NCBI GenBank assembly: GCA_034190085.1
Contig: JAXHTS010000042.1
Span: 1 to 47,977 of the forward strand
Reading direction: 5' to 3'
Length of the DNA stretch: 47,977 nt
Origin: Spirochaetota bacterium
GTDB taxonomy: Bacteria > Spirochaetota > UBA4802 > JAFGDQ01
In this document: in pieces, positions 1 to 47,977 of the stretch
Numbering within the stretch: the stretch's first letter is position 1
Layout: each line of letters begins with the position of its first letter
Notes under the pieces: generated by a model
Seen by the model: the letters and a program-made list of their open reading frames with translations, nothing else
What the model was told of the DNA's origin: nothing
The model's database searches: none
Program-made: the position numbers and the translations under genes

Positions 1-17
1 GGCCAATCGCCCCTACA
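1..17. repeat. Right half of a 30-bp palindromic repeat, cut by the window edge
   Basis: The window opens with GGCCAATCGCCCCTACA. This equals the last 17 bases of the perfect 30-bp palindrome found whole at 4978-5007, whose left arm is TGTAGGGGCGATTGG. The element touches the trailer end of the CRISPR array. Similar TGTAGGGGCG palindromes occur as dispersed repeats in many bacteria. The left half should lie just outside the window. Confidence 0.7.
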
Positions 18-22
18 CGGAT

Positions 23-875
23 ACTCCGATTCCCTCTTCATAGGGAAGTCGAATGTTACCTGAGAGGGGTTAGTTCTGGTCTTCTTGTGGATGCGCAGTT
101 TCAGTTCCCTCTTCATAGGGAAGTCGAATGTTACAGTCCTACATCGAAACAATTAGAAAAAGCTGGCATAAGTTTCAGTTCCCTCTTCATAGGGAAGTCG
201 AATGTTACGTGTTTTTGATTTATTTTTTCAAGCGATTGTGCGTCAAAGTTTCAGTTCCCTCTTCATAGGGAAGTCGAATGTTACCTGTCAATATGACGTG
301 GGATACTACAGTAGACAATGGTTTCAGTTCCCTCTTCATAGGGAAGTCGAATGTTACACACTTTTATTGAGATAGTCAAAAGAGCTGGCATGAGTTTCAG
401 TTCCCTCTTCATAGGGAAGTCGAATGTTACTTCGTTGACAACGGCGGGCAAGGATTCACTCTCGAAAAGTTTCAGTTCCCTCTTCATAGGGAAGTCGAAT
501 GTTACATTATCACAAATAGTAATCCCTTTGGATCATTAGATGAGTTTCAGTTCCCTCTTCATAGGGAAGTCGAATGTTACTCTATCTTAAAAGAGCGGAA
601 AGGCTTAATCTTCTGAAGTTTCAGTTCCCTCTTCATAGGGAAGTCGAATGTTACAACATGTATACGGATGCGAGACACAGGGTAGGATAGGTTTCAGTTC
701 CCTCTTCATAGGGAAGTCGAATGTTACCTGAACAGATGTGGCGTGAAACAGTATCAGGTGAGAGTTTCAGTTCCCTCTTCATAGGGAAGTCGAATGTTAC
801 CTGTTCAGGTTGACGCTAATCTTTCAGTTTTAGATAAAGTTTCAGTTCCCTCTTCATAGGGAAGTCGAATGTTAC
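23..875 (-). CRISPR. CRISPR array, 37-bp repeat, 12 repeats and 11 spacers
   Basis: Eleven full, identical repeats start at 98, 172, 248, 321, 394, 469, 544, 618, 691, 764 and 839. A degenerate copy lies at 23-59, in which the first seven or so bases differ. Spacers are 36-39 bp. The plus-strand repeat begins GTTTCAGTTCCC and ends GAATGTTAC. On the minus strand it ends in ACTGAAAC, the usual type I-B 5' handle of mature crRNA. An internal stem TTCCCT/AGGGAA with a 6-nt loop is the expected Cas6 substrate. The degenerate repeat marks the old trailer end at the left, so the leader and newest spacers are at the right, next to cas4. Transcription is therefore leftward, in the same direction as the cas genes. 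Confidence 0.98.
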
Positions 876-976
876 TCCCCTCCTTTATGCTGATATAGTC
901 AGGTCTTTCTAAACCTGCAATGAATATTTTTTCGAAAATGGAAAAATGTTTAAAAAGGGCAACTTTTTTCGAAAAA
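876..976 (-). promoter_or_regulatory. CRISPR leader with putative promoter
   Basis: This 101-bp AT-rich stretch separates the newest repeat from the cas4 stop codon. On the minus strand a weak promoter-like pair TTGCAG / TATATC with 17-bp spacing lies about 30 bp before the first repeat. The 12-mer TTTTTTCGAAAA occurs twice (927-938 and 964-975), 37 bp apart start to start, and might be a bending or integration motif. The leader assignment rests on array polarity. The promoter is an inference. Confidence 0.65.
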
Positions 977-1570
977 CTAAAATATATCATTACAGAACCT
1001 CAAAAATTCGCAATTTCTGCATTTCCCTTTGTGTTTAGTCGGCTCAGGGAGTCTTTCATAGTAAATATATTCTCTGATCTTGTCAACAATTCCCCTGATA
1101 GATTCTATCTGTTCAGGCTCAAGATCAATTTTATAGAGATGCTTTTTCCCGATATTAAAGATAAATCCATGATCCCCCAGATTATATTGATTCGCCTTGA
1201 GCAGAAATGCATAGGACACAAGCTGGCCTATGTGATTTATTGACGGCCTTCCGGGTATGTTTTTAAACTCAACAGGATAGACGCTCTCATTTTCATCATA
1301 GAGAAGCATGTCGAGTCTGCCGGAAAGGGAGCTTGCGCTGTCCATTAAAATCACTGCCTGTGACTTGCGCAGATTCAGTATGCCGTATTTTCTGCCCTTG
1401 TTTCGATCCTCAAGCGCGGTCTGCAGCTCGTGAAGATGCTTCCCATACTCCATTGACGCGGTCTTATAGATGCCTTTGCCGCCGTAGTAATGATAGAAGG
1501 GTATTCTCTCACAATAATTCCAGTTCTTAATATCTGTGGGCCTAATCCATATTTTGTCGTCATCAATCAT
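977..1570 (-). CDS. cas4: CRISPR-associated exonuclease Cas4
   Basis: Cas4 is a PD-(D/E)XK nuclease with an iron-sulfur cluster that trims prespacers and selects PAM-bearing DNA for Cas1-Cas2. The 197-residue protein has the single N-terminal cysteine (C20 in the WNYCER context) and the C-terminal trio C184, C187 and C193 that together hold a 4Fe-4S cluster. Nuclease residues are visible as D87 in GRLDML and E101/K103 in PVEFKN. Its ATG overlaps the cas2 stop by 4 bp, so the two are translationally coupled. It is the last gene of the adaptation module and stops about 100 bp before the array. Length is normal for the family. In most I-B loci cas4 precedes cas1, whereas here the order is cas1-cas2-cas4. 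Confidence 0.95.
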   Translation of the reverse strand: MIDDDKIWIRPTDIKNWNYCERIPFYHYYGGKGIYKTASMEYGKHLHELQTALEDRNKGRKYGILNLRKSQAVILMDSASSLSGRLDMLLYDENESVYPVEFKNIPGRPSINHIGQLVSYAFLLKANQYNLGDHGFIFNIGKKHLYKIDLEPEQIESIRGIVDKIREYIYYERLPEPTKHKGKCRNCEFLRFCNDIF

Positions 1571-1872
1571 AAGAATTTTATCATAGGTGTCTGAGTAATA
1601 CCCAGGGCATTGCCCTTTGATACAATTTTTTTCAACTGATTCTTCTCAAGGGGGATAAAAATAAAATTTCCCTCTTCTTTGCCGATTATTGTTTTTATTC
1701 TATGAAGGAGTTCCTTCTTTTTTGTGGAATCGAGAAAGCCGAAAAAGGCGCTGAACTGTACAGAAAGGAGTCCAAAATCCTCGCAGGCCTCAAAGACCTT
1801 TTTCCTGATCTTATTTGATGTTATGTCATAGATGACAAAGAGGGGTCTTTCATATCTGTTCTGTCTCACCAT
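1567..1872 (-). CDS. cas2: CRISPR-associated endoribonuclease-fold protein Cas2
   Basis: Cas2 is the small ferredoxin-fold dimer that bridges two Cas1 dimers in the spacer-integration complex. The 101-residue product contains the family's opening beta strand and conserved aspartate (FVIYDI, about residues 12-17), followed by the usual helix and a KKKELLHRIKTII segment. It overlaps cas1 by 7 bp at its start and cas4 by 4 bp at its end, so cas1-cas2-cas4 form one transcript. The N-terminal extension of about ten residues before the first strand is slightly longer than usual but unremarkable. Confidence 0.94.
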   Translation of the reverse strand: MVRQNRYERPLFVIYDITSNKIRKKVFEACEDFGLLSVQFSAFFGFLDSTKKKELLHRIKTIIGKEEGNFIFIPLEKNQLKKIVSKGNALGITQTPMIKFL

Positions 1873-2891
1873 TTGAATCTGTACCCTGTATATTTTTCAT
1901 CCCCCCGAAGAAATGAGGCGATCCCCCGCGCCTGTTTCTGGATCACTGAATTTAATGAAATCCTCTGACCTTTAAAGTCGACCTCTGATTCAAGGTTTGC
2001 CGTGATCCTGGCAGCGAGGAACTTCCTGCTATTATCATCCAGAAGCCCCTCCTTTACCTTAATTGAATTTTTTGATTTATTGAATATGGAGACAACACCC
2101 CTGTCCACAACGGGCTGTCTGAACTCCTCAATAAAGTCGAGCACAAGAGAGGGTTTGCCGGACCTGTCAGCATGAAGAAATCCGGCATACAGATCAAGGC
2201 CCGCGTTCAACAGAGCTGATGATATTCTTGAATACAATATTCCGTATCCATAATTCAGGGATGAATTGAACGGATCAGTCGCGCCGCGGTGTTCCCTCTT
2301 CCCGAATACTTCGGAACCCAGGATTGCTGAAACGCCCTGCCAATAAGATGAAGCAGCCTCGCCCTCAATTCCCATTATCTGATTTTTAAGATCCTCGATC
2401 TTCTGGCCTTGGAGTCTGCTGATTGATGCCTCAATAGATTTTAATCTATCTGACAGACCGCTGATCGCCTCATACAGCGCTTCATCCGTCTTCTTTATAT
2501 ATTTTCCGAAATACCTGAGAAGGGCGCCCTGATTAAAGATCTTTGTGCCCACAATGGCCTTTGCCAGATCAACAGACCTGGCGTCGTCATATGCCTTAAA
2601 CTGAGACCTGCGCGTTTTAATTGTGCCGGTGAGAAATGGCGAGCTTAATATTCCATAGGGGGCGCCGCTTTTGCTGAGAAAAGATATCTTAATCCCCCTT
2701 TTCATGCACTCTTCAACGAGGTTTGAGGATAAGCTGACCCCCTGAGAGGCAATGGTTATCTCTTCGATCCTGAAGAGCGGAACATAGTCCACAACCTCGC
2801 CTCCATCAGCCCCATCCCCTTTTTTTATTGAAAGCCTTTCGCTCTTTTTGCCGAGGAAGGCGCCAGGTGTTGAGACCACTATATGCTGCAT
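1866..2891 (-). CDS. cas1: CRISPR-associated integrase Cas1
   Basis: Cas1 is the metal-dependent integrase that inserts new spacers at the leader end of the array. The 341-residue length is normal. The catalytic triad is readable: E176 in GIEGEAA, H240 in GFLHAD and D252 in LDFIEEFRQP. A strong ribosome site (GGGGGAGGG just before the ATG) gives this gene its own start signal. That fits the separation of the adaptation genes from the effector operon by about 2.5 kb. No clear promoter is visible in the 230 bp before it, so readthrough from cas3 through the island cannot be excluded. Confidence 0.97.
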   Translation of the reverse strand: MQHIVVSTPGAFLGKKSERLSIKKGDGADGGEVVDYVPLFRIEEITIASQGVSLSSNLVEECMKRGIKISFLSKSGAPYGILSSPFLTGTIKTRRSQFKAYDDARSVDLAKAIVGTKIFNQGALLRYFGKYIKKTDEALYEAISGLSDRLKSIEASISRLQGQKIEDLKNQIMGIEGEAASSYWQGVSAILGSEVFGKREHRGATDPFNSSLNYGYGILYSRISSALLNAGLDLYAGFLHADRSGKPSLVLDFIEEFRQPVVDRGVVSIFNKSKNSIKVKEGLLDDNSRKFLAARITANLESEVDFKGQRISLNSVIQKQARGIASFLRGDEKYTGYRFKW

Positions 2892-3124
2892 TACCCTCCC
2901 CCTTAAGTGGGATTGAACAAAAAATATTGTTTAACAGATTCGTGAAAAAGTAAAGCAAATAATAATATGAAATTTGTCTGAATGGCTTGTTTCCGTATAT
3001 CTCTTGAGCTGGGGAGTGAAATAAGGGGGATGGGGAGGCGTGATGTTTTAATGCAGGCACTCCTGATTAATTTATCTCCATATCGGCTATATTCATTTTT
3101 TGCTGGGATTTGCTCTTCATAAGG
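2892..3124. other. Intergenic, cas1 upstream region
   Basis: No credible gene is seen. The stretch is moderately AT-rich and would have to contain any cas1-cas2-cas4 promoter. I did not find a convincing -35/-10 pair. Confidence 0.4.
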
Positions 3125-3199
3125 GCTGCCCTCGCCCCCAAATGGGGCGCTGCAAGAGGACAGGAATACAGCCCTGCATGAGCGTTAGATGCGTAATTA
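3125..3199 (+). repeat. Direct repeat copy A (about 75 bp)
   Basis: This copy matches 3842-3914 with a few substitutions. Shared blocks are CCCCAAATGGGG (itself a palindrome), GCTGCARGAGGACAG and CAGCCCTGCATGAGCGTTAG followed by ATGCGTAA. The two copies face the same way and enclose about 640 bp with the DUF559 cassette. Their nature is unknown; they look like members of a dispersed non-coding repeat family. Confidence 0.8.
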
Positions 3200-3314
3200 T
3201 GAGGAGGTAACTCCCAACATGAAGCAGTCGCTGCCCAGCTTGAGGTGAAGGCTGTCACCTTGTATTACAGAGCTGTCTCATGCTTTTTTTTGTACCAACA
3301 CTGCCCTTGTTAAA

Positions 3315-3795
3315 AGCCCCCTAAATCCCCCGAAGGGGGACTTTATATGTATTACTCAAATCTTATATTCAATGTTTTTTTTATTTTCTTCAATACAGTC
3401 TCCATATCATTAATAACTTCATTATCAATAAACCTTAAGGTTTTAATACCGATACTCTTCAAAAACTCATCCCTATATTCGTCGTATTCCTCTTTCCCAA
3501 TATGCGCATTGCCGTCTATCTCTATAGCTAACATCTTTTCAAAACAATAAAAATCCAGCACATACCTATATATTGGATGTTGTCTTCTGAATTTAAAACC
3601 ACCTATCTGTTTATTTTTCAGCTTTTGCCAAAGTATCTTCTCAGAGAGCGTCATATTTTTTCTCATATCTCTGGCAAGCAGAGTAACATATTTCGGAGTT
3701 GTAATATCAGCATTCATAATAAACAAATGATCACAACAAATTTAAAACAAACAATAACAGATCTTCAAGTCCCCCTCCGGGGGATTTAGGGGGCT
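3315..3795 (-). mobile_element. DUF559 cassette with 29-bp inverted termini
   Basis: A 481-bp unit starts with AGCCCCCTAAATCCCCC at 3315-3343 and ends with the inverted copy at 3767-3795. The 29-bp arms differ at one base (CGAAGG versus CGGAGG). Each arm also carries its own CCCCC...GGGGG hairpin. The only gene inside is a DUF559 endonuclease reading leftward. I recall CCCCCTAAATCCCCC-type repeats lying beside DUF559 genes in unrelated bacteria, which would suggest a mobile unit. No target-site duplication is evident, and no transposase is present, so mobility is inferred. Confidence 0.55.
3352..3717 (-). CDS. DUF559 (Vsr-like PD-(D/E)XK) endonuclease domain protein
   Basis: DUF559 proteins share the fold of very-short-patch-repair (Vsr) endonucleases, and their biological substrates are mostly unknown. 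The 121 residues from the preferred ATG (a TTG three codons upstream is the longer alternative) show the family pattern. LSEKILWQKLKNKQ near the N-terminus is followed by FKFRRQHPI, an aspartate in YVLDFYC, and the acidic core AIEIDGNAHI. Next come a Tyr/Asp-rich helix and RFIDNEV. The gene fills an inverted-repeat cassette inside the cas locus, between adaptation and effector genes, and is not expected to be part of CRISPR immunity. It may be cargo or a nuclease that moves the cassette. Family assignment is firm; role is not. Confidence 0.85.
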   Translation of the reverse strand: MNADITTPKYVTLLARDMRKNMTLSEKILWQKLKNKQIGGFKFRRQHPIYRYVLDFYCFEKMLAIEIDGNAHIGKEEYDEYRDEFLKSIGIKTLRFIDNEVINDMETVLKKIKKTLNIRFE

Positions 3796-3841
3796 ATTTT
3801 TAAGCATAGTTATAATTTTTGAGCAAATAATTAGCATGAGG

Positions 3842-3914
3842 TAGCCCTTCCCCAAATGGGGTGCTGCAGGAGGACAGAGTTTCAGCCCTGCATGAGCGTT
3901 AGATGCGTAACTAT
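3842..3914 (+). repeat. Direct repeat copy B (about 73 bp)
   Basis: This is the second copy of the repeat at 3125-3199, in the same orientation, with a one-base shorter C tract and scattered substitutions. It is followed 12 bp later by the 21-bp tandem array. Recombination between copies A and B would delete the DUF559 cassette. Confidence 0.8.
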
Positions 3915-3926
3915 TGGGTTAGATCG

Positions 3927-4110
3927 CCCCACTTTGGGCAAGCTCTGCCCAACTTTGGGCAAGCTCTGCCCTACTTAGGGCAAGCTCTGCCCCACTTGGG
4001 GCAAGCCCTGCCCCACTTAGGGCGAACTCTGCCCCACTTGGGGCAAGCCCTGCCCCACTTAGGGCAAGCTCTGCCCAACTTGGGGCGAACTCTGCCCCAC
4101 TTAGGGCGAA
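3927..4110. repeat. 21-bp tandem repeat array, about 8.7 units
   Basis: Units start at 3927, 3948, 3969, 3990, 4011, 4032, 4053 and 4074, with a partial one at 4095. The consensus is close to CCCCACTTAGGGCAAGCTCT plus G. Each unit contains GCCC...GGGC and can form a small hairpin. The 21-bp period keeps one frame open, giving a heptapeptide pattern LGQALPH. No ribosome site or normal protein end supports translation, and I treat it as non-coding. A GGGGCAAGCTCTGC relative occurs alone near 41076. Confidence 0.88.
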
Positions 4111-4169
4111 GGGAACGAAACCCTGGGCAAGCCCCTCGCAGCCCTCAATTTATGAATATGCGGATGTCT

Positions 4170-4511
4170 TTATGATTCCGAGGCTTTTGCGCTCCTTCGC
4201 CCCGTTTTCCACGGCTTTATGCCAAAATCCTCCAGCTTCTCAGACTTCTTGCCGTATTGTCCGTAAATTGCGCTTGTTATCCGGGATGTCTTCTCCTTTA
4301 GCCCCTTCATAATCTTATTGAGCCTCTCCGTTGACTGCTGTGTCTCAGCCTTCAGCTCCTCCTGTCGCCTGTCCTCAGCAAGAGCGTCTGACACAAGTTG
4401 CTCAAAATCAGCGATTGATATAGGCAGAGAAAGCTCGCTCTCGTTCTTTCTCATGCCGGCTATCATCAACTGAATACTATTGATCTCCTCTGCAAATGAT
4501 CTTTTAGCCAT
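4170..4511 (-). CDS. Small conserved-looking hypothetical protein, basic C-terminus
   Basis: I cannot assign a function. The 113-residue protein is rich in Lys, Glu and Ser and probably helical: a central segment (about residues 30-85) of Glu/Lys/Gln-rich heptads is consistent with a coiled coil. It ends in a basic tail with the pattern YGKKSEKLEDFGIKPWK. Small proteins ending in a KSEKLxEFGIKP-like motif recur in bacterial genomes, often next to repeats, but no role is known to me. The start is well supported by a GGAGGTGA Shine-Dalgarno seven bases before the ATG. It lies alone between the tandem array and a degenerate repeat region. Confidence 0.7.
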   Translation of the reverse strand: MAKRSFAEEINSIQLMIAGMRKNESELSLPISIADFEQLVSDALAEDRRQEELKAETQQSTERLNKIMKGLKEKTSRITSAIYGQYGKKSEKLEDFGIKPWKTGRRSAKASES

Positions 4512-4722
4512 CTAAATCACCTCCATTGTTATTTGGGGAAATTTGATGCCGCCGCCTCCCCCGCATAAAGCGATCTGCCATAAAGCGGAAAGGATTGGGC
4601 ATACAAAAAAATCTTGAGATTCTATAACAATGTGTGGTTTATGTCAACTCCTATATTTGCCGGGTATCTAATAATGGATGGCAGCAAATTAAATGGGTAG
4701 GTTACACTATTTTGTACTTGTC

Positions 4723-4754
4723 ATTCCGGTTGAAACGAATTGGAATACCGGAAT
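4723..4754. repeat. Degenerate palindromic ATTCCGGT/ACCGGAAT repeat
   Basis: Eight-base arms ATTCCGGT and ACCGGAAT surround a 16-base spacer within a gene-free stretch (4512-4917). The TCATTCCGG context resembles widespread dispersed bacterial repeats. Nothing else recognisable is seen in this interval apart from the degraded sequence AATGAGAGATTCCCGCC near 4790. Confidence 0.5.
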
Positions 4755-4977
4755 CTCTGCATTTAAAGAAAGATCTTCATTATTTTAGGATAATGAGAGA
4801 TTCCCGCCTCTATAGGAATAACATAGAATAGAAAGTTACATACTAAATTATACTACTACCTAATGGATGCTGTTACGCGAAGGCGACAGGATGATATCTT
4901 TGTCAGGCAGGTTGGTCTCACTCCCATATACATAGGACACCCGTTGGCACGGCTCCGCTCATCATGACTCGTCTCCG

Positions 4978-5007
4978 TGTAGGGGCGATTGGCCAATCGC
5001 CCCTACA
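4978..5007. repeat. 30-bp perfect palindrome
   Basis: TGTAGGGGCGATTGG is followed directly by its exact reverse complement. The right half recurs at 1-17. In both places a CTCCG-containing spacer and a CRISPR-repeat-like TCTTCATAGGGA follow about 20 bases downstream. This is a dispersed palindromic element, perhaps a REP or miniature element. Confidence 0.9.
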
Positions 5008-5012
5008 GCTGC

Positions 5013-5035
5013 TCCGGTTCTCCTCTTCATAGGGA
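5013..5035. repeat. Orphan fragment of the CRISPR repeat
   Basis: The 23 bases here match the first-repeat junction at the start of the window in 21 positions, including CCTCTTCATAGGGA, the core hairpin of the array repeat. The fragment sits beside a full copy of the palindrome whose half flanks the array, 4 kb from the array itself. Both sites therefore share a composite palindrome-plus-repeat unit. Confidence 0.65.
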
Positions 5036-5233
5036 TAAAAATGCTGCTTCATAGTGTTGATCTTATAGCAGTTTGCCATTTCTGAAACCCCTGTGAGTCT
5101 AAATCCCATTTCCTTGGCGGTTGTTATTGAGTTATTTATCCTGGTCTGAATTGCCTGTTCAATATTCATCCCTTTAACTTCTCTACAGGCTTCCTCTTTT
5201 AAATCCCATACCTCCAACAATGATTTGGGTATA

Positions 5234-5434
5234 TTAGTCCTCTTCATACAAAACCTCCACTGGGGTAATCATTTTCAACTCCTTTGAATAGCCCTCTGCT
5301 ATATTTACAGACGCGACAGCCATCCCCTTTTTATAATTTGCAGGATGTTTGTAATACCAGCTCAAAAGTATATCAATATCGAAGATTGTGCTGATGGCAA
5401 TATTTGTCGAAGTTTCGTCTTCATGAATATTCTG
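5234..5434 (-). pseudogene. N-terminally truncated hypothetical gene after cas3
   Basis: A 66-codon open frame runs from an in-frame TGA at 5435-5437 to a TAA, without a usable start codon in its first half. The translation includes STIFDIDILLSWYYKHPANY and then MAVASVNIAEGYSKELKMI. This has the composition of a real protein and overlaps the next ORF by 14 bp. It probably is the 3' end of a small gene whose 5' part was lost next to the cas3 stop. Family and function are not recognised. Confidence 0.45.
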
Positions 5435-5453
5435 TCAGCCGTTAGTAAAATCA

Positions 5454-7682
5454 TTACAACTCAAGACCTACCTCCGAATATGGCAGCTTTGCTATGTGCA
5501 TTTTTTTGTCAGAATTATAAATAATCTTGCCTTCATTTTTATAATGAATAAATTTATTCTTTGAGATCGATACCTCAAACCTTCTCAGATCGAAGTAGCT
5601 CTTATCCGCATCAAAAAAATTTTCAGAGATAACAACCGTGGAATCGAACAATTCTTCCCATTGTTCATTGAGCTTGTTGTTGAGTTCGTAATCCTTTAAT
5701 CCATAGGGGGCCAGATTGTCGGTCACATATTGAGTCAAATCATTTATCCTGTTGTCCAATGTTTCATTCAACCGCCGTTTCAGCTCTGCGGGATAGGTTT
5801 TATCCAGCAATTCCTGATTGTCAAGCTCTGATATTACTTTCCCGTTTGTCTGATCAAGGATCTCTTTCACCTGAAGGATATGGTCTTTTTTATAGGGCAG
5901 ATATTTATTCTTTTTGCCGTCACCAAAGCAGAAGCTGGCAAAGACATTCACATTCTCAGGCGCTCTTAACATATAACGGTTTATCCTGCCGAATCTCTGC
6001 AGAAGAGACTCAAACGGGGCGATCTCCGTGAATAGCTCATTATAATCGATATCTAAAGATACCTCCACCACCTGGGTCGCTATCAGAATCTTGCCCTTCT
6101 CAGGTTTAAGCCTCTTTTCGATCTCATTCCTATCCTTCTGGTGGAATCTGGAATGCAGAAGGATTGAGTTTTTGTTGAATTTTTTAATCAGATTGAACAG
6201 GCCGACGGCTCTGTCAACCTGGTTCACAACAACAAGGATAGAGCCCCCTTTTGATCTTTCTATTATTTCCTCTATAATTCTCGGATCATCGATTGACGTA
6301 TTTCTCAAAATAAGCCTGTGCCTCTTTTTCTCTGCCAGCCAGTCCGTCGTGGGATAGATTATATTTTCATCGACAATGCTGAAATGCTTTATCAATATGT
6401 CCTTTAGATGAGTCGGCAGGGTGGCGCTCATAAATAATATGGACGCGTTCAGCCATTCGGAAAAGTATTTTGCGGATGCGAGTGTCAGAGATGTGACGTC
6501 AATGTCATAGGCATGTATCTCATCAAAGATGATCTGTGATTCTATCATGGAAACTAATCCGGCCTCATAGCCGTTCTGCGCAAAAAATATTTTTATCAAC
6601 TGGAAAGGGGAGCATATCTTTAACGGAGAAACATTCATCCTTGCCAGGTTATCAGCCGCCTTGGCTGTCTCAAAACTGTCGCTAATTCCGCTCTCTGAAA
6701 GCGTTTCAAAAGCCCTGAGAAAACTTGATGAATGAACAAGGGCGCAGTATTCATCGCCAAGCTTTTCGCAAAGCCTGTCGCTCATAGCGTTCATACTCGC
6801 CCGATACGGCAGTATGAAAAATGATCTCCCCTTCGTTTTCATAATTTCTCTTTGATTCGACGCCCACAGGAGAGCGGCCTCTGTTTTGCCGGAACCGGTG
6901 GGCGCGATAAATAATGAGCTGCCCTCTGATCTGCCCGCCCTCTCCTGAAAAGGATAAGCTGATATTAAATCGTTGAACAGTCTGCCCTTCATCTCTTTAT
7001 AGCCTGATATGCCGGCCTCCAGTCTCCTGAAACCTGGGCCCGCGCTTGCCAGATGATCGGAGGATGTCGCCAGCCCTTTTAGGATAAAGCCTTTAATAAC
7101 CGCGTCTCTGTTTATCTCATCCTTCCGCCCGCGGCCTCTCTGATGAATAAAACCGTTCATTGTTTTTTTAGCTTCCCTTAACAGAGTGTCAGCGGAAGCA
7201 AGAAAATCCTCTTTACTTATGTCAGCAAAGGCATCTATTTCCCTTAAAGCCGGCTGAAGAAGGTCGTACAGCTCATCAAACCTCTCGATTCCTGAATTGA
7301 AATATCTCTCTTTTAATTCGCCTCTATGGCCGTAATAGTTCTTATGATGAGTAAGAACAGCCATAAGCGTATCAGCGTTGTAATCTTCCGGGCGCAGGCA
7401 TATATACAAAAGGGCGCTTATCACCTCGTGCCTCTCCCCGCATAGCTTTCCGCCCTTAAGCATATTCTGAAAGTCCGGGAATATTTTACCAAGATCATGG
7501 TATCTGGCAGCCTCCAGCAAGGCATCGCTTAGATCTATGCTTAATAAACGCTCAATGCTGTCATGGTAGATTGAGAGGTATTCGCGCATCTGACACATAA
7601 CAGAATCTGTATGGGCCTTGAGCGTGATTCCGTCAGACTTTGCAAGATAGCCTTCCATAAAATTCATACTATATTCTTCCAT
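5454..7682 (-). CDS. cas3: CRISPR-associated HD nuclease/helicase Cas3
   Basis: Cas3 is recruited by the crRNA-guided Cascade complex and unwinds and degrades the displaced DNA strand. The 742-residue product fuses an N-terminal HD nuclease (H24; H62-D63 in YHDLGK; H85; H112-H113) to a superfamily 2 helicase. The helicase shows Walker A PTGSGKT (261-267), Walker B DEIH (387-390), motif III SATLP (419-423), and a C-terminal ATQVVEVSLDID and LLQRFGRINR pair. All key residues are intact and the length is normal for a fused Cas3. The start overlaps cas5 by 19 bp. It is the last gene of the effector operon and is followed by gene remnants rather than by cas1. Confidence 0.97.
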   Translation of the reverse strand: MEEYSMNFMEGYLAKSDGITLKAHTDSVMCQMREYLSIYHDSIERLLSIDLSDALLEAARYHDLGKIFPDFQNMLKGGKLCGERHEVISALLYICLRPEDYNADTLMAVLTHHKNYYGHRGELKERYFNSGIERFDELYDLLQPALREIDAFADISKEDFLASADTLLREAKKTMNGFIHQRGRGRKDEINRDAVIKGFILKGLATSSDHLASAGPGFRRLEAGISGYKEMKGRLFNDLISAYPFQERAGRSEGSSLFIAPTGSGKTEAALLWASNQREIMKTKGRSFFILPYRASMNAMSDRLCEKLGDEYCALVHSSSFLRAFETLSESGISDSFETAKAADNLARMNVSPLKICSPFQLIKIFFAQNGYEAGLVSMIESQIIFDEIHAYDIDVTSLTLASAKYFSEWLNASILFMSATLPTHLKDILIKHFSIVDENIIYPTTDWLAEKKRHRLILRNTSIDDPRIIEEIIERSKGGSILVVVNQVDRAVGLFNLIKKFNKNSILLHSRFHQKDRNEIEKRLKPEKGKILIATQVVEVSLDIDYNELFTEIAPFESLLQRFGRINRYMLRAPENVNVFASFCFGDGKKNKYLPYKKDHILQVKEILDQTNGKVISELDNQELLDKTYPAELKRRLNETLDNRINDLTQYVTDNLAPYGLKDYELNNKLNEQWEELFDSTVVISENFFDADKSYFDLRRFEVSISKNKFIHYKNEGKIIYNSDKKMHIAKLPYSEVGLEL

Positions 7683-8467
7683 AATTCCATGCCCTTTAAC
7701 TTATGAAAGACCAGGCCTCGATAGAAGGACGCGCTCTTATATCTTCTGCAATATCTTCGATCTTCCCAAATATCTCTATCCCAGATATCGTCTTTTTTAT
7801 GGTTGATAAAGTTCAGGGAGCCGTTCTTTTTTGAAAAAAAAACGGCATCGTTCTTAAGCTGAAGATAGCGCTCTAAATATGGGGTTCTTTTCTGCAGATA
7901 ATCGAGATACTCAGGCATCATTACCGCTTTACCCGAAGTGAAATATTTTCTATACTCCCAAGGCAGAAGCGTGTTGTCTAAATGGATCGATTCGGCCCTT
8001 TTTATTGTAATAAAATCAATCTCTGTGCATGAGGCGAGGTCCTGGGATCTGCCTATCACGAAATCGAAGGCAGGTTCTATAAATGACTTTTCAAGTTTAT
8101 CCAACAGCCCTTCCTTCCCTTTAATGTACAGATCCAATATCGGCATAAAAAGGAATTCCCTTTCATAGACATTTATAGAGCCTTCGGTGTTTTTAGGCAT
8201 GTCAGAGAAGCCCTTTAACTTGCCTGTGCTTTTCTTCACCACATGCGTGGTTTCAAGATCAAAGCATTTTGCCTTTGATGTAAAGACATAGGCAAACTCA
8301 ATATCCTCAGAGTTAAACCAGTCTCCCACGGCGCAGCATATGTTCCCATAAATAGTGGCGGGCGGAGGCATATCAAAGGTGGGCAGTTTTGTTATCATTA
8401 TGTTGGGATATCGAAAGGATGTGGTAATCGCTTCAATTCTTATTGATAAGACCCTTAACTCATCCAT
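7664..8467 (-). CDS. cas5: Type I-B Cascade subunit Cas5
   Basis: Cas5 is the RAMP protein that caps the 5' handle of the crRNA in Cascade. The 267 residues begin with the typical Cas5 opening strand (LRVLSIRIEAITTSFRYP) and the PPPATIYGNICCAVGDW helix that characterises Cas5 of I-B (Cst) systems. The start lies inside the end of cas7 (13-bp overlap), and the stop lies inside cas3, so translation of cas7-cas5-cas3 is coupled. No unusual feature. Confidence 0.92.
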   Translation of the reverse strand: MDELRVLSIRIEAITTSFRYPNIMITKLPTFDMPPPATIYGNICCAVGDWFNSEDIEFAYVFTSKAKCFDLETTHVVKKSTGKLKGFSDMPKNTEGSINVYEREFLFMPILDLYIKGKEGLLDKLEKSFIEPAFDFVIGRSQDLASCTEIDFITIKRAESIHLDNTLLPWEYRKYFTSGKAVMMPEYLDYLQKRTPYLERYLQLKNDAVFFSKKNGSLNFINHKKDDIWDRDIWEDRRYCRRYKSASFYRGLVFHKLKGMELWKNIV

Positions 8468-9507
8468 TCCGGATTTTCCTTTAAATCCTTATTTAGCTCA
8501 TTTATCACAGTTACAGGATGATCAAATATAAAATCTATCCCTGATCCCTTCTTTATCTCTTTAAGACAATTTTCAAGGCCGTCCCTCTGTTCATCCAGAT
8601 ATCCCTTTGTAAGCCCCACGTACAATCTGCTTTGTAGCGATTCCTTGAATACTGAAATCGATTCCCTGATGGCATCCAAATTTATATGCGGCCGATTCTT
8701 TGAGTCTGGGCCTGCTATAGTGGGGAAGAAATGATTACCTCCCCTTCCAACAGCAACAAAAAGAAATCTTGGAGCGATGTCCGTGTAGTGAATTGAGCCC
8801 TTGGCTCCGCCGCTTAGATTTGCAAAGGCATCCAAAAACATGCCGACGCGCTCTACACGCTCGTCAAGAGGAAGCTCATATGCGGTGCTGTTATCGTATT
8901 CTTTCAGCTTTTTCTTCTTTGCAAGATCAATCCTTACTGAATCGAGATGTTTATATCCGGTTCGGCTTATATGGTAGAACCTGCCGCACATTTTAAGATC
9001 AATTGACATCATGCCAAGCATTGACGCTCTGTAAAACTCATGCGCAAAGGGTACTGGATCGCCCTCATGCCTTGCCATAACGCCAAAATCGTCCACGATT
9101 GCGGCTGGCCCTACAGAAACTACTGTTGACACCTTTACCGGAGAATTGCGTGTTAGGGTGACATCCTTCTCCAATGGAGTCAAATCGCTCTCAGCAACAT
9201 TCTTTTTTGAAGGGGCTCTCATATATCCAAAGAGATCGTCCTCCGCATATTCAATGGGATTAGCGTCTGTGTATGCGATTTTTGTTTCTCTAAAAATCGG
9301 ACTCGCTTTCCAATCGCGGTTATCCTTTAATCTCTCTCTGATATAATATCTTATTGCCTGCGCTGAGATATAAGCAAACTTCCCCTCCCTTGTTTGGATC
9401 TTTTTCACAGCAACGGCATTCTCATAATTTGATTCGGTATTTTCACCAGCGTTGTTCACTGCTGACGCCGGACAATCGATCAGATACAAACCCTTAATAA
9501 ATGACAT
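8455..9507 (-). CDS. cas7: Type I-B Cascade backbone subunit Cas7 (Cst2/DevR family)
   Basis: Cas7 polymerises along the crRNA spacer and forms the Cascade backbone. The 350-residue protein starts with the family signature FIKGLYLIDCPASAVNNA and has EGKFAYISAQAIRYYIRERL soon after (about residues 42-61), as in Cst2-type Cas7. The start is supported by an AAGGAGG Shine-Dalgarno six bases before the ATG. The gene follows cas8 after 10 bp. Confidence 0.93.
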   Translation of the reverse strand: MSFIKGLYLIDCPASAVNNAGENTESNYENAVAVKKIQTREGKFAYISAQAIRYYIRERLKDNRDWKASPIFRETKIAYTDANPIEYAEDDLFGYMRAPSKKNVAESDLTPLEKDVTLTRNSPVKVSTVVSVGPAAIVDDFGVMARHEGDPVPFAHEFYRASMLGMMSIDLKMCGRFYHISRTGYKHLDSVRIDLAKKKKLKEYDNSTAYELPLDERVERVGMFLDAFANLSGGAKGSIHYTDIAPRFLFVAVGRGGNHFFPTIAGPDSKNRPHINLDAIRESISVFKESLQSRLYVGLTKGYLDEQRDGLENCLKEIKKGSGIDFIFDHPVTVINELNKDLKENPEWMS

Positions 9508-9517
9508 AATTGCCTCC

Positions 9518-10900
9518 TTAATCTACGTTGTTCTCTTCTTCTTCAATATCTTCCAGAAGATCTTTATTCTGCTTCCCTATTAGCTCAAACATTCGAATAA
9601 GCATCAGATCTTTTAAGAGATAGGCGTCCCTAAGTGTCCCATCCTCCTCGTCCACTATACCGAGCATTTTAAATATTCTGTCTGAACTGTAGGGTTCTGC
9701 CCTGTTAGACAGCTTTCTTTGAACCCTCATAATATAATTCACAAATCTATTAGGAGAAAGCCTCGCTCCAAAAAGATCATGGATCAATCTCTTTTCGTTT
9801 CCTTCAATTATCAGCTTGGAAACAAAAAGGTCTGTAAATTCTTTTAATATCTCCAGTCTCTCATTATCCATATTGCATACCTCTGTAAGAAATTTTTTAC
9901 ATAGCTCGTAATTATTTTTATAGAGATTATCTCTGTTGTTTTTGTGCCTTCCTAAGAAATAGAATTTAGAAACAACCTCCCGCGCTTCCCAGACCCAGTT
10001 TCCATCCTGAAAGCATTTGCCAAGATATTCATAATAGCCGTTTTTTGTAGAAACCCCATCTTCCGCTTTTTTATCTTCCCTCCAGTTCGTCTTTATTATA
10101 AATTGATGCCTTTCTCTTATCTCTTTTTTGTTTTGCAGGCTGTGCCAGAATTTTAGGAACCTTTCAGGGATATAATACTCAACATAATCCGGCCCCTGTC
10201 CGCTGTTTGAGAAATGTATCGCGTAGATATCCTTTATTGATAGGCTTCGCTCCTTCTTGAATTCGTCAAAATCATCTATTATAATCTTCATTCTTTCGAA
10301 CATTCTTGTTATTACGTTACTTTTATTGGGGTATTTGTCATCCCTATTAGTATTTAAGATATGCTTATTCTGATTAAAGTTGTCCTTTGTCAGAGAATAA
10401 TTCCAGTCTGGATCCGGGCATGTCCAGAAGAATGGCTGACCCCCGATCTTGGTTGTTCCCAAAGGGAAGGCCTGCACTGTAAAGAGGCATTCCCCGCATA
10501 TAGGAATGCCCGAACTCCCTTCCGGCGAGTAAATAAAAATATCTTCTCCAGCCATCATTGGATAATACATCCTATTCAACTCGAACACAGCGTCCCTGCT
10601 GCAGGAGTTGCATCTCCTTATGGGCTGCAGGGGAGGAGCATTTATCTTGTCAAAGAGAGGCCCGGCTTCTTCTACCCTTTTTTCAGGTTTTCCGGCATAA
10701 GCAGGCTGACACCATGCACAATTATTTGTAAATATTGTTGAGAGATGACTCTGCATGTCCTTCCGTAAATAGCGCTTGATAATATCCTTTTTGATCTTTT
10801 TTAAATCCTTCTCATCAATCTCATCGCACCTTTTTTCAAGCCATGCCTCCATAACATGAATGCCTGTATCGATTATTGGATTGTTTGTTAAGCTGAACAT
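9518..10900 (-). CDS. cas8b: Type I-B Cascade large subunit Cas8 (Cst1-like)
   Basis: Cas8 is the large subunit that recognises the PAM and recruits Cas3. The 460-residue protein is the right size for the Cas8b1/Cst1 group and holds several CxxC pairs of that group: NCAWC near residue 47, CNSC near 97, and CGEC near 137. These suggest a zinc-binding domain. The rest is poorly conserved, as is usual for Cas8. Assignment rests on position (between cas6 and cas7), length and the cysteine pattern. A GAAGGAGAG ribosome site precedes the ATG. Confidence 0.85.
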   Translation of the reverse strand: MFSLTNNPIIDTGIHVMEAWLEKRCDEIDEKDLKKIKKDIIKRYLRKDMQSHLSTIFTNNCAWCQPAYAGKPEKRVEEAGPLFDKINAPPLQPIRRCNSCSRDAVFELNRMYYPMMAGEDIFIYSPEGSSGIPICGECLFTVQAFPLGTTKIGGQPFFWTCPDPDWNYSLTKDNFNQNKHILNTNRDDKYPNKSNVITRMFERMKIIIDDFDEFKKERSLSIKDIYAIHFSNSGQGPDYVEYYIPERFLKFWHSLQNKKEIRERHQFIIKTNWREDKKAEDGVSTKNGYYEYLGKCFQDGNWVWEAREVVSKFYFLGRHKNNRDNLYKNNYELCKKFLTEVCNMDNERLEILKEFTDLFVSKLIIEGNEKRLIHDLFGARLSPNRFVNYIMRVQRKLSNRAEPYSSDRIFKMLGIVDEEDGTLRDAYLLKDLMLIRMFELIGKQNKDLLEDIEEEENNVD

Positions 10901-10927
10901 AAACTCTCCTTCAAGTATTTATATTAC

Positions 10928-11857
10928 TCAAACCTCCGCCTCATACCATCCGTTCCCAAAGACCGCGGCCTTGCCCACGTGCATGTATTGTCCGAAAAGG
11001 AGGTAGGGCATATATTGGCTGATGGGCCCCTGGTATATCAGGCTTCCCACAAATCCGCTCATGTTCTGTTTAGCGGATGGGTTTCTGGTTCTTCGGTAGG
11101 TCTGCATATATGCCACATCAGCCCTTACGGTTTTAACCTTTTCAGCCTCCACAGTAAAATTTTTAAAATCTATATCCGGTTCAATGCCTTCATAAAACCA
11201 TGAGAGGGCTGAGAATCTGTCCCTTATCCTTTTGATAAGGGTGTCAAAGGCGGGAGTCTGGATAAATTTGCCCCTGTCCTTTATGACTGCCGGGGTTTTG
11301 AAGTTTAATCTAACCCGATCAACATCCATTGTCTTAAAATCATTCTCGGTAAAGAATATATCCCTGGGATAAACCATGTCGTTCTCTGATGAGAAGAGTT
11401 CATGCACATTTCCGGTAACGGGATTCTTCTGGTGAATCCTTTCAAGGTATGCCCTTCCCCTGTTTTTCCCAAGTCCATTCTGGGCAGCGCTTTTCAGAGT
11501 GATCAGGATGTAAGGCAAAAAGTCAATTGCCCTGCCGAAGATCACCATCTCATATTTTATCAGTTCATCTTTTAAATAAAGGGTTTTTCTTTCCAGTGGG
11601 GGTTTTATGACATAGGGCCTTGGGATGTTTTCGTTTCTGGACAGCTTCCTGATATTTGGGTCAGGCATTGAGTTGAAGAATTTTCTGTACACGCAGTCCG
11701 GGATGCTGCATTTACTACAATCTGCTTCAGGGAAAAGACAGACCATGCCTCTGAGGCTAGTTCCAAAGGCGCCCCGCAGAACATTGCCCTTGTTGCGTTC
11801 CGGCAGGACTATATTTTCCCCTGCTCTCAAATTTATTTCAAACAGATAGGCGCGCAT
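10928..11857 (-). CDS. cas6: CRISPR pre-crRNA endoribonuclease Cas6
   Basis: Cas6 cleaves the repeat in the long crRNA precursor and here would release guides with an ACUGAAAC 5' handle. The 309-residue protein belongs to the Cas6 variant with an early NVLRGAFGTSLR motif (about residues 25-36) and a small cysteine cluster, CSKCSIPDC. At the end it has the glycine-rich AVFGNGWYEAEV that forms the RNA-contacting loop. It is the first gene of the effector operon. No good ribosome site precedes the ATG, so it may be weakly or leaderlessly translated. Confidence 0.9.
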   Translation of the reverse strand: MRAYLFEINLRAGENIVLPERNKGNVLRGAFGTSLRGMVCLFPEADCSKCSIPDCVYRKFFNSMPDPNIRKLSRNENIPRPYVIKPPLERKTLYLKDELIKYEMVIFGRAIDFLPYILITLKSAAQNGLGKNRGRAYLERIHQKNPVTGNVHELFSSENDMVYPRDIFFTENDFKTMDVDRVRLNFKTPAVIKDRGKFIQTPAFDTLIKRIRDRFSALSWFYEGIEPDIDFKNFTVEAEKVKTVRADVAYMQTYRRTRNPSAKQNMSGFVGSLIYQGPISQYMPYLLFGQYMHVGKAAVFGNGWYEAEV

Positions 11858-12119
11858 AAAAAGTTGATATGATGAGAAATCCTGTGCCTTGCATCATTGT
11901 TAATTTATTCTGCAAACAGCAGGCACTTTGTAAAATCATTTTTTTTGCGCCTCATATTGCATACAATTAAGCACAAAAAAGTCTTAGCATAAATGGAATA
12001 ATTTACTCCAGGCATTAAATAATAATCCAATCTGTGTGTTTTACGACTCTTGAGGCATGTGAATAATTATACACCTTGATCATAAATCTACATAATAATT
12101 GATACATCGATATTTGTAT
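11858..12119. other. AT-rich spacer upstream of the cas operon
   Basis: This 262-bp gap separates the cas6 start from the end of the ACT-domain gene; both genes read leftward. It must contain the cas effector promoter unless cas6 is read through from upstream. No convincing -35/-10 pair or terminator hairpin was recognised. Confidence 0.4.
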
Positions 12120-12512
12120 TTAAAAAACAATAATATCCCGAACAAGCTCAATTGCTTCCTCTGTGCGCTCTGTGGAAATGGCTACAAATGAGTTACACCC
12201 ATCCCGGTTGACAATATGAATGCCTCTTATGTTTATATTGGCATCCCCAAATATTTTTGCTATCTTTGCCAATGCTCCGGGTTCATCTTTCAATTTAACA
12301 AGTATGCTCTCTTCACTAATGGCATGATAACCTGAATCCCTTAATACCCTTAGGGCCAAATCATATTTATCCACAGTCATCACAAGAATGCCCATTTTGC
12401 CAATTGTTTCAGCTTCAATATCATCAATATTTATGCTGCTGATTGCCATGAGTTCCGTAATATCTGCAAGCACTCCAGGCACGCTTTCAACAATAATTGA
12501 TATCTGTTTCAT
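12120..12512 (-). CDS. Tandem ACT-domain protein
   Basis: ACT domains bind amino acids and regulate metabolic enzymes. The 130 residues form two such domains. The first spans about residues 1-65 (SIIVESVPGVLADITELMA). The second spans 70-130 (LVKLKDEPGALAKIAKIFGD), with the ligand-loop pattern PGxLAxI in both. There is no catalytic domain. The gene starts 16 bp after histidine decarboxylase and is surely co-transcribed. I infer that it senses histidine or histamine for that enzyme, but this is not known for the family. Confidence 0.85.
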   Translation of the reverse strand: MKQISIIVESVPGVLADITELMAISSINIDDIEAETIGKMGILVMTVDKYDLALRVLRDSGYHAISEESILVKLKDEPGALAKIAKIFGDANINIRGIHIVNRDGCNSFVAISTERTEEAIELVRDIIVF

Positions 12513-12528
12513 CCCTTCACTCTCCTCC

Positions 12529-13641
12529 CTATTGCAGGTCTTTTAGGAATCTCTTTATCCATTCCCTTGTCACATGCGGCATAACCACTAAATGCGCAAT
12601 ATCCTTCAGGGAAGCCAGTTGCCATTTCCTTACTATTTCCATGGCAGGTCGTTTGAAAACAACAGTAGTGGAATATTCATTTCTCCAGGCATTCAACTTC
12701 AGCTTATTAAACTCTTCAATAGCATAATCAGCAACTTCAAAACATCTTTTTACCCTCAGTTTCAGCGCATTTGTATCCAGTCTCTTAATCGCATACCATA
12801 AAAAAAGCGGCGTTATCCCGTTTCTTGAACCGCTCAGCGTGGTGTCCAGAGTTCCAACGTATTCAATGGAGCGCGCAATTCGATCTACATTTTGCCGCCT
12901 GGCTATCGCTATTCCGCATGGGATGGGGGAGCCAATAAATTTATGCCCGCTTATTGATATGCTGTCTACACCCAGCCTGAAATCAAATCCTGGCGCGCCA
13001 ATAGTAAAGGGAAGGATCATTCCGCACAGAGCGGCGTCACAATGAATATAATGGGTAGAGATGGCAAGTTCATCCAGAATATCATGTATTCTCTTAACAT
13101 TATCAATGGCGCCTTTCATCGTTGTGCCGATATTAGCCAAAATTATGGGCACAAAATCCCTCTTTATTCGTATGGTCTCTCTCAGGTCTTCATAATCGAT
13201 CTCGCCACTTTCCTGAGATCTTATCATAATGCTCTTCATTCGAAGTATGCGAAGTATTTTGCTGACACTGTAATGTGTGTCCTGAGAATAATAGATTATC
13301 CCCTCCGGATACAGCTCCCTTGCCAAATATAGGCCATACATGTTTCCCTCAGTGCCGCCATTTGTCACATAGCCCCAGAAGTCTTTGCCAGCATGGGTAA
13401 TCTTGGCAAAAAATTTCAACACCTCACGTTCAAATTCATGTGTGTTAACATGATAATTGCTGGAAACAAATGGATCTCCAACATTATTTATTGGTTTTTT
13501 GAGGAAACGGAATAATTCAGAATAGTCGAAATCGATGTTACATGGATAGCCAATGAAGTGATTGGACTCCTCCTGGATTTTTATGTATAGCTTGTCTAAT
13601 TTCTCTTTGTCTTGAGGAGATAATAGCGTTTTCTTCATCAT
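12529..13641 (-). CDS. hdc: PLP-dependent histidine decarboxylase
   Basis: This enzyme converts histidine to histamine and CO2. The 370-residue size matches the Morganella-type PLP enzymes (about 378). Visible are the cofactor-stacking histidine H124 in DTHYSVSK, the pyridine-N-binding aspartate D202 in IHCDAAL, and the Schiff-base lysine K234 in ISGHKFIGSP. The N-terminal YPCNIDFDYSEL and the GGTEGN motif also fit. A related group-II decarboxylase (for example serine decarboxylase) cannot be fully excluded. The downstream ACT-domain gene and the absence of a histidine/histamine antiporter nearby suggest biosynthetic or signalling use rather than acid resistance. Confidence 0.85.
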   Translation of the reverse strand: MMKKTLLSPQDKEKLDKLYIKIQEESNHFIGYPCNIDFDYSELFRFLKKPINNVGDPFVSSNYHVNTHEFEREVLKFFAKITHAGKDFWGYVTNGGTEGNMYGLYLARELYPEGIIYYSQDTHYSVSKILRILRMKSIMIRSQESGEIDYEDLRETIRIKRDFVPIILANIGTTMKGAIDNVKRIHDILDELAISTHYIHCDAALCGMILPFTIGAPGFDFRLGVDSISISGHKFIGSPIPCGIAIARRQNVDRIARSIEYVGTLDTTLSGSRNGITPLFLWYAIKRLDTNALKLRVKRCFEVADYAIEEFNKLKLNAWRNEYSTTVVFKRPAMEIVRKWQLASLKDIAHLVVMPHVTREWIKRFLKDLQ

Positions 13642-14153
13642 TACTTTACTCCTCTTATTTTCAATAATCTTGCGCTAATCTAAGGCGTTATGGATAGATT
13701 CATTTTTTCATTTAGGTCAAATATTATTCCCTCCAAGCTTTTAATCCCTCATAGGTTTAGCATAAAAAATGCCAAATTTTTCATTTCTGGCGTTCCTGCA
13801 AAAAGTCGATTTCTATAATATCGATACTGATTACAGTCAATTACAGGCGATTATAACCAAATATGGAACACAAAATTTTGTCAAAATTAATTTTTACAGT
13901 AACGCCATTTCTTTAATATTATAAATTAGCTTAACATACAGGGTAGACATTGCAAGAAGTTTTCTATTAACACCAAATGCAGTTTATGCAACTGTTATGG
14001 ATAATCCCATCCTTGCGAAGAATAACCACCTTGCATATGATGTTAAAAACACTACCGAGAGCCAGCGGATATAATATAATTTAGCTGAAAGCATTAAATA
14101 TTCAACAACGTATGCAAATTAAGTCGTTATGCGGCGACATCCATAGCAAGTCT
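13642..14153. other. Gene-free interval of 512 bp
   Basis: AT-rich, with no credible ORF, RNA gene or repeat recognised. It must hold the hdc promoter near its left edge (hdc reads leftward). Confidence 0.4.
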
Positions 14154-14834
14154 TTATTTAATTAAAAATTCCTCATGCCGTTTTTCAGCGTTTTCGATCG
14201 CCTTCTGAATGTCGGATTCAGGGTTTTTGGAAATTTTTCCATGCCCAGGCAAAAGCAAATCTATCTTCATAGTATTAAGCCGGGCTAACGAATTGATGTA
14301 CTCGCCATAGCTGCCTGATCTCGTTATTGCTGATATGGTGCCATCAGAGAAGAGCGTGTCACCTGAAATTAAAATCCTCTTATAGGGTTCAAATATACAG
14401 ATTGAACCAGATGTGTGACCTGGTGTATGGATCACCTTCAAAAACCAATTGTCGGTGGTAATCGCATTTATATTCATAAGCCAAAGATCAACCCTATACC
14501 CCTTCACATCATGTCCAAGCGCCCGACACATCAGCACCTCATCATCTGCAGAGATGATCTTTGTGGCTGCATAACGGTGTGATGCGATAATGGAGCGTTT
14601 CTGAAAGTGCTTGTTTGCGCCTATATGGTCAACGTGTTCATGTGTATTTATTACTATGCTGATATCCTCTATCCCAATCCCAATTTCATTCAACTCCTCT
14701 TCAAGAAGGTCTATATGATCAGCAATGCCGGGATCAATCAGGATATTTCTCTCATCAGTCTTAATAAGATACGATGAACAACTCGGTCTTTTAGTTTCTA
14801 TTCTAAATAGTTCAGGTAAAATTTTTTCATGCAT
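14154..14834 (-). CDS. MBL-fold metallo-hydrolase
   Basis: A metallo-beta-lactamase-fold hydrolase with the canonical two-metal motif THEHVDH, then HTPGHTSGS and a conserved aspartate in LISGDTLFSDG. The substrate cannot be told; homologues include glyoxalase II-like and LACTB2-like enzymes. The chosen ATG has GGAG seven bases upstream; a GTG five codons earlier is the longer alternative. It stands alone, with gene-free AT-rich intervals on both sides. Confidence 0.9.
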   Translation of the reverse strand: MHEKILPELFRIETKRPSCSSYLIKTDERNILIDPGIADHIDLLEEELNEIGIGIEDISIVINTHEHVDHIGANKHFQKRSIIASHRYAATKIISADDEVLMCRALGHDVKGYRVDLWLMNINAITTDNWFLKVIHTPGHTSGSICIFEPYKRILISGDTLFSDGTISAITRSGSYGEYINSLARLNTMKIDLLLPGHGKISKNPESDIQKAIENAEKRHEEFLIK

Positions 14835-15407
14835 AACTCGCTCCAACACCTGCCAATTTTGGCATTATTATTATTGATAATTAATATAATTTATTTTTTT
14901 TCTTGTATATCAAGAATCTCTATTCTAGAATGACATTTCAGCATATAAAGATTATTTTTATATATAAGAGCCTATCTAAATTTCAATTGCTTTTTTAAAC
15001 CATGTTTGGCAGCATAATGCTGTGCTACAAACAATTGATGATGAAGTATTTTGTTTCCAGCCTGCGTGGTTACGAAATATTACATATATTTATTTCGTCT
15101 TAATATAGAGATTTGCAGATATTGATGAATTTTGACATTTTACTATATAAATAAACAATTGATTAAAATTTATTATAATTCAAGGGTAAACTTCATTCAA
15201 CAAAGGCAGAATACATGTACAAAGATAGAAATAATCCTTTTCCCTATTTGGCGAATTAGCGCTTAGTTGTTTTCCATTTAAGGGTCTATATTATTGAAGA
15301 TGAAAGATATAGAAAGTCCTAAAGACTAAAGTATATTTTTAGGATTTTCAAAGGGAATAAATACATCAAGAAATTGATGCTCAATTGGGAAAATTTAGGA
15401 GGTAAAT
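14835..15407. other. Divergent intergenic region with an inverted repeat
   Basis: This AT-rich interval of about 570 bp separates the leftward MBL gene and the rightward START gene and must carry both promoters. An inverted repeat TCCTAAA / TTTAGGA (15317-15344) lies about 65 bp before the START gene and could be an operator. Nothing else is recognised. Confidence 0.4.
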
Positions 15408-16076
15408 ATGTATAGGGTACTGTATCTAAATTCTATTGCGCTTTTTTTAATATCTAACTTCATTTTAGCGGTATATGCTGAAGAGAAGTGGAAATTGATA
15501 AAAGAGGATGATGGTGTAAGGATTTATAATAAAAAAATTAAGGGAATAAAATATAATCAAATGAAGGCAGAGTGCATAATGGACGTTCCCCTGGAGGTAG
15601 TTGGAGAAGTTATACTAGATATCCGATCCTACCCGGATTGGATGCCTCAGATGACTACATCAGTTCATATACTAAAATTTGATCATTATAGATTTATTTT
15701 TTATCAGGTCATAGATTTCCCCTGGCCGCTCTCAAAAAGGGATATGGTAGTAGAGTGTGACTGTATAATGGATTATGAAAAAAATAAGTACCTGTATAGG
15801 TTTTGGGCGCGTAAGGATACAATTGTACCTAAAAAAAAGGATCATGTGAGGATAGACAATCTAACCGGATTTTGGGATTACACAAGGATGGGGTCCAACA
15901 AAACCCTTGTCATACTAAATCAGATATCAGATCCCGGAGGCATCATACCTTCATCAATTGTCAATTGGTTTGGCTACAAGATGCCGCTTAAGATGATGAA
16001 AAACCTAAGAGAGCATGTGAAAAAACCATTATATATGCAAATGGCGAAAGAGAGGTATGGAGATAAGGTCTATTGA
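15408..16076 (+). CDS. Exported START-domain lipid-binding protein
   Basis: START/SRPBCC domains form a deep pocket for lipids or other hydrophobic ligands. The 222-residue protein has a signal peptide of about 24 residues (hydrophobic LNSIALFLISNFILAVYA followed by EEKW). The rest is a START domain, with VGEVILDIRSYPDWMP and DFPWPLSKRDMVV as recognisable segments. Bacterial homologues of this type are of unknown ligand. An AGGAGGT ribosome site lies five bases before the ATG. The gene is alone on the plus strand, ending 190 bp from a convergent acetyltransferase gene. Confidence 0.85.
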   Translation: MYRVLYLNSIALFLISNFILAVYAEEKWKLIKEDDGVRIYNKKIKGIKYNQMKAECIMDVPLEVVGEVILDIRSYPDWMPQMTTSVHILKFDHYRFIFYQVIDFPWPLSKRDMVVECDCIMDYEKNKYLYRFWARKDTIVPKKKDHVRIDNLTGFWDYTRMGSNKTLVILNQISDPGGIIPSSIVNWFGYKMPLKMMKNLREHVKKPLYMQMAKERYGDKVY

Positions 16077-16265
16077 ATCTCTTAATATGCAGTTAACATT
16101 CACCAATAAAAATTATCAAGCTAGTCCATTTGTACCGCAATGACAAATCCACCTATTCTCATAATAACAAGTAGGATAGGGAGCCGAATACGATTTCTTA
16201 CACATTTAATTGATGTTACTGTTACAATTTGAGGTATAGATGCATTCTATCTGTCGCTTTACAAA

Positions 16266-16883
16266 TCAATGAGGAGGTCTTAACATACTCCAAAATTGCG
16301 GTCCGCCCTTTGGCACTTCTGTTATGCATGCTACCTCAAAGCCATGCTTTTCATAAAAGGAAACAGCATTTTCATTAAAAGTCTCAAGATAGCAGGAATA
16401 GCCATCTGCATCCGCTTGATCCAACACCGGTTGAATTAACATTCCACCAATACCCTTGCCCTGACATGGAGGATCAACTGCAAGAACAAGCAGATGCCAG
16501 TGATCTTCTGGGGCTGATTCTTTCTCTATTTTCGTAGTATAGTTCATTGATGCTTTTGCGCGTAGGGCGGAAGCTAGGCCTAGTTTAAAGGGCGCTGTGA
16601 GCATACCAACTCGAAACATATCCAAAATGGTCAATTTTGGATTCCCCGGTTTAGACCATATAGCCACACCATTAACATCAGGAGTTGTAAAAACCATACC
16701 ATATCCCAAACCACTATGAAGAGCAGTACCCCAGTACCATGATAATTGATTCTCCTTCATGGATGCTTTGGGAATGATATAATTTACCAAGGCATCATCT
16801 GAATAGGCCCTAGTCAATACCTTAACTGCAGGTCTTTTTTGAGACTGGTTGAGAGGAATTACTTGTTCATATGTGCTGATCAT
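16266..16883 (-). CDS. GNAT-family N-acetyltransferase
   Basis: The 205 residues contain a GNAT fold. The acetyl-CoA binding motif is PPCQGKGIGGMLI (Q/R-x-x-G-x-G/A type, about residues 138-150), preceded by the strand HLLVLAVDP and followed by CYLETFNENAVSFYEKHGF. The acceptor substrate is unknown. The gene reads toward the START gene and has no operon partner. Confidence 0.9.
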   Translation of the reverse strand: MISTYEQVIPLNQSQKRPAVKVLTRAYSDDALVNYIIPKASMKENQLSWYWGTALHSGLGYGMVFTTPDVNGVAIWSKPGNPKLTILDMFRVGMLTAPFKLGLASALRAKASMNYTTKIEKESAPEDHWHLLVLAVDPPCQGKGIGGMLIQPVLDQADADGYSCYLETFNENAVSFYEKHGFEVACITEVPKGGPQFWSMLRPPH

Positions 16884-17044
16884 ATCCCTTTACTCTTCAT
16901 TCATATAATTATCAAATAATAGTGACAATAGTATATGAAGGTATTATTAGGTAAACCCAAAAAACCTGTTCGTTATTCTTTTTAAGGATAAAATGATAAT
17001 ATCTCCTCACTAATTTAAATCGATGGATATTTAATAAAATAAAA

Positions 17045-19444
17045 TCAGAACTTTATCTCAACCCCGAAGTTTGGGATAATCCCCTGCATAAAGTTATCTT
17101 CAGGCGCTTTGTTATGCGGATTATTGGGACCATATTCATATCTATAATCCCAGTTATGCTCATTAATCGCTCTATTGTTATAGACATTAATTACTTCTAT
17201 ATACCAGCTAACATGGCCCCAGGAATAGAAATTTCTGTAACTATAACGAATGTCAAGGGTGTGATGTGAAGGGAAATGAGCTGTATTCCTCTTCCCTGTA
17301 ATCGGCTGATATCTTAATAATCCTGTTCTAAAGTAGTATTCAATATCCAGATTTGATCCAATAATTGGGGTGTAAGGGAAGGATGAATAAAACTGGAATC
17401 GTGCACTGAATGTATGATTCCCAAAGACGTATCCTGTGACAAGCTTCAGTGAATGCCGCTGCTCAAAGTCATAATTTATCCACTGATCGCCATATTCATC
17501 TCCAATCCTATTTGATGGATTTCCATAGAGCCCTGGTTGCGTCGGCAATCCTGATTTGTATTTTGAATGTGTATATGTATAGCTCAACCACCCGAAAAGA
17601 CCTCTTCGTTTTAACACCCTGTCCTTTCGAAGCATGATCTCTACACCCTTAGCCTTTGCCTTTCCAGAGGTCAATCCCTGGAGATAAGTGCCATCTGGTT
17701 CGATATGTGGATATGCCTCGGCTAAATCATAAAAATTATTGTAAAAGCCCTCTATCTTTAGAGTAACGAGATCAATCTTCTGCTCAACTCCCAATGCACG
17801 GTGAATAGCTTTTTCGCTCATCAGTTCATCCCCAAGCTTTGTAAGATCAGGGGATGTATCAAAGATAATCGGATTAGTCTGCAAAAAAAAGCTATACTTA
17901 CCTCCAGCGGCTGAGAGTGTGGTCCTTGTAGGGAATTCATAGCTTGCCATAATCCTTGGATCCCATGTCGCTTTAGCTGACCTGCTTAGATAATCTGAAC
18001 GTATACCAGGCAAAAGGATAAATCTTCCTAAGGTAAATCTATTCTTCAGATATCCGCTAGTAACATGGTTTACTATTCTTTCATCAAGGTAGTATGATAT
18101 CATCATATTTGGGTCAGAGAGGTCTATAATTGAATAATAACCCTGGGGCAGAATTGTTTTACCATGCGCTGTAAAATAGTATATTGTATGCTCGATTCCC
18201 GCATCAACCTCTCCATGATGTTGCCACCATTCAAATCTATTATTATCCTTGAAGCCAAATATATAGGAACGAGATGTAACATGGACATTTTTAGCCCAAT
18301 CTGCAATGCCTTCCTCAGGGAAATTCATATATCTAAAGCTTTTATGAAATGAGCTGTATGCAATCAACTCATTTGACATCTTTTTTGATGGTTTATAGGT
18401 ATAGTATATTCCCTGTCCGTGAGAGACCTGATCCATTTTAAACTCTAATCTTGCTTGAAGAGGATCTTCTCCCTCTTCAAGGGATCTCTTCTTTTTTATT
18501 TTAAAATAGTCGCTGCTGCCTATCAAAAGGAGGGTTAGGGAATTTGTGCTGTTAAAGTTGTACTTGCATTTTGTCTGGTAATCCCAATATTCGGGTACAA
18601 TTTCAATTTTATCTTTCTCCTCCTTGGGCATCAGATGCGGTATAAGAAGTCCTATATAACCGTACCTGCCAGAGACTATGAAATAACCAATATTCTCAAA
18701 ACCTGCATTGTCAGAAATATTAATAGGTGAACCAAAAACTAACCCTTCATCTTCAACGCGCAATATAGGTGATTGAATAAGAGCATCTGCTGAGAGAGCG
18801 CTGATGTTGATATATCCTCCAAATTCATCAACCTCGTCGATTGTACTTATGTCAATCACAGCTGCCAGGGCTGAGCCAAATTCAACAGGGAATGACGAGG
18901 CGTATAGATCTATTTTATTGATAAGATTATTATTTATAATGGAATGCATCCCACCGTAATGCAGAGGATTGTAGATTGGGATATCATCTATATAGTAGTT
19001 ATTAAATCTGATGTTTGCTCCTCTGATGACAAGCGGCCCGAACAAGCCCTCTCCAGCTCGAATAATACCTGGAAGGGAGGTTAATGCATTAATGGAATCG
19101 CCCAACGATGCCGGGACATTCTTGAGTTCCTGCAATGTCATGGTATGGCTAGATAACTTTTGGATATCCCGCTTCTCATCCCTGTTCGATGATGATCCCT
19201 TTACCGTAATGGTTCGAAGCTTAATATCCTCAGATATCCTTTCATCCCTAGTGTCAGTCCTATCATTATCAATCGAGTCAGACTCACTTTTTTCATCCAA
19301 ATCATTCGTGCCTCTCCCCTCGACCTCATTATTCAAGTTATTCTTATCGGACTGTGAGTAAAGGGGCAGAATACAAGTATGTAGAATGGATATGGTAAAG
19401 ACTAATATCAAATAAATAGACATGTTTGCGAAGCGATCTTTCAT
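17045..19444 (-). CDS. TonB-dependent outer-membrane receptor
   Basis: A 799-residue outer-membrane active transporter. It has a signal peptide (about residues 1-31), a linker rich in Asp and Ser, and a plug domain from about residue 80 (LQELKNVPASLGDSINALTS, then LPGIIRAGEGLFGPLVIRGA). A beta-barrel ends in phenylalanine (FGVEIKF), as expected for outer-membrane insertion. The ligand is unknown; neighbours give no siderophore or vitamin clue. There is no N-terminal carboxypeptidase-like domain of the SusC type. It lies just downstream of tgt. Confidence 0.9.
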   Translation of the reverse strand: MKDRFANMSIYLILVFTISILHTCILPLYSQSDKNNLNNEVEGRGTNDLDEKSESDSIDNDRTDTRDERISEDIKLRTITVKGSSSNRDEKRDIQKLSSHTMTLQELKNVPASLGDSINALTSLPGIIRAGEGLFGPLVIRGANIRFNNYYIDDIPIYNPLHYGGMHSIINNNLINKIDLYASSFPVEFGSALAAVIDISTIDEVDEFGGYINISALSADALIQSPILRVEDEGLVFGSPINISDNAGFENIGYFIVSGRYGYIGLLIPHLMPKEEKDKIEIVPEYWDYQTKCKYNFNSTNSLTLLLIGSSDYFKIKKKRSLEEGEDPLQARLEFKMDQVSHGQGIYYTYKPSKKMSNELIAYSSFHKSFRYMNFPEEGIADWAKNVHVTSRSYIFGFKDNNRFEWWQHHGEVDAGIEHTIYYFTAHGKTILPQGYYSIIDLSDPNMMISYYLDERIVNHVTSGYLKNRFTLGRFILLPGIRSDYLSRSAKATWDPRIMASYEFPTRTTLSAAGGKYSFFLQTNPIIFDTSPDLTKLGDELMSEKAIHRALGVEQKIDLVTLKIEGFYNNFYDLAEAYPHIEPDGTYLQGLTSGKAKAKGVEIMLRKDRVLKRRGLFGWLSYTYTHSKYKSGLPTQPGLYGNPSNRIGDEYGDQWINYDFEQRHSLKLVTGYVFGNHTFSARFQFYSSFPYTPIIGSNLDIEYYFRTGLLRYQPITGKRNTAHFPSHHTLDIRYSYRNFYSWGHVSWYIEVINVYNNRAINEHNWDYRYEYGPNNPHNKAPEDNFMQGIIPNFGVEIKF

Positions 19445-19491
19445 AACTCACTCTTTTCAATTACAATATAATTTTGGCATTTGCTTAATGA

Positions 19492-20619
19492 TTATTCTTG
19501 AGTCCTGTCTCCATAGACTGACTCCCATCTCCTATAGAGTTTTACAAATGATCCGTCCTTAATACTCTGACGTATTTCAGTCATAAAGTTCTTCATAAAG
19601 AATAGATTGTGATATGTATTATAGATCATTGATGTAATCTCTCCGATGCGATAGATATGTCTCAGATAAGCCCTTGTGAAGCTTCTGCAAACGTAGCAGT
19701 TACAGTTTTCATCTAGAGGGCTAAAGTCCTCAGTATATATTGAGGACTTAATATTGATCCTTCCATTAGAGGTATATAGCGTCCCATTACGGGCGATTCT
19801 AGTCGGCATAACGCAATCGAACATATCAGCGCCATACATGACTGCATAAAGGATCTCCATTGGACTCCCAATCCCCATCATATACATGGGCTTCTTCTCG
19901 GGCAAGCACCCAAGTGTAAACCTTGTCATCTCCCTATATAGGTCATTGGGTTCACCAACAGATAAACCTCCAATAGCATAACCTGAGAAATCGAGTTCAA
20001 TCAGCCTTTGAGCACACTCCTCCCTCAACTCTTTATAAACGCTTCCCTGTACAATAGCAAAAAGGGCCTGCCTTCCAATATCAAACTCCCTGTGCCAATA
20101 GTCATTTGAGTCGATAGCCCAGTTGATGGTTTTATATACCGCATCCCTTGCCCTTTCAATAGTTGAAGGGTATTCTATACATTGATCGAGAACCATCATG
20201 ATATCCGATCCTAATACCTTTTGAACATCAAGCACCCTTTCTGGAGAAAAGAAATGTTTTGATCCGTCAAGGTGGGACCTAAACTCAACGCCATTTTCAT
20301 AAATTTTACACAGATCAGAAAGCGAAAATACCTGGAACCCCCCTGAATCAGTAAGTATAGGCTTATGGTAATTTATAAAATTATGTACTCCCTCTGATTT
20401 CTTAATAATATTAATTCCAGGTCGGATGTAGAGATGGTATGTGTTGGAAAGAATAATATCAAAGCCAATTTCTTCTATATCCTTTAGGGTTAAGGCCCTG
20501 ATGGCGCCCCTAGTGGCAACCGGCATAAAGACAGGAGTCTCAACATTACCATGCATTGTTATGAGATTTCCCACCCTGGCTTTGCTGGAAATATCTTTTT
20601 GGAGTACTTGAAACTGCAT
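19492..20619 (-). CDS. tgt: Queuine tRNA-ribosyltransferase
   Basis: Exchanges guanine-34 for the queuosine precursor preQ1 in GU(N) tRNAs. The 375-residue bacterial-length protein has the substrate-binding D91 in LTDSGGFQVFSL, GGLSVGEPNDLY, the nucleophile region YGADMFDCVMPTR, and the zinc site CNCYVC...H near the C-terminus. All key residues are intact. It sits between the TonB-dependent receptor and a beta-barrel gene, 80 bp from the latter. Confidence 0.97.
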   Translation of the reverse strand: MQFQVLQKDISSKARVGNLITMHGNVETPVFMPVATRGAIRALTLKDIEEIGFDIILSNTYHLYIRPGINIIKKSEGVHNFINYHKPILTDSGGFQVFSLSDLCKIYENGVEFRSHLDGSKHFFSPERVLDVQKVLGSDIMMVLDQCIEYPSTIERARDAVYKTINWAIDSNDYWHREFDIGRQALFAIVQGSVYKELREECAQRLIELDFSGYAIGGLSVGEPNDLYREMTRFTLGCLPEKKPMYMMGIGSPMEILYAVMYGADMFDCVMPTRIARNGTLYTSNGRINIKSSIYTEDFSPLDENCNCYVCRSFTRAYLRHIYRIGEITSMIYNTYHNLFFMKNFMTEIRQSIKDGSFVKLYRRWESVYGDRTQE

Positions 20620-20699
20620 TCTCTAATATCATTCTATTGCGCGATAATCAGGCGTCTATAATTTAACCTTCAAAACATATCTAATTAAAGTGGGATATA

Positions 20700-21806
20700 T
20701 TATATCTGAAATCTCACCCCTGCTTGAACATTAATATCGCTTCTGTTGCGCATGTTTACCATGCTTTCAATATTTAGTTTTACAATCAGGATATTTATCT
20801 CCAGACCAATAATATAGGCAGGAATTATAGCGGTTGGATTGTATTTGTTATCTGATTGGAAGGTGAGATTACCTACCTCAAGCCCTCCAGTAATACTATG
20901 AAAGAGTGAATTATCAGTTAACAATGCTCCATCTCCATCAAAACCCACACTTATTGAACCAATATTTCCAGATATTCCAAATCCGGAGTAAAGGCTAAAG
21001 ATATAGAGTAGATCTATATACGATATGGCCTGCGCTGTAATTGAGAATATAGACCAATTAATTGCGGCAGTGTAATTCCCATCAAACTGCATATTTATTG
21101 AAGTCGATTGAGTGCCAAAGGGTGGTATCGAAAATTCCACATCAACATTAGAAATCTCATACTCATATTCACCGCCTCCCTTAATATCACCATAGATGAA
21201 ATCACCACCAAGACTAACTGTAATTCCCCCAAAGCTAAACATAAAGGGCAGTATTGCCTTCTTCTTGATGATATTAAATCGTATTTTGCCACCAAAAGAG
21301 TATATCATATAATCTGTAAGAGTTCCGATATCATGCTCCACCCCAGGGGGAGACCATAATGATTTACTCATGTAAAAGGCCTTCCCAAGAACATCTATTC
21401 CAGAGGCAATCCCAATACCGCCATGAACAGAGAGATTCGGGGCAATGCCAGGCAAACTGCCATTATCGCTTGCAGGATCGTCATCATCAAAGTATTTCAT
21501 ATTTACGCATCCTGCGCCTACTGAAGCTCCGAATTCGAAGTGAGGTATACCACCAATATAAGCCTTCCCAATCGGATAGCCCAGTATATTTGCAAAAGTA
21601 AAGGCATCAGCAATAATAGGACCATTAAGGTCGATCGCTTCCTGAGCCTGAGTGCTAATGTCTACCACATCAATAGTATTTAACGAGGGAATAGAATCCA
21701 GCACATCGACATCAATCACTGTGCTTGAATGACCAATTTTATATAGTGGAAATAGGATTAGTGTTATCATAAAAAAAACAGCTATTATTGCTTTAGCTTC
21801 CCTCAT
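20700..21806 (-). CDS. Putative outer-membrane beta-barrel protein
   Basis: I do not recognise a characterised family. The protein (about 368 residues from the ATG; a GTG two codons earlier is also possible) opens with a signal-peptide-like hydrophobic stretch. It is then built of alternating Gly/aromatic beta strands such as FEFGASVGAGCVNMKYF and MFSFGGITVSLGGDFIYG, and ends VQAGVRFQI, as outer-membrane barrels do. An acidic patch DDDDPASDNGSLPG may be a surface loop. Conserved barrel proteins of this style occur in spirochaetes. It is followed by tgt. Confidence 0.7.
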   Translation of the reverse strand: MREAKAIIAVFFMITLILFPLYKIGHSSTVIDVDVLDSIPSLNTIDVVDISTQAQEAIDLNGPIIADAFTFANILGYPIGKAYIGGIPHFEFGASVGAGCVNMKYFDDDDPASDNGSLPGIAPNLSVHGGIGIASGIDVLGKAFYMSKSLWSPPGVEHDIGTLTDYMIYSFGGKIRFNIIKKKAILPFMFSFGGITVSLGGDFIYGDIKGGGEYEYEISNVDVEFSIPPFGTQSTSINMQFDGNYTAAINWSIFSITAQAISYIDLLYIFSLYSGFGISGNIGSISVGFDGDGALLTDNSLFHSITGGLEVGNLTFQSDNKYNPTAIIPAYIIGLEINILIVKLNIESMVNMRNRSDINVQAGVRFQI

Positions 21807-22194
21807 ATCCACTCTTTCTCAAGTACACTTAATAATCTGATCGAAGCACATATACTCCGCGAGGTTAAGTGATATTTATTATGATGCCAATCTCAAATAT
21901 ATTATATGAAATAACGTACAAATGTCAACGCAATTAAACCCTGTTGACTTATCAGCTCTAAAAGCCCCTCCCCCTCTGGCAAGGATTTGTGTATTGACTA
22001 ATCATAAAACAACTGAAGTCAAAACAAATGATAGAGGATTAACAAGGCATTGGCTGGTGCTGTTATGAGATGAGATGAATTGACTATCAATTCTTATACT
22101 AATAAGCAATGGATATATTTATATCATTTTTCACACACATAATAACCATTGATCTATTTAGTGTATTGTCAGGCTAGACATTTCTATAAAGGAT
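21807..22194. other. Gene-free interval between recA and the barrel gene
   Basis: AT-rich spacer of about 390 bp. A CCCCTCCCCCT tract near 21966 and several TTGAC-like words are visible, but no hairpin terminator or RNA gene was recognised. Confidence 0.35.
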
Positions 22195-23295
22195 TTAGAC
22201 AACTCCCTTGGATTCCTCTACTGTGCCGACATTACCTTCACGACTCTCCGACTTTAATATAACCTCTGAATCATCATTATTCTCTTCGCTTATGAGACCG
22301 GTGTGGACCTTTATCTTTCTTTCAATTTCCACTGCGATGTCAGGATGATCCAATAAGTATTTTTTTGAATTCTCTCTTCCCTGACCCATCCGTTCATCGT
22401 CATAGGAATACCAGGTTCCTGTCTTCTTTATTATTTCATATTTTGTGCCAAGGTCCAATATCCCTCCCTCAATGGATATTCCGGAATTGTACATAATATC
22501 AAATTCTGCCTGTTTAAATGGGGGTGCTACTTTATTCTTCACAACTTTTACACGAACCCTGTTCCCGATTGCCTCGTCCCCTGATTTTAGGGTCTCAATT
22601 CTTCGTATGTCTAAACGAACTGAAGAATAAAATTTTAAAGCATTGCCGCCTGTCGTTGTCTCAGGCGAGCCAAACATAACCCCGATTTTATGTCTAATCT
22701 GATTGATAAATATGACGCTCGTCTTAGATTTTGATATTACTGCAGTCAGCTTCCTTAAAGCCTGACTCATTAGTCTGGCCTGAAGTCCCATGTGTGAGTC
22801 GCCCATATCTCCATCAATCTCCGCTTTTGGCACTAAAGCCGCTACTGAATCAATCACAATCAAATCCAAGGCGCCTGATCTAACCAGCGCCTCGGATATC
22901 TCCAGAGCCTCCTCCCCTGTATCGGGTTGAGAGACCAGGAGATTATCGGTATTAACTCCGAGTTTAGAGGCATAGTAGGGATCTAGAGCATGCTCAGCAT
23001 CGACAAAGGCTACAATACCCCCCTTTTTCTGCGCTTCAGCAGCAATATGAAGTGTCATGGTTGTTTTACCCGATGATTCAGGCCCGAATATCTCGATTAT
23101 TCTTCCCCTTGGGATTCCGCCTATCCCAAGAGCTACATCCAGTTCAATCGCTCCTGTAGGGATTACAGCTATCTTCACCTTTGCTGAATCATCTCCCAAT
23201 CTCATAATAGAACCCTTCCCAAACTGCTTCTCAATTTGGATTAATGCCTGTTCCAATGCCTGATCTTTCTGGTTAAACTCCTTTTGAACTGTCAT
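22195..23295 (-). CDS. recA: Recombinase RecA
   Basis: The RecA filament protein for homologous recombination and SOS induction. The 366 residues have the N-terminal [10 protein letters not shown], Walker [10 protein letters not shown] (71-79), the DNA-binding loops around [17 protein letters not shown] and [16 protein letters not shown], and an acidic C-terminal tail. All are intact. A GAGGTAGGC ribosome site precedes the ATG. Upstream (23296-23704) is gene-free. No clear LexA box was identified there, so SOS control cannot be judged. Confidence 0.98.
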
Positions 23296-23704
23296 ATGCC
23301 TACCTCAACTATAATTGATGAATTGAATGATATTCACCCTTTACATTTTTTTAAATTATAACTATTGAACTTTTTCAATGTATTTCATTGATAAAAATAT
23401 CATAGAAAATAATCATGATAAAACTATATTCAACACAAATGGGATATGATAGTATATAATCGCTCTTGAATCAGTGTTAATATCTTGAAAATCGACTTTA
23501 ACAGTTACTTTTTGAATGTAAAAGGTTACTATAACATAGAATAGATCAAATAATAATCAAGAAAAAAGTAATTTATTTCTTCAACTAACAGGAAACTTTT
23601 GGAGATTAGGTAATCCAATTAATTTCTCAATTAATGGCAGGGGAAGCGCCATAACCCCTTGCGTTGACAGGAATTATGGCTTTCTTAGAGGTGGCTAATG
23701 CAAC
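23296..23704. other. Gene-free interval upstream of recA
   Basis: 409 bp of AT-rich sequence between the recA start and the leuA stop, both genes reading leftward. It should contain the recA promoter. No known SOS box (GAAC-N4-GTTC or TTTG-N5-CAAA types) was found by eye. Confidence 0.4.
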
Positions 23705-25276
23705 TCATAATCTCGCATCAATCATCTCATCCTCGCCATTTCTTTTTTTCAGATACTCAAGTTTGTTAAGGGCATCAACAAAGGAAAGAATTCCGGCAAC
23801 AGTTATATCGATATTCACGCTATTGCCGAAGACCCTTAATTGCCTCTTTTCAAATTCTTCTACCACTGTAACCGATACCTCACAGAGGGCATCGGATCCG
23901 CCAGTAATTGCCACAAGATTAAAGGATTCAATTCTAGCCTGAGTCCCTGTAATCTTCTTTACGGCGTTTATCCCAGCATCCACCCCTCCATTTCCATGAG
24001 CCACATCATACTTCTCAACGCTTCTGTTATGATTATCCTTAATCGTGACCATTGTCATTGGAGGAGAGAACATGCCTGTGGAAACTTGAACATTATAGAC
24101 CTCATAGCGTCCCTTCTCCTTGTATAAGATCTCTCCAACAAGGACCTCCAGATCATCGTCATAAATTTCTTTCTTTTTGTCAGCCAGATCTTTAAAGTAT
24201 TTAAAAAAAATGGTGATCTCCTCTTCGTTTAAATTGTAGCCCAGGCTATTCAATCTATCAATCACCGCATGCCTTCCAGAGTGCTTGCCCAATACGAGGG
24301 TAGATTTTGATAATCCAACATCCTCAGGCCTCATAATTTCATATGTCACCGCCATTTTTAGCACACCATCCTGATGGATACCTGATTCATGAGCAAAGGC
24401 ATTTGCGCCCACTATTGCTTTATTAGGTTGCACAAAGACACCGGTAATATGCGATAAAAGCTTACTAGTGGACATTATCTGTTTAGTGTCAATATTTGTA
24501 TAGAAATTCAATACATCATTTCTTGTCTTGATAGCCATCACTAATTCCTCAAGCGATGTGTTTCCGGCCCTCTCTCCAATTCCATTAATCGTACACTCCA
24601 CCTGTCTGGCTCCTGCCTGGATGGCCGCAATTGAGTTCGAAACAGCCAAACCAAGGTCATTGTGACAATGAACAGAGATAATAGCCTTGTCTATATTATT
24701 AACATGATCAAAGAGATACCTGATGAGATCGTAAAATTCAGACGGGATAGCATATCCCACCGTATCAGGGATATTGACTACAATTGCTCCTGCGTCAATA
24801 ACCTCCTGTACCATCTCTACAAGATAATCCCTATCGCTTCTGGATGCATCCATTGGCGAGAACTCAACATTATGTGTATAGGATTTGGCCCTTTCAACCG
24901 CTGACACTGCCTCTTTCAAAACGCGATTTCGATCCTTCTTGAATTGATGTGTTATGTGTATATCCGAACTGGATATAAAGGTATGAATCATCGGAGACTC
25001 AGCTTCACTTACTGCATCCCAGGCTACATCAATATCCTGAAAATTCGCTCTCGCAAGACCTGCCACCTGAATTCCCTTTGCCATACGTGCAATCCTTTGA
25101 ACTGCATCAAAATCACCCTTAGAGGATATTGGGAAGCCAGCTTCAATGATGTCAACACCAAGCTTAATAAGCTGATTGGTGAAGTGAAGCTTCTCATCTA
25201 TGTTCATACTAAAACCTGGAGATTGCTCTCCATCCCTTAATGTTGTGTCAAAAATTATTATCTTATTATCCTTCAT
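23705..25276 (-). CDS. leuA: 2-isopropylmalate synthase
   Basis: LeuA condenses acetyl-CoA with 2-oxoisovalerate in the first committed step of leucine synthesis. The protein (about 523 residues) has the catalytic FDTTLRDGEQSPG at the N-terminus, the metal-binding VHCHNDLG and the NGIGERAGNTSLEE motif. Its C-terminal regulatory domain (about residues 400-515) would bind leucine. The preferred ATG has GGAG six bases upstream; the longer frame starts four codons earlier. Citramalate synthase is a less likely alternative. Expression is very likely controlled by the attenuator at 25481-25623. Confidence 0.93.
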   Translation of the reverse strand: MKDNKIIIFDTTLRDGEQSPGFSMNIDEKLHFTNQLIKLGVDIIEAGFPISSKGDFDAVQRIARMAKGIQVAGLARANFQDIDVAWDAVSEAESPMIHTFISSSDIHITHQFKKDRNRVLKEAVSAVERAKSYTHNVEFSPMDASRSDRDYLVEMVQEVIDAGAIVVNIPDTVGYAIPSEFYDLIRYLFDHVNNIDKAIISVHCHNDLGLAVSNSIAAIQAGARQVECTINGIGERAGNTSLEELVMAIKTRNDVLNFYTNIDTKQIMSTSKLLSHITGVFVQPNKAIVGANAFAHESGIHQDGVLKMAVTYEIMRPEDVGLSKSTLVLGKHSGRHAVIDRLNSLGYNLNEEEITIFFKYFKDLADKKKEIYDDDLEVLVGEILYKEKGRYEVYNVQVSTGMFSPPMTMVTIKDNHNRSVEKYDVAHGNGGVDAGINAVKKITGTQARIESFNLVAITGGSDALCEVSVTVVEEFEKRQLRVFGNSVNIDITVAGILSFVDALNKLEYLKKRNGEDEMIDARL

Positions 25277-25424
25277 CCTTCTCTCCATCCTATGATGTAA
25301 ATGCTTAATACCTCCCGGTCTAAAGCCTAATTTCTGGAAAAACTCAGGTTTATGGAGTTTAATTTAGGTCTCCATATACACCTTTGATAACTTTTAATCC
25401 AATTTTGATATAAACTATGTTATA

Positions 25425-25439
25425 GCATTCTTGGGAAAA
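25425..25439 (-). repeat. TTC-N4-GAA motif, copy downstream of the terminator
   Basis: GCATTCTTGGGAAAA here and GCATTCTCGGGAAAA at 25695-25709 differ at one base, in direct orientation 270 bp apart. The core TTCTYGGGAA has dyad symmetry TTC-N4-GAA. One copy precedes the leuA promoter and the other follows its attenuator, so they could be paired operators. Confidence 0.4.
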
Positions 25440-25480
25440 CCATTCCCATGCACCTCCAATCATTTAAGAATCTTCATAAA

Positions 25481-25517
25481 CGAAAAAGGCCGTCACAGAG
25501 GTATCCGTGACGGCCTT
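25481..25517 (-). terminator. Intrinsic terminator of the leuA attenuator
   Basis: On the minus strand, perfect 11-bp arms AAGGCCGTCAC / GTGACGGCCTT enclose a 10-base loop. The second arm runs straight into a TTTTT tract. It lies about 25 bases after the leader-peptide stop and about 205 bases before leuA. The 5' arm contains TCACGG, complementary to CCGTGA inside the leader-peptide gene, which allows a competing antiterminator pairing. It could also end the upstream lipoprotein transcript. Confidence 0.85.
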
Positions 25518-25542
25518 GAATTTGCCTTATATTAAAATAACA

Positions 25543-25623
25543 TCACGAAACCCTCTTCACGGTTTCTGTGCCCCCTAGCAATAAAGATAGTCGTAGAGTG
25601 ATGTTATTATTCAATGTAGTCAT
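25543..25623 (-). CDS. Leucine-rich leader peptide of the leuA attenuator
   Basis: A 26-codon ORF with six leucine codons (TTG, CTA, CTA, TTA, TTG, CTA), five of them within seven codons (LRLSLLL, residues 10-16). It starts ATG ACT ACA TTG and stops at TGA. AGGGA lies ten bases upstream of the ATG. The RNA can fold into a closing stem AATAACATCAC / GTGATGTTATT (11 bp, perfect) around the leucine codons and an inner hairpin GAAACC/GGTTTC. The terminator at 25481-25517 follows directly. The layout matches classic ribosome-mediated leu attenuation: stalling at scarce Leu-tRNA would free the antiterminator and switch on leuA. The Leu codons are mostly of the CTA/TTA type. Inference, but all parts are visible. 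Confidence 0.8.
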   Translation of the reverse strand: MTTLNNNITLRLSLLLGGTETVKRVS

Positions 25624-25653
25624 TTCTATTTTAATCCCTAAATTGATAAAGAG

Positions 25654-25683
25654 ACAATAAAACTAAATGGTGTATTATGTCAA
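25654..25683 (-). promoter_or_regulatory. leuA promoter
   Basis: A perfect -35 TTGACA (25678-25683) and -10 TATTGT (25654-25659), with an 18-bp spacer. They would start transcription about 25 bases before the leader-peptide ATG. The promoter sits directly downstream of the lipoprotein gene stop. Confidence 0.65.
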
Positions 25684-25694
25684 TATTATTTACG

Positions 25695-25709
25695 GCATTC
25701 TCGGGAAAA
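25695..25709 (-). repeat. TTC-N4-GAA motif, copy upstream of the leuA promoter
   Basis: Partner of the motif at 25425-25439 (one mismatch in 15). It lies 12 bp upstream of the -35 box of the leuA promoter and just after the stop of the upstream lipoprotein gene. Confidence 0.4.
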
Positions 25710-25713
25710 ATAT

Positions 25714-26550
25714 TTAATTGGAGCCTGGGGTGGGCTCTCCGCTCTCCCAGTCTGTACAGGTGCTGTTAATATTGAAATTTATTCGCTGTACTGAATTCCC
25801 CTCGCTTGCTGAAGGTTCTTCATTATATATACACCAATCATCCATATAGCATATATCTCCAACCCCACCCTCAAAACACATAGCGTCATTGATATGATTG
25901 TCCGGTCTCAATAGATAAATAGTCTCACCATCGTTATTTAGAGGAAAAGTGAAGCCTGAATAATCGGGATATAATTCAAAGTAATTGTAAAAGCCATCAT
26001 AGGATTTAGCAATAACTATAAAACTGTTGGAGGGGATCAAGCTATCCAGAGGAAAAGTAAAGGGTGTGCTATCCTCTTTCCCATCAATTATTACAAATCC
26101 TGAGATATCGCAAGCATAGTTATGCCCATTATATATCTCAATAAACTCCCTTTCGCTCTCAGGTGAAGGGGGATCATAGAATACCTCGCTAAGTAATATC
26201 TTTGAAAATTCCTCAACTATGATCTCCTCAGAGGTATCATAATCATCCATAGCAGCATTAATATCAACAGAACCCCTGCTCAGGGCTGTAATAATTCCTG
26301 AATCGCTAATAGAAATAATTTCACTATTGCTGCTGCTCCAGGATACATCCGCATTATATGATATAATTTTTTCTCCAGAGGGAAGCAATATCAACAGCGA
26401 TGCAGTTGCTCGATCGCTGACATATAGGATTCTGGAGGGAAGGAATATCTCAATCCCGCTGTATTGTTTTTCCTCTTTTATCCCTTCTACGTATCTCTCC
26501 GGATATCCGCATGAAAAGAGGATATAGATGAGAAGATATAGAATTATCAC
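25714..26550 (-). CDS. Lipoprotein with Big-2-like and lamin-tail domains
   Basis: A 278-residue surface or periplasmic lipoprotein. A GTG start leads into a short signal peptide ending in the lipobox LFSCG (Cys about residue 14). Residues about 35-110 resemble a bacterial Ig-like (Big-2) domain (VSWSSSNSEIISISDSGIIT). Residues about 115-270 resemble a lamin-tail domain (LLSEVFYDPPSPESEREFIE and then IEIYNGHN), with a CYMDDWCIYNE loop. Lamin-tail domains are typical of secreted nuclease- or adhesin-associated proteins. The ligand is unknown. It lies between the anti-sigma gene and leuA on the same strand. Confidence 0.8.
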   Translation of the reverse strand: MIILYLLIYILFSCGYPERYVEGIKEEKQYSGIEIFLPSRILYVSDRATASLLILLPSGEKIISYNADVSWSSSNSEIISISDSGIITALSRGSVDINAAMDDYDTSEEIIVEEFSKILLSEVFYDPPSPESEREFIEIYNGHNYACDISGFVIIDGKEDSTPFTFPLDSLIPSNSFIVIAKSYDGFYNYFELYPDYSGFTFPLNNDGETIYLLRPDNHINDAMCFEGGVGDICYMDDWCIYNEEPSASEGNSVQRINFNINSTCTDWESGEPTPGSN

Positions 26551-26705
26551 AGGATTTTTCTCTTGATAGATTATGATAATTTATAAGAACATCAATCTAT
26601 AACCAAGTTCGCGCTGTCAGATAGATTGAACGGGTTACGTTCATATTGTCTAATGCAATTTTGATCTATTTAAAAACTAATTAGATCATGAGACTATTCT
26701 GATCA

Positions 26706-27077
26706 TTAGCGCAAGGATAGAGCGTTGTCAATCAACATGTCAATACTGTCATAACTAATTGACTCATTGGAAGCCTGCTTCGAAAAGCCCAGGAGACTGT
26801 CTTCTCCGAAAACTTCACTATAGGTCCCATCAAGCTGTCTGCTGATAAATCCATCAAAGTCGTTCATCCCAGGCTTCCCGCCTGTGTAAAGGGATAGAGT
26901 AACAATAATCAGTATTGCGAAAGAGAATGAAGCGATTGAGGTAGTAAATATCCTCCTCTTCTTTATTCTCTCCCTTCTATATAATACACCTTTTGCGATC
27001 TCGTAGTTCCATTCATCGCTCTTCATCCTTTCCTTGATATTTAAGTGTATCGTATTTTGAATTCCATTATCACTCAT
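26706..27077 (-). CDS. Probable anti-sigma factor, single transmembrane segment
   Basis: 123 residues with one transmembrane helix (about 44-64, SIASFSFAILIIVTLSLYTG) after a basic, cytoplasmic N-terminus, and an acidic periplasmic tail. It overlaps the ECF sigma gene by 4 bp (ATGA), and GGAGGTG precedes its start. Sequence similarity to known anti-sigma domains is not obvious: there is no ZAS cysteine/histidine motif. The role is inferred from coupling and topology. Confidence 0.6.
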   Translation of the reverse strand: MSDNGIQNTIHLNIKERMKSDEWNYEIAKGVLYRRERIKKRRIFTTSIASFSFAILIIVTLSLYTGGKPGMNDFDGFISRQLDGTYSEVFGEDSLLGFSKQASNESISYDSIDMLIDNALSLR

Positions 27078-27595
27078 CGTTTCACACCTCCATTTGCCAC
27101 TCTCTGGATGAGTTCCCTTCCTCTATAAGCTCTCGATTTTACAGTTCCTATCTTAATTGCAAGCTTCTCTGATATTTGCTTTTCAGAAAAGCCAAGAGCC
27201 ACCAGTTCCAATACTGATTTGTATTTTTCTGGCAGCCTTTTGATCATCTTTTTCAAATCAATCTCCATTGCCGTCAGTTCTCCGCTTTCACTAGCGTAGT
27301 CCTTTGTAATTCCCATCTGTCTAATTGCCGCCTTCTTGAATTTTTCCTCCTCTCTCTTAAGCCTGCCGGTCATACGAAGAGATTCATTCTTTGCAATCCT
27401 GTATAGCCAAGTCTCCAAGGAAGAGTCACCCCTGAAGCTATTCCTCCTCAAACCCCTGTATGCTCTGATATATACCTCCTGAACAACATCGTCAATGGAG
27501 TGGTAAAATCTTACTGCAAGATGCCTCTCAATCGCTGAAAGCACAACACCCTTGGTATTTTTTACAATTTCAGCAAATTCCCTGTCTTCCATCAT
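27074..27595 (-). CDS. ECF-type RNA polymerase sigma factor
   Basis: A 173-residue sigma-70 family regulator with region 2 (IDDVVQEVYIRAYRGL and SLETWLYRIAKNES) and a C-terminal region 4 helix-turn-helix (KQISEKLAIKIGTVKSRAYR). There is no region 3, as in ECF factors. It is coupled to a membrane partner and preceded on the same strand by a Spy/CpxP-like gene, reminiscent of metal- or envelope-stress modules. A direct two-base preceding codon (MM) leaves the exact start uncertain by one residue. Confidence 0.92.
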   Translation of the reverse strand: MMEDREFAEIVKNTKGVVLSAIERHLAVRFYHSIDDVVQEVYIRAYRGLRRNSFRGDSSLETWLYRIAKNESLRMTGRLKREEEKFKKAAIRQMGITKDYASESGELTAMEIDLKKMIKRLPEKYKSVLELVALGFSEKQISEKLAIKIGTVKSRAYRGRELIQRVANGGVKR

Positions 27596-27635
27596 CTATC
27601 TCTCAGCTAACATAATAAAGTCGAAATCCCAAAGA

Positions 27636-27661
27636 TCTATCCCACCCAGAGGGGGGATAGA
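27636..27661 (-). other. Hairpin between the Spy-like gene and the sigma gene
   Basis: Eight-base perfect arms TCTATCCC / GGGATAGA around a 10-base loop, in the 122-bp gap. There is no T tract on the minus strand, so it is more likely an mRNA processing or stability element than a terminator. Confidence 0.4.
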
Positions 27662-27717
27662 GACTGCACATGAAGAATCAATAATTAAAAATATCGTTAA
27701 TTAGATGTAAACCTTGA

Positions 27718-28239
27718 TTACTGTCCCCTCTCCCCGAGCGCACAGGGTGGTTGATGGAAATGCATTCCACCCTTACCCATTCCCATTCTAGAGCCTCTAA
27801 GCCTATTTTTCTGTGAAGGAGTAAGTAATTTTTCAATATCCAATCTCTGCTTAATCCGTAGCATTCTTATTTCAATCTTTAACTCCGATATCTCCTTTAG
27901 CAAGGAACGAACTTTTTTTAAATTAACATTATCCTCCAAAAGCATGCTCTGTAGATTGATCCTTTTGGGAGCGATCTTCTCTTTAATCTTTAATAGTTTT
28001 TTCTTGTATTCAAGATTAATTTCACTTATTTTGTTTACCTGATCATCGGAAAGCCCAAACCTCTCTTTCATCATCTCCGGGTTTCCGAAGAACACACCCT
28101 TATGGAATCCTCCATCCCTGCAATCATAATGTCCAGGCCTTCCATGTCCTTTACCGCCTCCCCTTTTAGCAAAAAGATCATTACTATTTGACAGTATAAA
28201 TAACACAACAATCGATGAGAATAACAATCTCTTTTTCAT
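27718..28239 (-). CDS. Spy/CpxP-like periplasmic protein
   Basis: An exported, helix-rich protein of about 173 residues of the Spy/CpxP/ZraP class (chaperones or metal-binding envelope-stress proteins). The preferred start (MKKRLLFSS) has GGAGGATATTC before it; the longer frame begins 20 codons upstream. After the signal peptide comes a Gly/His-rich stretch (KRGGGKGHGRPGHYD). Next is FGLSDDQVNKISEINLEYKK, then long charged helices, and the LTPSQKNRL repeat typical of the LTxxQ family. A second His-containing stretch follows at the end (GGMHFHQPP). The two histidine-bearing tails fit metal binding. It is likely part of the ECF sigma module. Confidence 0.82.
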   Translation of the reverse strand: MKKRLLFSSIVVLFILSNSNDLFAKRGGGKGHGRPGHYDCRDGGFHKGVFFGNPEMMKERFGLSDDQVNKISEINLEYKKKLLKIKEKIAPKRINLQSMLLEDNVNLKKVRSLLKEISELKIEIRMLRIKQRLDIEKLLTPSQKNRLRGSRMGMGKGGMHFHQPPCALGERGQ

Positions 28240-28411
28240 GAATATCCTCCTTTTTCTGAATTTGTACATTTGACCCCAAATATAGCCTAAAGGTTCCATT
28301 TTATTTAATCACATCCTTAATAATTTATTGACTTGTTTCTCATAAAACATGTATTATTTTAACAACAAGCGCCTTCCTAAGCTGAATTCACATTTAAGAA
28401 TATTTATAAAT

Positions 28412-30178
28412 ATGAGGTTACCTCGTATCAAATGGCTTCCCTCTTTGCTATTACCTTTGCTTGTGCTGTTATCAGCATATGCTGAGGCTAAGAATATTAT
28501 TCACTGGCCTCTTAATCTTCCCAAAAGTTTGTCAGCAACCCTTGGCGAAATTAGGGGGTATTCTCTTCATCAGGGAATAGATATCAAGACAAGAGGGCGT
28601 GTGGGTTATCCCGTCTTTGCTGCCTTATCAGGAAAATTATACAGAATAGTATCCAAGGAGTATGGATATGGGAATGCCCTTTTCATAGATCATGGCAATG
28701 GTCTTAAGTCAGTATATGGTCATCTGGACTCCTTTGAGGAGGGCAAGCATCATCTGGATTCATTGGCGAAAACACTAAGTGTACTTTACAATAGAGATTT
28801 CCTTGACTTTAGATTATATAAAAGCCATCTACCCTACAATTCTGAAGAGATGATTGCCTATGCCGGCGAGTCAGGATCCGGGCCTCCTCATCTTCATTTT
28901 GAAATCAGAAAGGATGATAGATTGCTAAACCCCCTTGCCCTTATTCACATAAAGGATAAGGAACCGCCAATTATAGAAAACCTGTTTGTTTGTATTGAGA
29001 AGAATGACACCACCATAAAAGAGGAGAGGTTTAGGATTAAAAAGAGATGGGGCAAATATCTTCCGCAAAATGGAGAGATAGAGGTCTCAAGCAATGACAG
29101 AATATTTTTCAAACTATCATGCTATGACAGGGTTGGAGCTCGTAATAGGGTTGCCATCTACAAGATAAAACTTTTCTCGGATAAGGCAAGGATATTTGAG
29201 ACAGCTTTTAATGCAATCCAGATAAGTGATTATAAAAATGGACATCTTATATATGATATTTCTAAATCCGCCATTGGCGATGGAGGGGTATCATACACAT
29301 ATTCTTTATGTCAGAGGGATAAACGCAATTCCAGTTTTATAAATGGAGATGGCAGTGGTTATATTGAGCCTAAGAATGGCGAAAGGGATATTAGAATAGA
29401 GGTTCTAGATTTTGCGGGAAATGCCGCTATTATGAAGTTTAAGCTTTTGCAAAAAAGAATAGGTGAAAAAATAGCATCAGATTTTTATGTTATTGATGAA
29501 AAGAGAATATGCCATATAAGGAATATGACAGGAGAGATGGAGGTTATAATGCCTTCCGGTTCAATTAAAGGCAAAAGGCTATTAAAAGTAGAAATTTCAG
29601 AAAAAAGGGGATTGCTTAATAAGATAAAAAAAATATCAGCAGTCAATAGGGAGGACATACTCAAAATATTTTCAATCTATCCCTTTGATATTGTCTATAA
29701 ACGGCCTATTACAATTCAAATACAGAAACCCAAAGGTATATCAGATAGGGAAGTTCAAAATATCCTTATTTATAGGTTCTTTGAAAGTAGAAGGCCTAAA
29801 CCATTGGACACAGTGTATAATTCTGAGAGAGGTGTATTCAAAACCCTATCATTAACCAATGGATACTTCATTCTTATAAGGGATAGAATACCCCCAAGGA
29901 TGGTGATGCCTCCAACCCATGAGTTCTGCGAGGATAGGAGCATATACAGTCGAATAAGGCTATACGCTTCAGATAATCTCTCCAGAATTGATAGGGATTC
30001 TATTACTTGCTTAATTGACGGGGAATCCTTCCCCTCAAAATATGATACAGCTAGAAAATGGATTGAGATGAACCTACCAAGAGAAGCAATCTCAATAGGT
30101 CTGCATCATATTTTTGTAGAAGTTAGTGACAGGGCAGGGAATCAGTGTGTTTTCAGGGAATTGTTTATGAGAAATTGA
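28412..30178 (+). CDS. M23-family peptidase (LytM-like) with large C-terminal region
   Basis: Secreted or periplasmic zinc endopeptidase for cross-bridges of peptidoglycan. From the preferred ATG the protein (about 588 residues) starts with a signal peptide (LPSLLLPLLVLLSAYAEA). The M23 domain follows: first zinc ligand in HQGIDIKTRG, then NALFIDHGNGLKSVYGHLD, and the final HLHFEIRK. All zinc and catalytic histidines are present. About 400 further residues are beta-rich, with tandem-looking DRVGARN/DFAGNAA/DRAGNQ motifs as in Ig-like or cohesin-like extracellular domains. An alternative start lies 21 codons upstream (28349). It reads divergently from the Spy-like gene. Confidence 0.9.
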   Translation: MRLPRIKWLPSLLLPLLVLLSAYAEAKNIIHWPLNLPKSLSATLGEIRGYSLHQGIDIKTRGRVGYPVFAALSGKLYRIVSKEYGYGNALFIDHGNGLKSVYGHLDSFEEGKHHLDSLAKTLSVLYNRDFLDFRLYKSHLPYNSEEMIAYAGESGSGPPHLHFEIRKDDRLLNPLALIHIKDKEPPIIENLFVCIEKNDTTIKEERFRIKKRWGKYLPQNGEIEVSSNDRIFFKLSCYDRVGARNRVAIYKIKLFSDKARIFETAFNAIQISDYKNGHLIYDISKSAIGDGGVSYTYSLCQRDKRNSSFINGDGSGYIEPKNGERDIRIEVLDFAGNAAIMKFKLLQKRIGEKIASDFYVIDEKRICHIRNMTGEMEVIMPSGSIKGKRLLKVEISEKRGLLNKIKKISAVNREDILKIFSIYPFDIVYKRPITIQIQKPKGISDREVQNILIYRFFESRRPKPLDTVYNSERGVFKTLSLTNGYFILIRDRIPPRMVMPPTHEFCEDRSIYSRIRLYASDNLSRIDRDSITCLIDGESFPSKYDTARKWIEMNLPREAISIGLHHIFVEVSDRAGNQCVFRELFMRN

Positions 30179-30512
30179 GAGATCCCTGATCCACTGGGAA
30201 TTTTTTCCCTTAAGCCCTATCCTATTTTTCTTTATAATATTTATATAAATCCTGATAATTCTAATTATCTTTTTTGCTTGACTAAAAAAAAAAAAGGAGT
30301 TAAGTAAATTCGTTATAATCTGTAATATGATAAATCTTTCATATTTATTTCTTCGCTACTTAATAAATAAATTCAGTTATTTCCATATGCCGATAGATCA
30401 GAAAGCATTGGAAGAGCTTGTGTTAGAATAGAATTTTTGTAGCAACATCCCATTGTAGGAGAATGATAAGATCACATTTACACTATCATGGATGCATTCT
30501 TTTAATGAATCA

Positions 30513-30550
30513 AGTTTCAATAAATAATATGGATCTAATTTATTGAAACT
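30513..30550. repeat. 13-bp perfect inverted repeat
   Basis: Arms AGTTTCAATAAAT and ATTTATTGAAACT are exact reverse complements around a 12-base loop. No T tract follows, which argues against a terminator. It lies 42 bp before the -35 box of the putative STAS promoter and could be an operator or a processed RNA hairpin. Confidence 0.6.
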
Positions 30551-30559
30551 ACAACCAAA

Positions 30560-30589
30560 GCCAAAATAGTCCATGGATGGGTTATTTTA
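30560..30589. repeat. Dispersed palindromic element, copy 1
   Basis: 30 bp, 27 of them identical to 45871-45900. Arms AAAATAGTCCA and TGGGTTATTTT pair with two G-T wobbles. The other copy has compensating changes around the loop, pointing to a repeat conserved as a hairpin. Confidence 0.6.
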
Positions 30590-30591
30590 TC

Positions 30592-30621
30592 TTGACAGTT
30601 CCAGACGATTAGCCATACACT
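30592..30621 (+). promoter_or_regulatory. Putative promoter of the STAS gene
   Basis: Consensus -35 TTGACA at 30592-30597 and -10-like TACACT at 30616-30621, 18 bp apart. This would start transcription about 50 bases before the STAS ATG. Confidence 0.5.
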
Positions 30622-30678
30622 ATAAGGATAATCTATTTTTGAACCTTTTTTAACAATATCAGCAAGGAGTAGAGTAGA

Positions 30679-31014
30679 ATGGACATTACCAAAACTACAA
30701 AGGGGGATATAGTTATATTAAATATATTCGGAGAGATCGATCTATACAATGCTCCAGAAATTAAAGATATTATCAATAAGCTGATTCAAGAACAGAAGTA
30801 TAATGTTATTATTGATCTGGCCAAGGTATCATATATAGATTCATCAGGAATAGGGGCTCTAATATCGAGCTTATCCAATCTTAAGAAATATCAGGGTGGT
30901 TTAAAGATAATTAATGTTTATGCCTCAGTACGGAAGGTTTTTGAACTAACAAAGCTAACATCATTCTTTGAGATTTATGATTCAGAGGAGGAGGCAATTA
31001 ACTCCTTTAAATAG
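30679..31014 (+). CDS. STAS-domain anti-sigma factor antagonist
   Basis: A 111-residue SpoIIAA-like protein that, in its family, binds anti-sigma kinases when unphosphorylated. The phosphorylation loop is visible as SYIDSSGIGALISS, with the conserved serine following aspartate (about residues 55-58), and the N-terminal GEIDLYNAPEIK strand-helix also fits. No partner kinase or phosphatase is encoded nearby. It precedes a DUF4398/LysM lipoprotein by 44 bp and is likely co-transcribed with it. Confidence 0.92.
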   Translation: MDITKTTKGDIVILNIFGEIDLYNAPEIKDIINKLIQEQKYNVIIDLAKVSYIDSSGIGALISSLSNLKKYQGGLKIINVYASVRKVFELTKLTSFFEIYDSEEEAINSFK

Positions 31015-31058
31015 ATGGAATTATTGCTCAATAAATATAAAAAGATGAGGATGTTATT

Positions 31059-32375
31059 ATGAGTAGAGATCGAAGAAATATCAATGTTATTTTGTTTATA
31101 TTCTTAATTTCGATTATTTCGAGTTGTAGCGAGAAGGTTCCCATAAAGGAGATGTCTCTAGCCAGGTTGGAAATAACCAGGGCCCTCTCTGTTAAGGCTG
31201 AGAAGTATGCCCAGGACGAGATAAGTGAGGCCAAGAAGGAATTATTGGAATGTCACAATCATATTAAGTCAGACCAGCTCGATAAGGCTAAGAGTTCAGC
31301 AATTCATTCCCACAGAAAAGCCCTTGAGGCTTACAATAAATCGATTCCACTTTTAGCAAAGGATACAATTGATTCAGCTGAGGAAAAGATTTCTGAGGCT
31401 GAGGAGGCCTATGCTGAGGAGCTATCAAGTGAAGAATACGAAAATGCTGCGAATGCCCTGATTAAGGCAAAGGAGTTGTATGAACAAAGGACCTTTTATG
31501 AGTCCTATGAAAAGGCAAAGGAAGCCATTGAACTGGCAGAAATTTCAAGGGATATTGCTCTGGGGAAAAAGGATCTCTTAAATGATTCCATTGCTGAGGT
31601 TCGTTTAATACTGGAGGATTCAGAGAAATATGATGCGGAAAAATATGCACCGGAGAATACCAAACTTGCCAATGAAAACATTGAAATCGCAGAGAATTCA
31701 CTCCAATCCCTGAAGCTAAAGGAGGGATTTTCTGCAATAGAGACAGCAAGGATGAATGCTGATGAGGCCTTTTTACTCGCCTTGAAGGGAATATCCGGTG
31801 AGAATATATCCAGCGCTGAAAACCTGTTAAATGAGGCGAGTAATTCTGAAGGCGCATCAATCGCCCAGGATGAATTAGGGGGAGCCAAGGAGGCCCTAGC
31901 CCTATCAAAAAACCTCTTCTCTGAAAACAAATACATAGAATCAATAAGTGCTGCTGATGAATCTAAGAGATTTGCATATATTGTATTAAATACAAAGAAG
32001 GTCGTAGTTGAGGAGGTGACAACCAAAGGGGAGGAAGAGACTGTTTCCGAAGAAGATACCATCCTAAAAGAGAAGGAATATCATATATATAAGGTTAGAT
32101 ATATACCAAGGAGAAGGGATTGCCTCTGGAGAATTGCCGAGAGATTCTATAATAATCCCTGGTTATGGAGGAAGATATACAGGGCAAACAGGGATAAGAT
32201 ATATGATCCGGACCTAATATGGCCGGACATGCTTTTGAAGGTGCCTATTTTGGGAAAATCTACTGAGCAGGATGAGAAGAAAATAGTTGAAAAGAGGGAA
32301 GAGGAAGCCATTGAGGAGGAAACCCTTGATGAAGAGGTAATCGAGGAGGATGAGGATTATTACAAAAATGAATAG
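31059..32375 (+). CDS. DUF4398 and LysM-domain lipoprotein
   Basis: A 438-residue envelope protein. A signal peptide with lipobox (ISIISSCS, Cys about residue 25) is followed by long Ala/Glu/Lys-rich helices with tandem repeats of the EKYAxDEIxEAKKELxE type (about 40-310), as in DUF4398 proteins. A LysM-like peptidoglycan-binding segment lies near the C-terminus (YIPRRRDCLWRIAERFYNNP then IYDPDLIWPDMLLKVP, about 350-400), followed by an extremely acidic tail. It probably tethers the outer membrane or a periplasmic complex to peptidoglycan. Such architecture is common in spirochaetes. Confidence 0.85.
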   Translation: MSRDRRNINVILFIFLISIISSCSEKVPIKEMSLARLEITRALSVKAEKYAQDEISEAKKELLECHNHIKSDQLDKAKSSAIHSHRKALEAYNKSIPLLAKDTIDSAEEKISEAEEAYAEELSSEEYENAANALIKAKELYEQRTFYESYEKAKEAIELAEISRDIALGKKDLLNDSIAEVRLILEDSEKYDAEKYAPENTKLANENIEIAENSLQSLKLKEGFSAIETARMNADEAFLLALKGISGENISSAENLLNEASNSEGASIAQDELGGAKEALALSKNLFSENKYIESISAADESKRFAYIVLNTKKVVVEEVTTKGEEETVSEEDTILKEKEYHIYKVRYIPRRRDCLWRIAERFYNNPWLWRKIYRANRDKIYDPDLIWPDMLLKVPILGKSTEQDEKKIVEKREEEAIEEETLDEEVIEEDEDYYKNE

Positions 32376-32402
32376 ATGAGAACCAAGTTTTAATGAATAT
32401 TT

Positions 32403-32906
32403 ATGAAAGATGCCGCATATTGGATAGAGAAGCTTAACCTCAGGAAACATCCTGAAGGGGGCTATTACAGGGAGACCTACAGATCAGATGAATTAATAGA
32501 TAAGAGGGCTCTACCGGAGAGATTTCTTGGTGAGCGATCTTTATCAACCGCAATCTACTTCCTATTATCAGATAATGAATTTTCAGCGTTTCATCGACTT
32601 AAATCAGATGAATTATGGCATTACTATACCGGCTCCTCAATAACAATTCACACAATAGACGAGAATGGAATATACTCATGCATAAAACTCGGTAACGATT
32701 TTGAGAACAATGAAGTGTTCCAGGCAACGGTGAGGGCGGGCGACTGGATGGGGGCCTCGTTAAATCATCCCCCATCCTTCTCATTGGTTGGATGCACTGT
32801 TTCTCCGGGTTTTGATTTCAATGACTTTGAGATGGGAAGCAGAACCGGACTAATAAAACTCTTTCCTCAACACAGGTTATTGATAGAACAACTAACTTTA
32901 ACATAA
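32403..32906 (+). CDS. Cupin-domain protein (DUF985 type)
   Basis: 167 residues of the small cupin family that includes yeast YML079W, likely binding a sugar or nucleotide-like ligand. Visible are LRKHPEGGYYRETYRSD at the start, STAIYFLL, FHRLKSDELWHYYTGSS (metal-site-like His/Glu) and GCTVSPGFDFNDFEM near the end. It starts the plus-strand cluster that continues with AmgK- and MurU-like genes, so a role with cell-wall sugars is possible but unproven. Confidence 0.88.
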   Translation: MKDAAYWIEKLNLRKHPEGGYYRETYRSDELIDKRALPERFLGERSLSTAIYFLLSDNEFSAFHRLKSDELWHYYTGSSITIHTIDENGIYSCIKLGNDFENNEVFQATVRAGDWMGASLNHPPSFSLVGCTVSPGFDFNDFEMGSRTGLIKLFPQHRLLIEQLTLT

Positions 32907-33012
32907 TGATCCACTCATACAATGTATCCGCTTGCCTTTGCCGCATGTGACAGGTGATGATACTCCATATGTTGTACGCTATGCACATGAACCAAGGATT
33001 ATCTCGAAAATC

Positions 33013-34011
33013 ATGATAATCAGTAATTCAGATAGATTCATTCAAAACTTTATTGGAGATAATTATTATATTGAAAAGTTAGATGGCGACGCGTCCACCC
33101 GCGAATATTTCAGGATTATTTCCCCCAACAAAACCTGCATATTGTGTATTGACAGCAGCCTTAAAAATATACCCTTAGGGGAATACCCCTATATTGCCAT
33201 TCATGATATTTTTAGGAGGAGAGATATTCCGGTCCCTGAGGTTTATTCCCTTGATAATATAAACGGACTTTTGCTGATTGAGGATTTAGGGGAGGGCATT
33301 CTTGAAGCAATTTATTCTGATTTGAGTGATTGTGAAATTCACAGAATCTATCAAAAGCTGATAGATATCATAGTAGAAATACAGCTAACAGAGGGGGATG
33401 ACAGGTGTGTTCCTTTTAATCTTAGCTTTGATATTGATAAGCTGATGTTTGAATTCAACTTTTTCATTAAACATGCGCTGATACACTATTTTCAAGCAGA
33501 TATTAGCAAGGGTGAGCTGGAGAAACTGAATAGCGAGTTTTTTAAAATATCTGAAATCCTCTATATTCCCGGTTGGTTTGTGCTGAATCATAGGGATTTC
33601 CACAGCCGCAACATTATTATCCATCAGTCCAAACCCTTTGTTATTGATTTTCAGGATGCAAGGATGGGACTTCCCCAGTATGATGTTGTGTCCCTATTAA
33701 GGGACTCGTATCTTGTTCTTGACAATGGCCTTGTTGAAACGCTGAAAAGACATCATTATACAAGCTTGAATAAAAGGGGGTATAACATGATGACGCCCGA
33801 TGAGTATGAATACTATTTTGACATTTTAGCATTCCAGAGAAATGTTAAGGCAATAGGAAGCTTTGCTTATCAGGTTGCATCGCTGCATAATAAGAGATAT
33901 GAAAAATATATTGCACCCACTCTTAAATATCTATGGAAGTATAATGAAACGAGGAAGGAATTGAACGACGCGGTTGAAATTATTAAAAACAATATTGGGA
34001 TCGACTTGTGA
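33013..34011 (+). CDS. amgK: Aminoglycoside-phosphotransferase-fold sugar kinase, AmgK-like
   Basis: In Pseudomonas, AmgK phosphorylates MurNAc and GlcNAc at the anomeric position in the salvage route to UDP-MurNAc. This protein (about 332 residues from the preferred ATG; a TTG at 32932 gives 359) shows DGDASTREYFRI, the Brenner-type catalytic HRDFHSRNII and the metal-binding VIDFQDAR. Its stop overlaps the next gene's GTG by 4 bp. Position before a MurU-like gene and a NamZ gene strongly supports the AmgK role over antibiotic kinases. Confidence 0.8.
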   Translation: MIISNSDRFIQNFIGDNYYIEKLDGDASTREYFRIISPNKTCILCIDSSLKNIPLGEYPYIAIHDIFRRRDIPVPEVYSLDNINGLLLIEDLGEGILEAIYSDLSDCEIHRIYQKLIDIIVEIQLTEGDDRCVPFNLSFDIDKLMFEFNFFIKHALIHYFQADISKGELEKLNSEFFKISEILYIPGWFVLNHRDFHSRNIIIHQSKPFVIDFQDARMGLPQYDVVSLLRDSYLVLDNGLVETLKRHHYTSLNKRGYNMMTPDEYEYYFDILAFQRNVKAIGSFAYQVASLHNKRYEKYIAPTLKYLWKYNETRKELNDAVEIIKNNIGIDL

Positions 34012-34937
34012 AGGGATTTATTTTTGCCGCTGGCTTTGGAGTGAGGTTAAGGCCTATTACAGAGAATATCCCTAAACCCTTGATTCCGGTTCTCAATCTT
34101 CCATCGATATGTTATTCTGTTTTTTTACTCAAGGAGGCAGGGATAAGGGAGATAATATGCAATCTTCACTATAAAAGCGAGGGGATTATTCACTTCTTTG
34201 AAGAGAATGAATTCTTTGGCATGGATATCAGCTTCTCCATTGAAGAGAATATACTTGGTACTGGAGGCGGATTGAAGAGATGCGAGGATAGGATTGGTGA
34301 TAGTGAGTTTATTATAATAAACAGTGATGTAATAACAGATATAGATATTAAAAGTCTCATTCAATTTCATACAGGACATTTATCTCCAGCTACAATTATG
34401 CTTCACAGAAACGAAAGGGCTGGTGATATTGGAGTGATCGGCGTCAGTGGGAACCATGTTGTAGATTTTAAAGACTATCTGAGAACAGGCATCACCTCTG
34501 ACCTTGTCTATACCGGAGTCGCGGTCCTCTCTCCTGTTATCCTCAAATATCTAAGAAATGATTTTTCAAGTATTGTTTATACAGGCTATATTGATCTTAT
34601 CCGAAATCATTCGATCTGTTATTTTGAGCATAAGGGAATATGGAAGGATATTGGGGGAATGAATTCCTATTGGGAGTCAAACATATGTCTGATGAATGAC
34701 ATCCTTGCCCTGGGGAAGAGGATGTCCGGAGTTCTGAGTCCTGTTCCTGAGATCATATCACCGAGTTCAAGGACAAGCGACACCGCTGTTGTCAGGGATT
34801 CTGTTATCGGAATGAATTCCGTGATCGGGGAGGGCTCCCTTATTGAGAGATCAGTGATATTGCCGAACACTGTTGTTTCAGCTCATGCTGTTATTAGCAA
34901 TTCAATTGTTATAGATGACAGGATAATTGCACAATAG
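34008..34937 (+). CDS. murU: Nucleotidyltransferase, MurU-like
   Basis: In the recycling pathway MurU makes UDP-MurNAc from MurNAc-1-phosphate. The 309-residue protein has the nucleotide-sugar pyrophosphorylase signature AAGFGVRLRPITENIPKPLI, the GTGGG loop, and the metal-site INSDV. Its C-terminal 60 residues form hexapeptide-like repeats (VIGMNSVIGEGSLIERSVIL), which MurU lacks, so mannose- or glucose-1-phosphate transferases are alternatives. Start is a GTG coupled to the kinase stop. Confidence 0.78.
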   Translation: MKGFIFAAGFGVRLRPITENIPKPLIPVLNLPSICYSVFLLKEAGIREIICNLHYKSEGIIHFFEENEFFGMDISFSIEENILGTGGGLKRCEDRIGDSEFIIINSDVITDIDIKSLIQFHTGHLSPATIMLHRNERAGDIGVIGVSGNHVVDFKDYLRTGITSDLVYTGVAVLSPVILKYLRNDFSSIVYTGYIDLIRNHSICYFEHKGIWKDIGGMNSYWESNICLMNDILALGKRMSGVLSPVPEIISPSSRTSDTAVVRDSVIGMNSVIGEGSLIERSVILPNTVVSAHAVISNSIVIDDRIIAQ

Positions 34938-34958
34938 GTTATACATAGGACATCAGAT

Positions 34959-36125
34959 ATGATATTGACCGGGCTTGATAGATTTATTGAGGAAGTTGAC
35001 AATTACAGAAATAGAAGGATTGCACTGATCGTAAACCAGACCTCCGTAACCCGCGATTTTCAATATAGCTGGAATGAGCTTAGAAAGAGGGGAGCGGCCA
35101 TCAGGAGGATCTTTACCCCTGAGCATGGACTCTTTGCCACAGAACAGGATCAGGTCGCAGTCAAAAGCCAGCCGGATATCGACTGTGATATTATAAGCCT
35201 CTACGGCGAATCCTATGATTCTTTGATACCGAATCAGAATCTTTTTCAGGATATTGACCTTGTGATCTTTGATATACAGGATGTGGGCGCTCGTTACTAC
35301 ACCTATGTCAACACAATGGCCCTTGTTATGAAATCGATTGAGAAAAGGGACATTGAAATGTTGATCCTCGACAGGCCCAATCCCATTGGAGGCAACAAGG
35401 TGGAAGGGCCTCTGCTCAATGGGGACTTCAGCTCCTTTGTTGGGATAATTCCTGTTACTGTGCGTCATGGGATGACCCCAGCGGAGCTAGCCCTGTATTA
35501 CAGGGATGCTGAAAGGATAGACATCAACCTTAGCGTTGTGAAGATGCATGGATGGAGGAGAGGGATGCTCTTCTCTGAAACAGGACTGCCCTGGATTCCT
35601 CCATCACCCAATATGCCCACTGAGGATACAGCATATATATATCCGGGTCTCTGCCTCATAGAGGGATTAAACATATCTGAGGGCAGAGGAACCGCCGCTC
35701 CCTTCAAGCTAATTGGCGCCTCCTTCATTGAGCCCTGTGAATTTGCTGAATATCTGAATTCATTGGGAATTGGGGGGGTATATTTTCGTCAGGTATTTTT
35801 CAAACCCTGCTTTAACAAGTATGCTGATGAAGAGGTAGGCGGAGTATTTATTCATATAACCGATGTTGGAAGGCTTAAGCCCTTTGCCACAGGAATAGCA
35901 ATAGTGAAGTCGTTACATGACCTTTACAAAGACCGGGTGGTTTTCCTAAAGGATATATATGAGTTTAACAGCACACATCCGGCTTTTGATCTTCTTTGCG
36001 GCTCTTCATCCATCAGGGAGATGATATTAAATGGATCAGAGATGAGCGAAATAATAGGCTCGTGGAGGGGGGATGAGGATGATTTTTCAGCAATAAAGAG
36101 GGAGTACCATTTATATGAATATTGA
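34959..36125 (+). CDS. namZ: DUF1343 protein, exo-beta-N-acetylmuramidase (NamZ)
   Basis: NamZ removes terminal MurNAc from muropeptide-derived glycans and MurNAc-GlcNAc disaccharides. The 388 residues are full length and carry the family blocks: NQTSVTRDFQYSWNEL, FTPEHGLFATEQDQ with its putative catalytic Glu, FDIQDVGARYYTYVNTM, ILDRPNPIGG and NISEGRGTAAPF. Characterised NamZ enzymes are exported, but here the N-terminus is MILTGLDRFIEEV without a signal peptide, and the upstream frame does not supply one. This predicts cytoplasmic action on imported disaccharide. The stop overlaps the symporter start by 11 bp. Confidence 0.88.
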   Translation: MILTGLDRFIEEVDNYRNRRIALIVNQTSVTRDFQYSWNELRKRGAAIRRIFTPEHGLFATEQDQVAVKSQPDIDCDIISLYGESYDSLIPNQNLFQDIDLVIFDIQDVGARYYTYVNTMALVMKSIEKRDIEMLILDRPNPIGGNKVEGPLLNGDFSSFVGIIPVTVRHGMTPAELALYYRDAERIDINLSVVKMHGWRRGMLFSETGLPWIPPSPNMPTEDTAYIYPGLCLIEGLNISEGRGTAAPFKLIGASFIEPCEFAEYLNSLGIGGVYFRQVFFKPCFNKYADEEVGGVFIHITDVGRLKPFATGIAIVKSLHDLYKDRVVFLKDIYEFNSTHPAFDLLCGSSSIREMILNGSEMSEIIGSWRGDEDDFSAIKREYHLYEY

Positions 36126-37548
36126 TATAGTGATTATTCTAATATATATATTGATAATAAATATAATTGGCATCATGTATTCTGGATCAAGGGATGTGGG
36201 GGATTACTTTTTAGGCAACAGATCAATGCCATGGATCGTTGTCTGCTTTTCAATTGTTGCGACAGAGACCAGCACGCTCACCTTTTTATCGATTCCGGGA
36301 CTTGCCTATGTGAAGGGCATGGGATTTATTCAGGTAGCTTTCGGTTATCTGGCGGGAAGAGTCCTGGTGGCAGCAATCCTTATCCCGAAATATTATGACG
36401 GAGGCTTTGAGACAGTTTATGAATTTCTACAGAGCAGATTCAGCGTCTCTTCAAGACGCGTGGTGGCTATAATTTTTCACATAACAAGGCTTCTTGCGGA
36501 CAGCGTAAGGCTCTTCGCCACTGCCATACCTCTTGCCGCTATCACTGGATGGGACTACTGGATGTCAATACTTGTATTGGGAGGAGCAACATTTATCTAT
36601 ACACTCTATGGCGGACTCAGATCAGTAATTATGGTTGATTCTGTTCAGCTCTTTCTCTACCTATTGTGCGCACTCATAGGCATACATATAATCTCGAATC
36701 ATCTGTCCATGCCTATCCTGTCCATATTTAAAATAATCCCGGACAGCTCATTAAAAATAGTCTATTCCGGACTGGAAAATGGCTTTGCTGGATTATTCAG
36801 TTCCTACAATATTTTTTCTGGCATTATTGGCGGCGCGTTTCTCTCCTTTGCCTCGCATGGCACTGATCATCTAATTGTTCAGAGGGTCTTATCCTGCAGG
36901 GATGAGGCTTCCGCAAAAAAGGCTATGATCTTCAGCGGAATAATCATAATTATGCAATTTTTTATGTTTTTGCTATTCGGTCTCTTTATCAAGGCGCTTC
37001 TGAACAATATGACCTTTGACCGCAGCGATGAGATAATGACGTATTTTATAGTCAATTATCTGCCTGACGGATTGAGGGGAGTTATGCTTGCTGGCATATT
37101 TGCGGCCGCTATGTCAACTCTCAGCTCTTCAATAAATTCGCTATCCTCCTCAACAACAGTTGATATCCTAGGGATTGACAAGAAGGATATGTCTGATTCA
37201 AGGAAGGTTGGCGTCTCCAGGATTATATCTCTTGTCTGGGCAATGACAATTATTGGCATATCCATACTTCTTCAGGATAGCAAAAACCCTCTTGTTGAGG
37301 TCGGTTTGTCCATCGCCTCTGTCACTTATGGCGGAATGATGGGAATATTTATAATGGGAAGGTTTTTTAAGGATTTTCATGATGGGTCTGCCATCGCTGG
37401 AGTTGCGCTGAGCATAGCGATAAATCTTATCATCGCCATTTCAACCAATGTTTTCTGGTTGTGGTATGTTGTCATTGGCTTTGGGGTATCATTTGTTGCT
37501 GCTGTTGTTTTGAATAAAATTGTGATAATGGGTCGTGATCAGAATTGA
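36115..37548 (+). CDS. Sodium:solute symporter, probable cell-wall sugar importer
   Basis: A 477-residue SSS-family integral membrane protein with about 13 hydrophobic segments. The family signature is visible in IFAAAMSTLSSSINSLSSST and in SIVATETSTLTFLSIPG near the N-terminus. The substrate is not readable from sequence. The tight coupling to NamZ (11-bp overlap) and to MurNAc kinase/nucleotidyltransferase genes makes MurNAc, GlcNAc-MurNAc or a related amino sugar the best guess. It ends the operon. Confidence 0.85.
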   Translation: MNIDIVIILIYILIINIIGIMYSGSRDVGDYFLGNRSMPWIVVCFSIVATETSTLTFLSIPGLAYVKGMGFIQVAFGYLAGRVLVAAILIPKYYDGGFETVYEFLQSRFSVSSRRVVAIIFHITRLLADSVRLFATAIPLAAITGWDYWMSILVLGGATFIYTLYGGLRSVIMVDSVQLFLYLLCALIGIHIISNHLSMPILSIFKIIPDSSLKIVYSGLENGFAGLFSSYNIFSGIIGGAFLSFASHGTDHLIVQRVLSCRDEASAKKAMIFSGIIIIMQFFMFLLFGLFIKALLNNMTFDRSDEIMTYFIVNYLPDGLRGVMLAGIFAAAMSTLSSSINSLSSSTTVDILGIDKKDMSDSRKVGVSRIISLVWAMTIIGISILLQDSKNPLVEVGLSIASVTYGGMMGIFIMGRFFKDFHDGSAIAGVALSIAINLIIAISTNVFWLWYVVIGFGVSFVAAVVLNKIVIMGRDQN

Positions 37549-37716
37549 TTAACAACCCTGACATTTGGCTTCAATGCTTAATTATCCTATGGATACTACT
37601 ATCGACTCTATTAGGTAAAAAAATCCCATACTTGTTTATAATCCGAACAAAATTCCGATAAACTCGGCAATCCTTTTTTATTTGACATCATCTGGATGCT
37701 ACACTAAATTGATGAT

Positions 37717-38067
37717 ATGATCCGCGAAGACTACATACAGGAATTAGAGGATTCTCTTCTCGAGACCATTGAGAAGAAGGACCCAAAAATAGCAAGGCGA
37801 TTTGTGCTAGCCCTTGTTGAAAGGCAGGAGCGCGATAGCAAAAACATTCTGCACAGCATTGAGCTTCTGACTCAGCAGATGGCTTCCATGCAGAGAGAGA
37901 TGGATAAGCGATTTGAATCGCTGCAACGGGAGATGGACAAGCGTTTCGAGTCGATGGACAAGCGTTTTGATGCAATGGATAAGCGAATCGGACTATTGAT
38001 GTGGTTTGTGGGTATCATCTTTGTGGCGATGTCTGCATTTATGGCAATCGCTCGATTTATGGGATGA
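37717..38067 (+). CDS. Coiled-coil protein with C-terminal membrane anchor
   Basis: 116 residues: a charged N-terminal helix and a coiled coil with repeated MDKRFES/MQREMDKRFE units (about 55-95). A single transmembrane helix at the end follows (LLMWFVGIIFVAMSAFMAIA). The repeats are encoded by near-identical tandem DNA (37897-37990), so this is a recent internal duplication. Function unknown; similar proteins (DUF1640-like) are widespread. There is no good ribosome site and no operon partner. Confidence 0.7.
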   Translation: MIREDYIQELEDSLLETIEKKDPKIARRFVLALVERQERDSKNILHSIELLTQQMASMQREMDKRFESLQREMDKRFESMDKRFDAMDKRIGLLMWFVGIIFVAMSAFMAIARFMG

Positions 38068-38416
38068 AGAGGAGTGAACATCCTATCCCTTTATCTCTGC
38101 TAATAATTCTACAAAACCAAAATGGTTGATTTTCTCAAGAGGTGTATAACGCTGTGCCGTCTATATGTTTCCCTGCAGGTAGATTTAATCCATCCTTATG
38201 ATCCGTCTCTATCTCATCAAATAGACGTCACTGTTGAAAATCTCCCTCAGTAATCTGCTCACTCCTCTTGTTGAACATCCGGCCTTTCATCAACCGGAGT
38301 ATTTCTTTAAGATAATCATAGTGGCATAGATGCGGCTGAGTTGTGAAGCTGATCAGTAAGCGTAATCCCATTGATGGGGTTGTCGTCGGCGTCGAATGTA
38401 AGAAAAATTTTAACGG
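38068..38416. other. Gap with possible coding remnant on the minus strand
   Basis: No complete gene is seen. The minus strand reads KIFLTFDADDNPINGI in one frame (38316 onward) and YLKEILRLMKGRMF in another (38228 onward). These may be pieces of decayed genes joined to the tandem array at 38417. Confidence 0.35.
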
Positions 38417-38857
38417 TGACCCCTTCGTACAGCCCGACAGCCCCTCCGTACCGTCCGGTGACCCCCTCGTACCGCCCGACATCCCCTCCGTACCGTCCGA
38501 TGACTCCCTCCGTACCGCCCGACATCCCCTCCGTACCGTCCGATGACTCCCTCCGTACAGCCCGACATCCCCTCCGTACCGTCCGATGACTCCCTCCGTA
38601 CCGCCCGACATCCCCTCCGTACCGTCCGATGACTCCCTTCGTACCGTCAGACAAGCCCCTCCGTACCGTCCGACAGCCCCTCCGTACCGTCCGATGACTC
38701 CCTCCGTACCGCCCGACATCCCCTCCGTACCGTCCGGCGACTCCCTTCGTACCGCGCGACAGCCCCTTCGTACCGTCCGATGACTCCCTCCGTACCGTCC
38801 GACAGCCCCTTCGTACTGCCCGACAGCCTCTTCGTACCGTCCGACATCCCCTTCGGA
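38417..38857. repeat. GC-rich 21/22-bp tandem array, about 20 units
   Basis: Units such as ACATCCCCTCCGTACCGTCC (plus G, 21 bp) alternate mostly with ATGACTCCCTCCGTACCGCC (plus CG, 22 bp), a 43-bp dimer. The array is far more GC-rich than its surroundings. Because 43 is not a multiple of three, the three minus-strand frames rotate through the same motifs (GTEG, RYGG, TVRR) and are all open. The resulting ORFs are artefacts. Nature unknown; the 21-bp pitch recalls the array at 3927-4110 though the sequences differ. Confidence 0.88.
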
Positions 38858-38867
38858 ACATCAATTA

Positions 38868-39620
38868 TCACGCTGAGAAACCGAGTGTATCCTCTTCCTT
38901 ATCCCTTTTAGATCTTCTTTTCCTGTTATACTCGCTTGTATACCCCTTGTACCTGGCCTCATCGCGCCAGAAGACATAGAGGCCGAAAGCACGGATCTCG
39001 TCAATAGCGTACCTGAGATGGGTATAGGCCTTGTTCCTGATCTTAATAGACTCGCTGCTATCAGCGCGCTCAACAGTAGTGACCCCCAGCAGGTCTGACA
39101 TCCTGTCAGCCATATCAGCGGCCTTGTCCAGAAGAGTCATATCAAAGTTTATTCTCTCTAAGGGCTCAGGATTATCCTTGCCCAGCACACTCAGATCGTT
39201 CAAGTCCTGAATCATATCCGCGTGTCCATAGCCATGGGCAATGGCATTTACCCTTCCCAAAAGATCGGGCAGCCTTCTATAGGCAAAGCGGAAGCTATGG
39301 AGGAATTCATTCCTCATGTCATAGGCCTGCGGGGAATCCTCAGCCCACCGCTTTTGGGCCTCCTCCTGGCTGAACCTTGATGTAATCCACTTGGACTGAG
39401 CCTCGCGAAGAGCCCCGCACCGCGCAGGGACATCCAGAACGAGTTCCCAATCAAGACCATTTGCCGTTAATTCTTCTTTGTCCTCCTGGCACCAGTGATA
39501 AAGATTTTCAGCCTCCTGGAGAAAAATATCTACTGGAATGTTGCTGGGAGACCTGATTTCATCATCGCCAATAGCCTGAATCTCCTCGATCTTCTGTTTA
39601 TAATCCTCTACATTGCTCAT
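38868..39620 (-). CDS. Hypothetical protein, helix-rich, 250 residues
   Basis: I do not recognise this family. It is acidic at the start and basic at the end (YNRKRRSKRDKEEDTLGFSA), rich in Trp, Arg and Glu, and probably all helical. Notable segments are AENLYHWCQEDKEEL and FRFAYRRLPDLLGRVNAIAH, plus two aromatic clusters near the end (LYVFWRDEARYKGYTSEY). An AGGAGGTAAT ribosome site supports the start. It ends directly at the GC-rich tandem array. The lone position and neighbouring repeats suggest accessory DNA. Confidence 0.7.
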   Translation of the reverse strand: MSNVEDYKQKIEEIQAIGDDEIRSPSNIPVDIFLQEAENLYHWCQEDKEELTANGLDWELVLDVPARCGALREAQSKWITSRFSQEEAQKRWAEDSPQAYDMRNEFLHSFRFAYRRLPDLLGRVNAIAHGYGHADMIQDLNDLSVLGKDNPEPLERINFDMTLLDKAADMADRMSDLLGVTTVERADSSESIKIRNKAYTHLRYAIDEIRAFGLYVFWRDEARYKGYTSEYNRKRRSKRDKEEDTLGFSA

Positions 39621-39688
39621 AATATTACCTCCTTATATATTATTTATAATATCCATTGCCCATAGAATAGGCTATACTACAATAAATC

Positions 39689-39997
39689 ATGAATCTCTGG
39701 ATATTCTATAGCCGACTCCGGGCACATGCCTTTGAGCTGGGGAGGAGAAGTGAACTATTAACGACTTTGACAGATGTCAATCACCTATATGCGCAGGCGC
39801 TGGCTCTGCGAATGGAGGAAGCTCATAATGAAAGAGCGACAGTGTGGAAAGACCTTGCTACCCGCTTATTAAGGGGTTACACTGATTGGAATAGACGTGC
39901 CAGCGCTTTGACAGGCTCAATCCATTGGGATGCGATTATCAGCATCCTATATCCCATTCATAACAAGAAGACGCCCTTAATATTGCATAAAGTATAA
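39689..39997 (+). CDS. Small hypothetical protein
   Basis: A 102-codon ORF starting 69 bp from the divergent 250-residue gene. Composition looks coding (FELGRRSELLTTLTDVNHLY, then ALRMEEAHNERATVWKDLAT). No good ribosome site and no recognised family. Could be a real accessory protein or chance. Confidence 0.35.
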   Translation: MNLWIFYSRLRAHAFELGRRSELLTTLTDVNHLYAQALALRMEEAHNERATVWKDLATRLLRGYTDWNRRASALTGSIHWDAIISILYPIHNKKTPLILHKV

Positions 39998-40178
39998 TTT
40001 GCAGAGGCAAATGTATTGAAGATATTGCGCTGTTATCAATAGCATTTTATTATTGCGCCTGGAGGATAATGCCAGTAACTTCAGAGGAATTCATTAAGGC
40101 CTTGGGTAAAACTATGCCTAAAATCAGATAAATTGACAAATCGCTTTAATAGAATAAGCAGGATGCGTCAATTTTAGC

Positions 40179-40337
40179 CTAGGCATAAGCGTCAATATTA
40201 TTCCCCTTGGTTTCCCTAGGGGGCTCTGCTCTCTCTTCGCTTGTCTCTTCAATATTGACAGATTTGTTAGAGATCTCTGGATTTACTGTGAATTCCTTTG
40301 GAATAACGTCCACTCCGCTTATATTTTGTATATCCAT
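40179..40337 (-). CDS. 52-residue acidic small protein
   Basis: An ORF too short for usual gene calling: it starts MDIQNISGVDVIPKEFTVNP and ends TKGNNIDAYA. GTGAGG lies five bases before the ATG. The MxIQNxS start and NNID-containing end resemble short putative motility proteins (YjfB-like) in length and style. This is a pattern impression, not a firm match. The rest is a Glu/Ser/Asn-rich, probably disordered middle. It stands alone between gene-free stretches. Confidence 0.55.
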   Translation of the reverse strand: MDIQNISGVDVIPKEFTVNPEISNKSVNIEETSEERAEPPRETKGNNIDAYA

Positions 40338-41037
40338 ATAACCTCACTTTGTAATTTATCGTATAAATATACTCATATACAATGAATAAATCAAGTAAAA
40401 TATATGATTACGGATCTAAATGTAAAGGGGCCTACTCTAATTTTTAGGGCAGAAAAATCAGACAGGATGACAGGATTTAAAGGGATATAAATCCAGTTAA
40501 TCTAATTTTTTAAAGATTATTGCCAATATAGTTATAAAAGTTGATAAATACAGGGTAAAATTTCGTATTACAGGACATTAAAGAACAATCCCTGTTATCC
40601 TGTCCAAAATTTTTTTTCCTGCTTGAGAAAAGTGCCCTAATAATAAATTTGCGCCCCCATAAATATCCCATTAAGAAACAACTTTTTGCTTGATTTTTCT
40701 TGCCATTTCTTTTTGGCTGTTTGTGCACACCCTGTAATGTAAGGGAATGCAATCAGCCAAGATAAATCAGCACACATCCTATAATTGATTATATTATTAA
40801 GGCTAAAAATAACAATCATATCAGGGTTTTATCAAACAAGAGTAGGATGACGATCTTCACCAGCAACCTTAGTGAGCATGATTGCATGCAATGCGCTTGG
40901 CTCTAATGCTTAGTATCAAGAATAAAGCGCTGATAAAGCAAGGAATCGATTTAAATTCTATTATTCCTTATGGAAGTAAAAATTGAGCTATTGTTAATTA
41001 TTGTTCATTTTATTTCCTGAAAAACAGGTAGAATGAG
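40338..41037. other. Gene-free interval with an inverted CAGGAT repeat
   Basis: About 700 bp without a credible gene. GACAGGATGACAGGATT at 40461-40477 recurs inverted at 40587-40604 (one substitution and one extra base), so the 110 bp between could fold back. CAGGAT-type repeats are common dispersed elements. Confidence 0.5.
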
Positions 41038-41054
41038 TTGAGGTTGGTTAAAAT

Positions 41055-41100
41055 GTCATTCCCCTGTATTCACAGGGGCAAGCTCTGCGAAAGCGGGATT
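41055..41100. repeat. Dispersed repeat fragment with CCCCTG/CAGGGG hairpin
   Basis: GTCATTCCCCTG, CACAGGGGCAAGCTCTGC and GAAAGCGGGATT form a composite like widespread TCATTCCCG...CGGGA repeats. Part of it (GGGGCAAGCTCTGC) equals the core of the 21-bp tandem array at 3927-4110. Confidence 0.5.
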
Positions 41101-41298
41101 TTACATGTTTACAAAACCCTTTTAATAATTGCTTTAAATTACGGCATCCCCCTGCGCTACAGTTTTGACACACCCAACTCATCCCCTTTGTACATTTTTT
41201 ATCTAATAGTGTTTATGAAAGAATATAAAGGAGTGGTTATTTTTAATGTTTATTATTTTAAATATTTAAAATTAATGGGAAACAGGGGAGGAATAAGT

Positions 41299-42477
41299 AT
41301 GAAAGAATGCGTTATTATTGATGGAGTTAGATCCCCCAATTGCCGTGCTCATGCAGAAAAGGGATGGTTCAGAAATATTAAACCAGATGTAATTCTAACT
41401 AAGGTTTATGAAGCCCTCTTTGAAAGGAATCCAAAGGTGAATCCTGAGGATATTGAGGCGGTTTTTTGTGGGACATCAAATCAATCCGGCGCAACTAACA
41501 ACATCAGCAGATTTGCATGGCTGGCAGGCGGATTTCCTGAAACAGTTGCCACAAATGGCATTAGCTCGAATTGCCCATCTGGGATGTCCGCAGCTGAACA
41601 TGCAGCCAGAGCTATTATGTGTAATGAGGGTGATATATATATCGTTTCCGGCGTTGAGGATATGCTGCATGTGCCTATGGGAAATGCAATGGAAATTCCC
41701 GAGAGATTGTTTAAGAGGTATGATTCTTCAGAGGTGCCAATGGGGCCTACAGCGGAGAAGGTGGCATCACAATATAACATAGAGAGAAAAGAAATGGAAA
41801 CCATGGCACTCTGGAGTCATAAAAAGGCGGCAGAAGCCACAAAGACAAATAAGTTTAGGAATGAGATCGTTCCAATGGATGGCGAAGAGGTTGATGGCAC
41901 AAGATTTATTGTTGATAGAGATCAATGGATAAGAGAAGATATATCCATGGAAAAAATGGCAGGGATGAATCCTGCATTCAAAGTGGACGGCATTGTTACT
42001 GCTGCTACATCTTCCCCCCTTACAACAGGCGCTTGCGCATTGCTCTTCATGAACAGGGACAAGGCTGATGAATTGGGATTGGATTATCACTTAAAGTATT
42101 CAGGCGGCGCTATGGCGGGCAATGATCCAACTGTAATGGGTATTGGCCCAATATATGCTGTAAGAAAACTTCTCAAAAGAACTGGACTCACAGTTAAGGA
42201 TATAAATGTATGGGAGGTAAATGAGGCCTTTGCAAGCCAAACCTTAGCTGTGCTCAGAGAGCTGGGTATTGCTGAGAATGCGCCTTTTGAAAACGTAAAC
42301 ATATGGGGCGGCGCCCTTGCGCTAGGTCACCCCTTAGGGGAATCAGGCGCAAGGGTTATTGTGACACTGAATAATATCATGAAAACTGACCGTAAGGATG
42401 CAAAATATGGCATAGCTACCCTTTGCGGGGGGTTCGGGAATGCCAATGCAACCCTCTGGCAAAATGTGCACAAGTAG
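41299..42477 (+). CDS. Acetyl-CoA acetyltransferase (thiolase)
   Basis: A thiolase-fold enzyme joining or cleaving acyl-CoA at the beta-keto position. The 392 residues from the chosen ATG match the family size. The nucleophile C92 in SSNCPSGMSAAEHA, the GHPLGESGARV histidine and the catalytic cysteine in LCGGFGNAN are all present. The ribosome site GGGGAGGAA six bases upstream supports this start; an in-frame extension to 41038 is not supported. Direction (biosynthetic or degradative) cannot be told; no 3-hydroxyacyl-CoA dehydrogenase is adjacent. Confidence 0.93.
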   Translation: MKECVIIDGVRSPNCRAHAEKGWFRNIKPDVILTKVYEALFERNPKVNPEDIEAVFCGTSNQSGATNNISRFAWLAGGFPETVATNGISSNCPSGMSAAEHAARAIMCNEGDIYIVSGVEDMLHVPMGNAMEIPERLFKRYDSSEVPMGPTAEKVASQYNIERKEMETMALWSHKKAAEATKTNKFRNEIVPMDGEEVDGTRFIVDRDQWIREDISMEKMAGMNPAFKVDGIVTAATSSPLTTGACALLFMNRDKADELGLDYHLKYSGGAMAGNDPTVMGIGPIYAVRKLLKRTGLTVKDINVWEVNEAFASQTLAVLRELGIAENAPFENVNIWGGALALGHPLGESGARVIVTLNNIMKTDRKDAKYGIATLCGGFGNANATLWQNVHK

Positions 42478-42707
42478 GAAGGTTTTGCTGCCCATAGCAA
42501 TATTTACTTCTGCTTCCATTCACAACAATGGCGGGTCAAATTCACATTTATGAAGATCCCTTCGCGCTATTCGCAATGCGCTGCAGATAGCTATCAGATG
42601 GTTTCTCTGTGCCTGGCGCTTCACAGCAATCGGATGCGGTTAACTTGATTTACCCCTTGCTTTGTTCCTGATCCACATCATATTATTCATAGAAGGAGAA
42701 AAAAGTA

Positions 42708-43268
42708 ATGAGATATAGATCCAACCGTGTCTGTCCTGTTGAAATAGCTGGCAGTCTCGATAACCGGATTCGAAGATGGGTGCAAAATCCACAGAAGATA
42801 TTAGGCCCCTATATCGACGAGGGGATGATCCTTCTGGATATCGGCTGCGGCCCGGGCTTTTTCTCTGTTGATATGGCTCAAATGGTCGGCAAATTCGGCA
42901 GGGTTATTGCTGCTGATTTGCAGGAAGGGATGCTTCAGAAATTAAGAGACAAGATTCAAGGAACTGAACTTGAGGAACGGATATCCTTACATAAGTGCGA
43001 GGAGAATAGAATAGGCGTTTTAGAGCAGGTTGATTTTGTCCTTCTATTTTATATGGTTCATGAAGTTCCCAATGTTAAGGGATTATTTAGTGAAATAGAG
43101 GCTATTCTAAAACCTAATGGGCGGATCTTTATGGTTGAACCCCCATTTCATGTGTCAAAATTCGCTTTTGAAGAGATCATTAGAAAGGCAAGAAATGCTG
43201 GTTTAACGCTAGTGGACAGGCCAAAGATATTTCCAAATAAGACAGCAGTTTTGAAAAAGGGCAAATAA
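42708..43268 (+). CDS. Class I SAM-dependent methyltransferase
   Basis: 186 residues with the SAM-binding motif LLDIGCGPGFFSVDM (about 45-59), an acidic DLQ after the second strand and LLFYMVHEVPN as motif IV. The substrate is unknown; the small size and position before a secreted protein give no clue. An AGAAGGAG ribosome site precedes the ATG. Confidence 0.9.
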   Translation: MRYRSNRVCPVEIAGSLDNRIRRWVQNPQKILGPYIDEGMILLDIGCGPGFFSVDMAQMVGKFGRVIAADLQEGMLQKLRDKIQGTELEERISLHKCEENRIGVLEQVDFVLLFYMVHEVPNVKGLFSEIEAILKPNGRIFMVEPPFHVSKFAFEEIIRKARNAGLTLVDRPKIFPNKTAVLKKGK

Positions 43269-43416
43269 GCCCTTTGAGAGGGACTGGGCAAAGCCGTGTC
43301 ATTTTGTAACAAAACAGATATAGACCAATGGTTTTTGCCGTTATCATAGATTTTCAGTTATCCTTGCCCAGCCCTTCAACCTTATCTATCAACAAATTAA
43401 GAAATTGAATATAATC

Positions 43417-44142
43417 TTAATCGCAATCACCACTATTGTTAAAACTATCAAGAGCATCCTTGAGTGGTTCTGCAATTGATCTATCACCACCTCCTGAGCT
43501 TAAATAATCATCTGCTGCATTTATAGTTTCGCAAATAGGCGCGGAGGATGATCCTACATTTAATTTTGCAGCAATTAGGTGTTTAATAAGTATAACATCC
43601 ATGTCTCCTCTTATTGGTTGTGTTAGCATTTCAAGAAGTTCAGCTTGAGTCTTGATTTCACCACCAATAGTTAATTCTTGAACTGACCAGGCTTCTAAAT
43701 GATTCTTCCAATATCCAGGCGTCCTGGGACATCCATCAAAAACACCACACTCACATACTATAGAAATTGGAGGATTTATATCCCAAGTAGCAACTGGATC
43801 TGGAGTCCATGGTACATACCAAATAATTGAACCAGTGATTGAGTAAGTTCCGCATTCTGTAACTGCTACTGAACCACTAAAGGGTCCTGAGTCTGACATA
43901 AATGAACCATTTTCCGAAATGTTGCCTGATGGTCCTGTTATAGTTAATTCATAAGTTAATTCTTGTGCTGAAGGCCAAGTTTTTGCTGATATCTCATAAT
44001 CAATAGAATAACCTCCAACACCATCTGCAATACAGTTAGCGCTAATACTAGCATCATAGATTACGGACGCAGAAGCATACATAGTGTATCCGAAGACAAC
44101 ACTCACAACTAAAACTAAGGAAAGAAAAAGTCTTTTTTTCAT
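43417..44142 (-). CDS. Secreted protein with TPGYWKNH domain
   Basis: A 241-residue exported protein. The signal peptide is clear (KKRLFLSLVLVVSVVFGYTM, cleaved after about residue 25 at ASA). Residues about 27-125 look like an Ig-like beta-sandwich (LTYELTITGPSGNISENG). Then comes CECGVFDGCPRTPGYWKNHLEAW, shortened here to its core CPRTPGYWKNH, a motif found in many bacterial surface or secreted proteins of unknown function. The tail is Ser/Gly/Asp rich. A GGAGATT ribosome site precedes the start. It stands alone beside an 858-bp gene-free region. Confidence 0.8.
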   Translation of the reverse strand: MKKRLFLSLVLVVSVVFGYTMYASASVIYDASISANCIADGVGGYSIDYEISAKTWPSAQELTYELTITGPSGNISENGSFMSDSGPFSGSVAVTECGTYSITGSIIWYVPWTPDPVATWDINPPISIVCECGVFDGCPRTPGYWKNHLEAWSVQELTIGGEIKTQAELLEMLTQPIRGDMDVILIKHLIAAKLNVGSSSAPICETINAADDYLSSGGGDRSIAEPLKDALDSFNNSGDCD

Positions 44143-45000
44143 TATAATCTCCTAATAATTAGATGAATTGATTGTTTTGCTTTTGTTATAAAACTACAAG
44201 GGCCAATTAAAAGATTGGCGAAAATTTGTTCTGAATATACATAGAAGTTTAGCAATAGATCCTTTGTATATTCAATAATATTGTCCTGTTATGATATTAA
44301 TATGAAAGCAAATTTAAGAGTTTATATTTTAACCCTGTATTCCATATAATGTTGTCATAACAATTTTGAACATGATTTTTTCCCTTTATCACCTCCCTCT
44401 ATCAAATATAATATATATTATAAATTATTAATATCATCATTAAAAAGCTTGAAAGTAATTGATGCAATCATGGATTGAGAGCGTCTCTGCTTTTAACATG
44501 ATGATGCATCTTCCTTATAGAGCTAGTAGGTTCAAAAATAGATATTTCTCCATGTGTTAACGATATTTGGTGGAAGGACATCATTCTGATACAGGATGAC
44601 CAACATCAATTTTGCCCAAATTAAGATGAAATATGTGATAGTCGATCAAATAGCATGTGTAATTAACTAAATTTTACAGGAATAGAAATATTATTTAATA
44701 ATAATATAATAATAAAATTGGCTATGGTCAAGGTATGATAATTATTTATTCGGCTTACTGATTTTTTAGGCATATATGTGTATCTACAAGCGTGAATAAT
44801 CTAAAGAAATGTCACATGCCTCTATTCCGTATCGTTTTAGCATGCCTATTGCGATTTTGATCACTTCCCTCGCAAAAATTAGTAGATTATAATTTACTAC
44901 GATCAATATCTTTTAAAGAAAACATAATGAACACGATTATGACTTGACTTTATAAGAGTGTTAGATGTAACGATATACTATAATTGAGAGGTTAGTAATT
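44143..45000. other. Gene-free AT-rich interval of 858 bp
   Basis: No ORF, tRNA or repeat recognised. TATAAT-like words are abundant, as expected at this composition. It carries the promoters of the leftward secreted-protein gene and the rightward NUDIX gene. Confidence 0.4.
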
Positions 45001-45798
45001 TTGGGAAATGATGCTAATAGGAACATTCGACCGGCTGCTACGGTAATCCTGGCCCGTGATGCGGAGGAGGGGATCGAAGTATTTATGTTGCTGCGCAATC
45101 CTAAATCGGAGTTTGGCGGAGGGCTTTACGTATTTCCCGGGGGTTCTGTGGATGATCTTGACAAGCATCCTGATATTGCCGCCTTATGTTATGGGATGAG
45201 CGACAAGGAGGCGAGCGTATGTCTGGGCATATCAGAGGGAGGCTTGGCCTATTGGGTAGCTGCTATTCGTGAGTGTTATGAGGAGGCAGGACTTCTAGCC
45301 GCTGTTGATGATCAAGGTGAATATATTTCTCTCGAATCACCGCTGAACAACAGGCGCTTTGAGGATTATCGCAACGCCATATGCAATGGGATGACTGACA
45401 TGGTTAAGATATGTTGCAACGAGGGATTGCGTTTAGCAGTTGACAGGTTTGTCTATTTTAGTCATTGGATAACACCAGAAGGGGCTCCTCGTCGATATGA
45501 TACTCGTTTCTTTATTGGCATTGCGCCTCCCCAACAGAGAGGCCTGCATGACAAGAGGGAGACCGTAGCTCACCTCTGGATTCGGCCAGTTGAGGCACTG
45601 GCACGATACAAGCGCGGAGAATTCTGTATGGTATTGCCCACAATTAGGCAATTGGAGGCTTTATCCGGGATATCTAGTACTGTTGAAATGATGGAGATCG
45701 CTCGATCGAGAGAGCATATTCCCACTATTATGCCCAGGTTTGTAAAGAATGGCAGTGGAATTAAGATCGTAATTCCTGGTGATAAAGAATACCTGTAA
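45001..45798 (+). CDS. NUDIX hydrolase (CoA-pyrophosphatase/NUDT19-like)
   Basis: 265 residues with a TTG start after GAGAGGTT. The NUDIX fold is marked by FPGGSVDD and the catalytic helix AAIRECYEEAGLL (REcxEEaG). A long insertion between the glycine region and the helix is typical of NUDT7/NUDT19-type acyl-CoA or CoA pyrophosphatases. Neighbouring MBL-fold hydrolase (167 bp downstream) fits an acyl-CoA or oxidised-lipid clean-up pair. Substrate inferred. Confidence 0.85.
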   Translation: MGNDANRNIRPAATVILARDAEEGIEVFMLLRNPKSEFGGGLYVFPGGSVDDLDKHPDIAALCYGMSDKEASVCLGISEGGLAYWVAAIRECYEEAGLLAAVDDQGEYISLESPLNNRRFEDYRNAICNGMTDMVKICCNEGLRLAVDRFVYFSHWITPEGAPRRYDTRFFIGIAPPQQRGLHDKRETVAHLWIRPVEALARYKRGEFCMVLPTIRQLEALSGISSTVEMMEIARSREHIPTIMPRFVKNGSGIKIVIPGDKEYL

Positions 45799-45870
45799 TA
45801 TCAATATTTTATCGCAACAGAATTTTGATAAATTACACGGATGTGATTTTTCAAATTGACCTTATTACGC

Positions 45871-45900
45871 GCCAAAATAATCCACTGATGGGTTATTTTA
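45871..45900. repeat. Dispersed palindromic element, copy 2
   Basis: 27 of 30 bases match the copy at 30560-30589. Arms AAAATAATCCA / TGGGTTATTTT form an 11-bp stem with one wobble around a CTGA-like loop. It lies between the NUDIX and MBL genes. Confidence 0.6.
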
Positions 45901-45964
45901 GATGAGATTATTTTGCATAGGGATGGAATTACTGAAAAAGTTAATAAACTAAAGGTGATCAACA

Positions 45965-46798
45965 ATGTCCCAACTCATAATTGGGCAAGCAGTTCAGCTT
46001 ACCATGAGAATCCGCAGGGTGCTTGCTAATAACGCAGGGATTATGCCTGGCACAGGGACTAACACATATTTGATTGGAGAAGAGAATATTGCTGTAATTG
46101 ATCCCGGGCCAGATGATGAAGGGCACATCAGGTCTATTTTGAATGCGGTTGGTGATCGTATCCGTTGGATATTAGTAACACATACCCATCCAGATCATTC
46201 CCCTGGCGCTCATTTATTAAAAACTGAGACAGGAGCAGAGGTCATGGGTGGGAGACCGCCAAAGGAGGGGATCATTGATCCGAATTATAAACCTGATCGT
46301 GTGCTCGATCATGATTCCTGTATACATGGAGATAATTTTACATTAAAGGCCATTTGCACACCGGGTCACGCCTCCAATCATCTCTGCTTTTTGCTAATGG
46401 AAGAGAGGGTAATATTTACTGGCGATCACATTATGAACGGCTCAACAGTAGTCATTGCGCCACCGGATGGTGATATGCAGGCCTACCTCGATTCACTGGC
46501 GCTGTTAAAGAGGTATTCCGCTGAAAGGCTTGCTCCTGGTCATGGTGAAATGATGGATGATCCTGATTCAGTTATAGATGGATTGATAAAGCATCGCTTA
46601 CAGCGTGAAGGAAAGGTGATCAACTCTTTACGACATCTTGAAAAAGGCACAATCGAGTCATTGACCCCGCTTGCCTATGATGATGTGCCGAGTTTTCTGC
46701 ATCCGGTTGCTCGATTTTCGCTTTGGGCTCATCTTCTCAAACTTGAACGAGAGCATCGAGCTTCTAAATCTGGAGATATATGGAGCTTAATAGAATAG
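45965..46798 (+). CDS. MBL-fold hydrolase, LACTB2-like
   Basis: 277 residues with the zinc motif THTHPDHSPGAH, CTPGHASNHLC, TGDHIMNGSTVVI and the C-terminal APGHGEMMDD histidine, as in LACTB2/endoribonuclease-type or acyl-hydrolase MBL proteins. A C-terminal helical tail (residues about 205-260) also fits LACTB2. AAAGGTGAT precedes the ATG. Probably co-transcribed with the NUDIX gene. Confidence 0.88.
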   Translation: MSQLIIGQAVQLTMRIRRVLANNAGIMPGTGTNTYLIGEENIAVIDPGPDDEGHIRSILNAVGDRIRWILVTHTHPDHSPGAHLLKTETGAEVMGGRPPKEGIIDPNYKPDRVLDHDSCIHGDNFTLKAICTPGHASNHLCFLLMEERVIFTGDHIMNGSTVVIAPPDGDMQAYLDSLALLKRYSAERLAPGHGEMMDDPDSVIDGLIKHRLQREGKVINSLRHLEKGTIESLTPLAYDDVPSFLHPVARFSLWAHLLKLEREHRASKSGDIWSLIE

Positions 46799-46942
46799 GA
46801 TATAATGCAATAATAGATATTCCCCCTCCAACACTCTATTCCCAAAGTATTTATCATTGTATGAAATAACTACATAATTATATATAATTGGCTATCAAAA
46901 CAGATGATCGTTTTGGTATTCATTTAGACCTGATAACTATCA

Positions 46943-47446
46943 TTATTCTCCAACATATTCACCATTCTCCCACTTCCCCTTTTCTACTCTTCCGTCATTA
47001 TGGTAATATACTCCCTCCCCATGAGCCATATCATTTTTATATTCTCCTTCATATTTGTCTCCATTAACCCAATAGAAAACGCCCTTGCCATCCATATAAT
47101 TGTCTTTCCACTCTCCTTCATATCTATTGCCATTTGCCCAAAAGAAGGTGCCCATGCCATTCCTCAGCCCATCTTTCCATTCACCCTTATACTTGTTTCC
47201 TTCAGGCCAATATAAAATGCCATGACCATTCATGGAACCATTTTTCCATTCTCCATCATATTTATTGCCGCTAGGCCAATAAAACCTGCCCTTGCCATGC
47301 ATATGGTCATCCTTCCACTCTCCTTCGTATTGTAAACCGTTGTCAAAAAGAAAGACCCCATGACCATGCTTTTTCTCTTCTTTCCAATCTCCCTCATATT
47401 CACCTGTCATCTCAATATTATCTATTGAAACTGTACTCTTAGCCAT
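46943..47446 (-). CDS. MORN-repeat protein
   Basis: 167 residues made of six or seven MORN repeats (YEGEWKDDHMHGKGRFYW-type, about 23 residues each) from residue 14 to the end. There is no enzymatic domain and no signal peptide. In other proteins MORN repeats bind phospholipids or form extended scaffolds; in bacteria their role is mostly unknown. GGAGG lies seven bases before the ATG. It is isolated, with an IS630-like gene following on the other strand. Confidence 0.92.
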   Translation of the reverse strand: MAKSTVSIDNIEMTGEYEGDWKEEKKHGHGVFLFDNGLQYEGEWKDDHMHGKGRFYWPSGNKYDGEWKNGSMNGHGILYWPEGNKYKGEWKDGLRNGMGTFFWANGNRYEGEWKDNYMDGKGVFYWVNGDKYEGEYKNDMAHGEGVYYHNDGRVEKGKWENGEYVGE

Positions 47447-47856
47447 TATTTAAAACCTCCATAATAATTTGTTAGCTATACACGGACACCCTATTATGTT
47501 TTGAATTTTATTAGTATCAATCCGTGAGCATGTTAAATATAATTTATGTAATATCAATTATAATGCGACCTCCAGTATTTACAATTGTGCCATTCTCCAA
47601 ATAGTCGTTTTATTTCATTAGTATTCTGTTTATGTTTCCCGCTTCTGTATTTAGTACTCTATTCTTGGAGATTTCTGAATTATAATTAAAATTGTGTATG
47701 GATGATATCCGATATCAGTTTATTATATTAAACCGGATGCCATTGTTAAAGAAGGTTAGAGGGAAGGGGAGAGTAGATCAAGCAAAAAAAGTAAATATTA
47801 TACTAAAACGCAATAAGTTTACGAAATAATTCTTAATGAGCTAATACGATTTATAC
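47447..47856. other. Gene-free interval before an IS-like gene
   Basis: 410 bp of AT-rich sequence. TACACGGACACCC near 47478 echoes TACACGGATACTCC at 14-27, but no clear insertion-sequence terminal repeat was found. Confidence 0.35.
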
Positions 47857-47882
47857 TTTAGAAAGTATATGAACTTTCTAAA
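47857..47882. promoter_or_regulatory. Inverted repeat over the transposase start codon
   Basis: Perfect 10-bp arms TTTAGAAAGT and ACTTTCTAAA enclose ATATGA, whose ATG is the start codon of the IS-like gene. In mRNA this would bury the start in a hairpin loop, and in DNA it could be an operator. Confidence 0.5.
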
Positions 47883-47977
47883 TACAGAACAAATCCAAGA
47901 GCTTAAAGACGCCCATCGAGAAGCGAAAAGAAGAAGAGACATCAAAAATGCAGATAAGATAAAAGCAATTCTTCTAC
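47869..47977 (+). CDS. IS630-family-like transposase, N-terminal part cut by window edge
   Basis: 36 codons run to the window end: MNFLNTEQIQELKDAHREAK, then an Arg-rich segment, then DIKNADKIKAILL. The pattern (L)xxEQIxELxxAHRxxxxxxxADRIKAILLL is characteristic of the helix-turn-helix start of IS630-type transposases. The rest lies outside the window, so intactness cannot be judged. Confidence 0.6.
   Translation, partial: MNFLNTEQIQELKDAHREAKRRRDIKNADKIKAILL

Follow-up and report, generated by a model that had tools for sequence, protein, structure and literature searches.

The DNA ahead of leuA in this Spirochaetota contig very probably carries a ribosome-mediated transcription attenuator, which would tie expression of the gene to the level of charged leucyl-tRNA in a phylum other than that of the enterobacteria. 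An initial annotation of the window (the whole 47,977-nt stretch of DNA that was analysed, from a genome assembly of 4.27 Mb in 86 contigs) had proposed such an attenuator from the sequence, and the proposal is now supported by parts conserved at 36 of 36 leuA loci and by three covarying helices. The impression recorded in that annotation that the organism is unlike the enterobacteria also held, as it belongs to the Spirochaetota and encodes FlaA. Members of the FlaA family (periplasmic flagellar sheath, PF04620), which is typical of spirochaetes, were found in 58 of 59 genomes, including that of the window, while the 14 control genomes contained none.

Parts of the leader region and surrounding genes

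When the minus strand is read from position 25714 to 25288, a promoter-like site, a leader ORF with the 1:2 stem, a terminator and a U5 tract follow one another in that order (Table 1). The product of leuA matched two NCBIfam profiles, NF002086 at 728 bits (cut-off 532) and TIGR00973 at 662 bits (cut-off 598.7), and the gene that comes after it is recA. The LeuC proteins of the order matched TIGR00170 only below its cut-off, with no match at E<=1e-50 in the genome of the window, and the isomerase step may therefore depend on a different LeuC subfamily.

Table 1. Coordinates of the leuA leader and adjoining genes in the window
Feature	Position	Strand	Remarks
Gene upstream of leader	25714-26550	-	lamin-tail-domain protein, weak Ig-like (Big_2) match
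Promoter-like TTGACA-N18-TATTGT	25654..25683	-	10/12 consensus matches; TTGACA 25683-25678, TATTGT 25659-25654, spacing 18 nt
Leader ORF, 26 codons, MTTLNNNITLRLSLLLGGTETVKRVS, TGA stop	25543..25623	-	six Leu
Strand 1 (AATAACATCAC), immediately 5' of Leu codons	25598..25608	-	pairs with 25546-25536
Putative control codons, Leu 10, 12, 14, 15, 16 (CTA, CTA, TTA, TTG, CTA)	25576..25596	-	
Strand 2 (AGAGGGTTTCGTGA), antiterminator 5' arm, overlaps leader stop codon	25543..25556	-	12/14 pairs with 25510-25497
1:2 stem, 3' arm (GTGATGTTATT), includes leader stop codon	25536..25546	-	pairs with strand 1
Strand 3 (TCACGGATACCTCT), 3' arm of antiterminator, serving also as 5' arm and loop of terminator	25497..25510	-	partner swap, double changes
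Intrinsic terminator hairpin, 14 pairs including one G-U, loop UACC	25486..25517	-	
Terminator U5 tract; its two leading U are shared with the stem base	25483..25487	-	
leuA, 2-isopropylmalate synthase, predicted regulated gene	23705..25288	-	NCBIfam profile matches

Several parts had been described before and were found where expected, namely the TTGACA ahead of the leader, the 26-codon ORF with five of its six leucine codons within seven positions (codons 10-16), and the 11-bp stem AATAACATCAC/GTGATGTTATT that encloses these codons. The terminator and its TTTTT are also present; the stem, formerly given as 11 bp and perfect, is the longer one listed in Table 1, with its single G-U pair. Promoter-like sites of equal match numbered four in the region against 2.2 expected, which is weak statistically when taken alone, and the -10 hexamer of the site in the window is itself weak, as is the Shine-Dalgarno site of the leader ORF. 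An exact TTGACA is nevertheless found in most relatives, mostly 30-100 nt upstream of the leader start. When the intergenic region was shuffled 2000 times with its dinucleotides preserved, a Leu-rich ORF of such a kind arose in 10 cases. CTA, which provides three of the five clustered codons, accounts for 11% of leucine codons across 19 ORFs of the window. Folding of the 150-nt leader, a check that the initial annotation had suggested, gave -48.6 kcal/mol (z = -5.5), a value equalled by none of 200 shuffled sequences.

Elsewhere in the window, a CRISPR array with 12 copies of the repeat GTTTCAGTTCCCTCTTCATAGGGAAGTCGAATGTTAC at a spacing of 73-76 nt occupies positions 30-900, and minus-strand cas genes for Cas4, Cas1, Cas3, a Cas5-like protein, a Cas7-like protein (DevR/Csa2) and Cas6 lie at 977-11857. 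A 460-amino-acid protein without a match (9518-10900) stands in the large-subunit position of this locus, which looks like a type I system. Near the cas genes, at 3926-4107, there is a 21-nt tandem repeat of 8.7 copies (GCCCCACTTAGGGCAAGCTCT). Another 21-nt tandem repeat, of about 20 copies (CCCCTCCGTACCGTCCGACAC), spans 38420-38852 and is open in two minus-strand frames, giving repetitive GGTEG/GRYGG-like ORFs.

Conservation and covariation across the order

A LeuA search of 59 genomes returned a match in 45, of which 37 belong to the same order as the genome of the window, itself included in the order sample of 46 genomes. Upstream DNA was read for 36 of these 37 leuA genes, the window among them, from six families; the leuA of G033 was left out, as only a fragment away from the gene start was available. 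A Leu-rich leader ORF and a terminator, with the parts in the same order, were present at all 36 loci, and thus no relative was seen to lack either part, a loss that the initial annotation had regarded as evidence against its proposal. Each leader contains 4-9 clustered Leu codons and ends in TGA, the sequence at this stop being GTGATG in 25 of the 36; the last clustered Leu codon lies 18-42 nt ahead of the stop, and the terminator follows 25-33 nt past it. The sequence GCCGTCAC is conserved in the terminator arm, and the motif GCCGTCA was found in 33 of the 36 terminators, with a GCCGCCA/ACCGCCA form in family f6. Leader length, the residues other than leucine and the neighbouring genes all vary among relatives. 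As leucine is kept while all six of its codons are used (CTA 61, CTT 48, CTG 42, CTC 35, TTA 30 and TTG 26 across the 36 leaders), the pattern is a signature of selection on the amino acid that is read and not on the letters of the RNA.

These data bear upon a simpler explanation, in which the hairpin would do no more than terminate the gene ahead of it (25714-26550), the Leu-rich ORF being a chance frame. That gene does share the strand of the hairpin, which lies about 200 nt past its end. However, the upstream gene is homologous at only 5 of 30 loci, the window included (recA was likewise found at 5 of 30), whereas the leader and terminator are present at every one; in addition, the Leu codons are conserved with synonymous change, the antiterminator covaries, and the promoter-like site is located past the end of the upstream gene. 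A chance association of this kind is therefore extremely improbable. Since the neighbours change and the leader and terminator stay, the element was assigned to leuA.

Pairing between the strands was evaluated by a partner-swap test, requiring no alignment, in which the energy of duplexes between strands of one species was set against that of duplexes whose strands had been exchanged between species. For the antiterminator (2:3), own partners gave -20.2 kcal/mol against -14.6 kcal/mol for swapped partners, and none of 20000 swaps was as good. The stem of strands 1 and 2 (own -12.6, swapped -10.5 kcal/mol) and the terminator formed by strands 3 and 4 (own -21.0, swapped -17.4 kcal/mol) were each unequalled in 5000 swaps, so the stem around the Leu codons is not only present in the window but kept by covariation, although it is poor in part of family f5. 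As exchange tests of this type leave some relatedness between sequences, versions with one sequence per genus were run as a safeguard for all three helices, and a version with one sequence per family for 2:3 only; for 2:3, swaps as good as the own partners numbered 0 of 20000 in the genus version and 27 of 20000 in the family version. Pair counts on an alignment of 34 sequences (A1) agreed with these results, with 89% of cells paired and 12 double changes (UA to GC, CG to UA) for 2:3, and 98% and 24, respectively, for 3:4. When the columns were slid by one to three positions as a control, pairing fell to 18-60%.

An antiterminator, as proposed in the initial annotation, is supported, though its strands required revision. 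CCGTGA (25562-25557) can pair with TCACGG in the window, as had been stated, but the relatives conserve another strand, and the antiterminator that they keep is the longer AGAGGGUUUCGUGA/UCACGGAUACCUCU at the leader stop codon. Two further candidates were discarded by the swap test. The proximal hairpin GAAACC/GGTTTC (25566-25561 with 25552-25547), which is present in the fold of the window, had own energies no better than swapped ones, and the same was true of a duplex between the Leu codons and strand 2.

An RNA that senses leucine or tRNA directly, as a riboswitch or T-box with the ORF in a secondary role, is a further alternative, in favour of which speak the strong structure and the conserved GCCGTCAC of the terminator arm. 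The conserved bases are, however, largely explained by pairing in alternative helices, and the sole conserved amino-acid signal is an in-frame run of Leu codons with free codon choice. Furthermore, a search of the whole genome with the T-box model (RF00230) gave no match, and no Rfam family exceeded its threshold, no leucine-leader family being found either at the gathering score or at E<=10. Direct sensing was accordingly considered very unlikely. Similarly small weight was given to a leader that controls translation of leuA or works through Rho in place of an intrinsic terminator, as has been proposed for the actinobacterial LEU and mycobacterial cys leaders. Such an arrangement has precedent in Actinobacteria with Leu- or Cys-rich leader ORFs that have no obvious terminators (PMC1262725). 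All 36 loci examined here, in contrast, have an intrinsic terminator with a T-run, which covaries, and the distance from the end of the terminator to leuA, which lies between about 33 nt and over 300 nt, is too variable for the masking of a fixed ribosome site.

Predicted course of attenuation

Under the favoured reading of ribosome-mediated attenuation, RNA polymerase would start near 25650 and transcribe the leader ORF with a ribosome following behind it. When leucine is plentiful, the ribosome would reach the TGA inside strand 2 and cover that strand, so that strands 3 and 4 could pair and transcription would stop at about 25483. When leucine is short, the ribosome would stall at the Leu codons beside strand 1 and block the 1:2 stem, so that strand 2 would take strand 3 before strand 4 has been made, no terminator would form and leuA would be transcribed. 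Were the leader to go untranslated, the 1:2 stem would form and the terminator would be the default outcome.

The 36 sequences were folded with a mask in place of the ribosome, using the RNA as it would be before strand 4 exists. With the mask at the stop codon, the mean number of 2:3 pairs was 0.0 and the helix formed in 0 of 36 sequences; with the mask at the first Leu codon, the mean rose to 5.9 and the helix formed in 26 of 36; and with no ribosome, the corresponding values were 4.0 and 17 of 36. For the complete transcript, the terminator was the more stable fold and won in nearly every state, and the antiterminator must therefore win by timing, while RNA polymerase is still moving. The window sequence differed in that a mask at the first Leu codon left strand 2 in the local hairpin GAAACC/GGTTTC, and only a mask at the last Leu codon freed it. 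In the window, 2:3 dominates only when the ribosome stands at the final Leu codon, as the local hairpin competes with it, which points either to a weakness of the static model or to a peculiarity of this species.

The median distance from the end of strand 1 to the first clustered Leu codon is 10 nt, which places strand 1 within the footprint of a stalled ribosome, and as modelled the geometry of the control codons fits the classic attenuation scheme. In many relatives strand 1 overlaps the start codon of the leader, for example ATGACATCAC with GTGATGTC. A bolder extension, which should be taken as tentative and rather doubtful, is that the order possesses a leuA attenuator lineage of its own, with an origin independent of the proteobacterial ones and a guarding stem that modifies the classic scheme into a start-stop 'latch'. 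If true, the start-codon region would pair with the stop-codon region, and one helix could both guard the antiterminator and limit initiation on the leader.

Distribution and comparison with known systems

Strands 2-4 were built into a covariance model (R1), which was used to search 393 Spirochaetota genomes, with matches at E below 1e-6 taken as strong. Strong matches were obtained in 37 of the 46 genomes of the order, one per genome and at leuA; none was found outside the order among the 393 genomes, the weak matches elsewhere in the phylum having E values of 4.5e-5 to 0.01. The nine genomes of the order with no R1 match (G004, G009, G011, G013, G022, G025, G028, G044 and G045) are exactly those that have no LeuA match at E<=1e-100, and in family f3 the LeuA match and the leader are both absent from all four genomes. 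Leucine synthesis has likely been lost in the nine, gene and attenuator together, although some of these genomes are incomplete. Ahead of leuA in eight spirochaetes not belonging to the order, no Leu-rich leader was found, with unrelated terminators in some, and the element was found in none of 30 ilvB upstream regions. The genome of the window contains no other copy, the exact terminator pattern occurring once and the covariance model finding one site.

The nearest parallel is the leuA attenuator of gamma-proteobacteria (leuL of E. coli and Salmonella; Shewanella, PMC2659441), with which the spirochaetal element shares a Leu-rich leader peptide, an antiterminator, an intrinsic terminator and the target gene. 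The Shewanella attenuator has the same three stems; a segment of the leader coding sequence and an antiterminator arm together make up its anti-antiterminator (PMC2659441). Unlike these systems, the element belongs to another phylum and shows no sequence match (no Rfam match); its strand 1 precedes the Leu codons on the 5' side and often sits at the start codon of the leader, its stop codon falls within strand 2, and leuA of the window precedes recA and not other leu genes.

A leucine-rich leader ORF followed by a terminator is also found ahead of ilvD in Staphylococcus aureus, where the ORF is rich in Leu and Ile and attenuation of the ilv-leu operon by leucine supply has been proposed (PMC5794164). 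The antiterminator proposed there captures the U-tract (PMC5794164), whereas here the 5' arm of the terminator is captured, and the spirochaetal leaders employ Leu codons only and stand at leuA. The actinobacterial LEU element, too, lies ahead of leuA and includes a leader ORF in which Leu codons form a run; it folds into a pseudoknot, in the base stem of which the Leu codons are paired to the leuA Shine-Dalgarno site, and changed Leu codons did not behave as attenuation predicts (PMC1262725). The element described here differs from it in having an intrinsic terminator, at a variable distance from leuA, and a covarying antiterminator.

Leader-peptide systems were long known only in Proteobacteria and Actinobacteria, to which Firmicutes were added (Naville and Gautheret, 2010; PMC2965389), and strong clues to such attenuation have been described in a flavobacterium (PMC9723704). 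No report of a leader-peptide attenuator in spirochaetes was found in the openly accessible literature; as the subscription literature, for example the 2010 comparative survey cited in PMC4833913, lay outside this search, priority is not claimed. The kind of element is a textbook one, and the point of interest is the phylum together with the depth of comparative support. A covarying case that spans an order of Spirochaetota extends the known range of leader-peptide attenuation and is consistent with its repeated independent origin, and the 36 leaders form a good comparative set for the co-evolution of stalled ribosomes and RNA switches. The case also illustrates that sequence alone can expose regulation in lineages that have no laboratory genetics. 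Judged from its parts, the element appears to work like the trp, his and leu attenuators, yet it belongs to no Rfam family.
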